A stretch of DNA of 64,000 nt. It comes from Mucilaginibacter sp. OK283. Lineage in GTDB: Bacteria > Bacteroidota > Bacteroidia > Sphingobacteriales > Sphingobacteriaceae. Shown here one piece after another: positions 1 through 64,000 of this stretch. Location of the stretch: positions 62,001 through 126,000 of the forward strand of contig NZ_FODR01000001.1 in the NCBI RefSeq assembly GCF_900110415.1. The letters run 5' to 3'. Below the pieces are notes generated by a model, which was not told the DNA's origin, did no database searches, and saw only the letters and a program-made list of their open reading frames with translations. Position 1 is the stretch's first letter; each line of letters opens with the position of its first letter. The position numbers and the translations under genes are program-made.

Positions 1-1057
1 GTATAGTTTGTATCTCTTTTGCCACGTTAAGTGGTTGGGTAACTCCCAACTCATGAAATCCCCTGGTGGGGATAATAATGTTGTGCTTTAATGAATGAGT
101 TGCTATTATCGCCTCGATAAGTCCCGAAGCGCCAAGGGTGTGCCCGTAATATCCTTTTAAGCTGTTCACAGGAATATCCTGCATGCCCGCCAGGTTAATG
201 GCTTTGGCCTCCATCTCATCATTATAAACGGTAGCAGTACCATGGGCCGATATAAAATCGATGGCTTCCGATTCAACTCCTGCGCTTTTCAATGCCGAGT
301 TAATGGCATCAAAAAGTTCTTCACCGGTTTTTGACGGGCCCGAAATATGGTTGGCATCGTTACTAACCGAACCGCCCGCCAGTTGAATGTTTTCTGCTTT
401 TTGTTGATTTGATGATAGGATAACCGTGGCGGCACCCTCGCCTAAATTAATGCCATCGCGGTTTAAATCAAAGGGTTTGCAAGGTTGAGCGCTGATAGCC
501 TGAAATGACTGGAAGCCCGATAGCACAAACCTGGTGATCACATCGCCGCCAACCACAACGGCATTATCGTACTGCCCGGCCTGGATCAGGCGCATCCCGG
601 TAATCATAGCCATTAAGCCCGAGATACAGGCATGCGAAACTATCAGCGGCTTATTTACGAAACCAAATTTTTCGGAAACTAATCTGGCCGATGTTGGCAA
701 TGCAATGCGTTGGTTTAGGTCCGGGTTACCGGCATCCGTTTCCAGCATGCTGATATTGCCTTTGGTGGTGGAGATAATGAGAACTGTTTTTTTATCTGTG
801 CTATTTATGCCACTATTTTTTAAAGCATCGGTAACAGATGCTATCAGCAACTGTTCAAATTTGGTGTATTCGCCGGCTTCGGCTAACAGCGGATGCTCAT
901 CGCTAAACAATGATGCATAGAAAGGAACCGCCGATTTATCGCCCGCCGAGTGTTCTTTAACTCCCGAAATGTTTTGGGTAAGCTTGTCAAAATTTTCTGC
1001 AGAGGTATTGCCTATAGGCGACAAGATATTATCGGCAACAATAAAAACGGACTTCAT
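1..1057 (-). CDS. Beta-ketoacyl-ACP synthase (KS), C-terminus cut by window edge
   Basis: About 352 residues are visible, from an ATG at 1057 to the window edge without a stop. The thiolase-fold catalytic triad is complete: the nucleophile Cys near residue 144 in VSHACISG, His near 272 in SAHGTAT, and His near 306 after the conserved Lys in KGYYGHTLGASG. It should therefore be a condensing enzyme, not a chain-length-factor homologue. It starts 32 bases after the LpxL-like acyltransferase on the same strand, so it belongs to the leftward ACP-acyltransferase-KS group. The inferred role is chain extension of the aryl polyene. The C-terminal part lies outside the window, so substrate class cannot be judged further. 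Confidence 0.93.
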   Translation of the reverse strand, partial: MKSVFIVADNILSPIGNTSAENFDKLTQNISGVKEHSAGDKSAVPFYASLFSDEHPLLAEAGEYTKFEQLLIASVTDALKNSGINSTDKKTVLIISTTKGNISMLETDAGNPDLNQRIALPTSARLVSEKFGFVNKPLIVSHACISGLMAMITGMRLIQAGQYDNAVVVGGDVITRFVLSGFQSFQAISAQPCKPFDLNRDGINLGEGAATVILSSNQQKAENIQLAGGSVSNDANHISGPSKTGEELFDAINSALKSAGVESEAIDFISAHGTATVYNDEMEAKAINLAGMQDIPVNSLKGYYGHTLGASGLIEAIIATHSLKHNIIIPTRGFHELGVTQPLNVAKEIQTI

Positions 1058-1088
1058 CTCTTACAAACACTTCCTCTCATTACTTGTT

Positions 1089-1967
1089 TTATTGCCAAAA
1101 GTTATAATAATTATACCATTGCCCGGGATACTTTTTCACGTATTTTTCCATCTCGCCCACAAAATCATTGGTCATTTGCGCTATCCCGGCTTCTTTGCCC
1201 AAATGTAAATATTCCTTAACTGCGCTGGCGTAAAAATGATAGTGAAACTTAGTTTCTTTCATGGCAAAAACATAGGCAACCGGAACCCTGAATTTTTGCG
1301 CCAGGATAAATGGCCCTAACGGGAATTTGGCATCCTCGCCCAAAAAGTTTTTGGTAATGGTTTTATTGCCCTCCAGGTACCTGTCGGCATGCATGCACAC
1401 CAATTCGTTATTCTGAAAAGCTTCGTTGATTTTGAAAATATGCGATATATCGTCCTTAATTACAATAATATTAACGCTTAGTTTGCCGGTAACCCTTTCC
1501 ATAAAGGCTTTTATCTGCTGGTCTTCGCCATCAAACATCACAATGTTAATGCGGGTGTTGATATGCTTCAGCAAATCGCCGGCTATTTCCCAGCTGCCAA
1601 TGTGTGCGCTTAAAAGCAGGCCGCCTTTGCCCATGGCCGCAATTTGGTTCAGGTTACTACGGCCGTCAAACTCAAAGGTAAATTTGTTGCGGATACCCGA
1701 CATGACCACTACCTTATCAATAATGCTTTGGCCAAAAACATAATAGTTTTGGTAAACCATCCAAAGCGATTTAATGCGGTTGTAACTCAACCGGCTATGA
1801 AAATAGTAATAAATGCTTTTTGACGATTGGTAAGAGAAAACTACGTAGTAAAACGATACAAACCGTAGCAAAAAATAAGCGGGACTAACCCCGCCATATT
1901 TTAAAATAGCCAGAAATACCGAATAGCCCCAGGGCTTGCCTTTTGATTTTCCTTTCCAGGACGACAT
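1089..1967 (-). CDS. LpxL/HtrB-like acyltransferase of the pigment cluster
   Basis: The 292-residue protein has a hydrophobic N-terminal part followed by the HX4E acyltransferase motif, His122 to Glu127 in SAHIGSWEIAG, typical of lipid A late acyltransferases. Family members move an acyl chain from ACP to a lipid at the cytoplasmic membrane. In aryl-polyene and flexirubin clusters such an enzyme is thought to attach the polyene to its lipid or dialkylresorcinol partner. That role is inferred here from the context. The ATG at 1967 follows directly after the stop of the upstream ACP gene, so the two are almost certainly cotranscribed. It is probably not the housekeeping lipid A enzyme, because it is locked between ACP and KS genes. 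Confidence 0.85.
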   Translation of the reverse strand: MSSWKGKSKGKPWGYSVFLAILKYGGVSPAYFLLRFVSFYYVVFSYQSSKSIYYYFHSRLSYNRIKSLWMVYQNYYVFGQSIIDKVVVMSGIRNKFTFEFDGRSNLNQIAAMGKGGLLLSAHIGSWEIAGDLLKHINTRINIVMFDGEDQQIKAFMERVTGKLSVNIIVIKDDISHIFKINEAFQNNELVCMHADRYLEGNKTITKNFLGEDAKFPLGPFILAQKFRVPVAYVFAMKETKFHYHFYASAVKEYLHLGKEAGIAQMTNDFVGEMEKYVKKYPGQWYNYYNFWQ

Positions 1968-2225
1968 TTAAACAAGCTCCTTCGGCTGTACTTTAGTTGC
2001 TACGTAATCGTAAAAATCCTGGAAGGTAACAATGCCGGTAAAATCTTCGGGCTGCACCTTAAACGCAAAATTGGTTTCAATAACAACCACCAGGTCGATA
2101 TAGTCAAGGCTATCCAAACCAAGTGTATCTTTTAAAACGGCATCGGGTGTAATGGTATCAGCATCTACCTCAAATTCTTCAGACAGGAAGGAATTTATTT
2201 TTGCAATGATCTCTTCAGTTTGCAT
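1968..2225 (-). CDS. Acyl carrier protein (first of three)
   Basis: An 85-residue ACP with the phosphopantetheine attachment serine at residue 39 in GLDSLDYIDL. It carries the growing or starting acyl chain as a thioester during pigment synthesis. It is strikingly close to the ACP at 11199-11456: the two align end to end without gaps and share the stretches PEDF, IV-FQDFY and the run after LDSLDYIDLVVVIE. The third ACP (7772-8029) is clearly different. It sits at the head of the leftward group with the acyltransferase and KS, behind an AT-rich divergent region shared with the PPTase-ligase pair. Confidence 0.95.
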   Translation of the reverse strand: MQTEEIIAKINSFLSEEFEVDADTITPDAVLKDTLGLDSLDYIDLVVVIETNFAFKVQPEDFTGIVTFQDFYDYVATKVQPKELV

Positions 2226-2790
2226 AATGGTTTAAATTAATTAGCTAACATTTTGGATGAATCAGGGCGACACCCAAATGCTACGTAATAGGTTGTAAAA
2301 GTTTTTAAATATGTTATTTATTTAGTGTACACGGATATACCTGTTAAAGGGCATTTCAAAAATAAAACAATTGTTGGTGTTTATAAAGAACGATTTAGGT
2401 TGTTACATTCGCTGTTGCTTTGGCTTAACCGGTGGCTTTAAACCTATTCCTGCACTGTATACATCACCCGCCCCCACCAATCCCTATATTTAGGAAAAAA
2501 TAATAACGTTTAATTAATAAAATTAATTAAATAATTTTACAAAAATACAAAATAATAAAAACATTTACTCATCTTTTGTGTATCGGAACAATAAAATATT
2601 TTAAATGCCCGAACAGTTGACCAGTCACGCTATATATCGTAAATCCATAAATTTCATCAATTTTAAAGCGATTGCCCGGGCCTTCTTAAATATATAACCC
2701 AAATCACAAACCAAATATTATTTTTGTAGATGACGAGCGAACCTGCAAAAAGGTTACGGCGTTTAAAAACAACTTAAACAAAACTGATTG
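2226..2790. promoter_or_regulatory. AT-rich divergent promoter region
   Basis: This 565-base gap separates the leftward ACP group from the rightward PPTase-ligase pair. No convincing gene is seen in it. Bacteroidota-type -7 boxes (TAnnTTTG) are present in both directions. TATTTTTG at 2719-2726 faces right and leaves a leader of roughly 60 bases before the PPTase start. TATTTTTG on the minus strand occurs at 2357-2364 and again at 2540-2547, facing the ACP. None has a TTG at the expected -33 spacing, so they are candidates only. The block from about 2495 to 2610 is extremely AT-rich. Confidence 0.5.
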
Positions 2791-3165
2791 ATGGTTGCCG
2801 GTGTTGGGATAGATATGATAGAGATTGACCGTGTGGCTGTCAAAATTGAAAAGGGCAGCGGCTTTCGCGAACTGGTGTTTTCGGAAAGGGAAATAGCTTA
2901 TTGCGAACGTAAGGCTGATAAGTACCAGCACTATGCAGCGCGTTTTGCAGCCAAAGAGGCGTTTTTTAAAGCATTGGGCACCGGCTGGTTAAACGGCACA
3001 GCCTTTAACGAAGTGGAGATTAGCAACAATACCGATGGAAAACCCGAGCTTACGCTGATTGGCCAAACCTGCGAATTATTAAGGGAGCAAGGCCCAATGA
3101 AAATTTCCGTATCATTAACGCATCTTAAAACCATCGCATCGGCCATTGTAATTATCGAAAAGTGA
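2791..3165 (+). CDS. 4'-phosphopantetheinyl transferase, AcpS type
   Basis: The enzyme transfers the phosphopantetheine arm of coenzyme A onto the serine of ACPs. The AcpS signature is intact: GVGIDMIEIDRV at the N-terminus with the metal-binding Asp, and FAAKEAFFKALGTG in the middle with the catalytic Glu-Lys pair. The length, about 124 residues, is normal for AcpS. ATG at 2791 is preferred over the TTG one codon upstream. The stop overlaps the GTG start of the ligase gene by four bases, which suggests translational coupling. A dedicated PPTase inside the cluster fits the presence of three ACP genes. Whether it also serves fatty acid synthesis cannot be told. Confidence 0.93.
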   Translation: MVAGVGIDMIEIDRVAVKIEKGSGFRELVFSEREIAYCERKADKYQHYAARFAAKEAFFKALGTGWLNGTAFNEVEISNNTDGKPELTLIGQTCELLREQGPMKISVSLTHLKTIASAIVIIEK

Positions 3166-4451
3166 CAGATCAACCCACATTTATATCGCAGGAACAAATA
3201 GTGACCATGCAGGAACAAAAACTGCAGGATTTACTGGCCTATCTTAATGTTCATTCGCCTTTTTATAAGGAGTTGTTTGATGCAAATAATATCAACATTG
3301 ATGATATTAAAACGCTGGATGACCTGAAACTGATCCCGACGACCGTAAAGGAAGACCTGCAAAAGCGTAATGACGATTTTATGTGCGTTAGCCGCGACCA
3401 GATCATCGAATACAGCTCAACATCAGGCACATTAGGCAGCCCGGTTACTATTGCCCTTACCGAAAATGACCTTTTACGGCTTACCTATAATGAATATAGC
3501 TCATTTACCTGTGCCGATGGCAAGCCCGACGACGTATACCAGCTGATGCTCACGCTCGACAGGCAGTTTATGGCCGGCTTAGCTTACTACTCGGGTATTC
3601 GCAAAATAGGTGCAGGTATTATTCGCCTGGGCCCTGGTGTGCCATCATTACAATGGGAAACCATTTTAAGGCTTAAGCCTACCGCTATTGTTGCTGTGCC
3701 ATCGTTTATTTACAAGCTGATCCAATACGCCCAGGAACATGGTATCGATATCAATTCAAGTTCGGTAAAAAAGGCGGTTTGTATTGGCGAGAATATCCGT
3801 AACACCGATTTTTCGCTCAATATCCTTGGCAAAAAAATTACTGATGCCTGGGATATCAAACTATACTCTACGTATGCATCAACCGAAATGCAAACGGCGT
3901 TCACCGAGTGCGGGTATGGTAAAGGCGGCCATCATCAGCCCGAATTATTGATTGTAGAACTGCTTGATGAAAATAACCAACAGGTTGCCCCCGGCGAACC
4001 CGGAGAAGTAACCATTACCACGCTGGGCGTTGAAGGCATGCCTTTGTTGCGCTATAAAACCGGCGATATTTGCCTGTATGATGATAAGCCGTGTGAATGC
4101 GGGCGAACTACCTTACGTTTATCGCCAATTATAGGCCGTAAAAAGCAGATGATCAAATTCAAAGGCACCACGCTTTACCCACCATCGCTTTTTGATTTGC
4201 TGAATGGGATGGAAGAAATATTGGATTTTGTTGCCGAGGTTTACTCCAACGAAATTGGTATGGACGAAGTGCTGCTGCACATCCTGCCGTTAAACTATAC
4301 CGATGAGTGCGACCGGAAGATACGGGCCAATTTACAGGCCCGGTTAAGGGTAAGCCCGCATGTTACCTACGTGCAGTACGACGAAATTCAGAAGATGCAG
4401 TACAAAGAATCGGGCCGCAAACCGTTTAAATTTATCGATCGCCGGAAATAA
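3162..4451 (+). CDS. Phenylacetate-CoA ligase-like adenylating enzyme
   Basis: A 429-residue member of the ANL superfamily, close to phenylacetate-CoA ligases. The P-loop-like motif YSSTSGTLGSPV lies near residue 85, the adenylate-binding region STYASTEMQ near 238, and the Asp of RYKTGD near 302. It forms an acyl-adenylate and then a thioester. In aryl-polyene and flexirubin clusters the substrate is an aromatic acid such as coumarate made by the ammonia-lyase, loaded onto CoA or ACP; that assignment is inferred from context. The start is GTG at 3162, overlapping the PPTase stop. Its last 20 bases overlap the end of the convergent antiporter gene. Confidence 0.88.
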   Translation: MTDQPTFISQEQIVTMQEQKLQDLLAYLNVHSPFYKELFDANNINIDDIKTLDDLKLIPTTVKEDLQKRNDDFMCVSRDQIIEYSSTSGTLGSPVTIALTENDLLRLTYNEYSSFTCADGKPDDVYQLMLTLDRQFMAGLAYYSGIRKIGAGIIRLGPGVPSLQWETILRLKPTAIVAVPSFIYKLIQYAQEHGIDINSSSVKKAVCIGENIRNTDFSLNILGKKITDAWDIKLYSTYASTEMQTAFTECGYGKGGHHQPELLIVELLDENNQQVAPGEPGEVTITTLGVEGMPLLRYKTGDICLYDDKPCECGRTTLRLSPIIGRKKQMIKFKGTTLYPPSLFDLLNGMEEILDFVAEVYSNEIGMDEVLLHILPLNYTDECDRKIRANLQARLRVSPHVTYVQYDEIQKMQYKESGRKPFKFIDRRK

Positions 4452-5892
4452 AGGCACCTTCGGGCAATTCAGCAGGCAGTTCATCTTCCGATGGCGATTT
4501 GCCGAAGATCTTATCCAGCAGGTTTAATATTGGTACGGTCATAAATGTAGTTACCAGGGCCATAATCACCAATATGGCAAATACTTCTTTGTTTAGTACG
4601 CCCAGGTCGTAGCCAATATTAAGCACAATTAGCTCAACAAGGCCACGGGTATTCATTAAGGCACCTATGGATAGGCTATCTTTCCAGCTCTGCCCCACAA
4701 ATTTGGCTGCCGACGCGCTGCCCACAAATTTGCCGGTAACGGCAACTAATATAGTTATACCACAAATACCCCAGAGGTACGCATCGTTTAGCAAGCCAAT
4801 TTGTGTACGCAGCCCGGTAAAAACAAAAAACAAAGGCAGTAATAAAAACAAGGCTACATCCTTTATGCGCTCTACAAACACCCCGCGAAAGGTAATATTA
4901 TCGGGCATTACAATGCCGGCCATAAAAGCGCCAAACAGCGCGTGGATGCCTATACTTTCCGTGGCGTATGATGAAATAATGAGCGTTAAAAAAAACATAG
5001 CCACCGGCATACCCACATAACCCGGCCTGATGTTGCGGCTGTAGATGCGCTTTAAAAGCGGTTTTACACCCTTCAGCATAATCAATACATAGGCAATGGC
5101 CATTAGGGCTGTATAAACAAAACTCATTACCGAACCAGCCTTAACTACGGCAATCACAACCGTAAGCAGGCACCAGGCGGTGATATCATCGGCAGCGGCG
5201 CAGGTGATAACCAATGCGCCAAGGCGTGTTTTGTTAATACCCCGCTCCTGGCAAATGCGCGCGAGTACCGGGAACGCCGTAATGCTCATAGAGATGCCCA
5301 TAAACAAACCAAACGAAAAAAACGGAACGCCGGTGGGGGCCAGCGAACGATAGATAAAATAGGCCAGCCCGATGCCCAATGTGAACGGAATAATAATACT
5401 GGCATGGCTAATGACAACGGCATCCTTGCTTTTGCTTTTAATAGCACGCAAATCAAGCTCCATACCTATCACAAACATGAAAATGATGAGGCCAATCTGG
5501 CTCAGAAACTGCAGGGAGCTTAACGAAGCTGCCGGGAAAACAGCATGCGAAAATGCCGGGAAAAACCGGCCCACCAACGATGGGCCTAACGCTATGCCTG
5601 CAAAAATTTCGCCGATAACGCGGGGCTGCCCCATTTTTTTGCACAGCCATCCTGCTATATTGCCTGCTATTATGATAACGGCTATTTGTGCCAGTAACGT
5701 AGCCAGCGGCCCGGTTAAGTTTTTAATTAAGCCATCGGCAAACTGATGTGCCGAACTTTTGCTGCTTGCCGCCAGTTTTACAATGTGGCGGCCTTTTTCA
5801 AGTTCGCTGCCGGCTGTTAATGCCAGGTAAATTAAAAAGGAAAACCCGCCAATAAGGAGGATGTAAAAAAATATATTCCTGAATTTCTTCAT
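4432..5892 (-). CDS. Cation/proton antiporter, CPA2 (KefB-like) family
   Basis: A 486-residue protein with about a dozen hydrophobic segments. The CPA2 core is visible: GEIFAGIALGPS near residue 94, the unwound-helix region SITAFPVLARI near 203, and the transport-site pair Asp235-Asp236 in CAAADDITAW. The double Asp is typical of electrogenic sodium/proton exchangers. There is no TrkA-N domain at the C-terminus, so it is an antiporter core only. It begins inside the last four bases of the dehydratase gene, which ties it to the pigment operon. An antiporter is not an obvious part of pigment synthesis; the coupling could be functional or simply positional. Confidence 0.9.
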   Translation of the reverse strand: MKKFRNIFFYILLIGGFSFLIYLALTAGSELEKGRHIVKLAASSKSSAHQFADGLIKNLTGPLATLLAQIAVIIIAGNIAGWLCKKMGQPRVIGEIFAGIALGPSLVGRFFPAFSHAVFPAASLSSLQFLSQIGLIIFMFVIGMELDLRAIKSKSKDAVVISHASIIIPFTLGIGLAYFIYRSLAPTGVPFFSFGLFMGISMSITAFPVLARICQERGINKTRLGALVITCAAADDITAWCLLTVVIAVVKAGSVMSFVYTALMAIAYVLIMLKGVKPLLKRIYSRNIRPGYVGMPVAMFFLTLIISSYATESIGIHALFGAFMAGIVMPDNITFRGVFVERIKDVALFLLLPLFFVFTGLRTQIGLLNDAYLWGICGITILVAVTGKFVGSASAAKFVGQSWKDSLSIGALMNTRGLVELIVLNIGYDLGVLNKEVFAILVIMALVTTFMTVPILNLLDKIFGKSPSEDELPAELPEGAFISGDR

Positions 5893-6254
5893 TTTTTAAA
5901 TACCCCTTTAAATTTAAAAAAAGTGGAAGCCTCATGCTGAATGGTAGCATCTACCTTTAACGTATCATCATCGGTAGTGGTATAGGTTACCTGCATATCG
6001 GCTGTGCTGTTTACCTGCGGGTTTAATATGGCCAAAAACTTCATATCGCCCGCTTTAAGCAGTTTTGTTTTGGCGCCTACAATATGTTCCAGCACCTCCT
6101 TTACCATCTGCATCATACAAACCCCCGGCACAACCGGCTGACCAGGAAAATGCCCGTCAAAAATCTGGTGACCCGCATTCAGGGTGATGATAGTTTTTGA
6201 GGTATTACCATCGGTGTTTGGCGCGGTAAACTGAAAAAAGGATTCCTGGAGCAT
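5889..6254 (-). CDS. ApeI-like hotdog-fold 3-hydroxyacyl-ACP dehydratase
   Basis: This 121-residue single hotdog domain resembles FabZ. The catalytic His is present (His35 in DGHFPGQPVVPGV). The helix residue that is Glu in FabZ is Gln here (Gln49 in GVCMMQMVKEV). ApeI-type dehydratases of aryl-polyene clusters share this overall pattern, to my recollection, and work with an ApeP-type partner. A candidate partner with the complementary residue is encoded at 10691-11113. The proposed role is to dehydrate the 3-hydroxy polyene intermediate after ketoreduction. It overlaps the start of the antiporter gene by four bases. Without a partner it may be weakly active or inactive. Confidence 0.88.
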   Translation of the reverse strand: MLQESFFQFTAPNTDGNTSKTIITLNAGHQIFDGHFPGQPVVPGVCMMQMVKEVLEHIVGAKTKLLKAGDMKFLAILNPQVNSTADMQVTYTTTDDDTLKVDATIQHEASTFFKFKGVFKK

Positions 6255-6262
6255 ATGTTTTT

Positions 6263-6402
6263 AGCTTAAAGCTGAAGGCGGAAAGCCGAAAGCTGTTAAC
6301 TTCCGGGCAAGGGCTTTCAACTCCTTATATTATCAATGTTTTAACTAAAGCTTTCGGCTTTAAGCCTTCAGCTTTGGGCCTTCAGCCTTAGGCTTTCAGC
6401 TT
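6263..6402. repeat. Inverted-repeat element (AAGCTGAAGGC family)
   Basis: Left arm 6263-6294 and right arm 6349-6376 are near-perfect inverted copies built on AAAGCTGAAGGC and its complement. The right arm is followed by two further degenerate copies (GGCCTTCAGCC, GGCTTTCAGC) up to 6402. The element fills the gap between the dehydratase and the lipoprotein gene. It could fold into a long hairpin in the operon transcript and act as an RNA processing or stability element. It has no T-run like an intrinsic terminator. Similar intergenic palindromes occur at several other places in this window with different sequences. Confidence 0.75.
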
Positions 6403-7033
6403 ATCGTTCTATTTTTTTTAAACCGATGGTAAATTTAAAATTTTTATGGTCGATACCTATAGTATCGGGTACGCCATTTTTGTAATTGGCCATGGTAGCA
6501 ACCGCAACTGGTTTCCTTTTGGATGATTTTTCCATTCGTAAAAGGGCGTCGCCGGCCATATTGGTAATATAATAGTTGGCGCCTTTTTCCTGCGGAAGCA
6601 CATAATATAAATGCGAGTTATCCTTAAGCATATAACGCTCATGGCTGCCCTCCTGGCGCATCAGTATCAAATCAAAATCCTTTCGCAATGTTTTAATTAC
6701 CGGGCCTTTATCCATTTGCGGAATGATGGAGTATACTTTAAAGCTGCCATCTTTAAGAAATGCGAAGTCAAAAAATTTTACGCCCATCTCGCTCGAGAAT
6801 ACAATGCGGGTACTGCTATCGGGCATCACCTTCATCAGCAGCAGGCCGCTTAAATGATGGGTTGTCACGTTGATTTCGGCGTTATACAGCACAACCGAAA
6901 ATTTGGGGCGAAACCGGTAGATATGATCGAAATTACCGATAGCCGGCTTCAGGTTTTTATAAACCGAAGTGCAGCCGGCCAGTGCAACGAGGCAACTACT
7001 TAGCAGCAAAAAGCGCGTCAGGCAGGTTTGCAT
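6401..7033 (-). CDS. Lipoprotein of the pigment cluster, function unknown
   Basis: A 210-residue protein with a lipoprotein signal peptide: a hydrophobic stretch ending in LVALAGC, with Cys21 as the lipidation site. No enzyme motif was recognised in the mature part. Its start lies 38 bases inside the end of the LolA-like gene in another frame, so the two are translated together. Aryl-polyene clusters often pair a LolA-like periplasmic carrier with a small lipoprotein, so the plausible role is help with moving or anchoring the pigment at the outer membrane. That role is inferred from the neighbourhood, not from motifs. Confidence 0.75.
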   Translation of the reverse strand: MQTCLTRFLLLSSCLVALAGCTSVYKNLKPAIGNFDHIYRFRPKFSVVLYNAEINVTTHHLSGLLLMKVMPDSSTRIVFSSEMGVKFFDFAFLKDGSFKVYSIIPQMDKGPVIKTLRKDFDLILMRQEGSHERYMLKDNSHLYYVLPQEKGANYYITNMAGDALLRMEKSSKRKPVAVATMANYKNGVPDTIGIDHKNFKFTIGLKKIER

Positions 7034-7637
7034 TAATCTCTTTATTTATAAAGTGGATGGTAGTATTATCGCCGGATGGCTCCTGCATATCAATATTGCT
7101 TACCGAGTTGTCTTTTTTATCAACCGAGATATTGATCGACTTAAAAAAATCTTTTATCCCTTTTGATAGCGGTGCCAGCTCGACCAGGTAGCTCCCCTTG
7201 TTTTCAAACACCTTTACTTTAAAATCGGGGTTGCTGAGGATTGATCCCTGCACACAATCGATAATGATCTTATTAATTTGCTGGAAGAGTTTGTTGGATT
7301 TGGTATTGATTTTATTTTCCTTTTGCTCATCCTTTACCAAAATATTGTCTTTGTTGATGATCATCAGGTATTTGGATGGTTGCGTATATTCCATCCGCAC
7401 CATGTTATCCTTTTTAAACCAGAATTTCCCTTTGGATGTAATCTTTTCTGACAGCATGCTCAGATTTTTCTCCTGCACAAAATCGCTTTTAATGCTGGTG
7501 GTTTTTTGAGCGGTAGCCGTAAACTGGGCTTTAAATGCCGATAGATCGGTAAGCTGGGTATATCCTGCATGCTGCGCACTGGCAGTAAATGCGGCGGCGA
7601 GCATGGCTACAGTAAGTAATAGTTTATGAGTTTTCAT
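6996..7637 (-). CDS. LolA-like periplasmic lipid/lipoprotein carrier
   Basis: The 213-residue protein starts with a Sec signal peptide (MKTHKLLLTVAMLAAAFTAS, cleavage likely after AQ) and continues with a LolA-type half-barrel pattern, seen in SDFVQEKNLSML, SKGKFWFKKDNMVRMEYTQP and the NKDNILVKDEQ segment. LolA family members bind an acyl chain in the periplasm and carry it to the outer membrane. This copy sits inside a pigment cluster, so its likely cargo is the polyene lipid or a lipoprotein of the same cluster. The downstream lipoprotein gene overlaps it. A housekeeping LolA would be expected elsewhere on the chromosome. Confidence 0.87.
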   Translation of the reverse strand: MKTHKLLLTVAMLAAAFTASAQHAGYTQLTDLSAFKAQFTATAQKTTSIKSDFVQEKNLSMLSEKITSKGKFWFKKDNMVRMEYTQPSKYLMIINKDNILVKDEQKENKINTKSNKLFQQINKIIIDCVQGSILSNPDFKVKVFENKGSYLVELAPLSKGIKDFFKSINISVDKKDNSVSNIDMQEPSGDNTTIHFINKEINANLPDALFAAK

Positions 7638-7638
7638 T

Positions 7639-7766
7639 ATATAGACACGAATTACACGAATGGAACGGATTTAGGCGGATCATTATTATTTAATTATTTA
7701 GCAGAATAGTGACCGCACCAATTCGTGAAATTCGCTTTAATTGTCGCCGCCCTGCAAATATTCGTG
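7639..7766. repeat. ACGAATT-type intergenic palindromic repeat
   Basis: The gap between the LolA-like gene and the ACP is filled with forward copies of CACGAATT at the left end (about 7645-7662) and reverse copies (AATTCGTGAAATTCG, ATTCGTGTTTA) at the right end. This gives an imperfect palindrome around an AT-rich centre. The same unit recurs in gaps near 31.4, 36.8, 37.3 and 37.9-38.1 kb. It is intergenic each time. Its function is unknown. Confidence 0.75.
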
Positions 7767-7771
7767 TTTAT

Positions 7772-8029
7772 TTATGCTGCCTGGTTAGCTGTAATGTACT
7801 CGGCCATGGTACGTACCGATTGAAATACTTTCGGCCCGTCTTCGGCTTTTGAAAGCTTAATTTTATAGATGGTTTGCATCAAAACTATCAGCTCCAAAAC
7901 ATCTATCGAATCCAATCCTAACCCATCGGCAAACAACGATTCATCATCGCCGATATCGCCTGGCTTAAGATCTTGCAGGTTTAACTGGTCTATGATCTGT
8001 TCTTTCAGATCATTCATTAATTTGTCCAT
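7772..8029 (-). CDS. Acyl carrier protein (second of three)
   Basis: An 85-residue ACP with the phosphopantetheine serine at residue 41 in GLGLDSIDVLELIVLM. It differs clearly from the other two ACPs of the cluster, which resemble each other, and its DSIDVLEL version of the motif is typical of aryl-polyene ACPs. It could be the carrier that holds the aromatic starter or the one used in chain transfer. That choice cannot be made from the sequence. It lies 7 bases downstream of the halogenase-like gene and is followed by a repeat-filled gap. Confidence 0.93.
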   Translation of the reverse strand: MDKLMNDLKEQIIDQLNLQDLKPGDIGDDESLFADGLGLDSIDVLELIVLMQTIYKIKLSKAEDGPKVFQSVRTMAEYITANQAA

Positions 8030-8036
8030 TTTATAA

Positions 8037-9287
8037 CTATACAGGCGAGTTAATTTGGTCGCCTAACTTAATAATTCGTGCTAATTTTTTTATTGCCGTA
8101 TCATGATGTTTAACATACGGGTTCTCCTGGTCCCACACATATCCTGCCAAAACAGAACAGATCTGGTTTTTAATCTCGGGAACAAAAGTACCCGAAAAAA
8201 AGATGGTATCAAGCGTTCCTTCGTACCAGGCATTTACATATGAGCGGAAAACATCTACGCCCTGCATTACCTTTTCTGTATACTCCTTTTCCCAGTCAAT
8301 GTCTTCGCCGTTTAGCTTGCGGATAACCAATTTTGCTGCATTTTGACTGGATACAGTTGCCAGTGTAACACCCGATGAAAAGATGGGATCTAAAAACTCG
8401 GTAACATTGCCTGTAAGCACAAAGCCTTCGCCGTGAAAAGTATTGGTGGTGCTGCTCCAGGCCTGTAATATCCTTGGTTCAAAAACAAATTCAACATCTT
8501 TAAAGCGCTCGCTCAGGTAAGGCTCCGCTGCAATCAGGCTGCGCAGTTTAGCTTCGTCATCAGCGCCTTCATAACTTGCAAAAAAATCCGGATCGCCTAC
8601 AAAACCCAATGAGGTTACGCCACTGGAAAATGGAATGATCCAAACCCAAACGCCGGGTTTGTGTACCACGATGGTAATTCGGTTGGGCTCTTCAAACAGG
8701 TTGCGCTTTACATCTACCGTATGTGTAAATAAAGCTTTGCGCTGCGGCAGGCCCGATGGTTTATCAAGGTTAAACAACTTAGGGATAACCCGGCCGTAAC
8801 CACTGCCGTCGATAATAAACCGGGCCTCGATTTGTGTTTGGTTGCCTTCAATATCTTCGACTGTTGTTATTGAATCAGATCCGTTAAATTTGATATCGGT
8901 AACCGTGGTTTCATATTGCACGGGGATACCCATTGTTTCGCAGGTATCGGCCAGGGTTTTATCAAACTCAGCGCGCGGCACCTGCCATGTCCAGTTCCAG
9001 CCATCAGTAAACTGATCAGAAAAGAAGTAATCGCATATAACGCCATTTTTTACAAACTTGGCGCCAAATTTTTTCTGAAATCCTTTTGCCTCCACTGCTT
9101 CAACAAAGCCGGCATCGGTTAATGCTTCCATACAGCGGGGCAACAGGCTTTCGCCAATTACAAAACGCGGAAATTTTTGCTTTTCAACAATTTTAACTTT
9201 AAACCCTGCTTTATTCACAATAGAAGCAGCCACCGTACCCGCCGGGCCGGCGCCAATTACCAACACGTCAACTTTTTCTGTATTCAT
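8037..9287 (-). CDS. FAD-dependent oxidoreductase of the halogenase/epoxidase group
   Basis: The dinucleotide-binding motif GAGPAGTVAAS opens the protein and is followed by KFPRFVIGESLLPR. This second segment is characteristic of phenol-type flavin-dependent halogenases and their monooxygenase relatives. GVWVWIIPF further in resembles the GWxWxIP signature of that group. Substrate is therefore likely the aromatic ring of the pigment; chlorinated flexirubins are known. Halogenation versus hydroxylation or dehydrogenation cannot be settled. ATG at 9287 is chosen because the FAD motif follows within ten residues. The longer reading from 9335 adds 16 residues unlike family members. The ACP gene follows after 7 bases. 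Confidence 0.82.
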   Translation of the reverse strand: MNTEKVDVLVIGAGPAGTVAASIVNKAGFKVKIVEKQKFPRFVIGESLLPRCMEALTDAGFVEAVEAKGFQKKFGAKFVKNGVICDYFFSDQFTDGWNWTWQVPRAEFDKTLADTCETMGIPVQYETTVTDIKFNGSDSITTVEDIEGNQTQIEARFIIDGSGYGRVIPKLFNLDKPSGLPQRKALFTHTVDVKRNLFEEPNRITIVVHKPGVWVWIIPFSSGVTSLGFVGDPDFFASYEGADDEAKLRSLIAAEPYLSERFKDVEFVFEPRILQAWSSTTNTFHGEGFVLTGNVTEFLDPIFSSGVTLATVSSQNAAKLVIRKLNGEDIDWEKEYTEKVMQGVDVFRSYVNAWYEGTLDTIFFSGTFVPEIKNQICSVLAGYVWDQENPYVKHHDTAIKKLARIIKLGDQINSPV

Positions 9288-9483
9288 CAATTTAACTCTT
9301 TTGTGTTCATTGTCAGTAAGCTTGCAGGCTGTCAATTAAACCCTAAAGCATTTATAATATCATTAAGTAATCGCCATTATCAAATTATAAGCACCGGAAG
9401 GCCTAAGTCTTTTGATTTGTCATTTTCGACTTACAACTTAACACTTTCCGTTATTTCATGTTTGCCCCAACGTTACCAATTAA

Positions 9484-9909
9484 TTAAACAAACCCATATT
9501 TCTTTTTCCATTCTTCAAAAAACACCGGGTTGGTTAACTGAAGCATAAAATTATCGCGTTGTAAAAACACCTGTACGGTTGAGCCGGTAACCACAACCTC
9601 GCCGGTTGCAGCGTTTAACAGGCGGTAGTTAAAATTTAACCGCGCTGCTTCGCTTGGTATATATTCGGTTTCAATAATTACCCTGTCGCCGTAGCGCAAA
9701 ACCTGTTTGTATTTGCAATCGATGCTTACAATAGGGGTTACGTATTGGTTATTGTAAACTGTAAGGTAGTCAATACCGTATGCTTTCCCAAAAGCTTCCC
9801 TGCCATCTTCAAAATAGCGTACATAGTGCCCGTGCCACACAATGCCCAGCGAATCAACCTCGCTAAACTTCACACTTATCTCGGTGGCATTTATCAGTGT
9901 TTTTTGCAA
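9484..9909 (-). CDS. 4HBT-type acyl-CoA/ACP thioesterase
   Basis: A 141-residue single hotdog domain of the YbgC/4-hydroxybenzoyl-CoA thioesterase type. The catalytic Asp is Asp19 in EVDSLGIVWHGHYVRYFEDGR, with the usual His and Tyr following. It hydrolyses an acyl thioester. Thioesterases of this type occur in aryl-polyene clusters, where they may release stalled chains or the finished product. A hairpin with features of a terminator lies just upstream (9962-9997), and a 196-base gap follows before the oxidoreductase start, so this gene may have its own promoter. Confidence 0.87.
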   Translation of the reverse strand: MQKTLINATEISVKFSEVDSLGIVWHGHYVRYFEDGREAFGKAYGIDYLTVYNNQYVTPIVSIDCKYKQVLRYGDRVIIETEYIPSEAARLNFNYRLLNAATGEVVVTGSTVQVFLQRDNFMLQLTNPVFFEEWKKKYGFV

Positions 9910-9961
9910 TTCTTCGTTCTGTTTACCGCCAATACATTTATGCCGGCGTCATTTTTGTAAA

Positions 9962-9997
9962 GGATGCATCTATGCGGGTAAAGGCACAGATGCATCC
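9962..9997 (-). terminator. Hairpin between secreted-protein and thioesterase genes
   Basis: A perfect 10-base inverted repeat, GGATGCATCT at 9962-9971 and AGATGCATCC at 9988-9997, with a 16-base loop. Read on the minus strand it lies just after the stop of the secreted protein gene and is followed by TTTACAAAAATG. The T-run is weak, so it may be a partial terminator or a processing site that lowers expression of the downstream genes. Confidence 0.5.
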
Positions 9998-10010
9998 CTG
10001 TTAGTACTTT

Positions 10011-10673
10011 TTATTTCCAGCTGTTATAATCAGATTTTACATCTTTCATTACGTTTAAAAACGCTTTTGCCCAGTAGTTTCTAAGGCCAAAACCGCCTGG
10101 TTTGCCTTCGTAATATTTGGTAAGCAAAACCGTTTTTGTTTTCATATCAACAAAGGTTATCCAAACACCGGCCTTATCAAGGCCTTTGTTCATGCCGCTT
10201 ACAAAAAAGATATAGCCAATACCTTCCTTGCTCTGGAAATCATAATTTTTTACAATAGCCGTAATTTTTGCTTCATCCAATAATTTAAAATCGCTTGGAT
10301 TATCGGTATAAAGTTTATCAAACTTTGCTTTGGCGTTTGAAGACTTAGCTACATCAAGGGCATAGTCAACAGAACTGTGGTGAATTGATTCGGCCACATC
10401 ATATTTCTTTTGCTCGGTAACAAAAAGGCGGTTCCATCCTACGGTATAGTCGTCTCTGAATTCTTCGGGCGTTATATCATCTTTTCTTCCAATGCCCATT
10501 ACCTTGGCTTCAGCCGTACCTATAAATTTTGTTTGTGTAAAATCAAGTCCTAACCAGGTAATTTTAGCACTGCCCGAAAAAATATCGGCTTTTGTGCTTT
10601 GCGCTACAGCAGGCAGGCTGCTTACAACTGTTAGTAAAAAGGCTATTAGCCAGGTGTTTTTTGTAGGTTTCAT
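10011..10673 (-). CDS. Secreted protein of the pigment cluster, function unknown
   Basis: About 220 residues. It begins with a clear Sec signal peptide (MKPTKNTWLIAFLLTVVSSL, cleavage near AVAQS), so it is periplasmic or outer-membrane associated. I do not recognise a known catalytic domain. ATG at 10673 is preferred to the one at 10724, because the latter would overlap the dehydratase gene by 34 bases and place 17 polar residues before the signal peptide. With this start the gap to the dehydratase is 17 bases, consistent with one operon. Given the cluster, a role in pigment localisation is possible but unsupported by motifs. Confidence 0.72.
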   Translation of the reverse strand: MKPTKNTWLIAFLLTVVSSLPAVAQSTKADIFSGSAKITWLGLDFTQTKFIGTAEAKVMGIGRKDDITPEEFRDDYTVGWNRLFVTEQKKYDVAESIHHSSVDYALDVAKSSNAKAKFDKLYTDNPSDFKLLDEAKITAIVKNYDFQSKEGIGYIFFVSGMNKGLDKAGVWITFVDMKTKTVLLTKYYEGKPGGFGLRNYWAKAFLNVMKDVKSDYNSWK

Positions 10674-10690
10674 TTTGTAGATTAATTTAT

Positions 10691-11113
10691 TTATTGTTGA
10701 ATTATAAATACTTTCATCTGGCACTGCGCCAACGTTTCATCCCCACACTTCACCTTTCCCGATATCAGCGTTACATCAAATATTTGATTATCAATGATAA
10801 TTTCCGTTTCTAAGATATCATTAATTTTAGGCAAAGAAAACACTTCCAGGTTTTTAATAGCGCCAATATAGCCTATGGCATCAGCCTTTTGGCTGTTTTG
10901 GGCCAGGTACCCGGCACGGGCGGCCGCTGTTTGGGCTATGTTTTCTACCAGTCCGCCTGTACTAAATTCACCGTCTTCAACCAATACATTATCTGCTTTT
11001 ATACAAAATTGGCTGCGGCTGCTTTTTTCATCCGTCCAGGTCAAATGATCTATCATCACAAAAGGGAATTTTTGCGGGATAAGGTCGGGGGTATTGGCAG
11101 GTGGTGTAAACAT
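10691..11113 (-). CDS. ApeP-like hotdog dehydratase subunit
   Basis: A 140-residue hotdog protein. It opens with LIPQKFPFVMIDHL, a segment typical of the ApeP/FabZ-like group. The helix bears VENIAQTAAARAG with Glu57, the position of the catalytic acid in FabZ. The HFPG loop that carries the catalytic His is missing; the sequence there is DGEFSTGG. It is therefore the mirror image of the ApeI-like protein at 5889-6254, which has the His but not the Glu. A shared active site across a heterodimer is the natural reading, as reported for ApeI-ApeP of aryl-polyene systems. It lies 85 bases after the ACP gene. Confidence 0.82.
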   Translation of the reverse strand: MFTPPANTPDLIPQKFPFVMIDHLTWTDEKSSRSQFCIKADNVLVEDGEFSTGGLVENIAQTAAARAGYLAQNSQKADAIGYIGAIKNLEVFSLPKINDILETEIIIDNQIFDVTLISGKVKCGDETLAQCQMKVFIIQQ

Positions 11114-11198
11114 ATCAGCAGGTTTAATAGGTTTTAACAGTGGTTCAGGTAAAATCAGTAAAACATTTTGTAGATAGGGCCAGGTATTGCCCCATTAT

Positions 11199-11456
11199 TT
11201 ATACCAATTCCCCGGCGTTCACCCGGGTATTAACATACTCATAAAAATCCTGGAAGCTGACTATGCCAACAAAATCTTCGGGCTGCACCTTGAAGTTAAA
11301 ATTGCTTTCAATTACAACAACCAGGTCAATATAATCCAGGCTATCCAGCTCAAGGGTATCTTTTAAAACGGCTTCGGGGGTTATTTTGGCCACATCAATC
11401 TCAAATTCTTCGGCCAGGAATTCGTTTGTTTTCTCTATAATTTGTGCAAAATCCAT
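11199..11456 (-). CDS. Acyl carrier protein (third of three)
   Basis: An 85-residue ACP with the attachment serine at residue 39 in ELDSLDYIDLVVVIE. It is a close paralogue of the ACP at 1968-2225, of the same length and with the same C-terminal PEDF and FQDFY segments. The KS gene ends only 20 bases upstream, so KS and ACP are cotranscribed. It likely carries the extending chain for that KS. Compared with its paralogue it has Glu instead of Gly two residues before the DSL motif, a change that could alter partner choice. Confidence 0.95.
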   Translation of the reverse strand: MDFAQIIEKTNEFLAEEFEIDVAKITPEAVLKDTLELDSLDYIDLVVVIESNFNFKVQPEDFVGIVSFQDFYEYVNTRVNAGELV

Positions 11457-11476
11457 AAGGTGGGTTAGGTAAGGGT

Positions 11477-12694
11477 TTAATATTTTTTAATAATCAGCGA
11501 CGAATTTGTTCCGCCAAAACCAAAAGAGTTCGACAAAAATACGTCGAAATCCCGTTCGATGGTGGTAGTAGCGATGTTTAACCTGGCCGAATCCTCGTCG
11601 GGGGTTTCGAAGTTAATGTTTGGCGCGATAAACGAATTTTGCATCATCAGCATCGAGTATACAATTTCGCTTGCGCCGGCCATCCAGCATTCGTGGCCTG
11701 TCATGGATTTGGTTGAGCTTACCAGCGGCTTGCTCGAACCGAAAACCTCGTGAATGGCTTTAGCCTCGCTGGCATCACCCGCGGGGGTTGATGTGGCATG
11801 GGCGTTTATGTAATCAATATCGGCAGCGGTCATGCCGGCGTCTTTCAACGCCATAGCCAATGAGCGTACCGGTCCGCCAACGGTTGGGTTGGATATGTGG
11901 CCGCCGTTTGACGAAAATCCGTAGCCAATAACCTCGCCTAAAATAGTGGCGCCGCGGCGTTGTGCCGATTCTAAACTTTCTAAAATTACGGTAGCCGCCC
12001 CTCCGCTTGGCACCAGGCCATCGCGGCTTTTATCAAAGGGGCGCGATGCTTTGGTCGGCGTATTTTCTAATGTGGAGAATGCCGAAAGCGCATCAAAACT
12101 GCCCATCGAAAAATGGTTAAGCTCCTGGGCGCCACCGCAGATAATGCCTTCCTGTAAACCACTTTTGATAAGGTGATAGCCTAAGCCAATAGCGTGCGAG
12201 CCGCTTGCGCAGGCTGCACTTACAGTAAGGTTGATGCCTTTTAATTTGAATATAGTAGCCAGGTTCATGCTGACGGTGGAGTTCATGGTTTGGAAAACCG
12301 CTCCTGAGCCTACCAGCATGGTGTCTTTTTTTACGCGGATGATATCGGTACAATCAATAACCGGCTTGGCCGAGCTATCGTTGCCGTAAAGGATGCCTAT
12401 TTCGTTTTGATCAAGGTAATCCATATCGATGCCTGCCTGGGCCAGTGCCTCAATGGTGGCCATATAAGCATACTCACCCTGTTCTGGCAGCATAATACGC
12501 GAACGCCTGTCGAGTTTTTCTTTTAAGTTGGGCCTTTCTACAAAGCCGGTTAAGCCCGACCGGTAACCAAACTCCTTGCGCATAGAATCGAGCAGGATCC
12601 CCGATTTGCCGTGGAAAAGCGAGTCTCTTACCTCGTCCTGGGTTTTCCCAATGCACGAGTAAATCCCCATCCCTGTAATCACAACTCTATTCAT
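11477..12694 (-). CDS. Beta-ketoacyl-ACP synthase, FabF-like
   Basis: A full-length 405-residue condensing enzyme. The catalytic triad is complete: Cys162 in SAACASGSHAIG, His299 in NAHATST and His334 in STKSMTGHECW. It should carry out decarboxylative condensation with malonyl-ACP during polyene extension. It lies 20 bases ahead of an ACP gene. A second KS of the cluster (1-1057) also has a complete triad, so neither is obviously a catalytically dead chain-length factor. A 101-base gap containing a 20-base near-palindrome separates it from the upstream ketoreductase gene. Confidence 0.95.
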   Translation of the reverse strand: MNRVVITGMGIYSCIGKTQDEVRDSLFHGKSGILLDSMRKEFGYRSGLTGFVERPNLKEKLDRRSRIMLPEQGEYAYMATIEALAQAGIDMDYLDQNEIGILYGNDSSAKPVIDCTDIIRVKKDTMLVGSGAVFQTMNSTVSMNLATIFKLKGINLTVSAACASGSHAIGLGYHLIKSGLQEGIICGGAQELNHFSMGSFDALSAFSTLENTPTKASRPFDKSRDGLVPSGGAATVILESLESAQRRGATILGEVIGYGFSSNGGHISNPTVGGPVRSLAMALKDAGMTAADIDYINAHATSTPAGDASEAKAIHEVFGSSKPLVSSTKSMTGHECWMAGASEIVYSMLMMQNSFIAPNINFETPDEDSARLNIATTTIERDFDVFLSNSFGFGGTNSSLIIKKY

Positions 12695-12769
12695 AACGCA
12701 ATACCGGCTTAGTCATTTAACAATTCCCTTAAAACTAAATAAATTTATTTAATCCCGAAATATTAATGT

Positions 12770-12789
12770 ATTTGTTTATATGAACAAAT
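12770..12789. promoter_or_regulatory. Operator-like 20-base palindrome
   Basis: The sequence ATTTGTTTATATGAACAAAT is a near-perfect palindrome, with 9 of 10 positions symmetric. It sits in the gap between the ketoreductase gene end and the ketosynthase start. The size and symmetry are those of a dimeric regulator site. It is AT-rich and lacks a following T-run, which makes a terminator unlikely. No regulator gene is seen next to it in the window, so the binding protein is unknown. Confidence 0.4.
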
Positions 12790-12795
12790 GGTTAA

Positions 12796-13524
12796 TTATG
12801 AATAAAGGCCGCCGTTAACAGAAATTACCTCGGCCGTAATATATGATGCCTCGGGCGATGCTAAAAAGCCCACTACGCTGGCCACTTCTTCGGGGGTGCC
12901 AAAGCGTTTAATAGGTATCATGGATTTAAGCTCCTTTTCATCCAGGCCTTCGGTCATATCGGTTTTAATAAAGCCGGGCGCAACTGCATTAACAGTAACG
13001 CCGCGGCGTGCAATTTCCTGCGCCAGGGCCTTGGTTGCCCCAATTACACCAGCCTTTGCTGCCGAGTAATTAACCTGGCCGGGCAAGCCTTTTAAGCCCG
13101 ATAAAGATACTACGTTGATAATGCGGCCATATTTTTTAACCAGCATACCGTTTAAAACTGCCTGGGTTACATAAAAGAAACCGCCTAAACTGGTATTTAA
13201 TACACTGTCCCACTGTTCGTCTTTCATCCACATCATCAGGGTATCATCCTTAATGCCGGCATTATTTACCAGCACTTCAATATATTTTTCGGTATTGGCT
13301 TCAACCCAGCCGCCCAATACAGCGCGGATATCTTCTTTGTTGGCTACGTCAAATTTCATAACCTCGCCATCACCGCCGTTTTCTTTAATTGCAGCTAAGG
13401 TATTGTCGGCTTCCGCCTGGTTACTTTTGTAATTAATAAGCACGTAGTAGCCCATAGTGGCCAGTTTATAGCAAACGGCACGGCCTATTCCTCTTGATCC
13501 GCCTGTTACTAATGCACATTTCAT
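12796..13524 (-). CDS. 3-oxoacyl-ACP reductase, FabG-like
   Basis: A 242-residue short-chain dehydrogenase/reductase. The cofactor-binding motif TGGSRGIG is at residues 7-14 and the NNAG motif near 87-90. The catalytic Ser, Tyr153 and Lys157 lie in YSAAKAG. It reduces the 3-keto group after each condensation using NADPH. In this context it is the ketoreductase of the aryl-polyene line. It is 43 bases downstream of the ammonia-lyase gene and in the same direction, consistent with one transcript. Confidence 0.94.
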   Translation of the reverse strand: MKCALVTGGSRGIGRAVCYKLATMGYYVLINYKSNQAEADNTLAAIKENGGDGEVMKFDVANKEDIRAVLGGWVEANTEKYIEVLVNNAGIKDDTLMMWMKDEQWDSVLNTSLGGFFYVTQAVLNGMLVKKYGRIINVVSLSGLKGLPGQVNYSAAKAGVIGATKALAQEIARRGVTVNAVAPGFIKTDMTEGLDEKELKSMIPIKRFGTPEEVASVVGFLASPEASYITAEVISVNGGLYS

Positions 13525-13567
13525 CGTCCTGGTGTATTAAATTGTTACGTAAAGAATATGCCTGCAA

Positions 13568-15136
13568 TTATAAAATGTGGGAGTTTCTCTTTTTAATCAG
13601 GTGTACGTGCTCGGCTTTTTCAAAGTATTGCTTCACGTTCACCATATCCTTATACTTTGGCTTATCCTCAATAAATTTAGGAAATATAGCGCGCAGATCA
13701 GTATAAACGATGTGGGTTGTCGGCGACAGCTTTTCGCTGCAATCCAGGTGATCAATAGCTTGTAAAATAGCCATCATTTGTATGGCCAGCACTTCAAAAG
13801 TATTATCTATAACGCGTTTGGTCATTAATGCCGCGTTGCAACCCATGCTTACAATATCCTGGTTATCATTGTTATTAGGGATACTGTGCAGGTACATGGG
13901 GTACGATAGGGTTTGGTTCTCGGCAGTGGTTGATGTAGCCGTAAACTGCATACCCTGCATCCCGAAGTTAAAGCCCAGCACACCCAGGTTAACAAAAGGC
14001 GGAAATTTGTGGTTCAGCTTCTCGTTAAGCAGGTAGTTTAACTGCCTTTCGGAAAGCATACACAGTTTGGTAATAGCTATTTTTAGTTTGTCCATAGCCA
14101 GGGAAACATAATCGCCATGGAAATTACCGCCGTGGAAAATGTTTTTGGCTTCGTGGTCAATAACCGGGTTGTCATTTACCGAGTTCAGTTCGTCGGTAAC
14201 AACGCGTTCAACCTCAAAAATGGTATCATAAACAGGGCCCAAAACCTGGGTTACGCAGCGCAGGGAATAGTATTCCTGAACCTTATCCAAAAACACTTCC
14301 TGATTAAGATTATCCGGATTATACAGGTGTTCGGAACGGTCGCGAATCATTTTGCTGCCGGTAAGCACATCGCGCATAATGGCAGCCACTTCGTTTTGGC
14401 CGCGGTGGTGTTTTACCACGTTTAGCTCGTAAGAGTAATGGTCATCAAAAGCCTGCACCACTTCGTTTATCATGGACGATAGTACGATTGACCACTCCAG
14501 CAGTTTTTTGGCCTGGATGATGTTTACCATACCAATACCCGTCATGGCCGATGTGCCATTGATAATGGCCAAACCTTCGCGGATTTTTATAGATAAAGGC
14601 TCGATGCCCAGTTCTTTAAATAATTCGGCAGTGTCGTGTTGCTCTCCTTTATAGCTTGATTCGCCTTCGCCTATCAATACTAAAGCTAGGTGGGCCAATT
14701 GCACCAAATCGCCGGATGCGCCTACGCCGCCATGTTCAAAAACATTGGGGGCAACATCTTTATTAATTAATTGGGTAAGCAGTTCGGGCAAATCGGTATG
14801 CACGCCCGAACGGGCCTGCATAAAGCTGTTCAACCTGGCAATCATCAGGGCTTTAACCAGCAGGGGTTGCATTAAATTGCCGCCACCCGAGGCATGGCTT
14901 CGGATAAGGTTATACTGCAGCTGCAACAGGTTTTCTTCGCTTACCTTATACTGGGCCATCGGGCCAAAGCCGGTGTTGATGCCGTAAATGAGCTTGTTTG
15001 AAGAGAAACCCTGCAAAAACTGGTAATTAACCTCCACATTCTTAACAACCGATGTATCCAAGCCAACTTCCTCGCCATCAAACAGGATCTTAGAAAAATC
15101 ATCGGCAGTAAGGTACCGCGCCCCTATATGTATCAT
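13568..15136 (-). CDS. Tyrosine ammonia-lyase (flexirubin type)
   Basis: A 522-residue aromatic amino acid ammonia-lyase. The MIO cofactor forms from Ala140-Ser141-Gly142 in HGGVGASGDL, and the catalytic Tyr is in IYGINTGFGPMAQY. The selectivity region reads YNLIRSHASG, very like the tyrosine ammonia-lyase of Flavobacterium johnsoniae as I remember it, and the C-terminal half also resembles that enzyme. It deaminates tyrosine to 4-coumarate, the flexirubin starter. Histidine ammonia-lyase is the main alternative because that enzyme also has Ser-His at the selectivity site. The pigment neighbours argue against it. It is the first gene of the leftward operon. Confidence 0.9.
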   Translation of the reverse strand: MIHIGARYLTADDFSKILFDGEEVGLDTSVVKNVEVNYQFLQGFSSNKLIYGINTGFGPMAQYKVSEENLLQLQYNLIRSHASGGGNLMQPLLVKALMIARLNSFMQARSGVHTDLPELLTQLINKDVAPNVFEHGGVGASGDLVQLAHLALVLIGEGESSYKGEQHDTAELFKELGIEPLSIKIREGLAIINGTSAMTGIGMVNIIQAKKLLEWSIVLSSMINEVVQAFDDHYSYELNVVKHHRGQNEVAAIMRDVLTGSKMIRDRSEHLYNPDNLNQEVFLDKVQEYYSLRCVTQVLGPVYDTIFEVERVVTDELNSVNDNPVIDHEAKNIFHGGNFHGDYVSLAMDKLKIAITKLCMLSERQLNYLLNEKLNHKFPPFVNLGVLGFNFGMQGMQFTATSTTAENQTLSYPMYLHSIPNNNDNQDIVSMGCNAALMTKRVIDNTFEVLAIQMMAILQAIDHLDCSEKLSPTTHIVYTDLRAIFPKFIEDKPKYKDMVNVKQYFEKAEHVHLIKKRNSHIL

Positions 15137-15517
15137 GAACTAAAATTATTTTATTATTAAAAAGAGAAATTCATTAAAAAATCACACAAAAAACGTCCGA
15201 AAATAGGATAAATATTTCAGATATGATACAATTTGACGTCTTTATTCCCGGTTTACAATAGGCAAATAATGTATGTATAAGTTATTAAGCCGCTTGTTCA
15301 AAATACGCAGACGCATATCAATAAAAAACGTTACAGGAATATTGTAGTGAGGTATTATGACAGGAAAAGTAACAACCGACAGGGAATAAAATCCCTGTGG
15401 ATAAGCGTTGCCGGCTTAAAACATAAAACATTTCGGTGCTTTTCAGGTTTAAAAAACTGGCCCTGCATTTAAGGGCCAACATAAATAGTTGGAATTTAAA
15501 TATTTATTATCCTGATA
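15137..15517. other. Intergenic region between TAL operon and barrel gene
   Basis: This 381-base gap separates divergent genes, so both promoters should lie here. No TAnnTTTG box was found in either direction. The left third is AT-rich. Two hairpins are described separately: one with arms ACAGGGA/TCCCTGT (15379-15398) and one with arms GGCCCT/AGGGCC (15460-15478). No open reading frame of interest was seen. Confidence 0.5.
15450..15479 (-). terminator. Terminator-like hairpin upstream of the TAL operon
   Basis: Read on the minus strand, GGCCCT, a 7-base loop and AGGGCC are followed by AGTTTTTT, the layout of an intrinsic terminator. No leftward gene ends here, because the gene to the right is transcribed the other way. 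It could stop antisense transcripts from the barrel gene region. It could also lie in the leader of the TAL operon and act as an attenuator if a promoter lies further right. A second hairpin follows at 15379-15398. Confidence 0.45.
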
Positions 15518-16870
15518 GTGCAGCAAAGGAACAGAAGTAGCCGGATTTATATATTAACGAAGATTTTATTATGGCCCGTATTGGTAACCATACAAAGCTA
15601 CGCTTACGGGCAGGAAGTAGTACCTCACGACACCTTGAAAACGGATTCGATAAAACACCATGCCGATTCGGTGAAGTTTCAGAAAAAAGCCAATGATGTT
15701 TCAAAACAGTATGATTTTGGCAACCTGGTAACAGATATTCTTCACCCAAAGAAGAAACCCGATTCGGTTTTCAAAAAGCCTTCGGGCATAACCGTTATCC
15801 CTAATATTGCATCTAACCCCAGCATCGGGTTTCAGCTGGGTATAAAAGCCGTAGCCGGCCGCAAATTGGGTAACGACCCCAATACATTATTATCGGTTGC
15901 AGCAACTTCGGTATCCTATACTACAAAAGGCATTCTTTATTTTTATATTAACCATAACATTTACACACCCGGCAACAAGTGGAATTTTCAGGGTAATATA
16001 GTGGCGGCCAAAAGTGTTACACCCGATTTTGGTTTGGGAATAGGCCTGCCGGATCCCGGTGGCAGCGCGGCCGACCAGGCGCTTGTTAACGCTGGCCGCA
16101 AAGGCCGCGCATATCATTCGATATATTTAAACCTGAGGGAAAAGGTATATAAGGAAGTAGAAAAAAACCTGTTTGTGGGTGCCGGGGTATCGTTTGATAT
16201 CCGTACCAAAATTCAGGACAAGGCAGATACCACCAACCATTTAACCCCCTATAATATTTATAGTGATGAGCACGGATTTAAACGGGACAGTTACCGGGCC
16301 GATGGTTTGCTTTTTAACGTACAATACACCACCCGCGATAATCAAAACCGTGCTTACAAGGGAATTTATGCCGATGCCGGGTTCCGGGTTAACCAAACCT
16401 GGATGGGCAGTACCAAAAGCGCTGTTCAGTTTACCACCGATTTCAGGAAGTATTTTAGCCTGTCGTCAGAAAACCCGGAGCATGTTATTGCAATCTGGAA
16501 CTGGGGATCGTACCTCATTACAGGCGATATTCCGTACCTTGAACTGCCAGGCACAGCTAAAGACGGTAGCTTTAGGAGCGGCAGAGGCTATACTACCGGT
16601 TATTTTAAAGGCACCCGGTTTAACTACAGCGAGGTGGAATACCGCTTTCCTATCCTCAAAAATAAATTCATCAGCGGGGTAGCTTTCTTTAGCGAACAAA
16701 CCGCCAATGACGAAGCCGGAACAAAGCTGTTCCAAAAATTTCAGCCAGGTGGCGGTGGTGGCTTGCGGGTGCTGTTTAACAAAGTTACCCGCACCAATTT
16801 ATGCCTTGATTATGCCTTTGGCAAGTTTGGCTCGAAAGGTTTCTTTTTGGGTTTGAACGAGGCTTTTTAA
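15518..16870 (+). CDS. Omp85-like outer-membrane beta-barrel protein without POTRA
   Basis: A 450-residue protein with an N-terminal signal (hydrophobic ILLWPVLVTIQSYAYGQ) from a GTG start at 15518. A proline- and lysine-rich linker follows, and then a barrel of alternating strands ending in FFLGLNEAF with the terminal Phe typical of outer-membrane barrels. The C-terminal half resembles the surface-antigen domain of BamA/TamA. No POTRA domains precede it, so it is not a canonical BamA. A paralogue lies at 60481-61770 with the same ending and many shared segments (PSVGFxxG, YLELPGTA, FRKYxSLS). Function is unknown; a lipid- or ion-related outer-membrane role is possible. Confidence 0.82.
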   Translation: MQQRNRSSRIYILTKILLWPVLVTIQSYAYGQEVVPHDTLKTDSIKHHADSVKFQKKANDVSKQYDFGNLVTDILHPKKKPDSVFKKPSGITVIPNIASNPSIGFQLGIKAVAGRKLGNDPNTLLSVAATSVSYTTKGILYFYINHNIYTPGNKWNFQGNIVAAKSVTPDFGLGIGLPDPGGSAADQALVNAGRKGRAYHSIYLNLREKVYKEVEKNLFVGAGVSFDIRTKIQDKADTTNHLTPYNIYSDEHGFKRDSYRADGLLFNVQYTTRDNQNRAYKGIYADAGFRVNQTWMGSTKSAVQFTTDFRKYFSLSSENPEHVIAIWNWGSYLITGDIPYLELPGTAKDGSFRSGRGYTTGYFKGTRFNYSEVEYRFPILKNKFISGVAFFSEQTANDEAGTKLFQKFQPGGGGGLRVLFNKVTRTNLCLDYAFGKFGSKGFFLGLNEAF

Positions 16871-17408
16871 AAGAGTATCGCGTTTGATTTGAGTAGAGTG
16901 TGCTTTGTCGACCAAGTGCTGTCTGAAAATAAAAAAAGATCACTATCGCTTCGTACGCACGCATCATGTATGGGAATTTACAGAACGTTCGGTTGAACGC
17001 TGGCTAAGACTCACCCGGTCGAGGCTACGCCCGACCACCCTCTCTTCACCTGCGGTGGAAAGAGGGTTTTTATATTTAATTATTTTATAATCAGTTATTT
17101 AAAAATATAAATTTCCAAAACCCTCTTTCCGGCGAAGCCGAAGAGAGGGTCGCCGGCGTAGCCTGGCGGGGTGAGTCTTCGCCGACATACGGAATACGTT
17201 GTTGTCCCTTCATTAAAAGCATAAAAACATTAGTAAACCAAATTTAGACAGATGCTCAGAGGCAAAGAAAAAAAGTCGCGTTGTTTCTTGCCGTCTTTGT
17301 ACAAAATGTTTTTTTAATTTGAATTACAAAAATTAACTGTTGGTAGTGTACCACCCCGTACCGGTACACACACTTTGTTGATGATACAAAATATAAAGCC
17401 CGGTTTTG
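16871..17408. other. Intergenic region holding a long palindromic element
   Basis: This 538-base gap lies between convergent genes. Most of it is taken by the palindromic element at 17006-17179. The parts outside that element are AT-rich and show no gene. Apparent short reading frames in it run through the palindrome and are not credible. Confidence 0.6.
17006..17179. repeat. 174-base palindromic element between convergent genes
   Basis: The left arm (17006-17070) and right arm (17117-17179) are imperfect inverted copies of about 64 bases around a 46-base AT-rich centre. The outer ends read AAGACTCACC and GGTGAGTCTT, and the inner ends CCCTCTTTCC-like. Each arm also contains a smaller hairpin around CCCTCT/AGAGGG. 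The layout suits a miniature mobile element or a REP pair. It may also act as a two-way terminator. No target-site duplication was identified with certainty. Confidence 0.8.
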
Positions 17409-18545
17409 TTATGCGGCCTTCTTTACCAAAAAACGTTTCCTTAGCCATTCGCGAACAGGCTCGTCATACAGTTTAAGGCAGGCATAAGCAATGGCAATAC
17501 TGCTAACCAACACCAGGGTACCAATGCAAAGGCTGTAGCCCATGGGCACTTTATTATCAATAACCCATGCGGTGTACCAATAAATTAGCGGGTAGTGGGT
17601 AATATAGATAGGGTAGGATATATCGCCAAAAAACTTACATACTTTGTTGGCAGTTTTGCCGGTCAGCTCGCCGCCGGCCCCTATAGCAACAATCAGCGGG
17701 AACATGACGATGATAACAAATGCTTCGTATAAGCCGTTCATCCAAAGATGATCGGGGCCGCCAATCCTGGGGATAGCCAGTACAATAAAAACAAGTATGC
17801 TGCATACCGCAAAAGCGCTTTTAATATGGATAAGTTTTCCTAAGCGCGAAAGCAGGACACCGGCAAAAAACGGGTAAAGCAACCGGATAAAGCCTATACT
17901 CAGCTGTTGTTTATTGATACTCCAGCCGCCTATAACATCGCCCTGTGGCCCCGTTACCAGGTAGTTGATAAGCAAGCCGGCAAATATGGCCACAAATATA
18001 GCAAGCACCGTTTTTGAAAAGTGGCGCACAATTACCGCGTACAAAATGTTAGCTATATACTCAAAAAACAGCGACCAGGCCGGGCCATCCAGCGGATGCA
18101 TTTCCTGCCAGCCGCGTATATCCATAGATATGGGTATCGGGATAAGCGTAAAGCCTATCACCATAACCAGCAGCATTTTCCAAACAGGTGTTGCGCTGAT
18201 AAGCGGGAACACCGTGGGCGATGCCTGTAAATAAAAAAATATGGCCCCAATGATGCTGCCCATAATAACCATTGGCTGTAAGCGTACCAGCCTGCGTTTA
18301 TAAAACTCCCATTGGCCCATTTTGCCCCAACGATCATCATATGCGTAGGCCACCACGAAGCCTGAAAGCAGGAAAAAGAAATCGACAGCCAGGTAGCCGT
18401 GATTAATGATCTGGGCGAAGCGGCTGCCGCCATTATTGGCCTCCAAAACGTGGAAGGCTACTACCAGCAAGGCGGCTACGCCACGCAGACCGTCTAAAAT
18501 TTTATAATGACTTTTTGATTCAAGGTACGCAGGAGTTTGGTTCAT
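17409..18545 (-). CDS. Acyltransferase family 3 membrane protein (OafA/YrhL-like)
   Basis: About 378 residues with roughly ten membrane segments. The family opening is present (ILDGLRGVAALLVVAFHV, with the conserved Arg and His), as is the FFFLSGFVVAYAY segment. Such proteins O-acetylate or O-acylate sugars of surface polysaccharides. ATG at 18545 (MNQTPAYLES) is chosen. The longer reading from 18626 adds 27 residues that lie before the usual start of the family and are unlikely to be translated. It stands alone between convergent and divergent neighbours, so its substrate cannot be inferred. Confidence 0.88.
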   Translation of the reverse strand: MNQTPAYLESKSHYKILDGLRGVAALLVVAFHVLEANNGGSRFAQIINHGYLAVDFFFLLSGFVVAYAYDDRWGKMGQWEFYKRRLVRLQPMVIMGSIIGAIFFYLQASPTVFPLISATPVWKMLLVMVIGFTLIPIPISMDIRGWQEMHPLDGPAWSLFFEYIANILYAVIVRHFSKTVLAIFVAIFAGLLINYLVTGPQGDVIGGWSINKQQLSIGFIRLLYPFFAGVLLSRLGKLIHIKSAFAVCSILVFIVLAIPRIGGPDHLWMNGLYEAFVIIVMFPLIVAIGAGGELTGKTANKVCKFFGDISYPIYITHYPLIYWYTAWVIDNKVPMGYSLCIGTLVLVSSIAIAYACLKLYDEPVREWLRKRFLVKKAA

Positions 18546-18764
18546 TGATTTAAATTGGCTAAAGGCTTTGTTGAGTGAGCCATAAAAATGGTTTATTTTA
18601 TTGAAAAAACAAGGGCTGAAATACAATAATAGATTTTATTGCATAATGTAATGCCGGTTACATTGCATAACCCGAAACTGCGGGTGTTATTTTACCCGGC
18701 TATCAGCCAACATTTATTACTTTATTTGCATTTTACAAAATGCAGCTATTGTTGAGCGCAAAAA

Positions 18765-19217
18765 ATGAACAATCTGAAAAAGGAATTATATGACCTGTGT
18801 GTAGCCAACGTTCGCAGGAGCATGGATGCCGCCGAACTGGCTATCAGCGAAGCGCAAAAATCATCAAACGACGATACTAAGAGCAGCGCCGGCGATAAAT
18901 ACGAAACCGGGCGCGAAATGGCGCAGCAGGAAACCAACCGCAACCTGGCCCAGCTTAACGAAGCCAATAAATTACTGGTTGCTTTAAACCGCATAGGTAC
19001 CACCGGCACATCGGCCATAGCCGAAGCAGGCAGCGTAATTATCACCAATAATGGCAATTTTTATTTGGCTATAAGCGCGGGGGCGTTATCGCTTCATGGC
19101 AAAAGCTATTTCGCCGTATCGCCCGGTTCGCCGGTGGGCATGAAACTGAGCGGGGCAAAAACGGGCGACAGCTTTACGCTGAACGGGAAAACGTATGTGG
19201 TAGAATTGGTATATTGA
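18765..19217 (+). CDS. GreA-like small protein
   Basis: A 150-residue protein. The N-terminal half is helical and polar, with a possible coiled coil around residues 1-70 and the stretch SSAGDKYETGREMAQQE. The second half is a small beta-rich domain ending in KTYVVELVY. Proteins of this kind in Bacteroidota are often labelled 3-oxoacyl-ACP synthase, which is a misannotation; the layout instead recalls the coiled-coil plus FKBP-like arrangement of GreA/GreB transcript-cleavage factors. Binding to the RNA polymerase secondary channel is a possibility, not a demonstrated function. Confidence 0.65.
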   Translation: MNNLKKELYDLCVANVRRSMDAAELAISEAQKSSNDDTKSSAGDKYETGREMAQQETNRNLAQLNEANKLLVALNRIGTTGTSAIAEAGSVIITNNGNFYLAISAGALSLHGKSYFAVSPGSPVGMKLSGAKTGDSFTLNGKTYVVELVY

Positions 19218-19766
19218 TATTAAAACGATGGTAGAAGAGGCATGATACCAGACTTGCCTGCCGGAGCCATGTTAATAACTATTAAGCAATGTTGCATTGC
19301 GGTATTTGTAATGTATCCGGGGGAAGGCGCGCCCGTTTGTAAAGTGAGCCGGTAAGCGTTGCCCCGCTGTTTTGGTAAAACATTTAAAACCAAATAATAT
19401 GCGCAGCCACGGCGGCGATGTCACATGACAAATATGCACAAGGGTAATTTTCAAGCTGTTGATAAGGTATTTGCAGTGAATTTATCAAATTTTATCGGCG
19501 CGGGGCTTTTTTAATAATAAACGATATTACTTTTATAAACTATGCCATATAAATAAGGCCTTATTTAATATCCGGCCCGGGCAAATTATATTTTAACGGT
19601 TAAAAAGTGCTGTTTTTAACCTAAAATCAATAAAAATCAACTTTTTTTTAAAATAAAACCATCCATTCATAAAATCATGCAGTAATCATCAAATATCTAT
19701 TACTATATTTGATGTTAACAAAACTGGGCAAACAAAACAACCTTGCCTTTTATAAATTAAAGATTG
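19218..19766. other. Intergenic region with GC-richer structured segment
   Basis: The 549-base gap precedes the RRM gene. Positions about 19250-19440 are GC-richer than the rest and contain hairpin-forming sequences, such as GCAATGTTGCATTGC near 19285 and TTTGGT/ACCAAA near 19373-19396. From about 19500 the sequence is strongly AT-rich, and a -7 box lies at 19704-19711. No protein-coding frame is convincing. The GC-rich part could be a small RNA; no known riboswitch consensus was matched. Confidence 0.35.
19704..19711 (+). promoter_or_regulatory. -7 promoter box of the RRM gene
   Basis: TATATTTG matches the Bacteroidota -7 consensus TAnnTTTG and lies 55 bases before the start codon of the RNA-binding protein gene. 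No TTG is found at the expected -33 distance. The predicted leader would be about 48 bases. Confidence 0.55.
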
Positions 19767-20150
19767 ATGAACATATTTGTAGGAAGCCTTCCTTTTCAAT
19801 TAGAGGAAGCCGATTTAAAAGAGCTTTTTGAAGCGTACGGTGAAGTAAGCACTGTAAAAATTATTATTGACCGTGAATCTGGCAGAAGCAAAGGTTTCGG
19901 ATTTGTTGAAATGCCTGATGATGAAGCTGCACAATTAGCAATCACCGGTTTAAACGGATCAGATGTTAGAGGCAGATCAATTGCTGTTAGCCAGGCTGAA
20001 GACAAAAAACCACGCGACAACCGTGGCGGCGGTGGTTATGGTGGCAACCGTGGCGGCGGTGGCGGCTATGGCGGCGGCGGTAACCGTGGCGGTGGCGGCG
20101 GTGGTTATTCAAAAGATAGCCGTGGCGGCGGCGGTGGCAGCCGTTGGTAA
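19767..20150 (+). CDS. RRM-type RNA-binding protein with glycine-rich tail
   Basis: A 127-residue protein with one RRM domain (residues 1-80) and a Gly/Arg-rich tail. RNP2 is MNIFVGSLPF at the start and RNP1 is KGFGFVEM near residue 45. The tail is made of NRGGGGGYGG-like units, low in complexity and likely disordered. Such proteins in bacteria bind single-stranded RNA, often in cold or stress responses; that is family knowledge. ATG at 19767 starts directly at RNP2, so the TTG one codon upstream is not needed. A strong terminator follows within 15 bases. Confidence 0.93.
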   Translation: MNIFVGSLPFQLEEADLKELFEAYGEVSTVKIIIDRESGRSKGFGFVEMPDDEAAQLAITGLNGSDVRGRSIAVSQAEDKKPRDNRGGGGYGGNRGGGGGYGGGGNRGGGGGGYSKDSRGGGGGSRW

Positions 20151-20162
20151 ATTATAAATAAA

Positions 20163-20194
20163 CAAAGTGCCGGGTATTGGTACCCGGCACTTTG
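20163..20194 (+). terminator. Strong hairpin terminator after the RRM gene
   Basis: A perfect 14-base inverted repeat, CAAAGTGCCGGGTA and TACCCGGCACTTTG, with a four-base loop (TTGG). It lies 12 bases after the stop codon of the RRM gene. The stem ends in TTTG and the T-run is short, but the stability suggests a real terminator. Confidence 0.8.
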
Positions 20195-20291
20195 CTGTTA
20201 ATAATACATCTACTTACTGTACTTTGTGGGATTGGTTTAGCAGGTTTTTTTACCTGCTGTGATAGTTCTATATCAAAAAACCATGCTTATG

Positions 20292-21512
20292 TTATTTTTC
20301 CGGCGATGATGCCTGTGGTAGCTTTACCTCAAATGTGGCGCCCTGTCCCGGAACCGAAAATATATTAAACGTTCCCTTAAGGCTTTCAACCAGGTGCTTT
20401 ACAAGCGCCAGGCCAAACCCATACCCATTTTCGCCGCCGGTACCATTTGTTGATGTAGCGTTGCCCTGCAATATATTGGCTATTCCATCGGCATCCAGCC
20501 CAACACCCGAATCGGTTACTTTTATCTGCAATACGTTTTCGTTTCTTTTTTCAATCAAATCCAGGTCAACAGTAACAGTGCCATTATTCGGGGTGAATTT
20601 GATAGCGTTCGAGATCAGGTTCCCGGTTATCTGCAGTAATTTATTTTTTGAAAAGGGAATGGTTTCTGATGCCGATGAGGTATTCACTGTAAACGTTATA
20701 TGCTTGTTCATGGCCTGCGGCACATATAGTTTTTCCAGCTTGTCTTTAAATACCACCTGGTTAAATTCGTTTCCCTTTAATTCGGGCGCTTTCTTCTCTT
20801 TTTTATCCGCACTCAAAATTTCATCTGCAAGCTCCAGTATAGATCGGCCGCTTCTGTGTATCAGGTTCATAAACTCCAATATCTCGTCCATCTGGTTTTC
20901 ATCGCCCTGTTCACGAATAAGCTGTGCCAGGCCAATAATGCCGCTTAATGGCCCGCGAATATCGTGCGCTACTTTTTTCTGGGTTTGTTTTGCTTCAGAT
21001 AAATTGTTCCGCAGGTCATCAATTACTTTGATGTATTTAAGCCTGTTCACAATTTCACCGGCAATTATCTTCAACAACTCTATCTTTTCGGGGTTAAGTG
21101 TCTTTGGCGAATGCGCATCAACCACGCATAAGGCGCCAATGTTATGATTATCTACATTAAGTGGAATGCCGTAGTAATAGCGCAGGTGAGGCCCGCCGGT
21201 AACGTAGGGCCTGTCTTTAAACCGCTCGTCGGCGCTCAGGTCGGCAATTTCCATATTTTCGTCGCTCATTAATACGTATTGACAAACAGATTCCTCGCGC
21301 GGCATTTGCTCCAGGTCCATGTTATGGGTCGAGATGGTCCATTGGGTATATGAATCGATGAGGTTAACCAACGACATTTCGGTGCCGGCAACTTTTGCGG
21401 CAAGTTTGGTTAAATCTTTAAAACTATCGGCATGGGCGCAATAGTCCAAATCAAATTCCGACAGGGTCATTACCCTGTCCATTTCATTTTCGGGGATTGG
21501 GGGAGTAAACAT
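20292..21512 (-). CDS. GAF-domain sensor histidine kinase
   Basis: A 406-residue cytoplasmic kinase without membrane segments. The N-terminal half (about 20-160) is a GAF domain. The dimerisation box follows with the phospho-accepting His in KKVAHDIRGPLSGIIGL near residue 193. The ATP-binding domain shows the N box (NLISNAIKFTP), DSGVG and GYGFGLALVKHL. It would phosphorylate a response regulator in reply to a soluble signal or redox cue. No response regulator gene lies next to it, so it is an orphan kinase. It is convergent with the RRM gene terminator. Confidence 0.93.
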   Translation of the reverse strand: MFTPPIPENEMDRVMTLSEFDLDYCAHADSFKDLTKLAAKVAGTEMSLVNLIDSYTQWTISTHNMDLEQMPREESVCQYVLMSDENMEIADLSADERFKDRPYVTGGPHLRYYYGIPLNVDNHNIGALCVVDAHSPKTLNPEKIELLKIIAGEIVNRLKYIKVIDDLRNNLSEAKQTQKKVAHDIRGPLSGIIGLAQLIREQGDENQMDEILEFMNLIHRSGRSILELADEILSADKKEKKAPELKGNEFNQVVFKDKLEKLYVPQAMNKHITFTVNTSSASETIPFSKNKLLQITGNLISNAIKFTPNNGTVTVDLDLIEKRNENVLQIKVTDSGVGLDADGIANILQGNATSTNGTGGENGYGFGLALVKHLVESLKGTFNIFSVPGQGATFEVKLPQASSPEK

Positions 21513-21676
21513 ACAATCAATTAGTTACGGCTTTATACGGCAATATGCCCTCAATTGTTTTATAATAATACCCAATACGTGACCATGCACAAAATACAGA
21601 TGTTGTAAAACATTGATTGCAGTTGCAGCATTTTATTAAAAATATGTAATTTAACATTCCTAAAAGCCGATTATTT

Positions 21677-22321
21677 ATGGAAAGCAAAAAACCTTGTACC
21701 GGGGCTGATGAAGACCTGGATGTGAAGGATAGTTCGCGCAGGAATTTCCTGAAACAATCAACCCTGCTAACCGCCGTAGCCCTTACACCGGGCACTGCCA
21801 TAAAAGCTGCGGCCAGCCATGTAGATGAGCAAATTGCCGCGGTTTTTGAAAAAATGCCTTTAAAAATGCAGGTAAACGGCAGGCAGCAAAACCTATCCGT
21901 TGAGCCACGATCAACCCTGCTGGATATTTTGCGCGAGCAACTCGACCTGACCGGCACTAAAAAAGGTTGCGACCATGGCCAATGCGGTGCCTGTACTGTT
22001 CATGTAGACGGGCAACGGGTAAACTCCTGCCTTACCCTGGGCATCATGATGAACGGTAAAAAAATTACCACCATTGAAGGCCTTGCTAATGGCGATAAGC
22101 TGCACCCTATGCAGGAGGCTTTTATAAAGCACGATGGTTTCCAGTGCGGGTATTGTACACCGGGGCAAATCATGTCGGCTGTAGCCTGTATCCGCGAGGG
22201 GCACGCCAACTCTGAACACGAAATACGCGAATATATGAGCGGCAATATTTGCCGCTGCGGCGCTTACCCTAATATAGTAAACGCCATACAGGAAGTAAAA
22301 GACGGGGGGATGGCCGTATGA
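21677..22321 (+). CDS. Molybdenum aldehyde oxidoreductase, 2Fe-2S small subunit (PaoA-like)
   Basis: A 214-residue subunit with a twin-arginine signal (SSRRNFLKQS, then a hydrophobic run), so the folded complex is exported to the periplasm. The plant-type 2Fe-2S cluster ligands are in CDHGQCGACTVHVDGQRVNSC-type spacing, and the second cluster in CGYCTPGQ and CRCGAYP. It passes electrons from the molybdenum centre towards FAD. The stop overlaps the start of the FAD subunit by four bases. The substrate of the complex is probably an aldehyde, by analogy to PaoABC. Confidence 0.93.
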   Translation: MESKKPCTGADEDLDVKDSSRRNFLKQSTLLTAVALTPGTAIKAAASHVDEQIAAVFEKMPLKMQVNGRQQNLSVEPRSTLLDILREQLDLTGTKKGCDHGQCGACTVHVDGQRVNSCLTLGIMMNGKKITTIEGLANGDKLHPMQEAFIKHDGFQCGYCTPGQIMSAVACIREGHANSEHEIREYMSGNICRCGAYPNIVNAIQEVKDGGMAV

Positions 22322-23298
22322 AACAGTTTCAATACGTTAGGCCGGCAACACAGCAAGCAGTTTTAGATGCTGTGGGCAAACCCGGCAGCAAGATTATAGC
22401 GGGTGGTACAAACCTGGTAGACCTGATGAAACGGGGCGTTACTGCTCCGGATAAACTGGTTGATATAAACCAGCTACCGTTAAAAAATATTGGTATTACT
22501 AAAAACGGACTTCACATTGGCGCCCTTGCACTCAACAGTGCGGTATCTGAAAATAATTTGGTAGTCCAAAACCAACCGCTTTTGGCCATGGCGCTTAAAG
22601 CGGGGGCATCGCCGCAACTGCGCAATATGGCAACGGTTGGCGGTAACATGATGCAGCGCACCCGTTGCGGGTATTTTTATGATACAACCATGCCTTGTAA
22701 TAAACGTGTGCCGGGTACCGGCTGCGGGGCAATGGAAGGCATTAACCGGATGCACGCTATTTTTGGTGCAAGCCCACAATGCATAGCTGTACACCCCAGC
22801 GATATGTGCGTTGCCCTTGCTGCACTGGATGCGACAGTAGTTATAGCCGGAAAAAAAGGCGAGCGCCGCCTGCCTTTTACCGAATTCCATCGCCTGCCGG
22901 GAGATCATCCTGAACTGGATAACCGTTTGGCCAAAGATGAACTGATTGTTGGGGTAGAAATACCGGATAATAACTTTGCCAAAAACAGCTACTATTTAAA
23001 AATCCGCGACAGGCAATCATATGCCTTCGCGCTGGTTTCTGTAGCAGTAGCGCTTGAAATAGATAACGGGCTGATAAAAAATGTCCGGCTGGCTATGGGC
23101 GGCGTAGCGCATAAACCCTGGCGGCTTTTTGAGGCTGAGAAATCACTTGTTGGCAAACCCGCAACCGAAGAGAGTTTTGCCCACGCGGCGCAGCTGGCTA
23201 TGCAAGGGGCAAAAGGTTACGGCAATAATTCATTCAAATTAAAATTGGCGCCGGCTACTATTACCGAGGCTTTAAAACATGCAGCAGGCTTAGTTTAA
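22318..23298 (+). CDS. Molybdenum oxidoreductase FAD subunit with 4Fe-4S site (PaoB-like)
   Basis: A 326-residue FAD-binding subunit of the CO-dehydrogenase type, with the FAD loop in IIAGGTNLVDLMKRG (residues 26-40). Four cysteines lie at about residues 117, 127, 136 and 155 in the segment RCGYFYDTTMPCNKRVPGTGC and PQCIAVHP. This matches the extra 4Fe-4S site known from PaoB of Escherichia coli and from related reductases. It carries no signal peptide, so export would occur as a complex with the Tat-bearing small subunit. It sits between the other two subunit genes with an overlap on the left and a 7-base gap on the right. Confidence 0.92.
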   Translation: MKQFQYVRPATQQAVLDAVGKPGSKIIAGGTNLVDLMKRGVTAPDKLVDINQLPLKNIGITKNGLHIGALALNSAVSENNLVVQNQPLLAMALKAGASPQLRNMATVGGNMMQRTRCGYFYDTTMPCNKRVPGTGCGAMEGINRMHAIFGASPQCIAVHPSDMCVALAALDATVVIAGKKGERRLPFTEFHRLPGDHPELDNRLAKDELIVGVEIPDNNFAKNSYYLKIRDRQSYAFALVSVAVALEIDNGLIKNVRLAMGGVAHKPWRLFEAEKSLVGKPATEESFAHAAQLAMQGAKGYGNNSFKLKLAPATITEALKHAAGLV

Positions 23299-23305
23299 CA
23301 TCACC

Positions 23306-25456
23306 ATGAAAACAGCGACAATCAAAACGATGCCCTCATCGACAGAAGGCATGGGCCGGGTAGACGGAAGACTAAAAGTAACCGGTGCAGCAAAATACTC
23401 GGCCGAATATGCACCGGCGGGTTTAGCTTATGGGGTACTGGTAGGCAGTGCCATTACCAAAGGCAGCATTACTGCCATTGATACCAAAGCGGCTTTGAAA
23501 GCGCCCGGCGTATTAGCCATACTTTCCCATTTAAATGCTCCGAAAGTACCTGGCGACCAGCCCGAAAAGGACAAGAAAGCGGGCGGTAAGGGTGCGTTAA
23601 AGATTTTTTATGACGATAAAATATATTACAACGGGCAGCCCGTTGCCGTAGTAGTTGCAGATACCTTTGAGCGCGCGCTGTTTGCAGCATCATTGGTAAA
23701 AGCAACATACCAGGCCGAAAAGCATATCACCAGCCTGCCTGATAACATAGAAAAAGGATTTCCTCCACATGGCGAAGGTGCTTACAAGCGTGGTGCCGAA
23801 GATGCCTGGAAAACTGCCCCGTTTAAACTGGAGCAGGAATATATTGTGCCTACGGTAACCCATAACCCTATGGAGCTGCATGCTATTATTGCCCGTTGGG
23901 ATGCGGATGATAAATTAAGCGTTTGGGATAAAACCCAGGGCGTTAAAGATACCCAGCAAGATCTGGCTCGCCTGTTTAAACTCCCCAAAGAAAATGTGCA
24001 GGTGCACTCGGAATTTGTTGGCGGGGCATTTGGCAGCGCTTTGCGTACCTGGCCGCATGAAGTGGCCGCCATACTTGCTGCTAAAGTGGTAAAAAGGCCT
24101 GTAAAGGTGGTTTTAAGCCGTGCAGATATGTTTACATCAGTAGGTTACCGCCCGTTTACCTGGCAAAAGATTGGCATAGGCGCTACAGCCGATGGCAAGC
24201 TTACCGGTATTACCCATGAAGCCGCCGGGCAAACTTCATCGTACGAAAATTTTACCGAAGGGCCTACCGGCGTAAGCCAGAATTTATACGCCTGCCCCAA
24301 TGTAAATACCAAATACAACATTGTTCCGCTTGATATTGCAACACCCACATGGATGCGCGGCCCTGGCGAAGCCACCGGCTCTTTCGCGCTGGAGTCGGCA
24401 CTGGATGAGCTATCTTACCAGCTGAAAATAGATCCTGTTGAATTGCGGATCCGCAATTACGCCGAGAAAGACCCTGATAGCGGCAAGCCATTCTCAAGCA
24501 AGTTTTTGAAAGATGCGTACGAACTGGGGGCCGATCACATAGGATGGAAAAATCGTAAGCAAGAACCAGGTATGGTAAAAGAGCATGGCTGGTATGTTGG
24601 CTATGGCATGGGCGGCGGCATGTTTGGAGCCTATAGGGATAGGGCAACAATAAAAGCTACTATGAAAGCCAACGGGACCTTATTGCTGCAAAGCGCAGTA
24701 AGCGATATTGGCCCCGGTACAGGTACCGCCATGGTGCTTATAGCAGCAGAGCAAATGAACATGCCAGCCGAAAAGATAAAATTTGAGTTGGGCGATTCAT
24801 CATTACCCAACGCGCCCACGCAGGGAGGATCGGCCACAACGGCCAGTGTTGGCTCGGCAGTATATAAAGCCTGCGCCGATTTGAAAGAGAAGTTTCAAAA
24901 ACTGATTGGCAATGGCGGCACCGATAACCCCGATTATGCAAAAATATTAAAGGAACACAACCTGGCTTCGCTGGACGTTATTACGGAGACGGATGGGGGT
25001 AACGGAATGCAAACATATGCCATGAACTCCTGGTCGGTACATTTTGTAAAAGTTTTGGTGAACGCTGCAACCGGTGTTGTTAAAATTGACAAGGTTGCTT
25101 GCGTATCCGATTGCGGCCGCATTATCAGCCCTAAAACGGCTCGTAGCCAGGTAATAGGCGGTGCTATTGGAGGGATTGGGATGGCTTTGATGGAGGAATC
25201 GGTTATTGATCACCGGTATGGCCGGTATATCAACAATAACTTTGCCGATTATCACGTGCCTGTAAATGCCGATATCCCGCAGATAGATGCCCTGTTTGTA
25301 AACAAACCCGACCCCATCATTAACCCGATGGGCGCCAAAGGCATGGCCGAGATAGCCCTCATAGGCATGGCCGCCGCGGTAGCCAATGCAGTATACAACG
25401 CCAGCGGAAAACGGGTACGGGAGCTTCCGATAACTCCGGACAAAGTGATGGGATAG
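23306..25456 (+). CDS. Molybdenum oxidoreductase large (molybdopterin) subunit (PaoC-like)
   Basis: A 716-residue molybdopterin-binding subunit of the xanthine oxidase family. It opens with GMGRVDGRLKVTGAAKYSAE. The cofactor-binding segments GGAFG and NPMGAKGMAEIALIG are present, the latter with the conserved catalytic Glu near the C-terminus. It oxidises an aldehyde or N-heterocycle using water as oxygen donor. It is the last gene of the PaoABC-like unit. No PaoD/XdhC-type maturation factor is seen next to it. The whole set is periplasmic if the small-subunit Tat signal works. Confidence 0.93.
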   Translation: MKTATIKTMPSSTEGMGRVDGRLKVTGAAKYSAEYAPAGLAYGVLVGSAITKGSITAIDTKAALKAPGVLAILSHLNAPKVPGDQPEKDKKAGGKGALKIFYDDKIYYNGQPVAVVVADTFERALFAASLVKATYQAEKHITSLPDNIEKGFPPHGEGAYKRGAEDAWKTAPFKLEQEYIVPTVTHNPMELHAIIARWDADDKLSVWDKTQGVKDTQQDLARLFKLPKENVQVHSEFVGGAFGSALRTWPHEVAAILAAKVVKRPVKVVLSRADMFTSVGYRPFTWQKIGIGATADGKLTGITHEAAGQTSSYENFTEGPTGVSQNLYACPNVNTKYNIVPLDIATPTWMRGPGEATGSFALESALDELSYQLKIDPVELRIRNYAEKDPDSGKPFSSKFLKDAYELGADHIGWKNRKQEPGMVKEHGWYVGYGMGGGMFGAYRDRATIKATMKANGTLLLQSAVSDIGPGTGTAMVLIAAEQMNMPAEKIKFELGDSSLPNAPTQGGSATTASVGSAVYKACADLKEKFQKLIGNGGTDNPDYAKILKEHNLASLDVITETDGGNGMQTYAMNSWSVHFVKVLVNAATGVVKIDKVACVSDCGRIISPKTARSQVIGGAIGGIGMALMEESVIDHRYGRYINNNFADYHVPVNADIPQIDALFVNKPDPIINPMGAKGMAEIALIGMAAAVANAVYNASGKRVRELPITPDKVMG

Positions 25457-25594
25457 CGAGCCCCATTTAACGTTCCCGGGAATGGAGGGCTCAAAAGCCC
25501 GGTCCCGTTTTAGCAGGGATATTTAAAAATGAGTTGGCAACGCAAATCAATTAGCCAACGTAACTGTTATTGAAAATAACTCAAAACTCAACCC

Positions 25595-26443
25595 ATGAAA
25601 AAATTAGCCTTATTTACGTTATTAATCGCTTTTGGCTCACTCACCTTTGCGCAAAACAAAAAGGTGGTTTGCTGTGCCAACCCTTCATCAACCCAGCGCT
25701 TTGCCATGCTGGCCTCAAACCCAATGTTCCGGATGGCACATTTAAAACCGCTGCCTATCCGTTTTCAAAGCAGCATAGGTACAAATATTACCTATAAAAC
25801 ACCCGATGGCAAAACAGCCACAGCTTATGTGCTGAAAGCCCAAAAGCCTACTAATAACTATATACTGGTGATTCATGAATGGTGGGGGCTGAACGATTAT
25901 GTAAAACGCGAATCGGAGAAAATTTATAATGATTTGGGCAATGTAAACATCATCGATCTTGACCTTTATGACGGCAAAGTAGCCACCGACCCTAAAGACG
26001 CCGGTAAATTAATGCAGGCCGTTGTTGAAGATAGGGCCAAAGCCATCATCAACGGCGCTATTGCTTATGCGGGTGCTAAAGCACATATTGCTACCATTGG
26101 ATGGTGCTTTGGTGGCGGCTGGAGCCTGCAAACCGGCTTGCTTGCAGGCAAACAACTGGTTGGCAGTGTTATGTACTATGGCATGCCCGAGCAGGATGTG
26201 GCTAAACTGAAAACGCTAAACGCCGATGTGCTGGCCAATTTTGCTAATAAAGACCAATGGATAAACCCTAAAGTAGTGGCTAAGTTTAATGATGATATGA
26301 AAGCTGCAGGCAAAAAACTGTACCTGCACCAGTATGATGCCGACCATGGTTTTGCCAACCCAAGCAACCCGGCCTATAACAGCGATGCAACTAAAGATGC
26401 CTATGCCAATACCATTGCGTTTTTTAAAGCAAGGTTAAAATAA
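25595..26443 (+). CDS. Dienelactone hydrolase family protein, secreted
   Basis: A 282-residue alpha/beta hydrolase with a Sec signal peptide (MKKLALFTLLIAFGSLTFAQ). The nucleophile is Cys171 in IGWCFGGGWS, as in dienelactone hydrolases. Asp is in KDQW and His in DADHGF near the C-terminus, completing a Cys-Asp-His triad. The natural substrate of such exported members is unknown. The gene stands alone after the molybdenum operon, with a short hairpin-containing gap between. Two Cys residues next to each other (VVCCANP) after the signal are unusual and may be lipidation or redox sites. Confidence 0.85.
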   Translation: MKKLALFTLLIAFGSLTFAQNKKVVCCANPSSTQRFAMLASNPMFRMAHLKPLPIRFQSSIGTNITYKTPDGKTATAYVLKAQKPTNNYILVIHEWWGLNDYVKRESEKIYNDLGNVNIIDLDLYDGKVATDPKDAGKLMQAVVEDRAKAIINGAIAYAGAKAHIATIGWCFGGGWSLQTGLLAGKQLVGSVMYYGMPEQDVAKLKTLNADVLANFANKDQWINPKVVAKFNDDMKAAGKKLYLHQYDADHGFANPSNPAYNSDATKDAYANTIAFFKARLK

Positions 26444-26525
26444 ACAAAAATGCTAAAGTTGCGTTATTGGGTGGCGAGTTAATCCTTGCTTCATTTTTTC
26501 GTAACATTGCATAAATTTTAACTAC

Positions 26526-27500
26526 TTGACCACTTCTACCAAGAAAATAGTTTCCTATCTGCTTAAAGCCGGCATAGTTATAGTAGCTGCATTGTTTATT
26601 TACAGGCAGTTTTCTAAAAAAAACAATGACCTGAAGGAGTTTGAACTATTAGTTTCAAGCATTAGCGCTACCAGGGTGATAGTAACTATGTCGGTAGTAT
26701 CATTGTTGATGTTTGTTAACTGGTTCCTTGAAGCTTTAAAATGGCGCTACGTGAGCAAAGCCCTCATCAACATTACCCTTTGGGAAGCTGTTGAAGCTGT
26801 TTTTTGTGGCCTTACCTGGGCCGTTACCACACCAAACCGTATTGGCGAATATGGTGGCCGTGTTATGTTTTTGCCAAACCGCAAGCGTATCCCCGGTATT
26901 TTCGCCATGGCTGTGGGCTCCTTTAGCCAGGCGCTGATAACCAATGTGCTGGGCATTGTCTCTATGGTGTGGTTTATTGCAAACTTTATTCATGAAAAAA
27001 CCTGGGGCTATGCGGGGTTTGCTGTCATTTCAGCCGTTGTGGTTTTGGTCCAGCTCATCATTTACTTTCATATCAAATGGATAGTTAATGTTCTTGACAG
27101 GATTGCATTTATCAGAAAATTCCATCGCTTTTTTGAGGTTTTAGGCCGGTATAAAACACATGAACTGATCAGGATCATGTGCTTTAGTTTGTTAAGGTAT
27201 ATTACTTTCACCACGCAGTATTACCTCATTTTTCAGATGGTGGTGCCGCAAATGCAGGTTGGGCCCATGCTACTGGTGTTAATGTTATTTTTCTTTATAA
27301 CATCTGCCTTACCATCGCTTGATCTTTTTGATATCGGCGTGCGCGGGTTTACCGCCGCCCACCTTTTTGTGTACATAACCGATCAAAAGCTGGCCGTTAT
27401 TTCCTGTGTTTCATCAATATGGCTTATAAATTTATTTATTCCTGCTATTTTAGGTTCTTTATTTGTTTTTAAAATCAAATTCTTTGATCGCAACGCTTAG
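26526..27500 (+). CDS. Flippase-like (LPG synthase TM domain) membrane protein
   Basis: A 324-residue protein with about eight membrane segments of the lysylphosphatidylglycerol-synthase-like/UPF0104 type. The conserved NRIGEYGGRV segment lies near residue 100. The family is often found with glycosyltransferases and lacks a soluble catalytic domain. The start is TTG at 26526; no ATG fits without losing the first helix. The 3' end overlaps the downstream GT2 gene, which supports cotranslation. A role in lipid or polyprenyl-linked sugar movement is possible. Confidence 0.78.
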   Translation: MTTSTKKIVSYLLKAGIVIVAALFIYRQFSKKNNDLKEFELLVSSISATRVIVTMSVVSLLMFVNWFLEALKWRYVSKALINITLWEAVEAVFCGLTWAVTTPNRIGEYGGRVMFLPNRKRIPGIFAMAVGSFSQALITNVLGIVSMVWFIANFIHEKTWGYAGFAVISAVVVLVQLIIYFHIKWIVNVLDRIAFIRKFHRFFEVLGRYKTHELIRIMCFSLLRYITFTTQYYLIFQMVVPQMQVGPMLLVLMLFFFITSALPSLDLFDIGVRGFTAAHLFVYITDQKLAVISCVSSIWLINLFIPAILGSLFVFKIKFFDRNA

Positions 27501-28617
27501 TATAATCTCGTTATTGTTTACAGCCTTTTACCTGCTGTTTTTAGTTTATATCATAAAGGGGTGGTTTAATATAAAACCCCCAACAGTGGTAAACAAAACA
27601 TCTTTTAATACCCGGGTTACTATACTTATAGCGGCCCGTAACGAAGCCGAAATTATCCATTTAACCATAGGCGATATTTTGGCCCAGGATTACCCCAGGC
27701 ATTTGCTTGAGGTAATTATTGTTGACGATCACTCTACAGATAACACTGCTGCAATTATCGGAAGTTTTGCAGACCAGGGCATTACACTGTTAAAACTCAA
27801 TGAAAACCAGCCATTAAACTCCTATAAAAAAAAGGCCATAACCGAGGCAATCCAATTATCAACCGGCGAACTAATGGTAGCCACCGATGCCGATTGCCGG
27901 ATGAACAGCAAGTGGATATCAACCATAGTAACTTACTACGAAACCGAAAACCCGGTGCTTATTTCGGCTCCCGTGACATTTTTCCAGGAGAAATCGGTAT
28001 TTGAGCTGATGCAAACGCTGGAGTTCTCGTTTTTAATTGGTATTGGAGCGGCATTTATTGGTAACGGAAGGGCATCAACCTGTAATGGCGCCAACATGGC
28101 CTACCGTAAAGATGTATTTAACGAAGTAGGAGGGTTTAAAGGTATCGATCAGCTGGCATCGGGCGATGATGAATTATTATTGCAAAAAGTGGCGGTACGC
28201 TACCCCGGCCGCATTGGTTTTATAAAACAAACAGACGCCATAGTATATACTCATGCCAAGCCCAATTTAAAAGAATTTATGCAGCAGCGTAAGCGTTGGG
28301 CATCAAAATTTACTTTATATAAGGATAAAAAGATTGTTCTTGTCGCTCTTATCTTCTGGCTTTTTAATATCTCCCTGCTATTGAATTTTTTCCTGGGATT
28401 GTTTTTTGCCGATATTTTCAAGCTTTTTTTGGCGCAGTTTTTACTTAAATATTTTTTTGAGGCTATTTACCTGATTCCTGTTACCTCGTTTTTTAAGCGC
28501 AGCTACCTGGTTAGCCTGCTTATAATTACCATACCGGTACACGTTGTTTACCTGGCCTATATGGGTTTAATAGGCAGCAATAAAAAGTACCAATGGAAAG
28601 GGCGGGAGGTTAAGTAG
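27463..28617 (+). CDS. Membrane glycosyltransferase family 2
   Basis: A 384-residue GT2 enzyme. A membrane segment opens the protein. The nucleotide-sugar fold follows (TILIAARNEAEIIH, VDDHSTDNT, ATDADCRM with the DxD-like motif). The acceptor motif QQRKRW lies near residue 280, and further hydrophobic segments close the protein. It transfers a sugar at the cytoplasmic membrane. The start is TTG, at 27463 or 27484, both inside the end of the preceding gene. Together with that gene it makes a two-gene unit for a surface or lipid-linked glycan. Confidence 0.85.
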   Translation: MFLKSNSLIATLSIISLLFTAFYLLFLVYIIKGWFNIKPPTVVNKTSFNTRVTILIAARNEAEIIHLTIGDILAQDYPRHLLEVIIVDDHSTDNTAAIIGSFADQGITLLKLNENQPLNSYKKKAITEAIQLSTGELMVATDADCRMNSKWISTIVTYYETENPVLISAPVTFFQEKSVFELMQTLEFSFLIGIGAAFIGNGRASTCNGANMAYRKDVFNEVGGFKGIDQLASGDDELLLQKVAVRYPGRIGFIKQTDAIVYTHAKPNLKEFMQQRKRWASKFTLYKDKKIVLVALIFWLFNISLLLNFFLGLFFADIFKLFLAQFLLKYFFEAIYLIPVTSFFKRSYLVSLLIITIPVHVVYLAYMGLIGSNKKYQWKGREVK

Positions 28618-28884
28618 GTTCCAATGTAATTAAGATAGGAAAAGCAGCAATAAAAATAATATCGAACACGGAATTTCGAATATCCAACACCGAAGTTTTT
28701 CCTTCATTATTCGAAATGGAATATCCGGTATTTAATAAGAGATTAATACCGCTCGCGCCAAGTTAACTTATCACTCAAAACTCAGAACTCACCACTCCTT
28801 TTTAATATCAATGTAATTTGTACTCATGCCGATTGCTTATTGTATCTATTTAAGCGATATTTAGCCAAACGGAACTATTAACTA
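28618..28884. repeat. Intergenic region with CGAATT/CGAACAC repeat units
   Basis: A 267-base gap. It holds an inverted and direct set of units such as ATCGAACACGGAATTTCGAA and CCAACACCGAAG (about 28660-28745). This is a further degenerate intergenic repeat type. The right part includes CACTCAAAACTCAGAACTCACC, another simple repeat. No gene or firm promoter was seen. Confidence 0.5.
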
Positions 28885-30084
28885 TTGGCCCAGCTTACCC
28901 CCTCTAAACGTACCTGGAACGCATTTAAGCGTAATAAAATTGCCATGGCCGGGCTTGTTTTTATTACGATAACCCTGTTAGTGGCCATATTGGGGTATTT
29001 AATAATGCCCGATAACACCCCGCAGGCCAACAACATGACTATACAATTGAGCATTAAAAAGCCTGGCGCCAAATTCATGATGTTGCTTATGCGTAAAAGC
29101 GAACAGGTAGATACGATAAGCTTTTTTAACAGGATGCTTTTTGGGCAGCCATCTTTTTACAGGGAAGTGCCTATTACTGGGTATTATTTTAAACAGGATT
29201 CCATCCACGTAAGCGAATATATTGGCAATGAGGATAAGCCCGATCAAAAAGCCTATAATATTTTTGAAGTGGTAACGGGTATTAAACCACGATATCATTT
29301 TAATAAAGTGCTGCTAAACCCAACGCTCAGCTGCGAAAAGACGGCGGAGATATACAAGAATTTTACTGATAAAATTAAAGGCGAACAAATAATTACCAGG
29401 ACCTTTTGGCTGGGTACCGACGTTTACGGGCGCGACCTGTTGAGCCGATTGTTGCTGGGTACACGAATTTCATTGGCAGTAGGGCTAATGTCGGTGATAA
29501 TCAGCATGTTTTTAGGGGTCGCCGTTGGTTCTGTAGCGGGGTATTTTGGCGGGTGGATTGACGGCGCTTTAAGCTGGATAATGAACATATTATGGTCGTT
29601 GCCTGCGTTGCTGCTGGTTATTGCCATATCATTTGCATTGGGCAAAGGGCTTTGGCAAATATTTATTGCAGTAGGCTTATCCATGTGGGTTGAGGTAGCC
29701 CGGCTGGTACGCGGCCAGGTAATGAGCCTGAAACAGGTTGAATATGTAGAAGCAGCCCGCGCCCTTGGCTTTAATAACAGGCGCATTATTACCAAACATA
29801 TTTTGCCCAACATAACGGGGCCTATCCTGGTGCTGGCATCGTCAAACTTCGCATCGGCTATTTTGTTAGAAGCAGGGCTTAGCTTCCTGGGTTTTGGGGC
29901 CCAGCCACCGATGCCTACCTGGGGTGGCATGATTAAGGAGCACTATGGCTACATCGTTATGGATTCGGCCTTTCTGGCTATTACTCCCGGCCTGGCTATT
30001 ATGTTGTTAGTGTATGCTTTTAACCTGGTTACAGTAGGTTTACGTGATGCTTTCGATATAAAATCACAAAGTACGCGCATTTGA
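28885..30084 (+). CDS. Peptide ABC transporter permease (DppC-like)
   Basis: A 399-residue permease. The N-terminal OppC-type helix (residues 1-45) is followed by a long insertion of about 130 residues outside the membrane, and then by the permease core with LGTDVYGRDLLSRLLLGTRISL. The EAA loop reads EYVEAARALGFNNRRIITKHILPN, which contacts the ATPase. It imports peptides or nickel. No partner permease, ATPase or binding protein is next to it, so it is an isolated copy. The start is TTG at 28885. The long insertion between helix one and the core is seen in Bacteroidota homologues. Confidence 0.87.
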   Translation: MAQLTPSKRTWNAFKRNKIAMAGLVFITITLLVAILGYLIMPDNTPQANNMTIQLSIKKPGAKFMMLLMRKSEQVDTISFFNRMLFGQPSFYREVPITGYYFKQDSIHVSEYIGNEDKPDQKAYNIFEVVTGIKPRYHFNKVLLNPTLSCEKTAEIYKNFTDKIKGEQIITRTFWLGTDVYGRDLLSRLLLGTRISLAVGLMSVIISMFLGVAVGSVAGYFGGWIDGALSWIMNILWSLPALLLVIAISFALGKGLWQIFIAVGLSMWVEVARLVRGQVMSLKQVEYVEAARALGFNNRRIITKHILPNITGPILVLASSNFASAILLEAGLSFLGFGAQPPMPTWGGMIKEHYGYIVMDSAFLAITPGLAIMLLVYAFNLVTVGLRDAFDIKSQSTRI

Positions 30085-30099
30085 AAATATTTTTTTTAC

Positions 30100-30117
30100 T
30101 TTAGTCATGCGACTAAA
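30100..30117. promoter_or_regulatory. 18-base perfect palindrome upstream of the phosphatase gene
   Basis: TTTAGTCATGCGACTAAA is a perfect 7-base inverted repeat around ATGC. It lies 5 bases before the start codon of the SpoIIE-type phosphatase and after the ABC permease stop. A T-run on its left side makes it a possible terminator for transcripts from the right. Its symmetry and position also fit a repressor operator of MarR-like type. Confidence 0.45.
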
Positions 30118-30122
30118 AACAA

Positions 30123-31361
30123 ATGCAATACAAAGACGATAGTTCTGGCGAAGACGAATTAATAAGGCTGTTGCTTAAACGGCAATCCGAGTTGAATTCC
30201 TTATTGGAGATCACCAGGGCCATTAATAAGAATACTTCCACCCCCATACTTATACAAATGCTGGAGGTTATTCTGCAAAATTACCTGCAGGTTGGCAAGC
30301 TTCGTTTTCTGATAGAAAAGGAAAATAAGTTTATATGCATCTCTAAATACGGCGGCGAAATGGAATCGGCCATGGCATTAAGCAGGGCTTGTGATAAATT
30401 AAGCAAAGTTAAATCGCCTGTCGCGATAGCCGATCACCAGGATGTTACCCTGCGCAAGTACAATTATTTTATTCCCATATACCACAAAAGTAAGGCCCTG
30501 GCTTATGCGCTTATCGGCGATTTTGATACATCGGGCGAGATGCTAAGCAACGATCTTAACTTTATCCAGACGCTGATGAATGTGATCATAGTAGCGCTGG
30601 AGAATAAGAAATTATTTAAAGAGCGTTTACAATCAGAACGTTTTCAGCGCGAAATGGAGCTTGCCGTTGAAGTGCAGAATATGCTGATACCGCTCAGGAT
30701 TCATAAAGATAATGCAGTAGAAGTTGGCGCCAAATACCTGCCCCATCAAAATATCGGGGGCGATTACTTTGACTTTATCCGCCTTAATGAGAGCGAGTTT
30801 TTATGGTGTATTGCCGATGTATCGGGTAAAGGAATATCGGCGGCATTGCTGATGGCAAATTTTCAGGCCAGCCTGCACGCCTGGGCCGCGGTGGAAGACG
30901 ACCTGACCAACATTATTGACCGCCTTAATAAAATAGTGCTTAACAACACCAAGGGCGAACGGTTTATTACCCTGTTCCTGGCGCGTTATAACCAAAAGAA
31001 ACGCAAACTGAATTATATAAATGCAGGGCATAACCCGACCATCCTTTTTGCTGACGGGGAAGCTATACCACTAAAATTGGGAACGACGATGATTGGCGTT
31101 TTTGAAGACCTGCCTTTTTTAAACGAAGGGGAGGTTGATATTGAACCAGGCAGTCTTATTGTAAACTATACCGATGGTTTGATGGACTTTGAATCAACCA
31201 GTACTAAGGTATGGAATGAAGATAAACTGCTTTCGTTTGTAAAAGCCCACGGTAACCTATCGCCCGATAATTTTAACGATTTGTTGTTAGACCACCTGAG
31301 CCTTGGACATAAAAGCAAACCGATAGACGATATCACCCTGCTTACGCTGAAGATATTTTAG
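30123..31361 (+). CDS. SpoIIE/RsbU-type serine phosphatase with GAF-like sensor
   Basis: A 412-residue soluble protein. The N-terminal part (about 20-175) resembles a GAF sensor, followed by a helical linker and a PP2C-like SpoIIE domain (about 200-412). Metal-binding motifs are visible: GGDYFDF near 219, DVSGKGISAALLMAN near 238, and DGLMD plus IDDITLL near the end. Such phosphatases dephosphorylate anti-anti-sigma factors in partner-switching. No STAS or kinase gene lies next to it, so the partner is elsewhere. Confidence 0.92.
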   Translation: MQYKDDSSGEDELIRLLLKRQSELNSLLEITRAINKNTSTPILIQMLEVILQNYLQVGKLRFLIEKENKFICISKYGGEMESAMALSRACDKLSKVKSPVAIADHQDVTLRKYNYFIPIYHKSKALAYALIGDFDTSGEMLSNDLNFIQTLMNVIIVALENKKLFKERLQSERFQREMELAVEVQNMLIPLRIHKDNAVEVGAKYLPHQNIGGDYFDFIRLNESEFLWCIADVSGKGISAALLMANFQASLHAWAAVEDDLTNIIDRLNKIVLNNTKGERFITLFLARYNQKKRKLNYINAGHNPTILFADGEAIPLKLGTTMIGVFEDLPFLNEGEVDIEPGSLIVNYTDGLMDFESTSTKVWNEDKLLSFVKAHGNLSPDNFNDLLLDHLSLGHKSKPIDDITLLTLKIF

Positions 31362-31475
31362 ATACACGAATAGGCGCGAATTGCAGCGAATTTAATACAC
31401 ACGAATTTCACGAATCGAGGCGAATTTAATACACACGAATAGGCGCGAATTGAACACGAATTTCACGAATTCCGG
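31362..31475. repeat. ACGAATT-type intergenic repeat cluster
   Basis: Several forward copies of ACACGAATTTCACGAAT and ACACGAATAGGCGCGAATT follow the phosphatase stop, with related GCGAATTTAATACACACG spacers. It is the same unit family as at 7639, 36780, 37300 and 37909. After it comes a TTGATACT triplet repeat (about 31507-31536). All copies lie between genes. Confidence 0.7.
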
Positions 31476-31540
31476 TCTAATGGTGTTAATGAACTATTCT
31501 TCGGTCTTGATACTTGATACTAACTACTTGATACTTATTC

Positions 31541-31548
31541 TATCTTTG
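31541..31548 (+). promoter_or_regulatory. -7 box immediately before rnhB
   Basis: TATCTTTG fits the TAnnTTTG consensus and ends only four bases before the rnhB ATG at 31553. If it is used, transcription would begin at or next to the start codon and give a leaderless message. No TTG is found 19 bases upstream. Confidence 0.5.
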
Positions 31549-31552
31549 TAAC

Positions 31553-32149
31553 ATGTTAGCAGCAAGGTACCAGTACGAATTAATTGAGGCGGGATGTGAT
31601 GAAGCTGGTCGCGGTTGCCTTGCGGGGCCCGTGTTTGCCGCAGCGGTTATTCTTCCTCATGATTTTGATCACGATTTACTGAACGATTCCAAGCAGCTAT
31701 CCGAAGAAATACGGTATCGGTTACGGGCAGAGATTGAAGAAAGGGCTATTGCCTATGCTGTGGCATCGGTTGATAATTTTGAGATTGACGAGATCAACAT
31801 TCTAAACGCATCTTTCCTGGCTATGCATCGCGCTATTGAAAAACTTCAAATAGCGCCACAGTTTTTAATTATCGACGGTAACCGGTTTAAAAAATATCCA
31901 AACGTTCCGCATGAATGCATTATTCAGGGCGATGGTAAATATTTCAGTATTGCGGCAGCATCAATATTGGCCAAAACCTATCGTGATGATTATATGTTGA
32001 AAATTGCGGCCGAACATCCCGAATACGACTGGCACACCAATAAAGGCTATCCAACAATAAAACACCGCGAAACCGTTATGAAAATTGGGTTTACGCCATA
32101 CCATCGTAAAACTTTCAGGGTGACCGACCCGCAGCTAAGTATTTTTTAA
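31553..32149 (+). CDS. rnhB: Ribonuclease HII
   Basis: A 198-residue RNase HII, which cuts the RNA strand of RNA-DNA hybrids and starts removal of single ribonucleotides from DNA. The type 2 signature is complete: [12 protein letters not shown] at residues 15-26 with the catalytic Asp-Glu pair, the conserved Ser-Lys in DSKQLS and a further Asp in IIDGN. Length is typical. A -7 promoter box lies almost on the start codon. Confidence 0.96.
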
Positions 32150-32218
32150 AGATACTTTGGTTAGATGTTTTGATAACCCCTTTCTGGTTGGTATTTTTGT
32201 GACAAACCCATCAATCAT

Positions 32219-33436
32219 TTGAAGATCCTTATTTTAACACATCGTGTGCCATTTCCGCAAAATGGCGGATATGCTATTGTGGTGTGCAATACCATAAAAG
32301 GATTAATTGCATTGGGGCATGATGTGTCGCTGGTGGCATTAAATGCGCAAAAGTATAACAGCAGTTATCACGAAAAGGACGAGCTGGAAGATAAAATAAA
32401 TTACACCTCGTTTAAAATCAACATCAACATATCTATGGTTGATGCTGCCGTGAACCTGTTTCGCAAAAAATCAAACAATGTTGATAGGTATTACGATGCC
32501 GAGTTTGAAAAGCTGCTTATCCGTGAGCTGAAGCAAAATGCGTATGATATTATCCAGTTTGAGGGTTTGTTTGTTACCCCCTACCTGACAGCTGTCCGCA
32601 AGGTATCAAAAGCCAAACTTATTTACCGGTCGCATAATATTGAACACCAGGTTTATGAAAGGCTTGCGCATCAAAAGAGCGACCTGCTGAAAAGGGGATA
32701 TTTGCGCATGGTTGCCCGGCGGATTAAAGATTACGAATTACAACAGCTTAATAAGTTTGATGCAATAGCGGTATTTACCGCTGAGGATAAAAAAACCGTG
32801 CTGTCATATGGCGCTACCATTCCGGTAGAGATTTTCCCTGTTGGAATTGACCTTACCCGCTACCGGCCCGACTTTAGTAAAACAGAATTCCCGAGTTTGT
32901 TTTTCCTGGGTTCGCTGGATTGGCTGCCTAACCGCGAAGGGATAGAATGGTTTATTAATAATTTTCATAAAGACCTGACAGAAGGGGACCTGCGTGTTAA
33001 ATTTTACGTGGCCGGGCATAATATTCCCGAGCGTTTTGACGACTACGAGGTAATGGGTAAAATATTTATCCAGGGCGAAGTTGATGACGCCTTTGATTTT
33101 GTAAACAGTAAAGCCATTATGATTGTGCCGCTTTTATCAAGCGGTGGTATGCGGGTAAAAATTGTTGAGGGAATGGCTATGCAAAAATGTATCATATCTA
33201 CCGCCCTGGGGGCCGAAGGTATAAACTTTAGCAACGGCACCAATATTATGATAGCCAATGATCAGCGGGAGTTTTACCATGCTATTGAACGTTGTATATC
33301 CGATGAAGAGTTTTGCAAAAACGTAGGTCTTAATGCACGTAAATTGGTTGAGCAGCAGCACGATGTGAATAAAGTAGCAAAAGATTTGGTTGAATTTTAT
33401 AAAAGGCTGAGCGCTCCGCCCGTACTCTCTGCATAA
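32219..33436 (+). CDS. Glycosyltransferase family 4
   Basis: A 405-residue GT4 enzyme with a GT-B fold. It opens with MKILILTHRVPFPQNGGYAI, where the family usually begins, so the TTG at 32219 is a sound start. The C-terminal part holds VPLLSSGGMRVKIVEGMAMQ, the nucleotide-sugar binding region with its conserved Glu. No membrane segment was seen. It is monocistronic, in the gap between rnhB and gcvT. The acceptor and donor sugar are unknown. Confidence 0.88.
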   Translation: MKILILTHRVPFPQNGGYAIVVCNTIKGLIALGHDVSLVALNAQKYNSSYHEKDELEDKINYTSFKININISMVDAAVNLFRKKSNNVDRYYDAEFEKLLIRELKQNAYDIIQFEGLFVTPYLTAVRKVSKAKLIYRSHNIEHQVYERLAHQKSDLLKRGYLRMVARRIKDYELQQLNKFDAIAVFTAEDKKTVLSYGATIPVEIFPVGIDLTRYRPDFSKTEFPSLFFLGSLDWLPNREGIEWFINNFHKDLTEGDLRVKFYVAGHNIPERFDDYEVMGKIFIQGEVDDAFDFVNSKAIMIVPLLSSGGMRVKIVEGMAMQKCIISTALGAEGINFSNGTNIMIANDQREFYHAIERCISDEEFCKNVGLNARKLVEQQHDVNKVAKDLVEFYKRLSAPPVLSA

Positions 33437-33509
33437 GCAGCAGCTTAAAAAGTATCATTAGCCCTGGCGCGGGCATTACAAATGGGGCTCATTTTCTCTT
33501 CAAAATAAT

Positions 33510-33517
33510 TACCTTTG
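33510..33517 (+). promoter_or_regulatory. -7 promoter box of gcvT
   Basis: TACCTTTG matches TAnnTTTG and lies 20 bases before the gcvT start codon. The expected leader is only about 14 bases. No -33 TTG was found at 19-20 bases upstream. Confidence 0.5.
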
Positions 33518-33537
33518 CGGCTGATTGAACTGACCGC

Positions 33538-34623
33538 ATGAAGAATACTGCTTTAACCGATGTACATATAAAAGCTGGTGCCAAAATGGTGCCTTTTGCC
33601 GGCTACAATATGCCCGTGCAATACGTGGGTATTAACGCCGAACACGAAACCGTACGCAAGGCGGTAGGTGTGTTTGATGTAAGCCATATGGGCGAATTTA
33701 TTTTAAAAGGCGACAATGCGCTTGACCTTATCCAACGGGTTACAAGTAACGATGCTGCCAAATTATACGATGGCAAAGTGCAATACTCCTGCCTGCCAAA
33801 CGAGGATGGTGGCATTGTTGACGATTTGTTGGTTTACCGTATTGACGAGAAAACCTACATGCTGGTAGTTAACGCATCAAATATTGATAAAGACTGGGAC
33901 TGGATCTCCAAATACAATACCAGGGGTGTTGATATGAAAAACATATCTGACCGTACATCATTGCTGGCCATCCAGGGGCCCAAAGCTGCTGAAGCACTAC
34001 AAAGCCTTACCGATGTTGACCTGGTATCCATGGAATACTACACCTTTAAAAAAGGAACTTTTGCAGGTGTTGACAATGTGCTTATTTCGGCTACAGGTTA
34101 CACCGGCGCAGGCGGGTTTGAAATTTATTTTGATAACCAGTACGCAGAACAAATCTGGAATGCAATTTTTAAAGCCGGGGAGCCATTTGGTATAAAGCCA
34201 ATTGGCCTGGGGGCCCGCGATACCTTGCGTTTAGAAATGGGCTTTTGCCTGTACGGGAACGATATTGACGATACCACATCGCCATTAGAGGCCGGCCTTG
34301 GCTGGGTAACCAAATTCAACAAGGAATTTACCAATGCCGAGGCTTTGCAGCAACAAAAACAAGCAGGCGTAAGCAAAAAGCTGGTTGGTTTTGAAATGAT
34401 AGACCGCGGTATCCCGCGCCATGATTACCCCATTGTTGATGCCGATGGCAATAACGTAGGCAAAGTAACATCGGGCACACAATCGCCATCGCTGCAAAAA
34501 GCCATTGGTATGGGTTATGTTGACAATGCTTTCGCTAAAGAAGGTACAGAGATATTCATCAGCATCCGCGATAATAAAATCAAGGCTAAAATTGTAAAGC
34601 CGCCCTTTTATAAAGCCCCCTAA
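33538..34623 (+). CDS. gcvT: Glycine cleavage system T protein (aminomethyltransferase)
   Basis: A 361-residue T protein, which uses tetrahydrofolate to take the methylene group from the aminomethylated H protein. The family fold is clear from [10 protein letters not shown] near residue 46, [13 protein letters not shown] near 185 and [19 protein letters not shown] near 225. The last three codons (KAP, then TAA) lie in the left arm of a palindromic repeat, so the element has fixed the C-terminus. No gcvH or gcvP is next to it. A repeat and then comB follow. Confidence 0.96.
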
Positions 34624-34723
34624 CCCCCTGAAGGGGGAACGAGAGTTTGCAACTCGAAATTATTATTAAACAAATGTCTGAAAATACCGATCACAAAACT
34701 CCCCCTTCAGGGGGCCGGGGGGC
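34615..34723. repeat. Palindromic element spanning the gcvT end and comB start
   Basis: Two arms of 26 bases, 34615-34640 and 34698-34723, are inverted copies (21 of 26 positions) around a 57-base centre. Each arm carries CCCCCTTCAGGGGG or its complement. The left arm contains the gcvT stop codon. The centre contains the comB start codon at 34674. The right arm lies inside the comB coding sequence and encodes PPSGGRG. The left arm is base-for-base identical to that of the element at 44779. It may fold in RNA with the start codon in the loop. Confidence 0.88.
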
Positions 34724-35429
34724 ACACGTTTGCCTTACCCCAGCTTTGCTGCCACTTTTTAATGTGGAAGAATACATTGTAGTGGTTATTGATATTTTCA
34801 GGGCAACATCATCTATATGTTATGGTATTGAAAACGGTGCTGAGGCTATTATCCCGGTATCACAGGTTGAGGAGTGTTCCGCGTATAGAGAGAAAGGGCT
34901 GGATTACCTTTTGGCAGCAGAGCGCGACGGGAAAGTAGTTGAGGGTTTTGATTTTGGGAATTCGCCATTTTCATACACTGCCGAAAAGGTGGCCGGTAAA
35001 ACAGTGGTGCTTACCACCACAAACGGCACCCACGCGCTGCATTTATCCCGCGCAGCTAAAAAAATTGTGATAGGATCGTTCCTAAACCTTACTGCGTTAA
35101 GCAACTGGCTTAAAACGCAAAACGAAAACGTGCTGCTGGTATGTGCCGGGTGGAAAAACAATTTTAACCTGGAGGATACCCTTTTTGCCGGCGCTGTAAT
35201 TGATCAGTTAAAAACCGATGGCTATGTTTTGGACGATGCCGCGCTGGCCGCCAATGATTTGTACCAGTTGGGTAAGCATGATATTAACGATTACCTTAAA
35301 AAGACATCCCACGGCGAGCGGCTTAAAAAATTAGGCATCCAAAAGGACATCGATTTTTGTTTGCAGGTAGATATTACTACGGCTATCCCGGTTTTGGATG
35401 GGGAGCGGCTGGTTAAATTACAGCAATAA
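34674..35429 (+). CDS. comB: 2-phosphosulfolactate phosphatase family (ComB)
   Basis: About 251 residues of ComB type, seen in YIVVVIDIFRATSSICYGIENGA, VLTTTNGTHAL and LVCAGWKNNFNLEDTLFAGA. The reference reaction is removal of phosphate from 2-phosphosulfolactate; in Bacteroidota the substrate is uncertain. The family normally begins close to LTPALL. Here about 17 extra residues precede it (from ATG 34674), including PPSGGRGAHV encoded by the repeat arm. A TTG further upstream at 34647 is possible but less likely. Confidence 0.85.
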   Translation: MSENTDHKTPPSGGRGAHVCLTPALLPLFNVEEYIVVVIDIFRATSSICYGIENGAEAIIPVSQVEECSAYREKGLDYLLAAERDGKVVEGFDFGNSPFSYTAEKVAGKTVVLTTTNGTHALHLSRAAKKIVIGSFLNLTALSNWLKTQNENVLLVCAGWKNNFNLEDTLFAGAVIDQLKTDGYVLDDAALAANDLYQLGKHDINDYLKKTSHGERLKKLGIQKDIDFCLQVDITTAIPVLDGERLVKLQQ

Positions 35430-35453
35430 AATTAGCAGGCTATCAGCGCGCTT

Positions 35454-36332
35454 TTATTCAGCATCCTTCTCCAGTTTTCTTTTTCTTGCCCATCTTCTGA
35501 ACCACCAAAACCCTATTAATACTATAACCAAAACCGGCCAAAGTGTTATTACGGTAAAAAACAAGTCTTGTACAATATCCCAGCTTTGGGTTATTGCCTG
35601 CTTAAACCGGTAGCTAAAGCCATTTTCGTTAGTTGTACGTTCGCCATGTTTATTGTAAAAGGTGATATCGAGCGAACTGAAAGCAACCTGGCGGGTCATA
35701 TAATTTAGCTGCCCCTGGGTCGATTCAATATCCGTGCGTATTTCGGCTATCTTGTCCTCTATCTCCAATAAGTCGCTTGTTTTTGTAGCCCTTCTTAGCA
35801 AGTCTAGGTATCTGCTTTCCAGTAACTGTTTGTTTTTTAGCCGGGTTGCTATGTCGATAAAATCCGAAGTAACATCTTTCCTGCGGATGTTTTTAGTGTC
35901 GATGCTATCCCCGCTTGCTTGCAACGCATCCAGGAACCTGTCGAAATTTTTTGAGGGTACGCGAACCTTTAAATCAAACTCTTTCTGGCTGTTGTCGCCG
36001 CCGTTGGTTTCTGTTTCTTCGGCTACATAACCGCCAAGGCTTTGTAATGAATTTACTATTTTTTGTTTTGCAGCGTTAAGGTTGCCGGTATGGAAACGGA
36101 TCTCGCCTTCCTTAATGATCTTTTTTGAAGTATCTATCGTTTCTTTTTGAGGTGATACGGTTTTATCTGCGGTTGATTTAGCTAAAGAATTTGCGCTGCC
36201 AATACTTTTTTCTTCTACCATCGGCGGCGGTGCCAGCATAACATCCGCAACCTGCACTTTTGATGCTTCATTTTTATTTCTGCATGCACAGAGCGCAAAC
36301 AATAAGGTAAATGCGATAATATAATTTTTCAT
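35454..36332 (-). CDS. DUF4349 lipoprotein
   Basis: A 292-residue protein with a lipoprotein signal (LLFALCAC, lipidation likely at the second Cys). A linker follows, then a DUF4349 domain with a coiled-coil stretch (NKQLLESRYLDLLRRATKTS, then EIEDKIAEIRTDIES). A transmembrane helix (VITLWPVLVIVLIGFWWF) and a positive tail (RRWARKRK) close it. Function is unknown. It is convergent with comB. Confidence 0.82.
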   Translation of the reverse strand: MKNYIIAFTLLFALCACRNKNEASKVQVADVMLAPPPMVEEKSIGSANSLAKSTADKTVSPQKETIDTSKKIIKEGEIRFHTGNLNAAKQKIVNSLQSLGGYVAEETETNGGDNSQKEFDLKVRVPSKNFDRFLDALQASGDSIDTKNIRRKDVTSDFIDIATRLKNKQLLESRYLDLLRRATKTSDLLEIEDKIAEIRTDIESTQGQLNYMTRQVAFSSLDITFYNKHGERTTNENGFSYRFKQAITQSWDIVQDLFFTVITLWPVLVIVLIGFWWFRRWARKRKLEKDAE

Positions 36333-36451
36333 AATAAGGAAGCTTGGGTTTGAGATTTAACGACAATTTCCTTATTAAAGTATTTAAAATTCAGGATTTG
36401 ACAAATTTAATTCCGTTAAATAGTAAAAATAAATATATAATTCGGCAATCG

Positions 36452-36778
36452 CTATTTTAACTTCTCGTTATTCTTATGCCGGTCGGCGTCACGGATGCTT
36501 TTCTTTTCCATATTCTTTTCCAGTGCATCCGTGAGGTCGATACCGGTTTGGTTAGCCAGGCATATCAGCACAAAAAGCACATCCGCCATTTCATCTGCCA
36601 GGTTAACCTCTGTATCCGATTTTTTAAATGATTGTTCGCCATACTGCCTCGCCATAATGCGGGCTACTTCGCCCACCTCCTCCATCAAAATGGCAGTATT
36701 GGTTAACTCATTAAAATACCGGATGCCCGTGGTATTTATCCACTTATCTACCAGATGCTGCGCTTCTTTAATTTCCAT
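36452..36778 (-). CDS. MazG-like nucleotide pyrophosphohydrolase
   Basis: A 108-residue single all-alpha NTP-PPase domain. The MazG metal-binding pattern is visible: EEVGEVAR with two Glu near residues 33-37, and DEMADVLFVL with Glu and Asp further on. It hydrolyses a nucleoside triphosphate to the monophosphate and diphosphate, as a house-cleaning enzyme. It belongs to the short type with one domain. ATG at 36778 is followed upstream by an ACGAATT repeat. Confidence 0.87.
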   Translation of the reverse strand: MEIKEAQHLVDKWINTTGIRYFNELTNTAILMEEVGEVARIMARQYGEQSFKKSDTEVNLADEMADVLFVLICLANQTGIDLTDALEKNMEKKSIRDADRHKNNEKLK

Positions 36779-36779
36779 A

Positions 36780-36885
36780 ACACGAATTTAAATAAACACG
36801 AATTTCACGAATTAAATCGAATTGTCGCGGAGGTTATGAAACACGAATTTCACGAATGTGGCGAATTACCCCGAATGCTTTTGGG
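36780..36885. repeat. ACGAATT-type intergenic repeat
   Basis: Forward copies of ACACGAATTTCACGAATT, a spacer and further GCGAATTACCCCGAAT units fill the space between the GxxExxY gene and the MazG-like gene. It starts right at the MazG start codon. It belongs to the same family as the copies at 37300 and 37909. Confidence 0.72.
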
Positions 36886-36908
36886 CGAATTTTTTCGAAT
36901 AGGAATAA

Positions 36909-37283
36909 TTATATGATTACTCTTTGATATTCTACCGAGGGCGCGCCGAAATTTATTACAATACCTAATCTCAGGCCCGAGGCTTTTAAATAGTTAAGTG
37001 TTTGTTTAATATAGGGATCGCCAATATAATTTCCCGTTTTTATTTCAAGAATGATCGTGTTATATAATACAAAATCTGCAACAAAAAAGTGTTTGAGTTT
37101 TTGCTCTTTGTAGAAAATGGAATATGGTTTCTCTTTCTCGAATGGAAGACCTAACCGTTTAAACTCAAACTCCAGGGCATCTTTATAAACAACCTCCTTA
37201 AAGCCATGCCCCAATATCTTATGAACTTCAAAACAAGCGCCAATTATTTTGTAGGATTCCTCTTTGAATAAAATATCAGTCAT
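36909..37283 (-). CDS. GxxExxY / PDDEXK_3 family protein
   Basis: A 124-residue protein with the family motif GFKEVVY near residue 27. Further in, ADFVLYNTIILEIKTG holds the Asp and Glu-x-Lys pattern of PD-(D/E)XK nucleases, the superfamily this group belongs to. An activity on nucleic acid is possible but has not been shown for the family as far as I know. It lies between two copies of the ACGAATT-type repeat, which fill both flanks. Confidence 0.85.
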   Translation of the reverse strand: MTDILFKEESYKIIGACFEVHKILGHGFKEVVYKDALEFEFKRLGLPFEKEKPYSIFYKEQKLKHFFVADFVLYNTIILEIKTGNYIGDPYIKQTLNYLKASGLRLGIVINFGAPSVEYQRVII

Positions 37284-37299
37284 AAAAATGAAAAGGACA

Positions 37300-37447
37300 C
37301 GATTTTACTATTATACACGATTTTCACTAATTGAATCTAATTTTCACTAACCCGGCGATAAATAAATCCGTGAAATTCGCCTAAATCTGTGAAAATTCGT
37401 GTTTATTCCATTCGTGAAATTCGATAAAATTAGAAAAATTGGTGTGC
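37300..37447. repeat. ACGAATT-type palindromic repeat between GxxExxY and dtd
   Basis: The left half carries forward copies (ACACGATTTTCACTAATTG) and the right half reverse copies (CCGTGAAATTCGCC, ATTCGTGTTTATT, ATTCGTGAAATTCG). The whole gap is an imperfect palindrome that reaches the stop of dtd and the start of the GxxExxY gene. No coding frame is credible in it. Confidence 0.72.
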
Positions 37448-37449
37448 AA

Positions 37450-37908
37450 TTAATGATTGTCTCTGTCCCTGGTATCCATCACAATGGTTACCGGGCCATC
37501 ATTCAATAAACTAATTTTCATATCGGCTCCAAAAATGCCGGTAGCTATTTTTTTACCGGTGATTGTTTGCAACGTTTTGATCATTTGCTCGTACATCGGT
37601 ATTGCCTTATCGGGTTTTGCCGCCCGGATAAATGATGGCCGGTTTCCCTTTTTTGTTTGGGCAAATAAGGTGAATTGCGATATCAGCAATATGTCGCCAT
37701 TGATATCGGCGAGTGCTTTATTCATCAGGCCGTTCTCATCGCCAAAAACGCGCATGCCTGCAATTTTATTGGCCAGCCAGTTCAGGTCCTCCTCGGTGTC
37801 GGCGTCTTCAATTCCCAGCAATACCAAGAAGCCGGCACCAATTTGCCCGGTTATTTCACCATCAACTTTGCAACTTGCTTCGGTTACCCGTTGTAATACT
37901 GCTCTCAT
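37450..37908 (-). CDS. dtd: D-aminoacyl-tRNA deacylase
   Basis: A 152-residue deacylase, which frees D-amino acids from tRNA. The family start MRAVLQRVTEASCKVDG fixes the ATG at 37908. The active-site motifs are LISQFTLFAQTKKGNRPSF with the conserved Ser-Gln and the Gly/Pro motif NDGPVTIVMDT at the end. A longer reading from 37944 would add 12 residues that are a translation of the palindromic repeat and are rejected. The repeat arm begins at the base next to the start codon. Confidence 0.95.
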   Translation of the reverse strand: MRAVLQRVTEASCKVDGEITGQIGAGFLVLLGIEDADTEEDLNWLANKIAGMRVFGDENGLMNKALADINGDILLISQFTLFAQTKKGNRPSFIRAAKPDKAIPMYEQMIKTLQTITGKKIATGIFGADMKISLLNDGPVTIVMDTRDRDNH

Positions 37909-38143
37909 ATGCACACGAATTTCACGAATTGAATCGAATTTCACGAATTAACTGCGAATAAAACCTGTCAGCTCATTTTACCGGAAACCCTGCAACCCAC
38001 ATCCATACGAATTCGCCCGATCGTAAGGTTCGTGTTAGTAAAATTCTTCTCCAATCAGATTTGTGTCAATTCGCCACCGTCTGTGAAATTCGTGTTAATA
38101 AGATTCGTGTCAATTCGATTCAATTCGTGAAATTCGTGTGCAT
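37909..38143. repeat. 235-base element with perfect 32-base inverted repeats
   Basis: The left arm (37909-37940) and right arm (38112-38143) are perfect 32-base inverted copies built of CACGAATTTCACGAATTG units. Between them lie further related copies in both directions (for example near 38040-38110). It occupies the divergent region between dtd and the PLP-enzyme gene. Both promoters must therefore lie in or next to it. It is the most complete copy of the ACGAATT family in the window. Confidence 0.88.
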
Positions 38144-38195
38144 AAAAATCCTTAAGTTCGCAACCGCTATTATTTTTTTTACTGATAGGTTCACA

Positions 38196-39434
38196 ATGAC
38201 TACTAAAAGAGGCTTTACAACTACCCTATTACATGCCGACCGCCTGGGCAAGCCAGAGCATGGGTCTTTACATAAACCAATCCATACTTCGGTTACTTAC
38301 GGGCACGAGGATGTGCAGGATTTGGTTGATATTTTTCAGAACAAAAAGAAAGGTTACGCTTATTCACGCCAGGGAAACCCTACGGTTACCGCATTGGAGT
38401 ATAAAGTAACCCAAATGGAAAAGGGTTTATCTTCTATCGCGTTCTCTACCGGAATGGCGGCTATTTCGGCCACCATTATGGCATTGATAAAACATACAGA
38501 TCATATAGTAGCCAGTTCGTTTTTATTTGGCAACAGCCGCAGTATTTTTCAAACGTATATCGACCTAGGTTTGGATATTACCTTTGTTGACGCTACAGAT
38601 GTTGAAAACGTTCGCGCCGAAATAAAAGAAAATACCAAACTGGTTTTTGTTGAAACCATTGCCAACCCGGCCACCCAAATTGCAGATTTGGAGGGCATTG
38701 GTACACTTTGCAGCGAAAAAGGAATTTTATATGTGGTAGATAACACCATGACGTCGCCATACCTGTTTAATCCAATTGACGTAAAGGCAGGCCTGGTCAT
38801 CAACTCGCTAACTAAATACATTGGCGGTCACGGCAATGCGTTAGGTGGCAGTGTTACCGATACGGGCTTGTTTAACTGGAGTATATATCCCAATATTTCG
38901 CCTGTTTTTAAAGCCCAGGTGAAACCCGAAACATTAGGATTGACACAAATCCGCAAAAGAGGGCTGCGCGACGCAGGCGGCACCTTATCGCCCGAGGCGG
39001 CGCATTCTATATCTGTAGGTTCGGAAACGTTGGCTCTTCGGTTAGAGCGTGCCTGCAACAATGCGTTTGCCCTGGCTACCTATTTTGAAAGCCATCCAAA
39101 AATTAAAAAAGTATTTTATCCGGGCCTGGAAAATCACCCCCAGCATGAGCGCGCCGGTAAGTTATTTGCCAAATTTGGCGGACTGATGAGCATCGAACTG
39201 GACGACAGTATTGATTGCCTTGCATTTTTAAATAAATTGCAGCTGGTAGTAAAATCAAGCAACCTGGGCGATACCCGTACCCTGGCTATCCCGGTAGCCC
39301 AAACCATATTTTTTGAGCTTGGTGCCGAGCGCCGTGCCGAAATGGGCATCCCCGAAAGCATGATCCGATTATCGGTAGGTATCGAAGATTTGGACGATTT
39401 GGTGGAAGATTTTAAGGCGGCTTTGGAGGGATAA
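38196..39434 (+). CDS. Cys/Met metabolism PLP-dependent enzyme
   Basis: About 412 residues of the cystathionine gamma-synthase / O-acetylhomoserine sulfhydrylase / methionine gamma-lyase group. The PLP-binding Lys lies in NSLTKYIGGHGNALGG. GYAYSRQGNPT supplies the substrate Tyr and Arg, and FSTGMAAISA binds the phosphate. The exact reaction cannot be set by eye. ATG at 38196 (MTTKRGFTTTLLHADRLG) is chosen. The reading frame extends upstream to 38061 only because the repeat happens to be open; those 45 residues are repeat translation. Confidence 0.9.
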   Translation: MTTKRGFTTTLLHADRLGKPEHGSLHKPIHTSVTYGHEDVQDLVDIFQNKKKGYAYSRQGNPTVTALEYKVTQMEKGLSSIAFSTGMAAISATIMALIKHTDHIVASSFLFGNSRSIFQTYIDLGLDITFVDATDVENVRAEIKENTKLVFVETIANPATQIADLEGIGTLCSEKGILYVVDNTMTSPYLFNPIDVKAGLVINSLTKYIGGHGNALGGSVTDTGLFNWSIYPNISPVFKAQVKPETLGLTQIRKRGLRDAGGTLSPEAAHSISVGSETLALRLERACNNAFALATYFESHPKIKKVFYPGLENHPQHERAGKLFAKFGGLMSIELDDSIDCLAFLNKLQLVVKSSNLGDTRTLAIPVAQTIFFELGAERRAEMGIPESMIRLSVGIEDLDDLVEDFKAALEG

Positions 39435-39524
39435 GTCCAGAAAAAAGTGCGGATAAGATTCTTAATGACTTAATAAAATTTCATTCCTTTTCATTGATTG
39501 TTGCTTTTAAGGCGGGGGCATATT

Positions 39525-40730
39525 ATGATCAGAAAAATTGTTATCAATAGTTTAATTATCTGTGTTACACTCGGGGTAACCCTTAATAAAGTCAACGCCC
39601 AATTTAAAGCCGATTCGCTTACTTACAACTTAAAAGCTGCTTTTTTAAAAGACAGCCTGCCAGGTCTAAGCGTTGTTTTGGTTAATGCACATAAAGTGAT
39701 TTATCAAAAAAACTTTGGCTACGCCGATGTGGGCGGCAAAGTTCCTTATACTACAAGCACCGTTCAAAATATAGGGTCGGTTAGTAAAACGGTGATAGCA
39801 GTTGCCTTGATGAAGGCTATCGAACTTAAATACTTTACGCTCGAAACTGATATCAATGAAATTTTACCTTTTAAAGTGGTTAACCCCAACCAGCCGGATA
39901 GTAAAATAACCATAAGGGAATTAGCCAACCATACGTCGGGGATTATTGATAACCCCGAAATTTACTCCAACTCCTACAAATTCTATCCTAAGCTACGTTC
40001 GTACGATAGCACAGCTTTCGGCCTGCTGCAGCAATTAGGTTTTGGAGGCAAGGTGAAGGATACCACCATGAAAAGCTTTTTTTATAACTACCTGGCGCAG
40101 GATGGTAAGTATTATAGCAAGGCAAACTTTGGCCAGGGGCTGGCTGGTGGCGCCTCGACTTATAGTAACGTTGGGTCGGCATTGGTAGCTTACCTCATCG
40201 AAATTAAGTCGGGATTATCTTATGCCGATTTTACCAGTAAATATATTTTAGCTCCGCTAAAAATGGCGCATTCGGGGTGGTCGGTAAGTTCAGTAAATTT
40301 AAAAGACCTTGCCCGGCTTTATTACGATCAAAGCCGGTGTTTTCCCCTGTATGATCTGCTTACCTATCCCGATGGCGGACTAAAAACATCAGCCGCCGAT
40401 TTAAGCAAATACCTGATGGCGATGATCAACGGATACCACGGCGACAAAACTTTATTGGATCCTGTTTCTTTTAAAACTATGTTCGCGCCCCAATTCTCCA
40501 AAGAACATCCACCCAAAAACATCAATTTAACCTACAGAAATAAAGGCATCTTTTGGAATTTGTATACCAACGGAACTATTGGCCATGATGGTGACGATCC
40601 CGGCGTTGGCACATTTCTGTTCTTTAATCCAGGCACGGGTATAGGCGGCTTGTTTTTAACCAATAAATATTTACCTAATAAACAATTGATAGTTGATATC
40701 CTTGTTAAAGCAGCGAGCTGTAAGCCGTAA
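39525..40730 (+). CDS. Beta-lactamase-like serine hydrolase, secreted
   Basis: About 401 residues with a signal peptide (MIRKIVINSLIICVTLGVTL, cleavage near NAQ). Class C beta-lactamase/DD-peptidase motifs are visible: the SxxK in GSVSKTVIAVAL, the Tyr-x-Asn in YSNVGSAL and HDGDDPGVG in place of KTG. The active site is complete. The substrate may be a peptide or ester rather than a lactam. ATG at 39525 places the signal at the N-terminus; a frame from 39498 adds nine residues and is less likely. Confidence 0.87.
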   Translation: MIRKIVINSLIICVTLGVTLNKVNAQFKADSLTYNLKAAFLKDSLPGLSVVLVNAHKVIYQKNFGYADVGGKVPYTTSTVQNIGSVSKTVIAVALMKAIELKYFTLETDINEILPFKVVNPNQPDSKITIRELANHTSGIIDNPEIYSNSYKFYPKLRSYDSTAFGLLQQLGFGGKVKDTTMKSFFYNYLAQDGKYYSKANFGQGLAGGASTYSNVGSALVAYLIEIKSGLSYADFTSKYILAPLKMAHSGWSVSSVNLKDLARLYYDQSRCFPLYDLLTYPDGGLKTSAADLSKYLMAMINGYHGDKTLLDPVSFKTMFAPQFSKEHPPKNINLTYRNKGIFWNLYTNGTIGHDGDDPGVGTFLFFNPGTGIGGLFLTNKYLPNKQLIVDILVKAASCKP

Positions 40731-40771
40731 CTTTTGTCTCGACTCTTGATTCTAACGTCTTGACTCTTCTT

Positions 40772-41692
40772 TTAAGCCCTCGTATCATTCCCATTATAAA
40801 TGCTCAAATAGCTTTCATAGCGTGATAGTTCAATATCGCTCTCTTCCAAAGCTTCCAGCACAGCGCAGCCGGGTTCATTAATATGGCGGCAATTGTTAAA
40901 GCGGCATTGGTTCATGCGGGAACGCATCTCCGGGAAAAAGTGACTTAGTTCGTTTTTTTCTATGTCGATAACACCTAATTCGCGGATGCCGGGGGTGTCG
41001 ATAATAAAGCCGCCCTGGGGCAGTTCAAACATTTCGGCAAAAGTGGTGGTGTGCATGCCTTTGTCGCTCCACTCAGATACCATGTGGGTACGCAGGTCAA
41101 GGTTGGGTAACAGGGCATTAATCAGGCTTGATTTACCTACGCCGGAGTGGCCCGAAAACAGGGTTACCTTATCTTTTAAAAGTTCCTGTACTTTGTCAAT
41201 GTTGGTGCCCTCCAATGCCGATACTTCAAAGCAGGGGTATCCAATTTTTTCGTAAACGGCTTTCAGGTCGGCAAGTATCTCAAGGCCTTCGTCGCTAAAC
41301 AAATCTACTTTGTTAAATATCAATCGGGCGGGGATATCATAAGCCTCGGCAGTAACCAAAAAACGGTCGATAAAACCCAATGAAGTGCGTGGCGAGGCCA
41401 AAGTAACAACCAATAAGGCCTGATCGAGGTTGGCAGCAATAATCTGGGCCTGCTTGCTCAGGTTAATAGCTTTGCGGATAATATAGTTTTTACGCTGGTG
41501 CAGTTTGGTAATTACCCCGCTTTCCTGATCGGGTTCCATTTCAAACTCCACTACATCGCCCACGGCCACGGGGTTGGTTGTGGTGATGCCTTGCATCCTG
41601 AATTTTCCTTTTATCCGGCAATCAATCCGTTGGCCATCGGGTGTTTGCACCTGGTACCAGCTTCCAGTTGATTTTATGAGTAATCCCTGCAT
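40772..41692 (-). CDS. rsgA: Ribosome small subunit GTPase
   Basis: A 306-residue circularly permuted GTPase acting in 30S subunit maturation. The order is OB domain, then G4 (FNKVD), G1 (GHSGVGKSSLINAL), G3 (DTPGIRELG), then the zinc knuckle with the Cys-His pattern CRFNNCRHINEPGCAV. This permuted order defines RsgA. A minus-strand -7 box TACTTTTG at 41706-41713 lies about 14 bases before the ATG at 41692. Confidence 0.97.
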   Translation of the reverse strand: MQGLLIKSTGSWYQVQTPDGQRIDCRIKGKFRMQGITTTNPVAVGDVVEFEMEPDQESGVITKLHQRKNYIIRKAINLSKQAQIIAANLDQALLVVTLASPRTSLGFIDRFLVTAEAYDIPARLIFNKVDLFSDEGLEILADLKAVYEKIGYPCFEVSALEGTNIDKVQELLKDKVTLFSGHSGVGKSSLINALLPNLDLRTHMVSEWSDKGMHTTTFAEMFELPQGGFIIDTPGIRELGVIDIEKNELSHFFPEMRSRMNQCRFNNCRHINEPGCAVLEALEESDIELSRYESYLSIYNGNDTRA

Positions 41693-41705
41693 AGTAATTA
41701 AGGTT

Positions 41706-41713
41706 CAAAAGTA
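41706..41713 (-). promoter_or_regulatory. -7 promoter box of rsgA
   Basis: Minus-strand TACTTTTG fits TAnnTTTG and lies 13 bases upstream of the rsgA start codon, giving a very short leader. No TTG at the -33 position was seen. Confidence 0.45.
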
Positions 41714-42105
41714 ACAAATACTATGCTTATATCACCATTAATGCCATAATGCTGCGGGGTAAATGCATCTAAATAGTTAACGGCGAAAAGCTGTTATTTA
41801 AGAATAAGCTTATGATGTGGGGAAATGAGTAATCAAGCGATACCTTGTTTTTGTTGCCCGATCCTGGTTAAATGACAGAGGTACCCAAGTGACTTGTATT
41901 GGCCAACACCAGGCACAAATATTTGGACGCGGCTAAATTGCGCAATCAGTTTAGTGTTAACCATGGTAAAATATAAAACATTGATTGTCAACCGCTTGTA
42001 AGTATTTTACCTGAAATATGTTAAGTTATGTTAACCCAATTAAATGCGTTTGTCCTGCATAATGCTGTTAATGAGGCATGAGTTTTTAAAAAAGTAAAAT
42101 AAAGC
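41714..42105. other. Intergenic region between rsgA and the thr leader
   Basis: About 390 bases between divergent genes. Nothing beyond the two promoter regions at its ends was recognised. Short reading frames here are not preserved in length or composition. The right part near 42085-42105 is AT-rich and runs into the thr promoter. Confidence 0.5.
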
Positions 42106-42136
42106 TTGCTTATTATAAAAATATCTATTTACTTTG
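42106..42136 (+). promoter_or_regulatory. Promoter of the thr operon
   Basis: TTG at 42106-42108 and TTACTTTG at 42129-42136 are 20 bases apart. The Bacteroidota consensus is TTG, about 19 bases, TAnnTTTG; one consensus base differs (T for A at position 2). The predicted start of transcription is near 42142, about nine bases before the leader peptide ATG. Confidence 0.7.
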
Positions 42137-42150
42137 TCGACATTATAAGT

Positions 42151-42216
42151 ATGACAATTAACAACACCATTATTACAACAATTATTACCACCGGCATAAA
42201 ACTCGGAGGAAGATAA
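42151..42216 (+). CDS. thrL: Threonine operon leader peptide
   Basis: A 21-codon frame beginning MTINNTIITTIITTG. Twelve of its first 14 residues after Met are Thr, Ile or Asn: six Thr and six Ile codons in all before the Gly. This is the composition of a thr attenuator, because the ribosome stalls when charged Thr or Ile tRNA is scarce. The frame ends in TAA at 42214. Its last codons (Gly-Gly-Arg) form the antiterminator strand GGAGGAAG (42205-42212). The terminator hairpin follows at 42254-42286 and then thrA. Confidence 0.88.
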   Translation: MTINNTIITTIITTGIKLGGR

Positions 42217-42286
42217 TCGTATGGTGTAAAACATAAACAAAAGAAACCAAATGAAGCCTTCCTCCAAAAACGAGGAAGGCTTTTTT
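42205..42286 (+). terminator. thr attenuator: antiterminator strand and terminator hairpin
   Basis: The terminator stem pairs AAGCCTTCCTC (42254-42264) with GAGGAAGGCTT (42272-42282) around a 7-base loop and is followed by TTTTTT (42281-42286). Upstream, GGAGGAAG at 42205-42212 is perfectly complementary to CTTCCTCC at 42258-42265, which is the left arm of that terminator. A ribosome stalled in the Thr/Ile codons leaves GGAGGAAG free and allows the antiterminator to form. A ribosome that reaches the stop codon covers it and allows termination. This is the classical attenuation layout. Confidence 0.88.
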
Positions 42287-42312
42287 ATTATTTATATTGC
42301 TAAAAACACACA

Positions 42313-44763
42313 ATGAAAGTTTTAAAATTCGGCGGCACATCCGTAGGTTCCGCCGCAAGTATCCAAACGCTTTTAAACATATTAAAAGGCGAAGTAAAAA
42401 ATGAAGTTAAGCCGGTTGTTGTATTATCGGCGATGGGCGGGGTAACCAACCTGCTGGCCTCGATGGCCGAAGATGCCGCCAATGGTAAAGAGTTTACCGC
42501 TCAACTGGCCGAACTGGAAAGACGTCACTTTGATGTAGTAAAAACACTGCTCGATGTGCAAAACCAAAACCCGGCCTTCACCCGCTTAAAAATTCACTTT
42601 AACCAGTTAGAGGAATTACTGCAGGGCGTACTAACCCTGCGCGAGCTTACCCCCAAAACCCGCGACCAGGTGCTTAGCTTTGGCGAACGCTGCTCGACCA
42701 TTATGGTGAGTAAAATTGCCGCCCAGCATTTTAAAGATGTATTGTATGTTGATGCTGCAGATGTAATTAAAACCGACAGCGCTTTTGGCAATGCCAAGGT
42801 AAATACAGAGCTGACAGAGCTGCTTATTAAAACGTTACACCAGGAAAATAAAGATAAAATATTGTTTGTTACCGGTTTTATTGCAGGCAACGATGCCGGC
42901 CAAACAACCACATTAGGCCGCGGCGGCTCTGATTACACAGCTGCTATTTTCGGCGCGGCGCTTAACGCCAAAGAGATCCAGATATGGACGGATGTAAACG
43001 GTATGATGACCGCTGATCCGCGCATGGTTAAAAAAGCATTTTCATTAACCGAGCTTACCTATACCGAAGCCATGGAGCTTTCTTACTTCGGTGCCAAAGT
43101 GATCTATCCGCCAACTATGATCCCCGCTTTCCTGAAAAAGATACCTATTGTTATCAAAAACACTTTCGAGCCGGAATTTGAAGGTACCGTGATCCGTCAT
43201 GATTGTAAGGCGTCAAGCCTGCCTATCAAGGGCATTTCGTCTATAAACAATATCAGTATCCTTAATTTAGAGGGTAGCGGCATGGTTGGTAAATCGGGTT
43301 TTAGCGGTCGTTTATTCTCGTTGTTGGCCCGGGAGCAAATCAATATCATCTTGATTACCCAATCGTCGTCAGAGCACAGTATCACCTTTGCGGTACAACC
43401 ACAGGATACCGAAAAGGCCAAACAACTGATAGAACAGGAGTTTGAACTGGAGCTGCTGGCCAAAAAGCTGGAACACCTGGTTATCGAAAAAAATCTGGCC
43501 ATACTGGCTGTTGTGGGCGAAAATATGAAACAGACGCCGGGCATGTCGGGTAAGTTGTTCCATGCACTGGGTCGTAACGGAGTTAACGTGAGGGCTATAG
43601 CTCAGGGTTCGTCAGAGTACAATATCTCGGTAATCATTTCGGCCCAGGATCTTTCAAAGGCACTAAACGCAGTGCATGATGCTTTCTTTGTACAACTAAC
43701 CAAAACGCTTCATGCTTTCTGTTTAGGTACAGGCAACATTGGTAAAACCTTGTTTGCCCAGCTAAATGCCCATACCGATTATCTGAAAGATAATAACGGC
43801 ATCCAGGTAAAAGTTGCCGGCATCAGCAATACCCGTAAAATGACTTTTAACAGCGATGGTATCTCTTTAGATACCTGGCAAAATGACATAGAGGCATCAC
43901 CATACAGCGCCGATTTGAAAGAGTTTATTGCCAGGATGAAGGCCATGAACCTGCCCAACTGTGTGTTTATTGACAATACCGCCAGTCCTAAGCCAATTGA
44001 GTTTTACGAGGATGTTTTTAAAGCCAATATCTCGGTAATTACCTGTAATAAAATAGGTAACTCGGGCAGTTACGAGCAATACCGTACTTTTAAAGATACC
44101 GCCCGCCGCCATGGGGTCGATTTCTTTTACGAAACCAACGTAGGTGCAGGCCTGCCTATCATCAACACACTAAAAAACCTGATGAACAGCGGCGATAGGG
44201 TACAACGTATTGAAGCTATTTTATCAGGAACCATATCGTTCATCTTTAATAACTTTAAGGGCGATGCCAACTTTCACGATGTGGTGAAAGAGGCACAGGA
44301 AAAAGGATATACCGAACCAGATCCGCGCGACGATTTGAGCGGGAAGGATTTTATGCGCAAAATGCTCATCCTTGCCCGCGATGCAGGTTATGCGATGGAA
44401 GAAGCCGACGTTGATATTGAAAGCGTATTGCCGAAAGCCAGCCTTGAAGCAAAATCGGTAGATGATTTTTATGCTACCCTTAAAACAGAAGACGCCCACT
44501 TTGCAAAACTTAAAGAACAGGCCGAAAAAGACGGTAAAGTACTGCGCTACATTGGCAAGCTGGAAAATGGTAAAGTAACCATCACCCTGCAAATGGTTGA
44601 TGAAAACCATCCGTTTTACATGTTATCGGGCAGCGATAATATCATATCGTTTACTACCGATAGGTACAAAGAACGCCCGCTGGTAGTAAAAGGCCCCGGA
44701 GCAGGCGCAGAAGTAACCGCTGCAGGTGTATTTGCTGATTTGATAAATTTGGGAGCGAATTAA
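42313..44763 (+). CDS. thrA: Bifunctional aspartokinase/homoserine dehydrogenase
   Basis: An 816-residue fusion, close to the length of E. coli ThrA. The aspartokinase domain (1-290) opens with KFGGTSVGSAAS. Two ACT regions follow (about 310-470; GFSGRLFSLL, GVNVRAIAQGSSEYNISVI), where threonine would bind. The dehydrogenase domain (about 475-816) begins with CLGTGNIGKTLFAQL and holds the NADPH fold. It carries out the first and third steps of threonine synthesis from aspartate. It is the first structural gene after the attenuator. Feedback by threonine is expected from the ACT region but not shown here. Confidence 0.97.
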   Translation: MKVLKFGGTSVGSAASIQTLLNILKGEVKNEVKPVVVLSAMGGVTNLLASMAEDAANGKEFTAQLAELERRHFDVVKTLLDVQNQNPAFTRLKIHFNQLEELLQGVLTLRELTPKTRDQVLSFGERCSTIMVSKIAAQHFKDVLYVDAADVIKTDSAFGNAKVNTELTELLIKTLHQENKDKILFVTGFIAGNDAGQTTTLGRGGSDYTAAIFGAALNAKEIQIWTDVNGMMTADPRMVKKAFSLTELTYTEAMELSYFGAKVIYPPTMIPAFLKKIPIVIKNTFEPEFEGTVIRHDCKASSLPIKGISSINNISILNLEGSGMVGKSGFSGRLFSLLAREQINIILITQSSSEHSITFAVQPQDTEKAKQLIEQEFELELLAKKLEHLVIEKNLAILAVVGENMKQTPGMSGKLFHALGRNGVNVRAIAQGSSEYNISVIISAQDLSKALNAVHDAFFVQLTKTLHAFCLGTGNIGKTLFAQLNAHTDYLKDNNGIQVKVAGISNTRKMTFNSDGISLDTWQNDIEASPYSADLKEFIARMKAMNLPNCVFIDNTASPKPIEFYEDVFKANISVITCNKIGNSGSYEQYRTFKDTARRHGVDFFYETNVGAGLPIINTLKNLMNSGDRVQRIEAILSGTISFIFNNFKGDANFHDVVKEAQEKGYTEPDPRDDLSGKDFMRKMLILARDAGYAMEEADVDIESVLPKASLEAKSVDDFYATLKTEDAHFAKLKEQAEKDGKVLRYIGKLENGKVTITLQMVDENHPFYMLSGSDNIISFTTDRYKERPLVVKGPGAGAEVTAAGVFADLINLGAN

Positions 44764-44778
44764 AGCACAGTCCCTTAA

Positions 44779-44892
44779 GCCCCCTAACCCCCTGAAGGGG
44801 GAACTATAGTTTGATAAATTTATATGGAAGATAATAAGACATTCGAAACAACTAAACCCTCTTTGGCTCCCCCTTCAGGGGGCGGGGGGGGC
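44779..44892. repeat. Palindromic element spanning the thrA-thrB gap and thrB start
   Basis: The left arm (44779-44804) is base-for-base the same as the left arm of the element at 34615. The right arm (about 44867-44892) is its inverted counterpart with CCCCCTTCAGGGGG, inside thrB, where it encodes PPSGGGGG. The thrB ATG at 44824 lies in the loop between the arms. The last bases beyond the right arm (ACACGTTT...GCC) are shared with the comB locus as well. Confidence 0.88.
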
Positions 44893-45813
44893 GTACACGT
44901 TTTTGCCCCGGCAACGGTTGCCAACGTAGTTTGCGGCTTTGATGTGCTGGGCTTTGCCGTTAACGAGCCCGGTGACGAAGTGATTATGCGGATGACCAAT
45001 AAGCCAGGCATCACTATAAGCAAAATTACCGGCGATGACGGTAGGTTGCCGATGAATCCTGCAAAAAACACAGTGAGTGTGAGCGTTCAGCATTATTTGC
45101 AAAGCGTTGGCCGTACCGATGTTGGATTGGATATTGAACTGCATAAAAAAATGCCGATAGGTAGCGGCTTGGGTTCAAGCTCGGCCAGTACGGTTGCCGG
45201 TTTGTTTGCTATTAAAACCTTGTTAGGCGATGATAGCGATCCTGCAAAATTGCTGCCATTCGCTATGAAGGGCGAAGAGATGGCTTGCGGCCATGGCCAT
45301 GCAGATAATGTTGCCCCGGCATTGTTGGGCGGTTTTGTACTTATCCGCAGTTACGAACCTTTGGATGTAGTGCGTTTGCCGCATCCGGCAGGCTTGTGGT
45401 GTGCCATTGTGTTCCCTGATGTAGATGTACCAACAAGAGAAGCCCGCCAGATAATCCGCAAAAATATCCAGATGAAAGATGCCGTAACCCAATGGGGTAA
45501 TATTGCAGGGCTGGTAAGCGGCTTGTTTATGAATGATATTGACCTGATGGGCCGCAGTATGAAGGATGTATTGGTTGAACCGGTACGTTCCATGCTGATA
45601 CCTGATTTTTATAAAATGCGCGAAATGGCGATGGAATTAGGCGCGGTGAGCTTTGGTATCTCCGGCTCTGGCCCCTCTGTTTTTGCCTTCACAAAAGATG
45701 AGGATACAGCGCATCGGATAACCCAAAAACTACAAAAACATTTAACCGGTTTAAAAATAGGCTCTAATGGCTACGTATCAACTATAAATGATGCCGGGCC
45801 GAGGGTTCTTTAA
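44824..45813 (+). CDS. thrB: Homoserine kinase
   Basis: A 329-residue GHMP kinase that makes phosphohomoserine. The ATP-binding loop is MPIGSGLGSSSAS near residue 112, and the C-terminal motif is GISGSGPSVFAF near 279. The family normally begins near HVFAPATVANVVCGFD; here 24 extra residues precede it, including PPSGGGGG encoded by a palindromic repeat arm. The start is ATG at 44824. It follows thrA after 60 bases and precedes thrC across a second, unrelated palindrome. Confidence 0.95.
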   Translation: MEDNKTFETTKPSLAPPSGGGGGVHVFAPATVANVVCGFDVLGFAVNEPGDEVIMRMTNKPGITISKITGDDGRLPMNPAKNTVSVSVQHYLQSVGRTDVGLDIELHKKMPIGSGLGSSSASTVAGLFAIKTLLGDDSDPAKLLPFAMKGEEMACGHGHADNVAPALLGGFVLIRSYEPLDVVRLPHPAGLWCAIVFPDVDVPTREARQIIRKNIQMKDAVTQWGNIAGLVSGLFMNDIDLMGRSMKDVLVEPVRSMLIPDFYKMREMAMELGAVSFGISGSGPSVFAFTKDEDTAHRITQKLQKHLTGLKIGSNGYVSTINDAGPRVL

Positions 45814-45846
45814 GTCAAAAGTAAAAATTCAAAAGTCAAAAACTCA

Positions 45847-45947
45847 CCCGTCATTGCGAGGTACGAAGCAATCCCCGAGATGTCGGGCGAATAAGCTTGG
45901 TATACAGCCAGTCCTAAAGAGATTGCTTCGTACCTCGCAATGACGGG
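45847..45947. repeat. Perfect 27-base inverted repeat (CGTCATTGCGAGG type)
   Basis: Left arm 45847-45873 and right arm 45921-45947 are perfect inverted 27-base copies around a 47-base centre. The sequence CGTCATTGCGAGG and GAAGCAATC is a short mobile repeat that I recall from many bacterial genomes. It sits in the thr operon between thrB and thrC. It creates an ATG at 45940 in frame with thrC that is a false start. Confidence 0.9.
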
Positions 45948-45993
45948 AGAAAAAAACAAATCCGAAATCGAACATCCGAATTCCCAAATCAAA

Positions 45994-47304
45994 ATGAAAC
46001 TCTACAGTACCAATAATATTCAATCAGAAGTATCTTTTAAAGATGCAGTTTTTAACAGTATGCCGCAGGATAAAGGTTTATACATGCCCATTAGCATCCC
46101 GCGTTTGAGCGACGATTTTATCAATAACCTGGATAAGTATACCCTGCCCGAAATTGCTTTTGAAGTAGCTAAAAACCTTTTAGGCGATGCGATGCCGGCT
46201 GATGATTTGAAAGCTTTGATAGATGACGCTATAAACTTTGATGCGCCGGTTGTAAAGCTGGATGATAACGTACACGTGCTGGAACTTTTCCACGGGCCAT
46301 CACTGGCCTTTAAAGATTTTGGCGCCCGCTTCATGAGCCGTGTAATGAGCTACTTTTTAGAGGAAGGCGAAAAACAGCTGGATGTATTAGTTGCAACAAG
46401 CGGCGATACCGGCGGTGCCGTTGCCCTGGGCTTTTTAGGCGTTCCAAATACAAGGGTTACTATTCTTTATCCCAAGGGCAAAGTAAGCGGTGTGCAGGAA
46501 CAACAATTAACCACAAACGGACAAAATATTCGCGCCCTTGAAGTTGATGGTACGTTTGATGATTGCCAGGCTTTGGTTAAACAAGCGTTTACCGATGCCG
46601 AACTGAACGAAAAATTCCGCCTGACATCGGCCAACTCTATTAACATTGCCCGTTTGGTACCGCAAACCTTTTACTACTTTAACGCTTACGCGCAGTTGCT
46701 AAGGCAGGGTGTTAAAAAAGTAATCTTCTCGGTACCCAGTGGAAACTTTGGCAATATCGGTGCCGGTTTGTTAGCCTGGAAAATGGGCTTACCTGTTGAA
46801 AAGTTTATTGCAGCTACAAACGCTAATGATACCGTCCCCGAATTTTTAAAAACAGGCATTTATCAGCCAAAACCATCGGTGGCAACCTTGTCAAATGCCA
46901 TGGACGTGGGCAACCCAAGCAATTGGGTGCGCATTGCCGATCTGTTTAAAACAGATATGGATGAGCTGAAGAAATTGGTGATTGGCTTCACTTACAACGA
47001 TGAGGAAACCATAAAAGCCATCAATTGGGTATTTGATACTTATAATTATGTGGTTTGTCCGCATACCGCTATTGCCTGGCAGGCCTTGACAGATTATCAG
47101 CATGATCACGCCAGTGCAGATACCGCAGGCGTATTTTTATCAACCGCTCACCCATGCAAATTTCCAGATGTTTTTAGCGATGAAATAGCTGCTAAAATTG
47201 ATGTGCCGGCGCAGGTAAAAGAACTGCAATCTAAAACAAAATTGGCTATATCTATTAGCAAGGATTTTGAAGACTTTAAAGGCTATTTGCTGAACGCTAA
47301 ATAA
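45994..47304 (+). CDS. thrC: Threonine synthase
   Basis: About 436 residues; it converts phosphohomoserine to threonine using PLP. The PLP-lysine is in GPSLAFKDFGARF near residue 107, and the Ser/Gly-rich phosphate loop reads ATSGDTGGAVALG. ATG at 45994 (MKLYSTNNIQSEVSF) is the family start. The in-frame ATG at 45940 falls in the palindromic repeat and would add 18 residues of repeat translation. It is the last gene of the thr operon, and a hairpin follows. Confidence 0.96.
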   Translation: MKLYSTNNIQSEVSFKDAVFNSMPQDKGLYMPISIPRLSDDFINNLDKYTLPEIAFEVAKNLLGDAMPADDLKALIDDAINFDAPVVKLDDNVHVLELFHGPSLAFKDFGARFMSRVMSYFLEEGEKQLDVLVATSGDTGGAVALGFLGVPNTRVTILYPKGKVSGVQEQQLTTNGQNIRALEVDGTFDDCQALVKQAFTDAELNEKFRLTSANSINIARLVPQTFYYFNAYAQLLRQGVKKVIFSVPSGNFGNIGAGLLAWKMGLPVEKFIAATNANDTVPEFLKTGIYQPKPSVATLSNAMDVGNPSNWVRIADLFKTDMDELKKLVIGFTYNDEETIKAINWVFDTYNYVVCPHTAIAWQALTDYQHDHASADTAGVFLSTAHPCKFPDVFSDEIAAKIDVPAQVKELQSKTKLAISISKDFEDFKGYLLNAK

Positions 47305-47313
47305 TAAGCGCTT

Positions 47314-47350
47314 AGACTTCCGATGCTATAAACTTCGGAAGTCTTGTTAT
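47314..47350 (+). terminator. Terminator of the thr operon
   Basis: AGACTTCCGA (47314-47323) pairs with TCGGAAGTCT (47335-47344) over a perfect 10-base stem and 11-base loop, followed by TGTTATT. It lies 10 bases after the thrC stop and before the next promoter. The T-run is interrupted, so termination may be partial. Confidence 0.65.
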
Positions 47351-47377
47351 TCATTCGTCAATTTTACTATTCGTAGT

Positions 47378-47385
47378 TATATTTG
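47378..47385 (+). promoter_or_regulatory. -7 promoter box of the lipoprotein-HAD pair
   Basis: TATATTTG matches TAnnTTTG. Transcription would begin near 47391, which puts the GTG at 47390 outside the message and makes the ATG at 47405 the right start. No -33 TTG at the expected spacing. Confidence 0.5.
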
Positions 47386-47404
47386 ATCTGTGAAAAATAC
47401 TTCA

Positions 47405-47761
47405 ATGCGCAACAAAAAAAACATCATTCTTTTTTGTTTGATTACGCTGTCGTTTGCGGCCTGTAAAAGTCATTCTAAATTTAACCGGGACGACTGGAAC
47501 GACGGCGATGGCCTTACATTTAGCTACCGCGATGGTATGGTTGACGATTTACTGCAAAATTACAAACTCAAAGGGTTAAAATACCAGGAGGTGATCCACC
47601 TGTTGCACCGCCCGCAGCAAAGCAATAAAAGCCAGATGATTTACGAAATTGAGGAACTAAGGAAGCCCGGAAAACCACACTATGTTAAACAGCTTGTCCT
47701 ATCCCTTAAAGATTCAGTGGTAACCGATGCAAAAATTTACGAGCATACTGATAAGAAATGA
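47405..47761 (+). CDS. Small lipoprotein, function unknown
   Basis: About 118 residues with a lipoprotein signal (ILFCLITLSFAAC, lipidation at that Cys). The mature part is polar and aspartate-rich at the start (FNRDDWNDGDG), and no known domain was recognised. It might be a periplasmic or outer-membrane accessory. ATG at 47405 is chosen because the nearest promoter box lies just upstream. Its stop overlaps the start of the HAD gene by four bases (ATGA), so the two are translated together. Confidence 0.72.
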   Translation: MRNKKNIILFCLITLSFAACKSHSKFNRDDWNDGDGLTFSYRDGMVDDLLQNYKLKGLKYQEVIHLLHRPQQSNKSQMIYEIEELRKPGKPHYVKQLVLSLKDSVVTDAKIYEHTDKK

Positions 47762-48363
47762 TCAACACCATCATATTCGACCTTGGCGCAGTTTTGATAG
47801 ACTGGAACCCGCACTACGTTTACAAAACCATATTTGATGACGAGCAGGAAATGCACGATTTTCTGGCCAATGTTTGTACTTCCGACTGGAACGAAGAACA
47901 GGATGCCGGCCGCTCGTTACAAGAGGGTACCGATTTGCTGGTAGCCCGGTTTCCGGAGCATGAGGCCAATATCAGGGCGTTTTATGGCCGGTGGATAGAA
48001 ATGCTGGGTGAACCTTTTCATGGCACCGTCGAGATTTTTAAACAGTTAAAGGAGAGTAATAAATATAAGATTTATGCGCTCACCAATTGGTCGGCAGAGA
48101 CATTTCCATTTGCACAGGCCCGGTTTGATTTTTTAAACTGGTTTGATGGGGTCGTAGTTTCGGGTACCGAAAAAATGCGTAAACCAACGCCGGAATTTTA
48201 CCAAATCCTGCTTAATCGTTACCATGTTAACCCCGCCGAAGCTGTATTTATTGACGACAATTACCGCAACGTTGTTGCCGCCGAAAAGATGGGCATAAAG
48301 TCCATTCATTTTAAATCAGCAGAAGAGTTATCGGAAGAGCTGAGGGCGATAGCGATTTTATAA
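47758..48363 (+). CDS. HAD-superfamily phosphatase
   Basis: A 201-residue HAD hydrolase of the YihX/YfnB type. Motif I is FDLGAVLIDW, in which the first Asp is present but the usual second Asp is replaced (D-L-G instead of D-x-D). Motif II is LTNWS, and motif III-IV is near KMRKPTPEFYQ and FIDDNYRN. The substrate is unknown; sugar or nucleotide phosphates are typical. The DLG in motif I is common in the YihX group, so the enzyme may still be active. It is coupled to the lipoprotein upstream. Confidence 0.88.
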   Translation: MINTIIFDLGAVLIDWNPHYVYKTIFDDEQEMHDFLANVCTSDWNEEQDAGRSLQEGTDLLVARFPEHEANIRAFYGRWIEMLGEPFHGTVEIFKQLKESNKYKIYALTNWSAETFPFAQARFDFLNWFDGVVVSGTEKMRKPTPEFYQILLNRYHVNPAEAVFIDDNYRNVVAAEKMGIKSIHFKSAEELSEELRAIAIL

Positions 48364-48389
48364 CATTAAAAAAACAGGCAGTAAATAAC

Positions 48390-49775
48390 TTACTCTTCGC
48401 CCTGGTGTTTTTCCTGCCATTGCCTGGTGAACGATTTTTCGGCAACTTCAGGCATTTTCCTTAAATGACCCCAGGTATTTTTAAAGAAAAAACGAAGGAA
48501 GAAGTTTTTCATTTTACCGCCAAAAAAATCTGTCATGCTGCGTTTCAGCATTCCTTTTTTCCAGATGGCCCAACCCCAGCGCTCCTTAGTGGTTACTAAG
48601 CCACCGTTGACTGCATCGCGGCGGTTAAGCAGCAGCATTTTGTGGATATCTATCTTAACCGGGCAAACCTCGGTGCAACGGCCGCAAAGGCTTGATGCGT
48701 AGCTTAGGTGTTTAAACTCCTCCATGCCGTCGGTATGCGGCGTTATAATAGCGCCAATAGGGCCACTGTAAGTAGTATTGTAAGTGTGGCCACCAACATT
48801 CTGGTAAACCGGGCATACATTGAGGCAGGCCCCACACCGGATGCAATATAAGCCCTGGCGTTGCTCTTTTTGGGCCAGCAGGTTGGTGCGGCCGTTATCA
48901 AGCAGTACCACGTACATTTCTTCGGGCCCATCGGTTTCATTAGCCTGGCGCGGGCCGTTTAATATGGTATTGTAAACGGTAAGGTTTTGCCCCGTGCCGT
49001 GCGTTGACAGCATTGGCCAAAATAAGTCAAGATCGGTTATAGAGGGGATAACTTTTTCTATACCCACCACCGCAATATGAATTTTCGGGAATGTGGTACA
49101 TAAACGGGCATTTCCTTCATTTTCGCTGATGGCCACACTGCCAGTGTCGGCCAGCAGGAAGTTGGCGCCGGTTATGCCAACATCGGCCAGCAGGTATTTG
49201 TCCCGCAGTAATTCCCGTGCTTTGAGGGTTAACTCTTCGGCTGTGGCATCTAAAGGAGTACCGAAATGCTGATTGAATAGTTTGGCAATATCCTCCTTGC
49301 TCAGGTGCATTGCCGGGGTAACAATATGGTAAGGCGTTTGCCCTAAAAGCTGTACAATGTATTCGCCAAGGTCGGTTTCTAATGATTCAATGTGGTTTTC
49401 TTTCAAAAATTCATTCAGATGAATTTCTTCAGTTACCATCGATTTGGATTTTACAACCGTTTTGGCCTTTGCTTTTTGAATGATGTTCAGGATTTCGCGG
49501 TTGGCCTCTTCGGCGTCATTAGCCCAGATAACCTTGCCGCCCCTACGCTGGAAATTGGCTTCAAACTCGGGCAAAAATTTGTCCAGGTTTTCCATCACCT
49601 TCCACTTGATCACATGGCCCTTTTTCTTGGCGTTATCCAGATTTGCTATGCGCGATATGCCGCTTGCTGCAGCCACGTTGTACTTATCAATGCTGTTATT
49701 GATAATACGGCGGTGGTCTGCATCAAATACCTTCTCCGCAGATGCAACCAAAAATTCCTCGGCAGTGCTTCCCAT
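48390..49775 (-). CDS. LutB-like iron-sulfur protein
   Basis: About 461 residues of the LutB/YkgF type. The N-terminal domain resembles LutC/YkgG (LUD fold). Two ferredoxin-like 4Fe-4S motifs follow: CIRCGACLNVCPVYQ and CGRCTEVCPVKID. The complex LutABC oxidises L-lactate to pyruvate. Here neither lutA nor lutC lies next to it in this window, so its partners must be elsewhere. ATG at 49775 (MGSTAEEFLV) is preferred; the reading from 49895 adds 40 residues unlike the family. Confidence 0.88.
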   Translation of the reverse strand: MGSTAEEFLVASAEKVFDADHRRIINNSIDKYNVAAASGISRIANLDNAKKKGHVIKWKVMENLDKFLPEFEANFQRRGGKVIWANDAEEANREILNIIQKAKAKTVVKSKSMVTEEIHLNEFLKENHIESLETDLGEYIVQLLGQTPYHIVTPAMHLSKEDIAKLFNQHFGTPLDATAEELTLKARELLRDKYLLADVGITGANFLLADTGSVAISENEGNARLCTTFPKIHIAVVGIEKVIPSITDLDLFWPMLSTHGTGQNLTVYNTILNGPRQANETDGPEEMYVVLLDNGRTNLLAQKEQRQGLYCIRCGACLNVCPVYQNVGGHTYNTTYSGPIGAIITPHTDGMEEFKHLSYASSLCGRCTEVCPVKIDIHKMLLLNRRDAVNGGLVTTKERWGWAIWKKGMLKRSMTDFFGGKMKNFFLRFFFKNTWGHLRKMPEVAEKSFTRQWQEKHQGEE

Positions 49776-49878
49776 ATATGCGAATTTAGGGATTTTAGTG
49801 AGAAGTTGGTTTATTGGGTTGAATAAGTTGATTGAGTTGAATAGGTTAACCGGGAATTTGTAAAGGAAATTTTCCGTT

Positions 49879-49918
49879 AAAACAAAACGAGGCACAAATT
49901 TGCACCTCGTTTTGTTTT
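49879..49918 (-). terminator. Two-way terminator between the M28 peptidase and lutB
   Basis: A perfect 14-base stem, AAAACAAAACGAGG (49879-49892) and CCTCGTTTTGTTTT (49905-49918), with a 12-base loop. A-rich and T-rich arms on both sides make it work in both directions. It ends the leftward M28 peptidase transcript before lutB. Confidence 0.82.
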
Positions 49919-49958
49919 GAATAGTGGTTTTTCAACCCAATCAACCACTCACCATTCA

Positions 49959-51506
49959 CTATTTAGCTCCATCAACAACCGGTTTTTTATCACGATTGGC
50001 TAACTCCCAACCTGTGTAAAATACCAATTGCGCGCGTTTGGCCAGTAGCGGGAAGTTAATTTTACTTACTTCATCGCCTGGCTGATGATAATCAGCATGT
50101 ACGCCGTTGAAGTAGAAAATAATTGGCACGCCATGTTTTGCAAAGTTGTAATGATCGCTTCGGTAGTAAAAACGGTTAGGATCATTAGGGTCATCATATT
50201 TGTAATCCAATTTCAGGTGGGTGTAAGTATTGTTTGCCTTTTCGCCAATATCGTGCAACTCCTTGCTCAACATAGCCGAGCCGATAGAATATACATAATT
50301 TGCAGAATCGGATTTGCCGATGTACTCTTCGCCTACGCGGCCAATCATATCAACATTTAAATCGGTAATGGTATTGGCCAACGGATAAATAGGATGATCG
50401 GTATAGTATTCAGAGCCTAAAAGACCTTTCTCTTCACCAACATTACCTAAAAATAAAACACTGCGGCGTGGGCCATGGCCATCCTTTTTAGCTTTTGAAA
50501 ACGCCCGTGCAATTTCAAGAATGCCTGTAGTGCCCGATCCATCGTCATCTGCACCATTATTTACCTTGTCTTTAGCATTTGGATCAGTTTCTAATCCAAT
50601 GTGGTCATAATGGGCCGAAAATACCAGCACTTCATCTTTTAAATCGGTGCCTGGCATAAACCCTACAACGTCAACGGCTTTAACATCGGTGCGCTCATTT
50701 GAAAAATTGGCTGTAAAATCAGCCTTTGCGGTTACAACAGGTGTAGTGGCTGCTGCGGTTTTTAAATCGCCGTAAGTTTTTCCTGTTGATTTCACCAATT
50801 CATCAGCTATCGCTGTAGTTACATGAAAAACAGGCACACCGGCGTTGGCTTTGGCTGCGTCTTCTTTAATAGTTAAACGCGGGCTTGCGATGCTTCTGCC
50901 AAAACGTTTAAGTAAAGCAGTTAAATCGCCGTTGGCGGCCAAAATAATCGCGGGTTTTTTGCTTTGCAGGTTGGCAAACACTTTTAAACGGGCGGTGGTC
51001 ATGCGTACGGCCACATTTGGTGTTTTACCTTCTTCGGGTTTGTCCTCGTTTATCCACAACACAACTTTGCCTGCAAGATCGGTTGATCCAATTTCGCTTT
51101 CTGTGCCGAAGCCTACAAATACTACTTCGCTGCCGCTTACATTTTTATCGGGCACAGTGCCGTTAGGTATAAAATCCTGCCCTAAAACAAATGGTTTGCC
51201 ATTAACGGTAAATGCCGATACTTTTAGCGCGCTTTGTACCAGGGGTACGTTAAAGAAATACGATCCGTTTACCGGGGCCTGCAATCCTAATTTTTTAAAT
51301 TCGCCCGCTATGTAGTTTGCGGCTTTCTCGGCACCAGGCTTGCCGGTTTCCCGGCCTTCAAATTCGTCGGACGCCAGGATACTTAAGTGTTTTTTGGCGT
51401 CCTCGGCCGTAATCAGCTTCCCGTACTTCATGGCAGTAGGGTTTTGCTGTGCACAGGCACTTACCGCAATCGCTGCGGAAAACGCCAGTAATGTTACTTT
51501 TTTCAT
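49959..51506 (-). CDS. M28 family metallopeptidase, secreted
   Basis: A 515-residue zinc aminopeptidase/carboxypeptidase with a signal peptide that ends in AVSACAQ, so it may be a lipoprotein. A PA-like insertion (about residues 100-270) precedes the catalytic core. Zinc ligands are visible in SAHYDHIG, NGADDDGSGT, GEEKGLLGSEYY, DMIGR and YRSDHYNFAKHG. It removes N-terminal residues from peptides in the periplasm. It is a single gene. Confidence 0.92.
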   Translation of the reverse strand: MKKVTLLAFSAAIAVSACAQQNPTAMKYGKLITAEDAKKHLSILASDEFEGRETGKPGAEKAANYIAGEFKKLGLQAPVNGSYFFNVPLVQSALKVSAFTVNGKPFVLGQDFIPNGTVPDKNVSGSEVVFVGFGTESEIGSTDLAGKVVLWINEDKPEEGKTPNVAVRMTTARLKVFANLQSKKPAIILAANGDLTALLKRFGRSIASPRLTIKEDAAKANAGVPVFHVTTAIADELVKSTGKTYGDLKTAAATTPVVTAKADFTANFSNERTDVKAVDVVGFMPGTDLKDEVLVFSAHYDHIGLETDPNAKDKVNNGADDDGSGTTGILEIARAFSKAKKDGHGPRRSVLFLGNVGEEKGLLGSEYYTDHPIYPLANTITDLNVDMIGRVGEEYIGKSDSANYVYSIGSAMLSKELHDIGEKANNTYTHLKLDYKYDDPNDPNRFYYRSDHYNFAKHGVPIIFYFNGVHADYHQPGDEVSKINFPLLAKRAQLVFYTGWELANRDKKPVVDGAK

Positions 51507-51663
51507 GTATAGTAATTAATTAAGTCAGTTTCTTTTTTAGTATCAAGTAGCAAGTATCAAGACTGCTGCACAGGAATGAAAGGAATGAGTTGTAGCCCAG
51601 GGTGTTTTCTACCTTTCGCCTTTTACCTTTACCCTTTCGCCTAATTTACCTTTTCGCTTAAAA
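51507..51663. repeat. Intergenic region with simple repeats
   Basis: A 157-base gap between rpiB and the peptidase. It contains AGTATCAAGTAGCAAGTATC and pyrimidine-rich units such as TTTCGCCTTTTACCTTTACC. It is another case of degenerate simple repeats between genes. No gene was seen. Confidence 0.4.
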
Positions 51664-52098
51664 TTAGCAGGAAATTTTCCCTACCCTGGTAGCGTGGCGG
51701 CCGCCTTCAAATTCGGTGGTGAAAAATGCTTCAATAATTTTTTTAGCTTCATCAATGCTGATGAAGCGGGCGGGGATACATACAATATTGGTGTTATTGT
51801 GACTACGGGCCAGAACAGCAAGTTCTTCGTTCCAGCAGATGGCGGCTCGGATGCCCTGGTGTTTGTTGGCTGTAATGGCTACACCGTTTGCGCTGCCGCA
51901 AACCAGGATCCCCAAATCGCATTCGCCACTTTCAACTGCCGATGCTACGGGGTGCGCAAAATCGGGGTAATCAACAGAGGTATTGGAATAGGTGCCAAAA
52001 TCTTTTAACTGATCAGCCGGAATATCGGCGGATAAAGCTTGTTTATAATCAAAGCCGGCATGATCGGCACCAATAGCAATTTTAAGTCCTTTTTTCAT
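51664..52098 (-). CDS. rpiB: Ribose-5-phosphate isomerase B
   Basis: A 144-residue RpiB, which interconverts ribose 5-phosphate and ribulose 5-phosphate. The family start is MKKGLKIAIGADHAG, with the catalytic Cys in GILVCGSANG and the phosphate-binding His-Asn in ARSHNNTN. ATG at 52098 is chosen; the longer frame from 52137 would add 13 residues unlike the family. The length fits. Confidence 0.95.
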   Translation of the reverse strand: MKKGLKIAIGADHAGFDYKQALSADIPADQLKDFGTYSNTSVDYPDFAHPVASAVESGECDLGILVCGSANGVAITANKHQGIRAAICWNEELAVLARSHNNTNIVCIPARFISIDEAKKIIEAFFTTEFEGGRHATRVGKISC

Positions 52099-52139
52099 CG
52101 TTAATAGTGTTTTTGCAAAGTTGCAATAAATGTGCAAAT

Positions 52140-52310
52140 TTCAAATGCGCGGATATACAGATTATTGGGGGATGTGAGGATTGTTACAAAGCTGCGTTAA
52201 ATGTGCAGATTAACTTCGTTGAGGGCTTCGCCGTTTCAGGTGTGCAGATTAACTTTATTGGGGGCTGGGCCGTTTTGGATGTAGATCGGTATACCCAGTT
52301 GCTATAATTG
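52140..52310. repeat. 39-base tandem repeat (GTGCAGATTAAC unit) next to bshA
   Basis: GTGCAGATTAACTT recurs at 52203 and 52242, exactly 39 bases (13 codons) apart, and a third degenerate unit follows at 52281. In frame on the plus strand the units read VQINFVEGFAVSG and VQINFIGGWAVLD. An inverted copy lies on the other side of bshA at about 53680-53740. The reading frame stays open across the units, but no start signal is convincing. Confidence 0.6.
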
Positions 52311-52328
52311 CGCAATAGTGGTGCAAAG

Positions 52329-52347
52329 CCCTCTCCATTGGAGAGGG
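52329..52347. repeat. Short palindrome at the end of bshA
   Basis: CCCTCTCC and GGAGAGGG form an 8-base stem with a three-base loop (ATT), followed by TTGGGTGAGG. It lies 18 bases after the bshA stop on the opposite reading. The layout resembles the arms of the CCCCCTGAAGGGGG elements. It has no T-run. Confidence 0.6.
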
Positions 52348-52364
52348 TTGGGTGAGGAAGCTCT

Positions 52365-53507
52365 TTATATCGCCTTATCCTTGCAGCGTTCTACCACTTC
52401 AATGTAGTAATTTTCATAAAGCGGGAGTATGGTGGCCAGGTCGAATTGTTTGGCGCGGGCAAGGGCGTTGTTTTTAAAGGTTTCCAGGCGGGCTTCATCT
52501 TCCAGGATGTATATCGCCCGTTCGGCCATACCGTCTACGTCGCCTACATTGTTCAAAAAGCCGGTTTCGCCGTCAACATTCAACTCCGGTAAACCGCCGG
52601 CGTTACTGCTGATAACTGGTACCTTACATGCCATGGCCTCCAGTGCTGCCAAACCAAAACTCTCGGATTGTGACGGCATCAGGAATAAATCAGCTACAGA
52701 TAGAATTTCCTCAATGGCATCCTGCTTGCCTAAAAAGCGTACATTATCGGTAACACCCAGATCGCGGCATAACTGCTCGCAGCCCGAACGTTCGGGACCA
52801 TCGCCCACCATAAGCAATTTTGAGGGGATGGTTTTAACCACCTGGGCAAATATTTTCACCACATCTTCGGTGCGCTTTACCTTGCGGAAGTTGGAGGTAT
52901 GCACCAGTATCTTTTCGCCCGAAGGGGCTATTGCCTTTTTAAAGTGGTCTTTTGCTTTAAGGCTAAAACGGTTTAGGTCGATAAAGTTTGGGATTACTTT
53001 AATATCATTCTCTATCTCAAAAAACTGATAAGTGTCCTCTCTCAGGTTTTGCGATACGGCTGTTACTCCGTCAGACTTGTTGATGGAGAAGGTAACCACC
53101 GGTTTAAAAGTACGGTCTTTGCCAACCAGCGTAATATCGGTACCGTGCAGTGTTGTAACTACGGGTATGTAAATGCCATAAGTGGCCAGGATTTGTTTGG
53201 CCATAAACGCAGCCGATGCATGCGGAATAGCGTAGTGCACATGCAGTATATCAAGTTGCTCGTGGCGTACCACATCAACCAAACGACTGGCCAGCGCCAG
53301 CTCATACGGCGGAAAATCAAACAGCGGATAATTGCTTACCGATACCTCGTGATAAAACAGGTTTTCGGAAAAAAGGTCTAACCGTGCGGGCTGGTTATAG
53401 GTAACAAAATGTACCTGGTGTCCCCGGTCTGCAAGGGCTTTACCAAGTTCTGTAGCAACAACTCCGCTTCCGCCAAAGGTTGGGTAACAAACAATTCCGA
53501 TCTTCAT
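52365..53507 (-). CDS. bshA: N-acetyl-alpha-D-glucosaminyl L-malate synthase (bacillithiol)
   Basis: A 380-residue GT4 enzyme that joins UDP-GlcNAc and L-malate, the first step of bacillithiol. It opens with MKIGIVCYPTFGGSGVVATE and has HVHYAIPHASAAFMAKQIL near residue 94; both are typical of BshA. The donor-binding segment reads SQSESFGLAALEAMA. Bacillithiol genes are common in Bacteroidota. No bshB or bshC is near. Confidence 0.95.
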   Translation of the reverse strand: MKIGIVCYPTFGGSGVVATELGKALADRGHQVHFVTYNQPARLDLFSENLFYHEVSVSNYPLFDFPPYELALASRLVDVVRHEQLDILHVHYAIPHASAAFMAKQILATYGIYIPVVTTLHGTDITLVGKDRTFKPVVTFSINKSDGVTAVSQNLREDTYQFFEIENDIKVIPNFIDLNRFSLKAKDHFKKAIAPSGEKILVHTSNFRKVKRTEDVVKIFAQVVKTIPSKLLMVGDGPERSGCEQLCRDLGVTDNVRFLGKQDAIEEILSVADLFLMPSQSESFGLAALEAMACKVPVISSNAGGLPELNVDGETGFLNNVGDVDGMAERAIYILEDEARLETFKNNALARAKQFDLATILPLYENYYIEVVERCKDKAI

Positions 53508-53620
53508 TGATGAGGGATAATTATCCGCAAGTTTAACAGCAATTTATGGCAAATGTGTTAACACTGTGTAAAATGATTTTGAATTTCGAAAGTTGGATTT
53601 TGCCTGTTATTGCAACTGCG

Positions 53621-53731
53621 CTACCTAATCAACGCCGCTTTTTTCGCCGCTGATTTTTGTTCCGAAACCGGCACATCATCAATTATCTGCACATCTGAAA
53701 CAGCGAAGCCCTCAACCAAGTTAATCCGCAT
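53621..53731 (-). CDS. Possible 36-residue peptide after the TPR gene
   Basis: An ATG at 53731, just 11 bases after the TPR gene stop, opens a frame ending at 53621. It begins MRINLVEGFAVSD and continues VQIIDDVP, ending in a lysine-rich tail (KSAAKKAALIR). The first half matches the 13-residue repeat translated at 52200-52280. It may be a small protein or only the open frame of a repeat. I lean to the latter. Confidence 0.3.
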   Translation of the reverse strand: MRINLVEGFAVSDVQIIDDVPVSEQKSAAKKAALIR

Positions 53732-53741
53732 ATCTGTACAC

Positions 53742-55145
53742 CTACTTCGTATACCTGTTAATAATATCCACAATCACTTTGTTTTTTTGTAATTGAGGCA
53801 GATAATCAAATAAAATATAGTGCTTTTCCGGGTCGCTGGTCAGGGCCATTTCCAGGTGGTTTAGCGCCTCGTTGTATTCGCCTTTGGCAAACAGGTAGGC
53901 AACCATCCTGTAGTATAACTCTGCAGCTTCGGGGTTGTTTTTTATAGCTTGTGATATAATCTCGATAGCGCCAACCAATCGCTGCTGCTCATACAGTATA
54001 GACGAGTAATCCAGCCAGGCATCAATATCCAGCGGGTTTAGTTCAACCACCTTTTCATAGGCCTGTTCGGCTTCGGTCATGTGGCCCAGTTTATACTCGG
54101 CATCGGCAATGGCAAACCAGTAGTCGGCATTGGCAATATCCAAATCAAGCGCTTTTTTGTAAAAATGCAGTGCCTCAAAATAGCGTTCTTCAAAGTCAAG
54201 CGTAACCCCGATACCAAACCAGGCATCTGCCAGTTTAGGGTCCATTTTTACCGACTTTTTATAAAAAGCCCGTGCATCATCCATTTGCTCCAGTTTTTCG
54301 TAGCACTCGCCTATGGCGCAATAAGTATCGGCATTGGGTTGCTCGTACTCAAAGGTGTGGCGGTACACTTCAATAGCTTCGGCATATTTTTCCAGGTTAA
54401 CCAGGGCGTTACCCTTGTTAAAGTAGGCCGATGCAAAGCTATCCTTAATCAGGATGGCATAGTCATACGCATCAATAGCTTTTTCAAACAAACTTAGTTT
54501 GGTATAGGCGTTGCCCAGGTTGTACCAGGCGGCATAGCTATAAGGCTCGTTATCGATGTATTGCTGGTAAAACTGCACGCTTTCCTGCTGGTTGTCCATT
54601 ACATCGTAGCAAAAAGCCAATTCGTAAAGGGCATCCTGGTTTTCCATATTTTGCTTAAGGCAAAGCTTAAGATAACTTATGGCGGTGTCATAATCGCCCA
54701 TGTTTTGGTAAACGTAGGCTATGTGTAGCAGTATTTCGTCGGTTTCTTCGGCCAGGCCAAGGGCTTTTTCGTAATTCTCCAGGGCCTCGCTAAAGCGCTC
54801 CATACTCTCGTACAGGTTACCGCGAATAATGTAAATATCGGCATCAGAGGCCTCCAGCATGGCTGCTTTTTCAAGCGCGGCAAAAGCTTCGGGCACCTTA
54901 TTGCCTACTACCAGCAACTGGGCCTGCTTAATTAAAAATACTGCTGCAAAAGGGTGCTGATTGCGCGCATACTCTGCTACCTGTAGCGCCCTGGCCGGAT
55001 CATTCTTTTCGATGTAATAGTCGATAATGTTCTCAAACGCCTGGGCATCAAAAAAGTACTGGTCTTGATTTCGAATCATTTCCTCGTACCGTTCTACCGA
55101 AAATTTGGGATCTTCAGTAAAACCAAATTCAAATTCTTCTTCCAT
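53742..55145 (-). CDS. TPR-repeat protein
   Basis: A 467-residue acidic protein made almost entirely of about twelve tetratricopeptide repeats, seen as AIDAYDYAILIKDSFASAYF, AWYNLGNAYTKLS and ADAWFGIGVTLDFEERYFEA. No signal peptide or catalytic domain is visible, so it is a cytoplasmic scaffold for other proteins. Its partners are unknown. It lies alone upstream of the bshA region. Confidence 0.92.
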   Translation of the reverse strand: MEEEFEFGFTEDPKFSVERYEEMIRNQDQYFFDAQAFENIIDYYIEKNDPARALQVAEYARNQHPFAAVFLIKQAQLLVVGNKVPEAFAALEKAAMLEASDADIYIIRGNLYESMERFSEALENYEKALGLAEETDEILLHIAYVYQNMGDYDTAISYLKLCLKQNMENQDALYELAFCYDVMDNQQESVQFYQQYIDNEPYSYAAWYNLGNAYTKLSLFEKAIDAYDYAILIKDSFASAYFNKGNALVNLEKYAEAIEVYRHTFEYEQPNADTYCAIGECYEKLEQMDDARAFYKKSVKMDPKLADAWFGIGVTLDFEERYFEALHFYKKALDLDIANADYWFAIADAEYKLGHMTEAEQAYEKVVELNPLDIDAWLDYSSILYEQQRLVGAIEIISQAIKNNPEAAELYYRMVAYLFAKGEYNEALNHLEMALTSDPEKHYILFDYLPQLQKNKVIVDIINRYTK

Positions 55146-55355
55146 TCAATTTTGTTTGCAGAACATCCGCTTTAGGTTAACAATTGTAATTGTCTTGTAA
55201 AGACTTATTGAAGTCAAAATACAAATAAGTAAGCAACCAATTTGCAAATAAGTTTTCAACATTCAAACATTGTTAACAACCGTTAATTACAAAGCATTGA
55301 TAATTAACAGTAATCATTATAAACCCGCAATTCAAAAAATTGCTTCAAAGATTTC

Positions 55356-55363
55356 TACCTTTG
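55356..55363 (+). promoter_or_regulatory. -7 promoter box of the aldehyde dehydrogenase gene
   Basis: TACCTTTG fits TAnnTTTG. Transcription would start near 55370, so the upstream in-frame start at 55340 cannot be used and ATG 55379 is right. The region 55146-55355 otherwise shows only AT-rich sequence. Confidence 0.55.
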
Positions 55364-55378
55364 GCAAAAGTAACAATT

Positions 55379-56920
55379 ATGGGCCTTGATATAACAGACA
55401 TTTTAAAACGTTTACATATAAACGATGTAAATGATGCTTTTAGTACAGGCAGCAACTGGGGCAGCAGCACCGGTGCAGCAATAAAAAATATTACATCGCC
55501 GGTTGACGGCCAAAAAATAGCTTCGGTTAAATTTGCTACCGAAGCCGATTATAACCAGGTAGTTGAGCAAGCTGCCGCAGCGTTTAAAGCATGGCGTACA
55601 ACGCCGGCGCCCAAACGCGGCGAGATTGTGCGCCAGATAGGCGAGGCCCTGCGCGCTAATAAACAGGACCTGGGTACCCTGGTATCTTACGAGATGGGTA
55701 AAAGCCTGCAGGAGGGCCTGGGCGAAGTGCAGGAAATGATTGATATTGCCGATTTTGCCGTAGGCCTGAGCCGTCAGTTGTACGGCTTAACCATGCACAG
55801 CGAAAGGCCTGAACACCGCATGTATGAGCAATACCACCCGCTGGGAATTGTAGGCATTATATCGGCCTTTAACTTCCCGGTAGCCGTTTGGAGCTGGAAC
55901 TCACTGCTGGCAATGGTTTGCGGCGATGTAAGTATATGGAAGCCATCTGAAAAAACACCGTTAACCGCTATTGCCTGCCAGCACATAGCGCAGGAGGTTT
56001 TAAAAAGAAACAACATAGCCGATGGCGTTTTGAATTTAATTAACGGCGACCGCAACATTGGAGAATTGATGGCCAATGACACCCGCATCCCGCTGGTATC
56101 GGCCACCGGATCAACCCGCATGGGTAAAGCTGTTGGCGCGGCAGTTGGCGCGCGGCTGGGCAAAAGCCTGCTGGAACTTGGTGGCAATAACTCTATCATC
56201 ATTACCGAAAATGCCGACCTGGATATGTCATTAATTGGTGCAGTTTTTGGCGCGGTTGGCACCGCCGGGCAGCGTTGTACCAGTACCCGAAGGCTCATCA
56301 TCCACGAAAGTGTTTACGATGCCTTTAAACAAAAACTGGTAAGCGCTTATGGCCAGATACGTATTGGCAACCCGCTGGATGAGCATAACCACATGGGGCC
56401 ACTTATTGATACCGATGCTGTTGCGCTTTACCTTGATTCGATTGAGAAATGTAAAGCCGAAGGCGGTAATTTTGTGGTAGAAGGCGGCAGGCTGGAGGGC
56501 GATGCCTATGCTTCGGGCTGCTACGTAAAACCTTGTATTGCCGAGGTAGAAAACCACTACAAAATTGTACAGCACGAAACCTTTGCCCCAATATTATACC
56601 TGATTAAATATTCAACCATCGGGGAGGCTGTTGAATTGCAAAATGGGGTTCCGCAAGGCTTATCATCGGCCATTATGACCAATAATTTACGCGAGGCAGA
56701 ACAATTTTTATCCTATGCTGGTTCTGATTGTGGAATTGCCAACGTAAACATTGGTACATCGGGTGCCGAAATTGGCGGCGCCTTTGGCGGCGAAAAAGAA
56801 ACCGGCGGCGGCCGCGAATCGGGATCTGATGCATGGAAAGTTTACATGAGGAGGCAAACCAATACTATTAATTATTCAAAAACGTTGCCTTTAGCCCAGG
56901 GGATCAAATTCGACCTCTAA
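55379..56920 (+). CDS. Aldehyde dehydrogenase, ALDH7-like
   Basis: About 513 residues, close to the aminoadipate-semialdehyde / piperideine-6-carboxylate dehydrogenase type. The NAD-binding and catalytic segments are visible: SAFNFPVAVWSWN near 155, LELGGNNSII with the general-base Glu, and GTAGQRCTSTRR with the catalytic Cys near residue 302. It oxidises an aldehyde to its acid, probably in lysine breakdown. It begins at ATG 55379. The serine protease gene follows after 26 bases on the same strand. Confidence 0.93.
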   Translation: MGLDITDILKRLHINDVNDAFSTGSNWGSSTGAAIKNITSPVDGQKIASVKFATEADYNQVVEQAAAAFKAWRTTPAPKRGEIVRQIGEALRANKQDLGTLVSYEMGKSLQEGLGEVQEMIDIADFAVGLSRQLYGLTMHSERPEHRMYEQYHPLGIVGIISAFNFPVAVWSWNSLLAMVCGDVSIWKPSEKTPLTAIACQHIAQEVLKRNNIADGVLNLINGDRNIGELMANDTRIPLVSATGSTRMGKAVGAAVGARLGKSLLELGGNNSIIITENADLDMSLIGAVFGAVGTAGQRCTSTRRLIIHESVYDAFKQKLVSAYGQIRIGNPLDEHNHMGPLIDTDAVALYLDSIEKCKAEGGNFVVEGGRLEGDAYASGCYVKPCIAEVENHYKIVQHETFAPILYLIKYSTIGEAVELQNGVPQGLSSAIMTNNLREAEQFLSYAGSDCGIANVNIGTSGAEIGGAFGGEKETGGGRESGSDAWKVYMRRQTNTINYSKTLPLAQGIKFDL

Positions 56921-56946
56921 TTTTTATTATTTTCTAATACTTGTAC

Positions 56947-58593
56947 ATGTTCAACTTTCGTTCATTTATTTTAAGCGGTCTTTTATTTTCGTCATTAGCA
57001 ATAACTACAACGTTAACGGCCCAGGAGGCCGTGAAAAAGTCCGATCCCGAACCGCCAAAGTTCTGGCACCTGATGGATCTTAAAACTGATGGCTACTTTG
57101 GCGTCAGCTTAAAACAAGCTTATCTTTTTGTAAAAGGCAAGCAAAGTAAAACAGTGGTGGTGGCCACATTAGATAGTGGTATTGACACCCTGCAAAAAGA
57201 CCTTAAAAGTATTTTATGGGTAAATAAAAAAGAAATTCCGGGCAATGGCATTGATGATGACCATAACGGTTATGTAGATGATATACATGGCTGGAATTTT
57301 TTGGGCGGTGCCGGCGGAAAAGCAGACTTTAACGAAACTACCGAGGAGGTGCGCGAGTACAATAAGCTGAAAGGCAGGTACGCAAATGTTACCGATAGCA
57401 CCGCTACCAACAAAAAGGAATTTGCTTATTGGCAGCGCGTTAAAACTGTTTATGATACAACCCTAAACAAAGCCACTACCGAAACCGCGCAGCTGCAGCC
57501 TATTATGAACGCGCTGATGGCAACCAGCGGATATATTAAACAGGCGCTTAAAATAGGGGCAAGCGGCACTTTTAGGGAAGCGGATTTGGTGAACATGAAA
57601 ACCGCCAACGATACTTTGAGCCAAAGTAAATATGTTTGGACAACCATATTTTCACAGGAAGGCGGTAATAAAACCAATGCCGAAATTATTAAAGATTTGA
57701 GCGAATACCTGGCCAAACTGAACAATGACCTTGCGCCCGACCTGGAAGCCCGTAAACGAATTGTTGGCGACAATGTGGATAGCATGGACCATAAACCTTA
57801 TGGTAATAACCTGTTAAAATTTGCCGATGCATCGCATGGTACAGGCGTGGCCGGGCTTATTGGCGCTGTACGTAATAATGGTTATGGAATAAACGGGGTA
57901 GCCGATAATGTGCGCATTATGGCCGTTAAAACGGTGCCCAATGGCGATGAATACGATAAAGATGTTGCCAACGCCATCCGCTACGCGGTTGATAACGGGG
58001 CCAAAATCATTAACATGAGCTTTGGTAAAAAACTATCTCCTCATAAACAATGGGTTGATGACGCGTTTAAGTACGCTGCCTCTAAAGATGTGTTGCTGGT
58101 ACTGGCTGCCGGGAATGATAACGACGATATGGATAAGAACCCCGATTATCCGAATGATTTATTTGCCGATGGTTCATCAACAGATGCGGATAACCTGATC
58201 AACGTAGGCGCTTCATCAGCAAAATTGGGCGATCACCTGGCCGGCGACTTTAGCAACTACGGCAAAAAAATGGTAGATGTTTTTGCCCCCGGTGTAAAGG
58301 TTACCACTGTTGATACCGATGCGGAGTTTAACACCGAGGACGGCACCAGTTTTTCGGCACCTATAACATCAGGCATCGCAGCTCTTTTGCTGGAGTATTA
58401 TCCTAGTCTGAGTGCCAAACAACTAAAACAGGTGATCCTGGCATCAGCCACCCCGCTTACCGGCACTATGGTTTACAAACCCGGCAGCAAAACAGATAAG
58501 GTTGATTTTACAACCCTAAGCAAAACCGGCGGCATTGTAAACGCCTATAAAGCATTGCAAATGGCGGCAACATTGCAGGGGGAGCGGAAGTAA
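56947..58593 (+). CDS. S8 family serine peptidase (subtilisin-like), secreted
   Basis: About 548 residues with a Sec signal peptide (MFNFRSFILSGLLFSSLAIT). The catalytic triad is Asp76 in LDSGID, His297 in SHGTGVAG and Ser470 in GTSFSAP. A long insertion of about 170 residues sits between the Asp and the His, as in some Bacteroidota subtilases. It acts in the periplasm or outside the cell. The frame from TTG 56941 would add two residues only. A palindrome follows the stop. Confidence 0.93.
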   Translation: MFNFRSFILSGLLFSSLAITTTLTAQEAVKKSDPEPPKFWHLMDLKTDGYFGVSLKQAYLFVKGKQSKTVVVATLDSGIDTLQKDLKSILWVNKKEIPGNGIDDDHNGYVDDIHGWNFLGGAGGKADFNETTEEVREYNKLKGRYANVTDSTATNKKEFAYWQRVKTVYDTTLNKATTETAQLQPIMNALMATSGYIKQALKIGASGTFREADLVNMKTANDTLSQSKYVWTTIFSQEGGNKTNAEIIKDLSEYLAKLNNDLAPDLEARKRIVGDNVDSMDHKPYGNNLLKFADASHGTGVAGLIGAVRNNGYGINGVADNVRIMAVKTVPNGDEYDKDVANAIRYAVDNGAKIINMSFGKKLSPHKQWVDDAFKYAASKDVLLVLAAGNDNDDMDKNPDYPNDLFADGSSTDADNLINVGASSAKLGDHLAGDFSNYGKKMVDVFAPGVKVTTVDTDAEFNTEDGTSFSAPITSGIAALLLEYYPSLSAKQLKQVILASATPLTGTMVYKPGSKTDKVDFTTLSKTGGIVNAYKALQMAATLQGERK

Positions 58594-58680
58594 AAATTAG
58601 CGCGGGGATCGAACTGGTGTTGATGAGATTACTGATTCATAAAACCCCGGGACTATGAAGAAGGCATAGCATGTGGGTGA

Positions 58681-58711
58681 AACTTACGAAGTTTTTAAAA
58701 CTTCGTAAGTT
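58681..58711 (+). terminator. Palindrome after the S8 peptidase gene
   Basis: AACTTACGAAGTTTT (58681-58695) and AAAACTTCGTAAGTT (58697-58711) form a perfect 15-base inverted repeat with almost no loop, so the usable stem is about 13 bases. It lies 88 bases after the S8 stop. The symmetrical A/T runs fit a terminator in both directions. Confidence 0.65.
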
Positions 58712-58785
58712 TGGAATTTTCAATTTGTTAACGGATGCGACGGACGAAGGAAATCTATCGTGCGAAAACCCTCTCACCCGAAAAA

Positions 58786-58917
58786 CTACTTTTTCTTATC
58801 GGCATTAATGGGTTTTACCACATTGGCTTTGCCCGATTGATAATCAGATGGTGCTTTTTTACTGCCTTCGGCGGCAGGTTTCTTTTTTTCTTTTACGGCT
58901 TGTCTGTCCTTGCTCAT
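58786..58917 (-). CDS. 43-residue lysine-rich small protein
   Basis: An ATG at 58917 opens a 43-codon frame ending in TAG at 58786. It begins MSKDRQAVKEKKKPAAEGS, continues KKAPSDYQSGKANVV and ends in ADKKK. About a third of the residues are lysine, and there is no signal peptide or hydrophobic stretch. It is likely a disordered, strongly basic cytoplasmic protein, possibly one that binds nucleic acid. The codon choice is regular and the frame is not part of a repeat. It is convergent with the S8 peptidase terminator. Confidence 0.68.
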   Translation of the reverse strand: MSKDRQAVKEKKKPAAEGSKKAPSDYQSGKANVVKPINADKKK

Positions 58918-59231
58918 GATGATTCTGTTTTATAGATGTTAATATTAGGCCAGCAAATTTGGCAGCCTGGTTTAATTTGTATTGGAAATGGTATTTAGCC
59001 GGGAGTTTCTTTTTGCCCCGCCATTAAAGGAAGAAAAGGAATTGCTTTATTTTTTAAAACGCTTATCTTTGAATCGAATTACTAAAGCAATTAATTAAAG
59101 GTACTTGTTTTAAGTAATATAAAACGTTACAGCAGATTTTAAATATCAAAAAACTGCATAAATGTTTAACTTTGAAACGGTTTTTAACATACGTACATTA
59201 ATATAATTACAACACAACAATAGCTACAACA
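58918..59231. other. Intergenic region with two rightward promoters
   Basis: A 314-base gap between divergent genes. The left part has no clear feature apart from the promoter region of the small protein. The right part carries two rightward -7 boxes, at 59064-59071 and 59167-59174. No further coding frame was seen. Confidence 0.5.
59042..59071 (+). promoter_or_regulatory. Consensus Bacteroidota promoter upstream of the SPW gene
   Basis: TTG at 59042-59044, exactly 19 bases, then TATCTTTG at 59064-59071: a full match to TTG-N19-TAnnTTTG. It would give a leader of about 150 bases for the SPW gene, or drive a small RNA. A second -7 box (TAACTTTG, 59167-59174) nearer the gene would give a leader of about 50 bases. 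Confidence 0.68.
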
Positions 59232-59639
59232 ATGAAAAGCTTCATTCCTACAACTACTTATGCAGTTTTAAATTATGTAATTGCCCTTTTACTAATTTCG
59301 ACACTGTGGACATTTGATACCTTGCACATTGGTGGCGCGGCTTTATTTTTACCATTAATTATAGGATGGTTGCAATTGATCATGGCTATTTTTGCTAATA
59401 ACAAACTGGGCTTTTTAAAAGTATTCCCGATGAGCATGCATAATGTAAACGACGTAATTATGGGTTCGTTTTTAATGTGCTCGCCATGGGTGTATGATTT
59501 TCATTCAACAATCTGGATTCCGCAGGTACTTTTTGGTGGCGCGTTGTTCATCATGGGTATCTTTACCAAGGGTTCTCCGCTACTTAATAAAGAGCACACC
59601 CTACAACAAGGCGGTCTCACTTCAACCGATTCATTGTAA
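59232..59639 (+). CDS. SPW-repeat membrane protein
   Basis: A 135-residue protein with four hydrophobic segments. The SPW motif is in FLMCSPWVYDFHST near residue 80, and a degenerate first copy in LISTLWTFD near 22. The family consists of small inner-membrane proteins of unknown function. Two tandem promoters lie upstream and a two-way terminator lies downstream, so it is a single-gene unit that may be induced under stress. Confidence 0.85.
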   Translation: MKSFIPTTTYAVLNYVIALLLISTLWTFDTLHIGGAALFLPLIIGWLQLIMAIFANNKLGFLKVFPMSMHNVNDVIMGSFLMCSPWVYDFHSTIWIPQVLFGGALFIMGIFTKGSPLLNKEHTLQQGGLTSTDSL

Positions 59640-59666
59640 TCCCGGTTAGATAGATCATAAGATATT

Positions 59667-59697
59667 AAAAAAGGGGCGCAATTTGCGTCCCTTTTTT
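59667..59697. terminator. Two-way terminator between SPW and PAS genes
   Basis: AAAAAAGGGGCGCA (59667-59680) pairs with TGCGTCCCTTTTTT (59684-59697) with one G-T position. It lies between convergent genes and the T-rich arm overlaps the stop codon of the PAS gene. Confidence 0.82.
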
Positions 59698-60385
59698 ATT
59701 CGGGAACTTTTTGTTCCTGTGCTTGTTCCCTTTCGCGCAGGTTGCGCATGATTTTGGTATATCCGCGGTGACTATGCTGATCATCATATAACGGAAATAC
59801 CAGTCCGCTGCCCCAAAAACGGGTGCCATTTTTACGCCTATGATAGCGTTCGTCAATGGCGCGGCCATCTTTCAGTGCTGTTTTTAATTCCTGTTCCGGT
59901 ACGCCGGCTGCCACGTCTTCGGGGGTAAAAAACACATCGGCGCATTTGCCTAAAATCTCCTGTTCTTTATAGCCTAAAACCTTTTCGGCGCCGGTATTCC
60001 AGCTGTTAATGTCGCCATTGGTATCGGTAGTAATTACCGCGTAATCTTCCAGGCTTTCCAATACCTGCCTGAAAAAATCTTCACTCATCCTAAAATAACG
60101 GTCGTCAAATAATTCGTCCTGGGTAATTGTATTATCAATAGTATGATATTCAATAAAAATGTTGCTGCTATCTACGCCACAGGCCAATTGCATTGGTTCG
60201 CGGGTAATTTTATAAAAGGTTTCGTAACCATCGGGCAGGTTGTTTAACGCCGGTTTTTGTTTTACCGGCATCATGGTAATGGTAACAGCTTCATCGGTAA
60301 GCTGACTGTTAATATTTACTAAAAGATAACCGTATCCTTTTTCTATCAGGTTACCAAGCAGCTCGGGTGTAAATGGAACGCGCAT
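59696..60385 (-). CDS. PAS-domain protein without output domain
   Basis: A 229-residue soluble protein. The N-terminal half is unassigned. The C-terminal half is a PAS domain with a PAC segment (about 105-225): YAVITTDTNGDINSWNTGAE, GYKEQEILGKCADVFF and ERYHRRKNGTRFWGSG. It has no kinase, cyclase or DNA-binding part. It may sense a ligand and act by protein contact. The stop codon lies in a terminator hairpin. Confidence 0.85.
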   Translation of the reverse strand: MRVPFTPELLGNLIEKGYGYLLVNINSQLTDEAVTITMMPVKQKPALNNLPDGYETFYKITREPMQLACGVDSSNIFIEYHTIDNTITQDELFDDRYFRMSEDFFRQVLESLEDYAVITTDTNGDINSWNTGAEKVLGYKEQEILGKCADVFFTPEDVAAGVPEQELKTALKDGRAIDERYHRRKNGTRFWGSGLVFPLYDDQHSHRGYTKIMRNLREREQAQEQKVPE

Positions 60386-60480
60386 TTTATTAAGGTTAAA
60401 ACTGTTCGCGTTACCCTCGCAAAAATGAAACCATTTGTTATTTATAGTTACCAGGGCTGGCTTATGTGTAGATAAAGTAT

Positions 60481-61770
60481 CTAAAATACTTCGTTAAGCC
60501 CTAAAAAAAAGCCATTGGAACCATAGCTGCCGCGTGCATAATCAAAACACATGTTTGATCGGGTGTATTTGTTAAACAGCAACCTTAGCCCAAAACCCGC
60601 GCCGGGTTCCCAATACCTGAATAATTTAATATCCCGCTGATTATTGGCCGATTCGATATTTACAAAAGTAACGCCGCTTAGCAGTTTGTTTTTAGTTAGC
60701 GGAAAACGATATTCGGCCTCGTTGTAAACAAAGGATGGACCTTTAAACCGGCCTATTATAAATGCCCTGCCAATGCGGCCATAGGCATCGCTTGCGGTGC
60801 CGGGCAATTCAAGGTAAGGTAACGATCCGCTTAAAAGGTAGTTGGCCCAGTGCCAAAAGGCCAGCACGTTTTCTGGGTCGGTATCGCTCAGGCTCCAGTA
60901 TTTCCTGAACTCGGTTTTTAGTTGCACGGCATTATGGTTGCTGCCCAGCCAGCCCTGGTTGGTACGCAAAATTATATCGGCATAAACACCTTTAAACGCC
61001 CGGTTGGGCTGATCGCGGCTGTTATACTGAAAATTTAACAGTACACCATTGGCATTGTATTTAAACGGGTAATACCCTTTGCGGATACTATACCTGTAGT
61101 TGTGCGTTTCTTCAACCGGGATGTTTTTGCGGTTGTCGTCGATGTTGTTATAAAAGTTAAAGCTAAGGCCGGCGCCCACATAAATATGGTCGGTTATTTT
61201 CCGGTAAATACGTTCGTTTATTTTTAAGTAAGTATACCTGATAGGAAACTCGTTAGGGTTATCGCCAAAGTGCTGATCGCCCATATGAAAAGGGCCGTCG
61301 CCAACACTACGCCGCCCGGTGCCCAGGCCATTATCTTTAGCTATGGTTTTGCCTACCTGAAGGGTGCCCTGCAGGTTCCAGATATTTTTTGAAGTAAAGG
61401 CGTTGTGTTTAAATTCAAGTGTGGAAAGACCGTTTGTGGATATATAAGCCCCTGCATTCATGACTGATAATATGGTATTGCGCCTATCGCCAAAATATTT
61501 GCCGGCGGCCGATGTTGCGCCTATGGCAAAGCCCACACTTGGGTTGTAGGCGGCGGAGGGTAATACCGCCCAAAAAAAGTTTTTTTCCTGGAGGCTGGTA
61601 TCTGCGGTAGCCGGTCTTTTACTGCTGAAAAAGGAGTTTAAAAGACCATTGGCGTCACTTTGGGTTTTTAACGAATCCTCTAAACTCATCCTGGTTTGCG
61701 CGCGAATGGCGGTTGTAATTAGGATAAGAAAAAGTAGCGCAAGGGCAAACCTGCAAATAAGTGAAATCAA
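60481..61770 (-). CDS. Omp85-like outer-membrane beta-barrel protein (paralogue)
   Basis: A 429-residue barrel with a signal peptide (FALALLFLILITTAIRAQT) from a TTG start at 61770. It ends in GFFLGLNEVF with a terminal Phe. It shares the segments PSVGFAIGATS, YLELPGTASD, FRKYWSLSDTDPENV and LRLLFNKYTRSN with the protein at 15518-16870, so the two are paralogues. POTRA domains are absent in both. No function is known. Confidence 0.82.
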   Translation of the reverse strand: MISLICRFALALLFLILITTAIRAQTRMSLEDSLKTQSDANGLLNSFFSSKRPATADTSLQEKNFFWAVLPSAAYNPSVGFAIGATSAAGKYFGDRRNTILSVMNAGAYISTNGLSTLEFKHNAFTSKNIWNLQGTLQVGKTIAKDNGLGTGRRSVGDGPFHMGDQHFGDNPNEFPIRYTYLKINERIYRKITDHIYVGAGLSFNFYNNIDDNRKNIPVEETHNYRYSIRKGYYPFKYNANGVLLNFQYNSRDQPNRAFKGVYADIILRTNQGWLGSNHNAVQLKTEFRKYWSLSDTDPENVLAFWHWANYLLSGSLPYLELPGTASDAYGRIGRAFIIGRFKGPSFVYNEAEYRFPLTKNKLLSGVTFVNIESANNQRDIKLFRYWEPGAGFGLRLLFNKYTRSNMCFDYARGSYGSNGFFLGLNEVF

Positions 61771-62132
61771 TTTAGGGCATTAATTAGGGATTGCTAATAT
61801 AAACTTATCATTTTGAAAATGCGCATGTTAGGGTACAATTTTGTTTGGTATTTGAGTACGCCCGGGGACTTAAAAACTGCAACAGCAATCCAAGTCTCAA
61901 CGTGCAACGTATATCTCTAAAAAACAAGTAACAAAAAAAACGTATAACGTAATTGAACGCGAAAAAATCATGATCTGCTTTTAATCTGTATACTATTAAA
62001 GCGGTGCATTGACAGTAAAAACCCAATCAATGTTATTAAATTTGACCGCGAATACACGTGATTGTTTGAGGCGGTTCGCTGGCGCTCGTTTACTTAGCTG
62101 CTCCGGGTTATGGCGCTGTAATAATTGAACGA
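61771..62132. other. Intergenic region between barrel and esterase genes
   Basis: A 362-base divergent gap. No -7 box of the TAnnTTTG type was found on either strand near the two genes. It contains no gene that I can support and no repeat of the families seen elsewhere in the window. Confidence 0.45.
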
Positions 62133-63302
62133 ATGAATTGTATTCACTATTTATTTTATAAAAGCCGCATGGTCCGTTTTGCTATTTGTATTGTTTTATT
62201 GCTGATATCCCTGCTCACCATTTTTAAGGCCTTTGAATACTCGATGTGGATGGTGTCTATCATAGCCACAGAGTTTTGCTGGGTGTTTATGCTGCTTACT
62301 TTAGTCGTATTGTTATCGGGTTTCTTATCATCCAAATATCAGCTTGCGGGTACCATCGCGGGCATTATGGCTTTAATCTTGTTTACAACGCCTATCATTA
62401 GGGCGTACCGAGTTGCCGCGAACCTGAAGCAGGATTTTATAGCCGTATTTGGCCCGGGCGGCCCTATTGCTGATAGCGCCAATACGCAGCTGCCTTACAG
62501 CTTTTTCAATATGTTCAGGCGCAATAACGATATTGCCTATAAAACCTATATCTACAACAAGTACCCGGATTTAAACCTAACTATGGATTATTTTCCCTCG
62601 CAAAAAAAGGGCAACAGGCCATGCGTGGTGGTGGTACATGGAGGATCATGGAACAAAGGCGATAACAAACAACTGCCCGAACTGAACAGCTACCTGGCCG
62701 GCATTGGTTACAATGTGGCGGCAATAACCTATCGCCTGGCGCCCAAATACCAATCGCCGGCACCGGTTGAAGATGTTTATGCCGCTATAGCTTACCTGCG
62801 CCAACATGCCGCTGCGTTAAATATAGATACCGGCAACTTTGTGTTGCTGGGTAGGTCGGCGGGGGCGCAGATAGCTTTGCTTGCTGCTTATACCCTGCGC
62901 GAGCCGGGCTTAAAGGCCGTGATTGATTATTATGGCCCGGCCGATATGGTGTGGGGTTATTCTGTACCGGCAAGCCCCCTTATTATGGATTCGCGAAAGG
63001 TAATGTGCGATTATATTGGCGGAACGTATCAGCAGGTACCAAAAAAATTCGCGGCTTGCTCTCCGCTGGAATTTGTGAATAAGCAATCGATACCTACTTT
63101 GATCATTCATGGAGCAAACGATGTACTGGTATCGCCCGACCATAGCAGGCGGTTGAACCTTAAGCTGGAACAAAACGGCATTAAACATTTCTATCTCAGG
63201 TTACCCTGGGCTACCCACGGCTTCGATTTTAACCTGAACGGGCCCGGCGGCCAGCTGGCCACTTATACTGTTGAACGCTTTTTAAATGCCGTCACAAAAT
63301 AA
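62133..63302 (+). CDS. Alpha/beta-hydrolase esterase with membrane anchor
   Basis: A 389-residue protein. The first 110 residues contain about three to four membrane segments. The hydrolase domain holds the oxyanion motif VVVHGGSWNKGD near 168, the nucleophile Ser in LLGRSAGAQIALLA near 238, an Asp in HGANDVLVSPDH near 328 and the His in WATHGFDF near 364. It is of the BD-FAE/HSL-like type and should act on an ester or acyl bond at the outer face of the cytoplasmic membrane. The native substrate is unknown. Confidence 0.88.
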   Translation: MNCIHYLFYKSRMVRFAICIVLLLISLLTIFKAFEYSMWMVSIIATEFCWVFMLLTLVVLLSGFLSSKYQLAGTIAGIMALILFTTPIIRAYRVAANLKQDFIAVFGPGGPIADSANTQLPYSFFNMFRRNNDIAYKTYIYNKYPDLNLTMDYFPSQKKGNRPCVVVVHGGSWNKGDNKQLPELNSYLAGIGYNVAAITYRLAPKYQSPAPVEDVYAAIAYLRQHAAALNIDTGNFVLLGRSAGAQIALLAAYTLREPGLKAVIDYYGPADMVWGYSVPASPLIMDSRKVMCDYIGGTYQQVPKKFAACSPLEFVNKQSIPTLIIHGANDVLVSPDHSRRLNLKLEQNGIKHFYLRLPWATHGFDFNLNGPGGQLATYTVERFLNAVTK

Positions 63303-63355
63303 TGCTAACAACGGGAATACCTTACCCGGCTCATCAATACCGGCCTCAGCGTTAT

Positions 63356-64000
63356 TTAGTTCCCAATCAGGCTTAATGCTTTTTTCAGGTCGGGATCGTT
63401 TTTTGTTACCACATCCAGCGGGGTATACAGCACGGCATACTTTGGTATAATACCCCTTGTATATAGCGGGTTTTTTGCAAAAGCATCTAATCGCATCCAC
63501 GGAAACTCAACAACTATATGGGTATTTGGAAGCGTTAAATGTTGTAGCGTGCCCCCATTACAACCTTCCTCTGCGCCGGCTGTTTCACGGCCTATAAATG
63601 TCGCATTTTTACATTGCGCTTTTAGCGCTGCAGTAAACAGGGCAGCAGACGAAAAAGTAGCGCCATCAATTAAAACCAATAAATTCCCATTGTAATGGTT
63701 GGCCATTGCAAGCGGCAATGCGCCATATAACTTGCCGAATATTGGTTTAACACCAATGTGATACCATGAACTTTCTTTATTGCCCGGCTCAAAACCCGTT
63801 TTAAAACTTGCGGTCCGGCTTGTATCAAAGTATTTTTCAAAACTGTTTGCAGCCGGGTCAGGAATCCTCGATTTCATTTCCTTAACAATATGAAAAGGGG
63901 CATCGGCAAGGTATGATAATAGCCGGATAGCTATCCTGATATCGCCGCCTGTATTGTGCCTTAAATCAAGCACCAGGTTTTTTGTGCCCTGTTGATGGAT
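63356..64000 (-). CDS. S41 family peptidase, N-terminus cut by window edge
   Basis: The C-terminal part of a tail-specific-protease-like S41 enzyme, open to the right edge, with about 214 residues visible. LVLDLRHNTGGDI is the strand before the active site, LLVLIDGATFSSAALFTAAL carries the catalytic Ser, and GRETAGAEEGC follows. It probably belongs to the exported carboxyl-terminal proteases or retinoid-binding-like relatives. The signal peptide and any PDZ domain lie outside the window. Confidence 0.85.
   Translation of the reverse strand: MHQQGTKNLVLDLRHNTGGDIRIAIRLLSYLADAPFHIVKEMKSRIPDPAANSFEKYFDTSRTASFKTGFEPGNKESSWYHIGVKPIFGKLYGALPLAMANHYNGNLLVLIDGATFSSAALFTAALKAQCKNATFIGRETAGAEEGCNGGTLQHLTLPNTHIVVEFPWMRLDAFAKNPLYTRGIIPKYAVLYTPLDVVTKNDPDLKKALSLIGN

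Follow-up and report, generated by a model that had tools for sequence, protein, structure and literature searches.

A predicted ribosome-mediated transcription attenuator upstream of the thrABC genes in Mucilaginibacter

We will describe the region which precedes the thrABC genes in Mucilaginibacter sp. OK283. The window, which is the whole stretch of DNA that was analysed, has 64,000 nt; positions are counted from its first nucleotide and the features are on the plus strand, unless otherwise said. Three genes of threonine synthesis follow each other: thrA (42313..44763) codes for bifunctional aspartate kinase/homoserine dehydrogenase I (NCBIfam NF006959, 1054.9 bits for a cut-off of 726), thrB (44824..45813) for homoserine kinase (NCBIfam NF002288 and TIGR00191, both above cut-off) and thrC (45991..47304) for threonine synthase (TIGR00260, 301.7 bits for a cut-off of 167.1). 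The start of thrC is likelier to be 45991 than 45940, where its open reading frame (ORF) opens. The gene upstream of the leader is rsgA, which is found in the minus strand. The leader terminator is therefore not that of rsgA; it serves only transcripts which start between rsgA and thrA.

A promoter-like site, of what we take to be the Bacteroidota type, is found at 42106..42136: TTG (42106-42108), 20 nt and TTACTTTG (42129-42136). It is followed by the leader ORF, MTINNTIITTIITTGIKLGGR, which goes from ATG at 42151 to TAA at 42214-42216 and has 21 codons, six of them for Thr and six for Ile. No other ORF has at least six Thr and at least six Ile among the 956 ORFs of 12–40 aa found in both strands of the window, a list in which the leader is extended at its N-terminus to a TTG. 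Codons 13–14 (ACC ACC, 42187..42192), the last two for Thr, end 12 nt upstream of region 2, GGAGGAAG (42205..42212), which occupies the last leader codons and is the 5' arm of the antiterminator. Its exact complement is region 3, CTTCCTCC (42258..42265), the 3' arm, which overlaps the left arm of an intrinsic terminator (42253..42286; stem 42253-42264/42272-42283, loop 42265-42271, T6 42281-42286). There are 26 nt between T6 and the start of thrA; the stem ends 29 nt before this start. The antiterminator has two additional inner helices, 42217-42220:42251-42254 and 42222-42225:42246-42249, with their 5' arms in TCGTATGGTGT (42217..42227) and their 3' arms in ACCAAATGA (42246..42254). A preliminary description of this DNA had reported the TTG-N20-TTACTTTG site (42106-42136), the leader with its six Thr and six Ile (42151-42216) and the GC-rich terminator ending in TTTTTT (42253-42286) before thrA (ATG at 42313), and we have found all of them in place. 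The exact complementarity of GGAGGAAG and CTTCCTCC which it claimed also stands, but the two inner helices were missing from it.

Some other features of the region may be mentioned. The antiterminator arm is a purine tract which resembles a Shine-Dalgarno site; such an arm would be awkward in species which rely on these sites. The mini-ORF ATGGTGTAA, placed 3' of the stop codon, was considered as a second start behind the Shine-Dalgarno-like GGAGGAAG and discarded: it is more simply explained as inner antiterminator and complement of Thr codons. Another ORF (42251-42316) crosses the terminator and overlaps the start of thrA as ATGA; it is probably due to chance, and its frame is not the same in locus L001. 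In some relatives, palindromic insertions similar to REP elements (GCCTCACCC...CTCTCC...GGAGAGG) are found between attenuator and thrA. The CTCTCC motif is present between terminator and thrA in ten of the best 80 of 343 thrA relatives (L005, L008, L016, L017, L020, L021, L023, L024, L027 and L065).

The fold of 42142-42290 has an energy of -35.2 kcal/mol (z -5.72), which is equalled by none of 200 shuffles. Its outcome depends on the length of the RNA and on the position of the ribosome. An RNA made as far as 42267 folds best into the antiterminator with its three helices (-19.8 kcal/mol) if a ribosome is placed at codon 6, 10 or 14. A ribosome on the stop codon leaves the same RNA unfolded, and the full RNA then forms the terminator only. 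The preliminary description had suggested such folding with and without a ribosome over the leader. Both geometry and constrained folds agree that a stalled ribosome would free the antiterminator and that a ribosome at the stop codon would block it. In the full RNA the terminator is still preferred with a ribosome stalled at codons 10–14 (-22.8 kcal/mol; the antiterminator of the RNA which ends at 42267 has -19.8 kcal/mol), so that the switch must be kinetic and the decision taken during the passage of RNA polymerase, as it is in known attenuators.

If no ribosome is present, the minimum free energy fold is the antiterminator in the RNA which ends at 42267; in the full RNA it is the terminator together with a protector helix. 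The latter is formed by a possible region 1, ACACCAT (42164..42170, within Asn-Thr-Ile codons), and a possible 3' arm, ATGGTGT (42221..42227), which was missing from the preliminary description. In 73 of the 80 nearest loci (best 80 of 343) the protector helix has 6 bp or more, and the means of the sets lie above all 200 codon permutations. Individually, the 95th percentile of its own codon permutations is exceeded in none of these 80 nearest loci (best 80 of 343) and in 11 of 102 family loci. We found no covariation for this helix in the family alignment: 64.6% of its cells are paired against 62.7% when shuffled, a value near the edge (reached in 17 of 500 shuffles). Tentatively, the protector helix may form when the leader is not translated.

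The conservation of these elements was studied in two sets, which overlap within the genus. The nearest set contains the best 80 of 343 thrA relatives: 72 are from Mucilaginibacter, seven from 'Bacteroidetes bacterium' and one from 'Sphingobacteriaceae bacterium'. For the family set, the family being taken as Sphingobacteriaceae from the names of these relatives, 121 genomes were searched; 108 have a thrA match at E 1e-150 or better and all 108 upstream regions were read. We looked for a terminator-like hairpin, a leader with seven or more Thr and Ile taken together and an antiterminator with 6 bp or more. The three are present together in all 80 nearest loci (best 80 of 343), which thus have the leader frame and the antiterminator on whose conservation in relatives the preliminary description made its reading depend. 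Among the 108 family genomes the terminator is found in 102, the Thr/Ile leader in 100 and the antiterminator in 95, and 17 of the 19 genera are represented. The joint test is passed by 94 of the 108 real upstream regions and by 2 of 1080 regions resampled with a first-order Markov model; of 27 regions 5' of hisG, taken as a rough negative control, 2 pass it as well. The six family genomes in which no terminator was found are all those of g5 (4/4) and g8 (2/2), whose thrA is only 47–50% identical. The element is still kept in 15 of the 80 nearest loci (best 80 of 343) in which over 90 nt separate the terminator from thrA.

A covariance model of the element (R1) gave 46 strong matches in 61 family genomes (a single one in each genome, with E no higher than 3.7e-9), a scan which is partly circular, since many of the sequences scanned had also been used to build the model. 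Those strong matches which were compared with the positions of thrA lie directly 5' of this gene. The 15 genomes without a strong match are those of g5 (4) and g8 (2) and nine with no thrA match. The promoter-like site is also frequent: the pattern TTG-N15-24-TTANTTT is found 5' of the leader in 67 of the 80 relatives (best 80 of 343) against 81 of 1600 base shuffles, with the reservation that the pattern was derived from the same sequences in which it was counted and that in some of the 80 the contig starts too near to show the site. The site at 42106..42136 may well act as a promoter.

We now turn to the pairing of the arms. The 101 distinct sequences among the 102 with a terminator were aligned with MAFFT, blind to structure, and scored with the structures derived from the window; the counts which follow are inflated by related sequences, and the scored structure comes from a single row of the alignment. 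In the terminator 84.6% of the cells are paired, compared with 78.1% when shuffled, and 62 cells have changes on both sides compared with 19.3; neither value is reached in 500 shuffles. Eight of its pairs show double changes, a number equalled in 52 of 500 shuffles. In the antiterminator, with 16 pairs in three helices, 65.7% of the cells are paired (60.5% shuffled), 15 of the 16 pairs have changed on both sides (11.3 shuffled, reached in 1 of 500) and so have 107 cells (59.4 shuffled, reached in none of 500). It beats six slid versions of itself on all five measures, with the +1 slide being near in paired cells (64.2%). The covariation is thus above both shuffled and slid controls. The outer helix has 7 of 8 pairs changed on both sides and 73.3% of its cells paired; in the inner helices all 8 pairs have changed on both sides in some sequences and 56–59% of the cells are paired. 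Conservation is thus higher in the outer helix.

The change of both arms in concert is apparent when the sequences are compared: GGAGGAAG:CTTCCTCC, CGGGGC:GTCCCG, TGGGGG:CCCCCA, ATCGGGAGC:GCTCCCGAT and AGGGAAGT:GCTTCTCT. Pairing of the leader end with its own terminator arm exceeds the 95th percentile of base permutations in 75 of the 80 nearest loci (best 80 of 343) and in 73 of the 102 family loci. When arms are swapped between genera, the own pairing is above the re-pairings (reached in none of 2000), with 19.12 for the own arm and 17.01 for that of another genus. A reversed arm used as control also scores higher with its own partner (15.99 vs 14.67), so this signal is in part due to composition and we rely on the base-pair counts rather than on the swap test.

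The region combines a leader ORF rich in codons for the end product of the pathway, an intrinsic terminator before the first structural gene and an antiterminator which shares an arm with this terminator. We consider it highly probable that 42151-42286 is a ribosome-mediated transcription attenuator of thrABC, as predicted from these elements. It would work as follows. With abundant threonyl-tRNA the ribosome would go on to the stop codon and lie over GGAGGAAG; the terminator would then be free to form and transcription would end near 42286. A shortage of threonyl-tRNA, and probably of isoleucyl-tRNA as well, would make the ribosome stall on codons up to 14. In this case GGAGGAAG, together with both inner segments, could pair with the left arm of the terminator as soon as it is made, and once the antiterminator has formed RNA polymerase would continue into thrA. 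That the ribosome stalls, that the helices form in this order, that transcription ends at 42286 and that the outcome depends on threonine are all steps which we infer. Translation-coupled attenuation of thrABC by Thr/Ile charging had been proposed in the preliminary description; conservation and covariation support it, and the placement of the codons favours Thr.

The core leader has 21 aa in 71 of the 80 relatives (best 80 of 343), with 68 distinct peptides, and the gap between the last Thr codon and the antiterminator arm is 11–14 nt in 75 of the 80 loci (best 80 of 343); among the family loci (n=95) it is broader, with 9–14 nt in most of them. A distance of 11–14 nt is about the reach of a ribosome past its A site. 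The last Thr codon would thus be at the limit of the footprint, so that the arrangement appears to suit Thr best. This has to be weighed against the idea that the leader is mainly a sensor of isoleucine, given that Ile is made from Thr and that Ile codons are as numerous as those of Thr: there are six in the window and a median of five in the 80 relatives (best 80 of 343). The ranges found in these same 80 (best 80 of 343) speak against it, since Thr (median 6) varies between 4 and 10 and Ile between 0 and 8. Furthermore the Thr codons are those nearest to the geometric limit, and a ribosome at Ile16 would already overlap part of the antiterminator arm. We consider such an isoleucine sensor improbable; that the charging of Ile is sensed besides that of Thr is probable.

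Two other explanations are also improbable. The leader might be an independent small transcript (a small RNA or protein) that has a promoter and a terminator of its own, thrA having a separate promoter. The promoter-like site and the strong terminator would agree with it, and in the 15 of 80 relatives (best 80 of 343) where more than 90 nt separate terminator and thrA there is room for a promoter. However, the 26 nt found in the window between T6 and the start of thrA are too little space for a Bacteroidota promoter, a simple terminator has no use for a conserved antiterminator which competes with it, and the leader codons correspond to the product of the operon; we give it very little credit. 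Equally slight are the chances of a switch at the level of translation, in which the hairpin masks the start region of thrA and transcription does not end: its stem does finish 29 nt from this start, but the start codon is outside the stem, an unbroken T6 comes directly after it and the element is kept in those 15 of 80 relatives (best 80 of 343) where over 90 nt lie between the start of the hairpin and thrA.

Attenuation by a leader peptide does not appear to be limited to thrABC. The R1 model has 29 weaker matches in the family genomes, and the genes were checked for the best 12 of them. Four lie 5' of ilvA (NCBIfam above cut-off) and two 5' of an ilvE-like gene. The ilvA cases have a leader rich in Ile/Val and a terminator, and are found in the four g5 genomes (L313-L316; MKNLSTIITVIIIIVVIIHT in L313). 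The ilvE-like gene is preceded by Ile/Leu leaders in two g16 genomes (L317 and L319), its best models being just under their cut-offs. Another weaker match, L318, has a small Leu-rich ORF and a terminator; no ORF of 100 aa follows within the stretch. In the genome of the window itself, hisG (L243) has a leader, MNGIALHHLHLHHHHVVIS, with seven His, which ends in the hairpin CACCAC-CAT-GTGGTG. In the class a small ORF with at least three His precedes hisG in 26 of the 30 loci examined (L253-L282; 45 genomes have hisG); the start of hisG was not located in three of the 30, and 22 of the other 27 have a terminator-like hairpin 5' of the gene. A stretch similar to T[AT]TCTACG[CT]GA was seen by eye after the leader hairpin in the his leader L243 and in the distant thr leaders L159, L160 and L161; none of 26 other his leaders was found to have it. 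Also by eye, the chorismate-binding/trpE-like gene of the same genome (L245) is preceded by a small ORF with Trp-Trp and then by CCCGGCG..CGCCGGG-TTTTTTT, which is likely to be a Trp attenuator. The Rfam family Bacteroid-trp, a Trp attenuator, does not match at L245, either at its gathering cut-off or at E up to 1. The related leaders of ilvA and ilvE-like genes and the His-rich leaders of hisG indicate that attenuation looks general for amino-acid control in these bacteria.

In the rest of the class Bacteroidia there are 26 genomes with a thrA match; we have read 25 loci and found 22 starts (those of L139, L157 and L163 were missed). In L139, read by hand, there is a similar purine-tract leader end and a terminator, with an R1 score of only 17 bits (E 0.15). 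A different arrangement is found upstream of thrA in 12 of the 22 class loci and in the four of g5, 16 in all (L143, L144, L145, L149, L150, L152, L154, L155, L159-L162, L222, L223, L239 and L240): a small ORF has at its end a GC hairpin, which is located at the stop codon or just before it. Examples which hold the stop codon or closely precede it are ACGGG-GTAA-CCCGT and ACCCC-TTA-GGGGT. Eleven of the 16 leaders are clearly rich in Thr/Ile (density score of at least 4.5), and the richness is weak in L152 and L159-L162; in L160 and L161 the ORF with the hairpin was picked by eye. In the 15 hairpins tested an equal one appears in 0.4–11.6% of the shuffles, and in L160 the best hairpin is another one. 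In none of the 16 loci did our scan detect a U-tract terminator from the leader to thrA, where a degenerate terminator may be present, for example in L159; L150 has a U-tract terminator at 331 nt before thrA, placed 5' of the leader. Searched for with a pattern that was too strict, the stop-codon hairpin was detected in 6 of 149 genomes. It is conceivable, though we remain doubtful, that the thr leaders of Bacteroidia have two unrelated read-outs: the antiterminator/terminator pair, which would be that of most genera of the family, and a GC hairpin at the stop codon with no U-tract terminator, in other lineages and in one genus placed in the family. If this were true, a stop-codon hairpin which starts in the last Thr codon would be an undescribed attenuation device, perhaps dependent on Rho. 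The contrast between both types of leader is a lead which can be tested.

Attenuation in this phylum has been approached from several sides. In Flavobacterium psychrophilum, which belongs to the same phylum as the species studied here and to another family, strong clues have been reported for leader-peptide attenuation 5' of amino-acid biosynthesis operons; the term 'thrA' does not appear in the main text of that paper (PMC9723704). Promoters and translation initiation in the phylum are described there as unlike those of model bacteria (PMC9723704). In B. thetaiotaomicron small ORFs similar to leader peptides have been reported within long 5' UTRs (PMC7366714). A paper of 2010 states that no leader-peptide system had been shown beyond Proteobacteria and Actinobacteria until its own case in Firmicutes (PMC2965389), and in the same year Bacteroid-trp (RF01692) was listed as a cis-regulatory RNA of Bacteroidetes (PMC2864571). 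A study of his genes in the superphylum has a single mention of attenuation, placed in the general introduction (PMC8305728). Our search of the open-licence literature found no thr attenuator of Bacteroidota as the topic of a title or of the start of an abstract, in agreement with the earlier remark that the cases of this phylum are less well described than the enterobacterial one. Two comparative surveys of attenuation should be added: Lopatovskaya 2010 is said to be one of them, and the other, Vitreschak 2004, reportedly names Bacteroidetes/Chlorobi in its abstract among the groups with candidate attenuators. The present results give evidence at the level of base pairs, backed by covariation, for ribosome-mediated attenuation in a phylum with atypical promoters and translation initiation.

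We finally compare the element with known RNA families. At gathering cut-offs Rfam has no match in the whole window, including T-box, the riboswitch families and RF01692. A relaxed search of 301 nt gives Thr_leader (RF00506) as the best match, with 37.4 bits and E 1.1e-5; the next one has 21.9 bits. Thr_leader is also the Rfam match with the highest score in bits in six related leaders, five of thr and one of ilvA (25.5–48.8 bits), while for the ilvA leader other families give similar E-values. Its gathering score of 55 bits is not reached by any of the seven leaders (window and six relatives). This best match indicates a similar way of working and not a common descent. As in the thrL of gamma-proteobacteria (RF00506), there is a Thr/Ile leader, an antiterminator and a terminator with a common arm, and a position directly 5' of thrA. 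Unlike it, Mucilaginibacter has arms, spacing and a GGAGGAAG antiterminator of its own. Leader-peptide attenuation is a kind of element long known; the thr case described here is conserved through most of this family.
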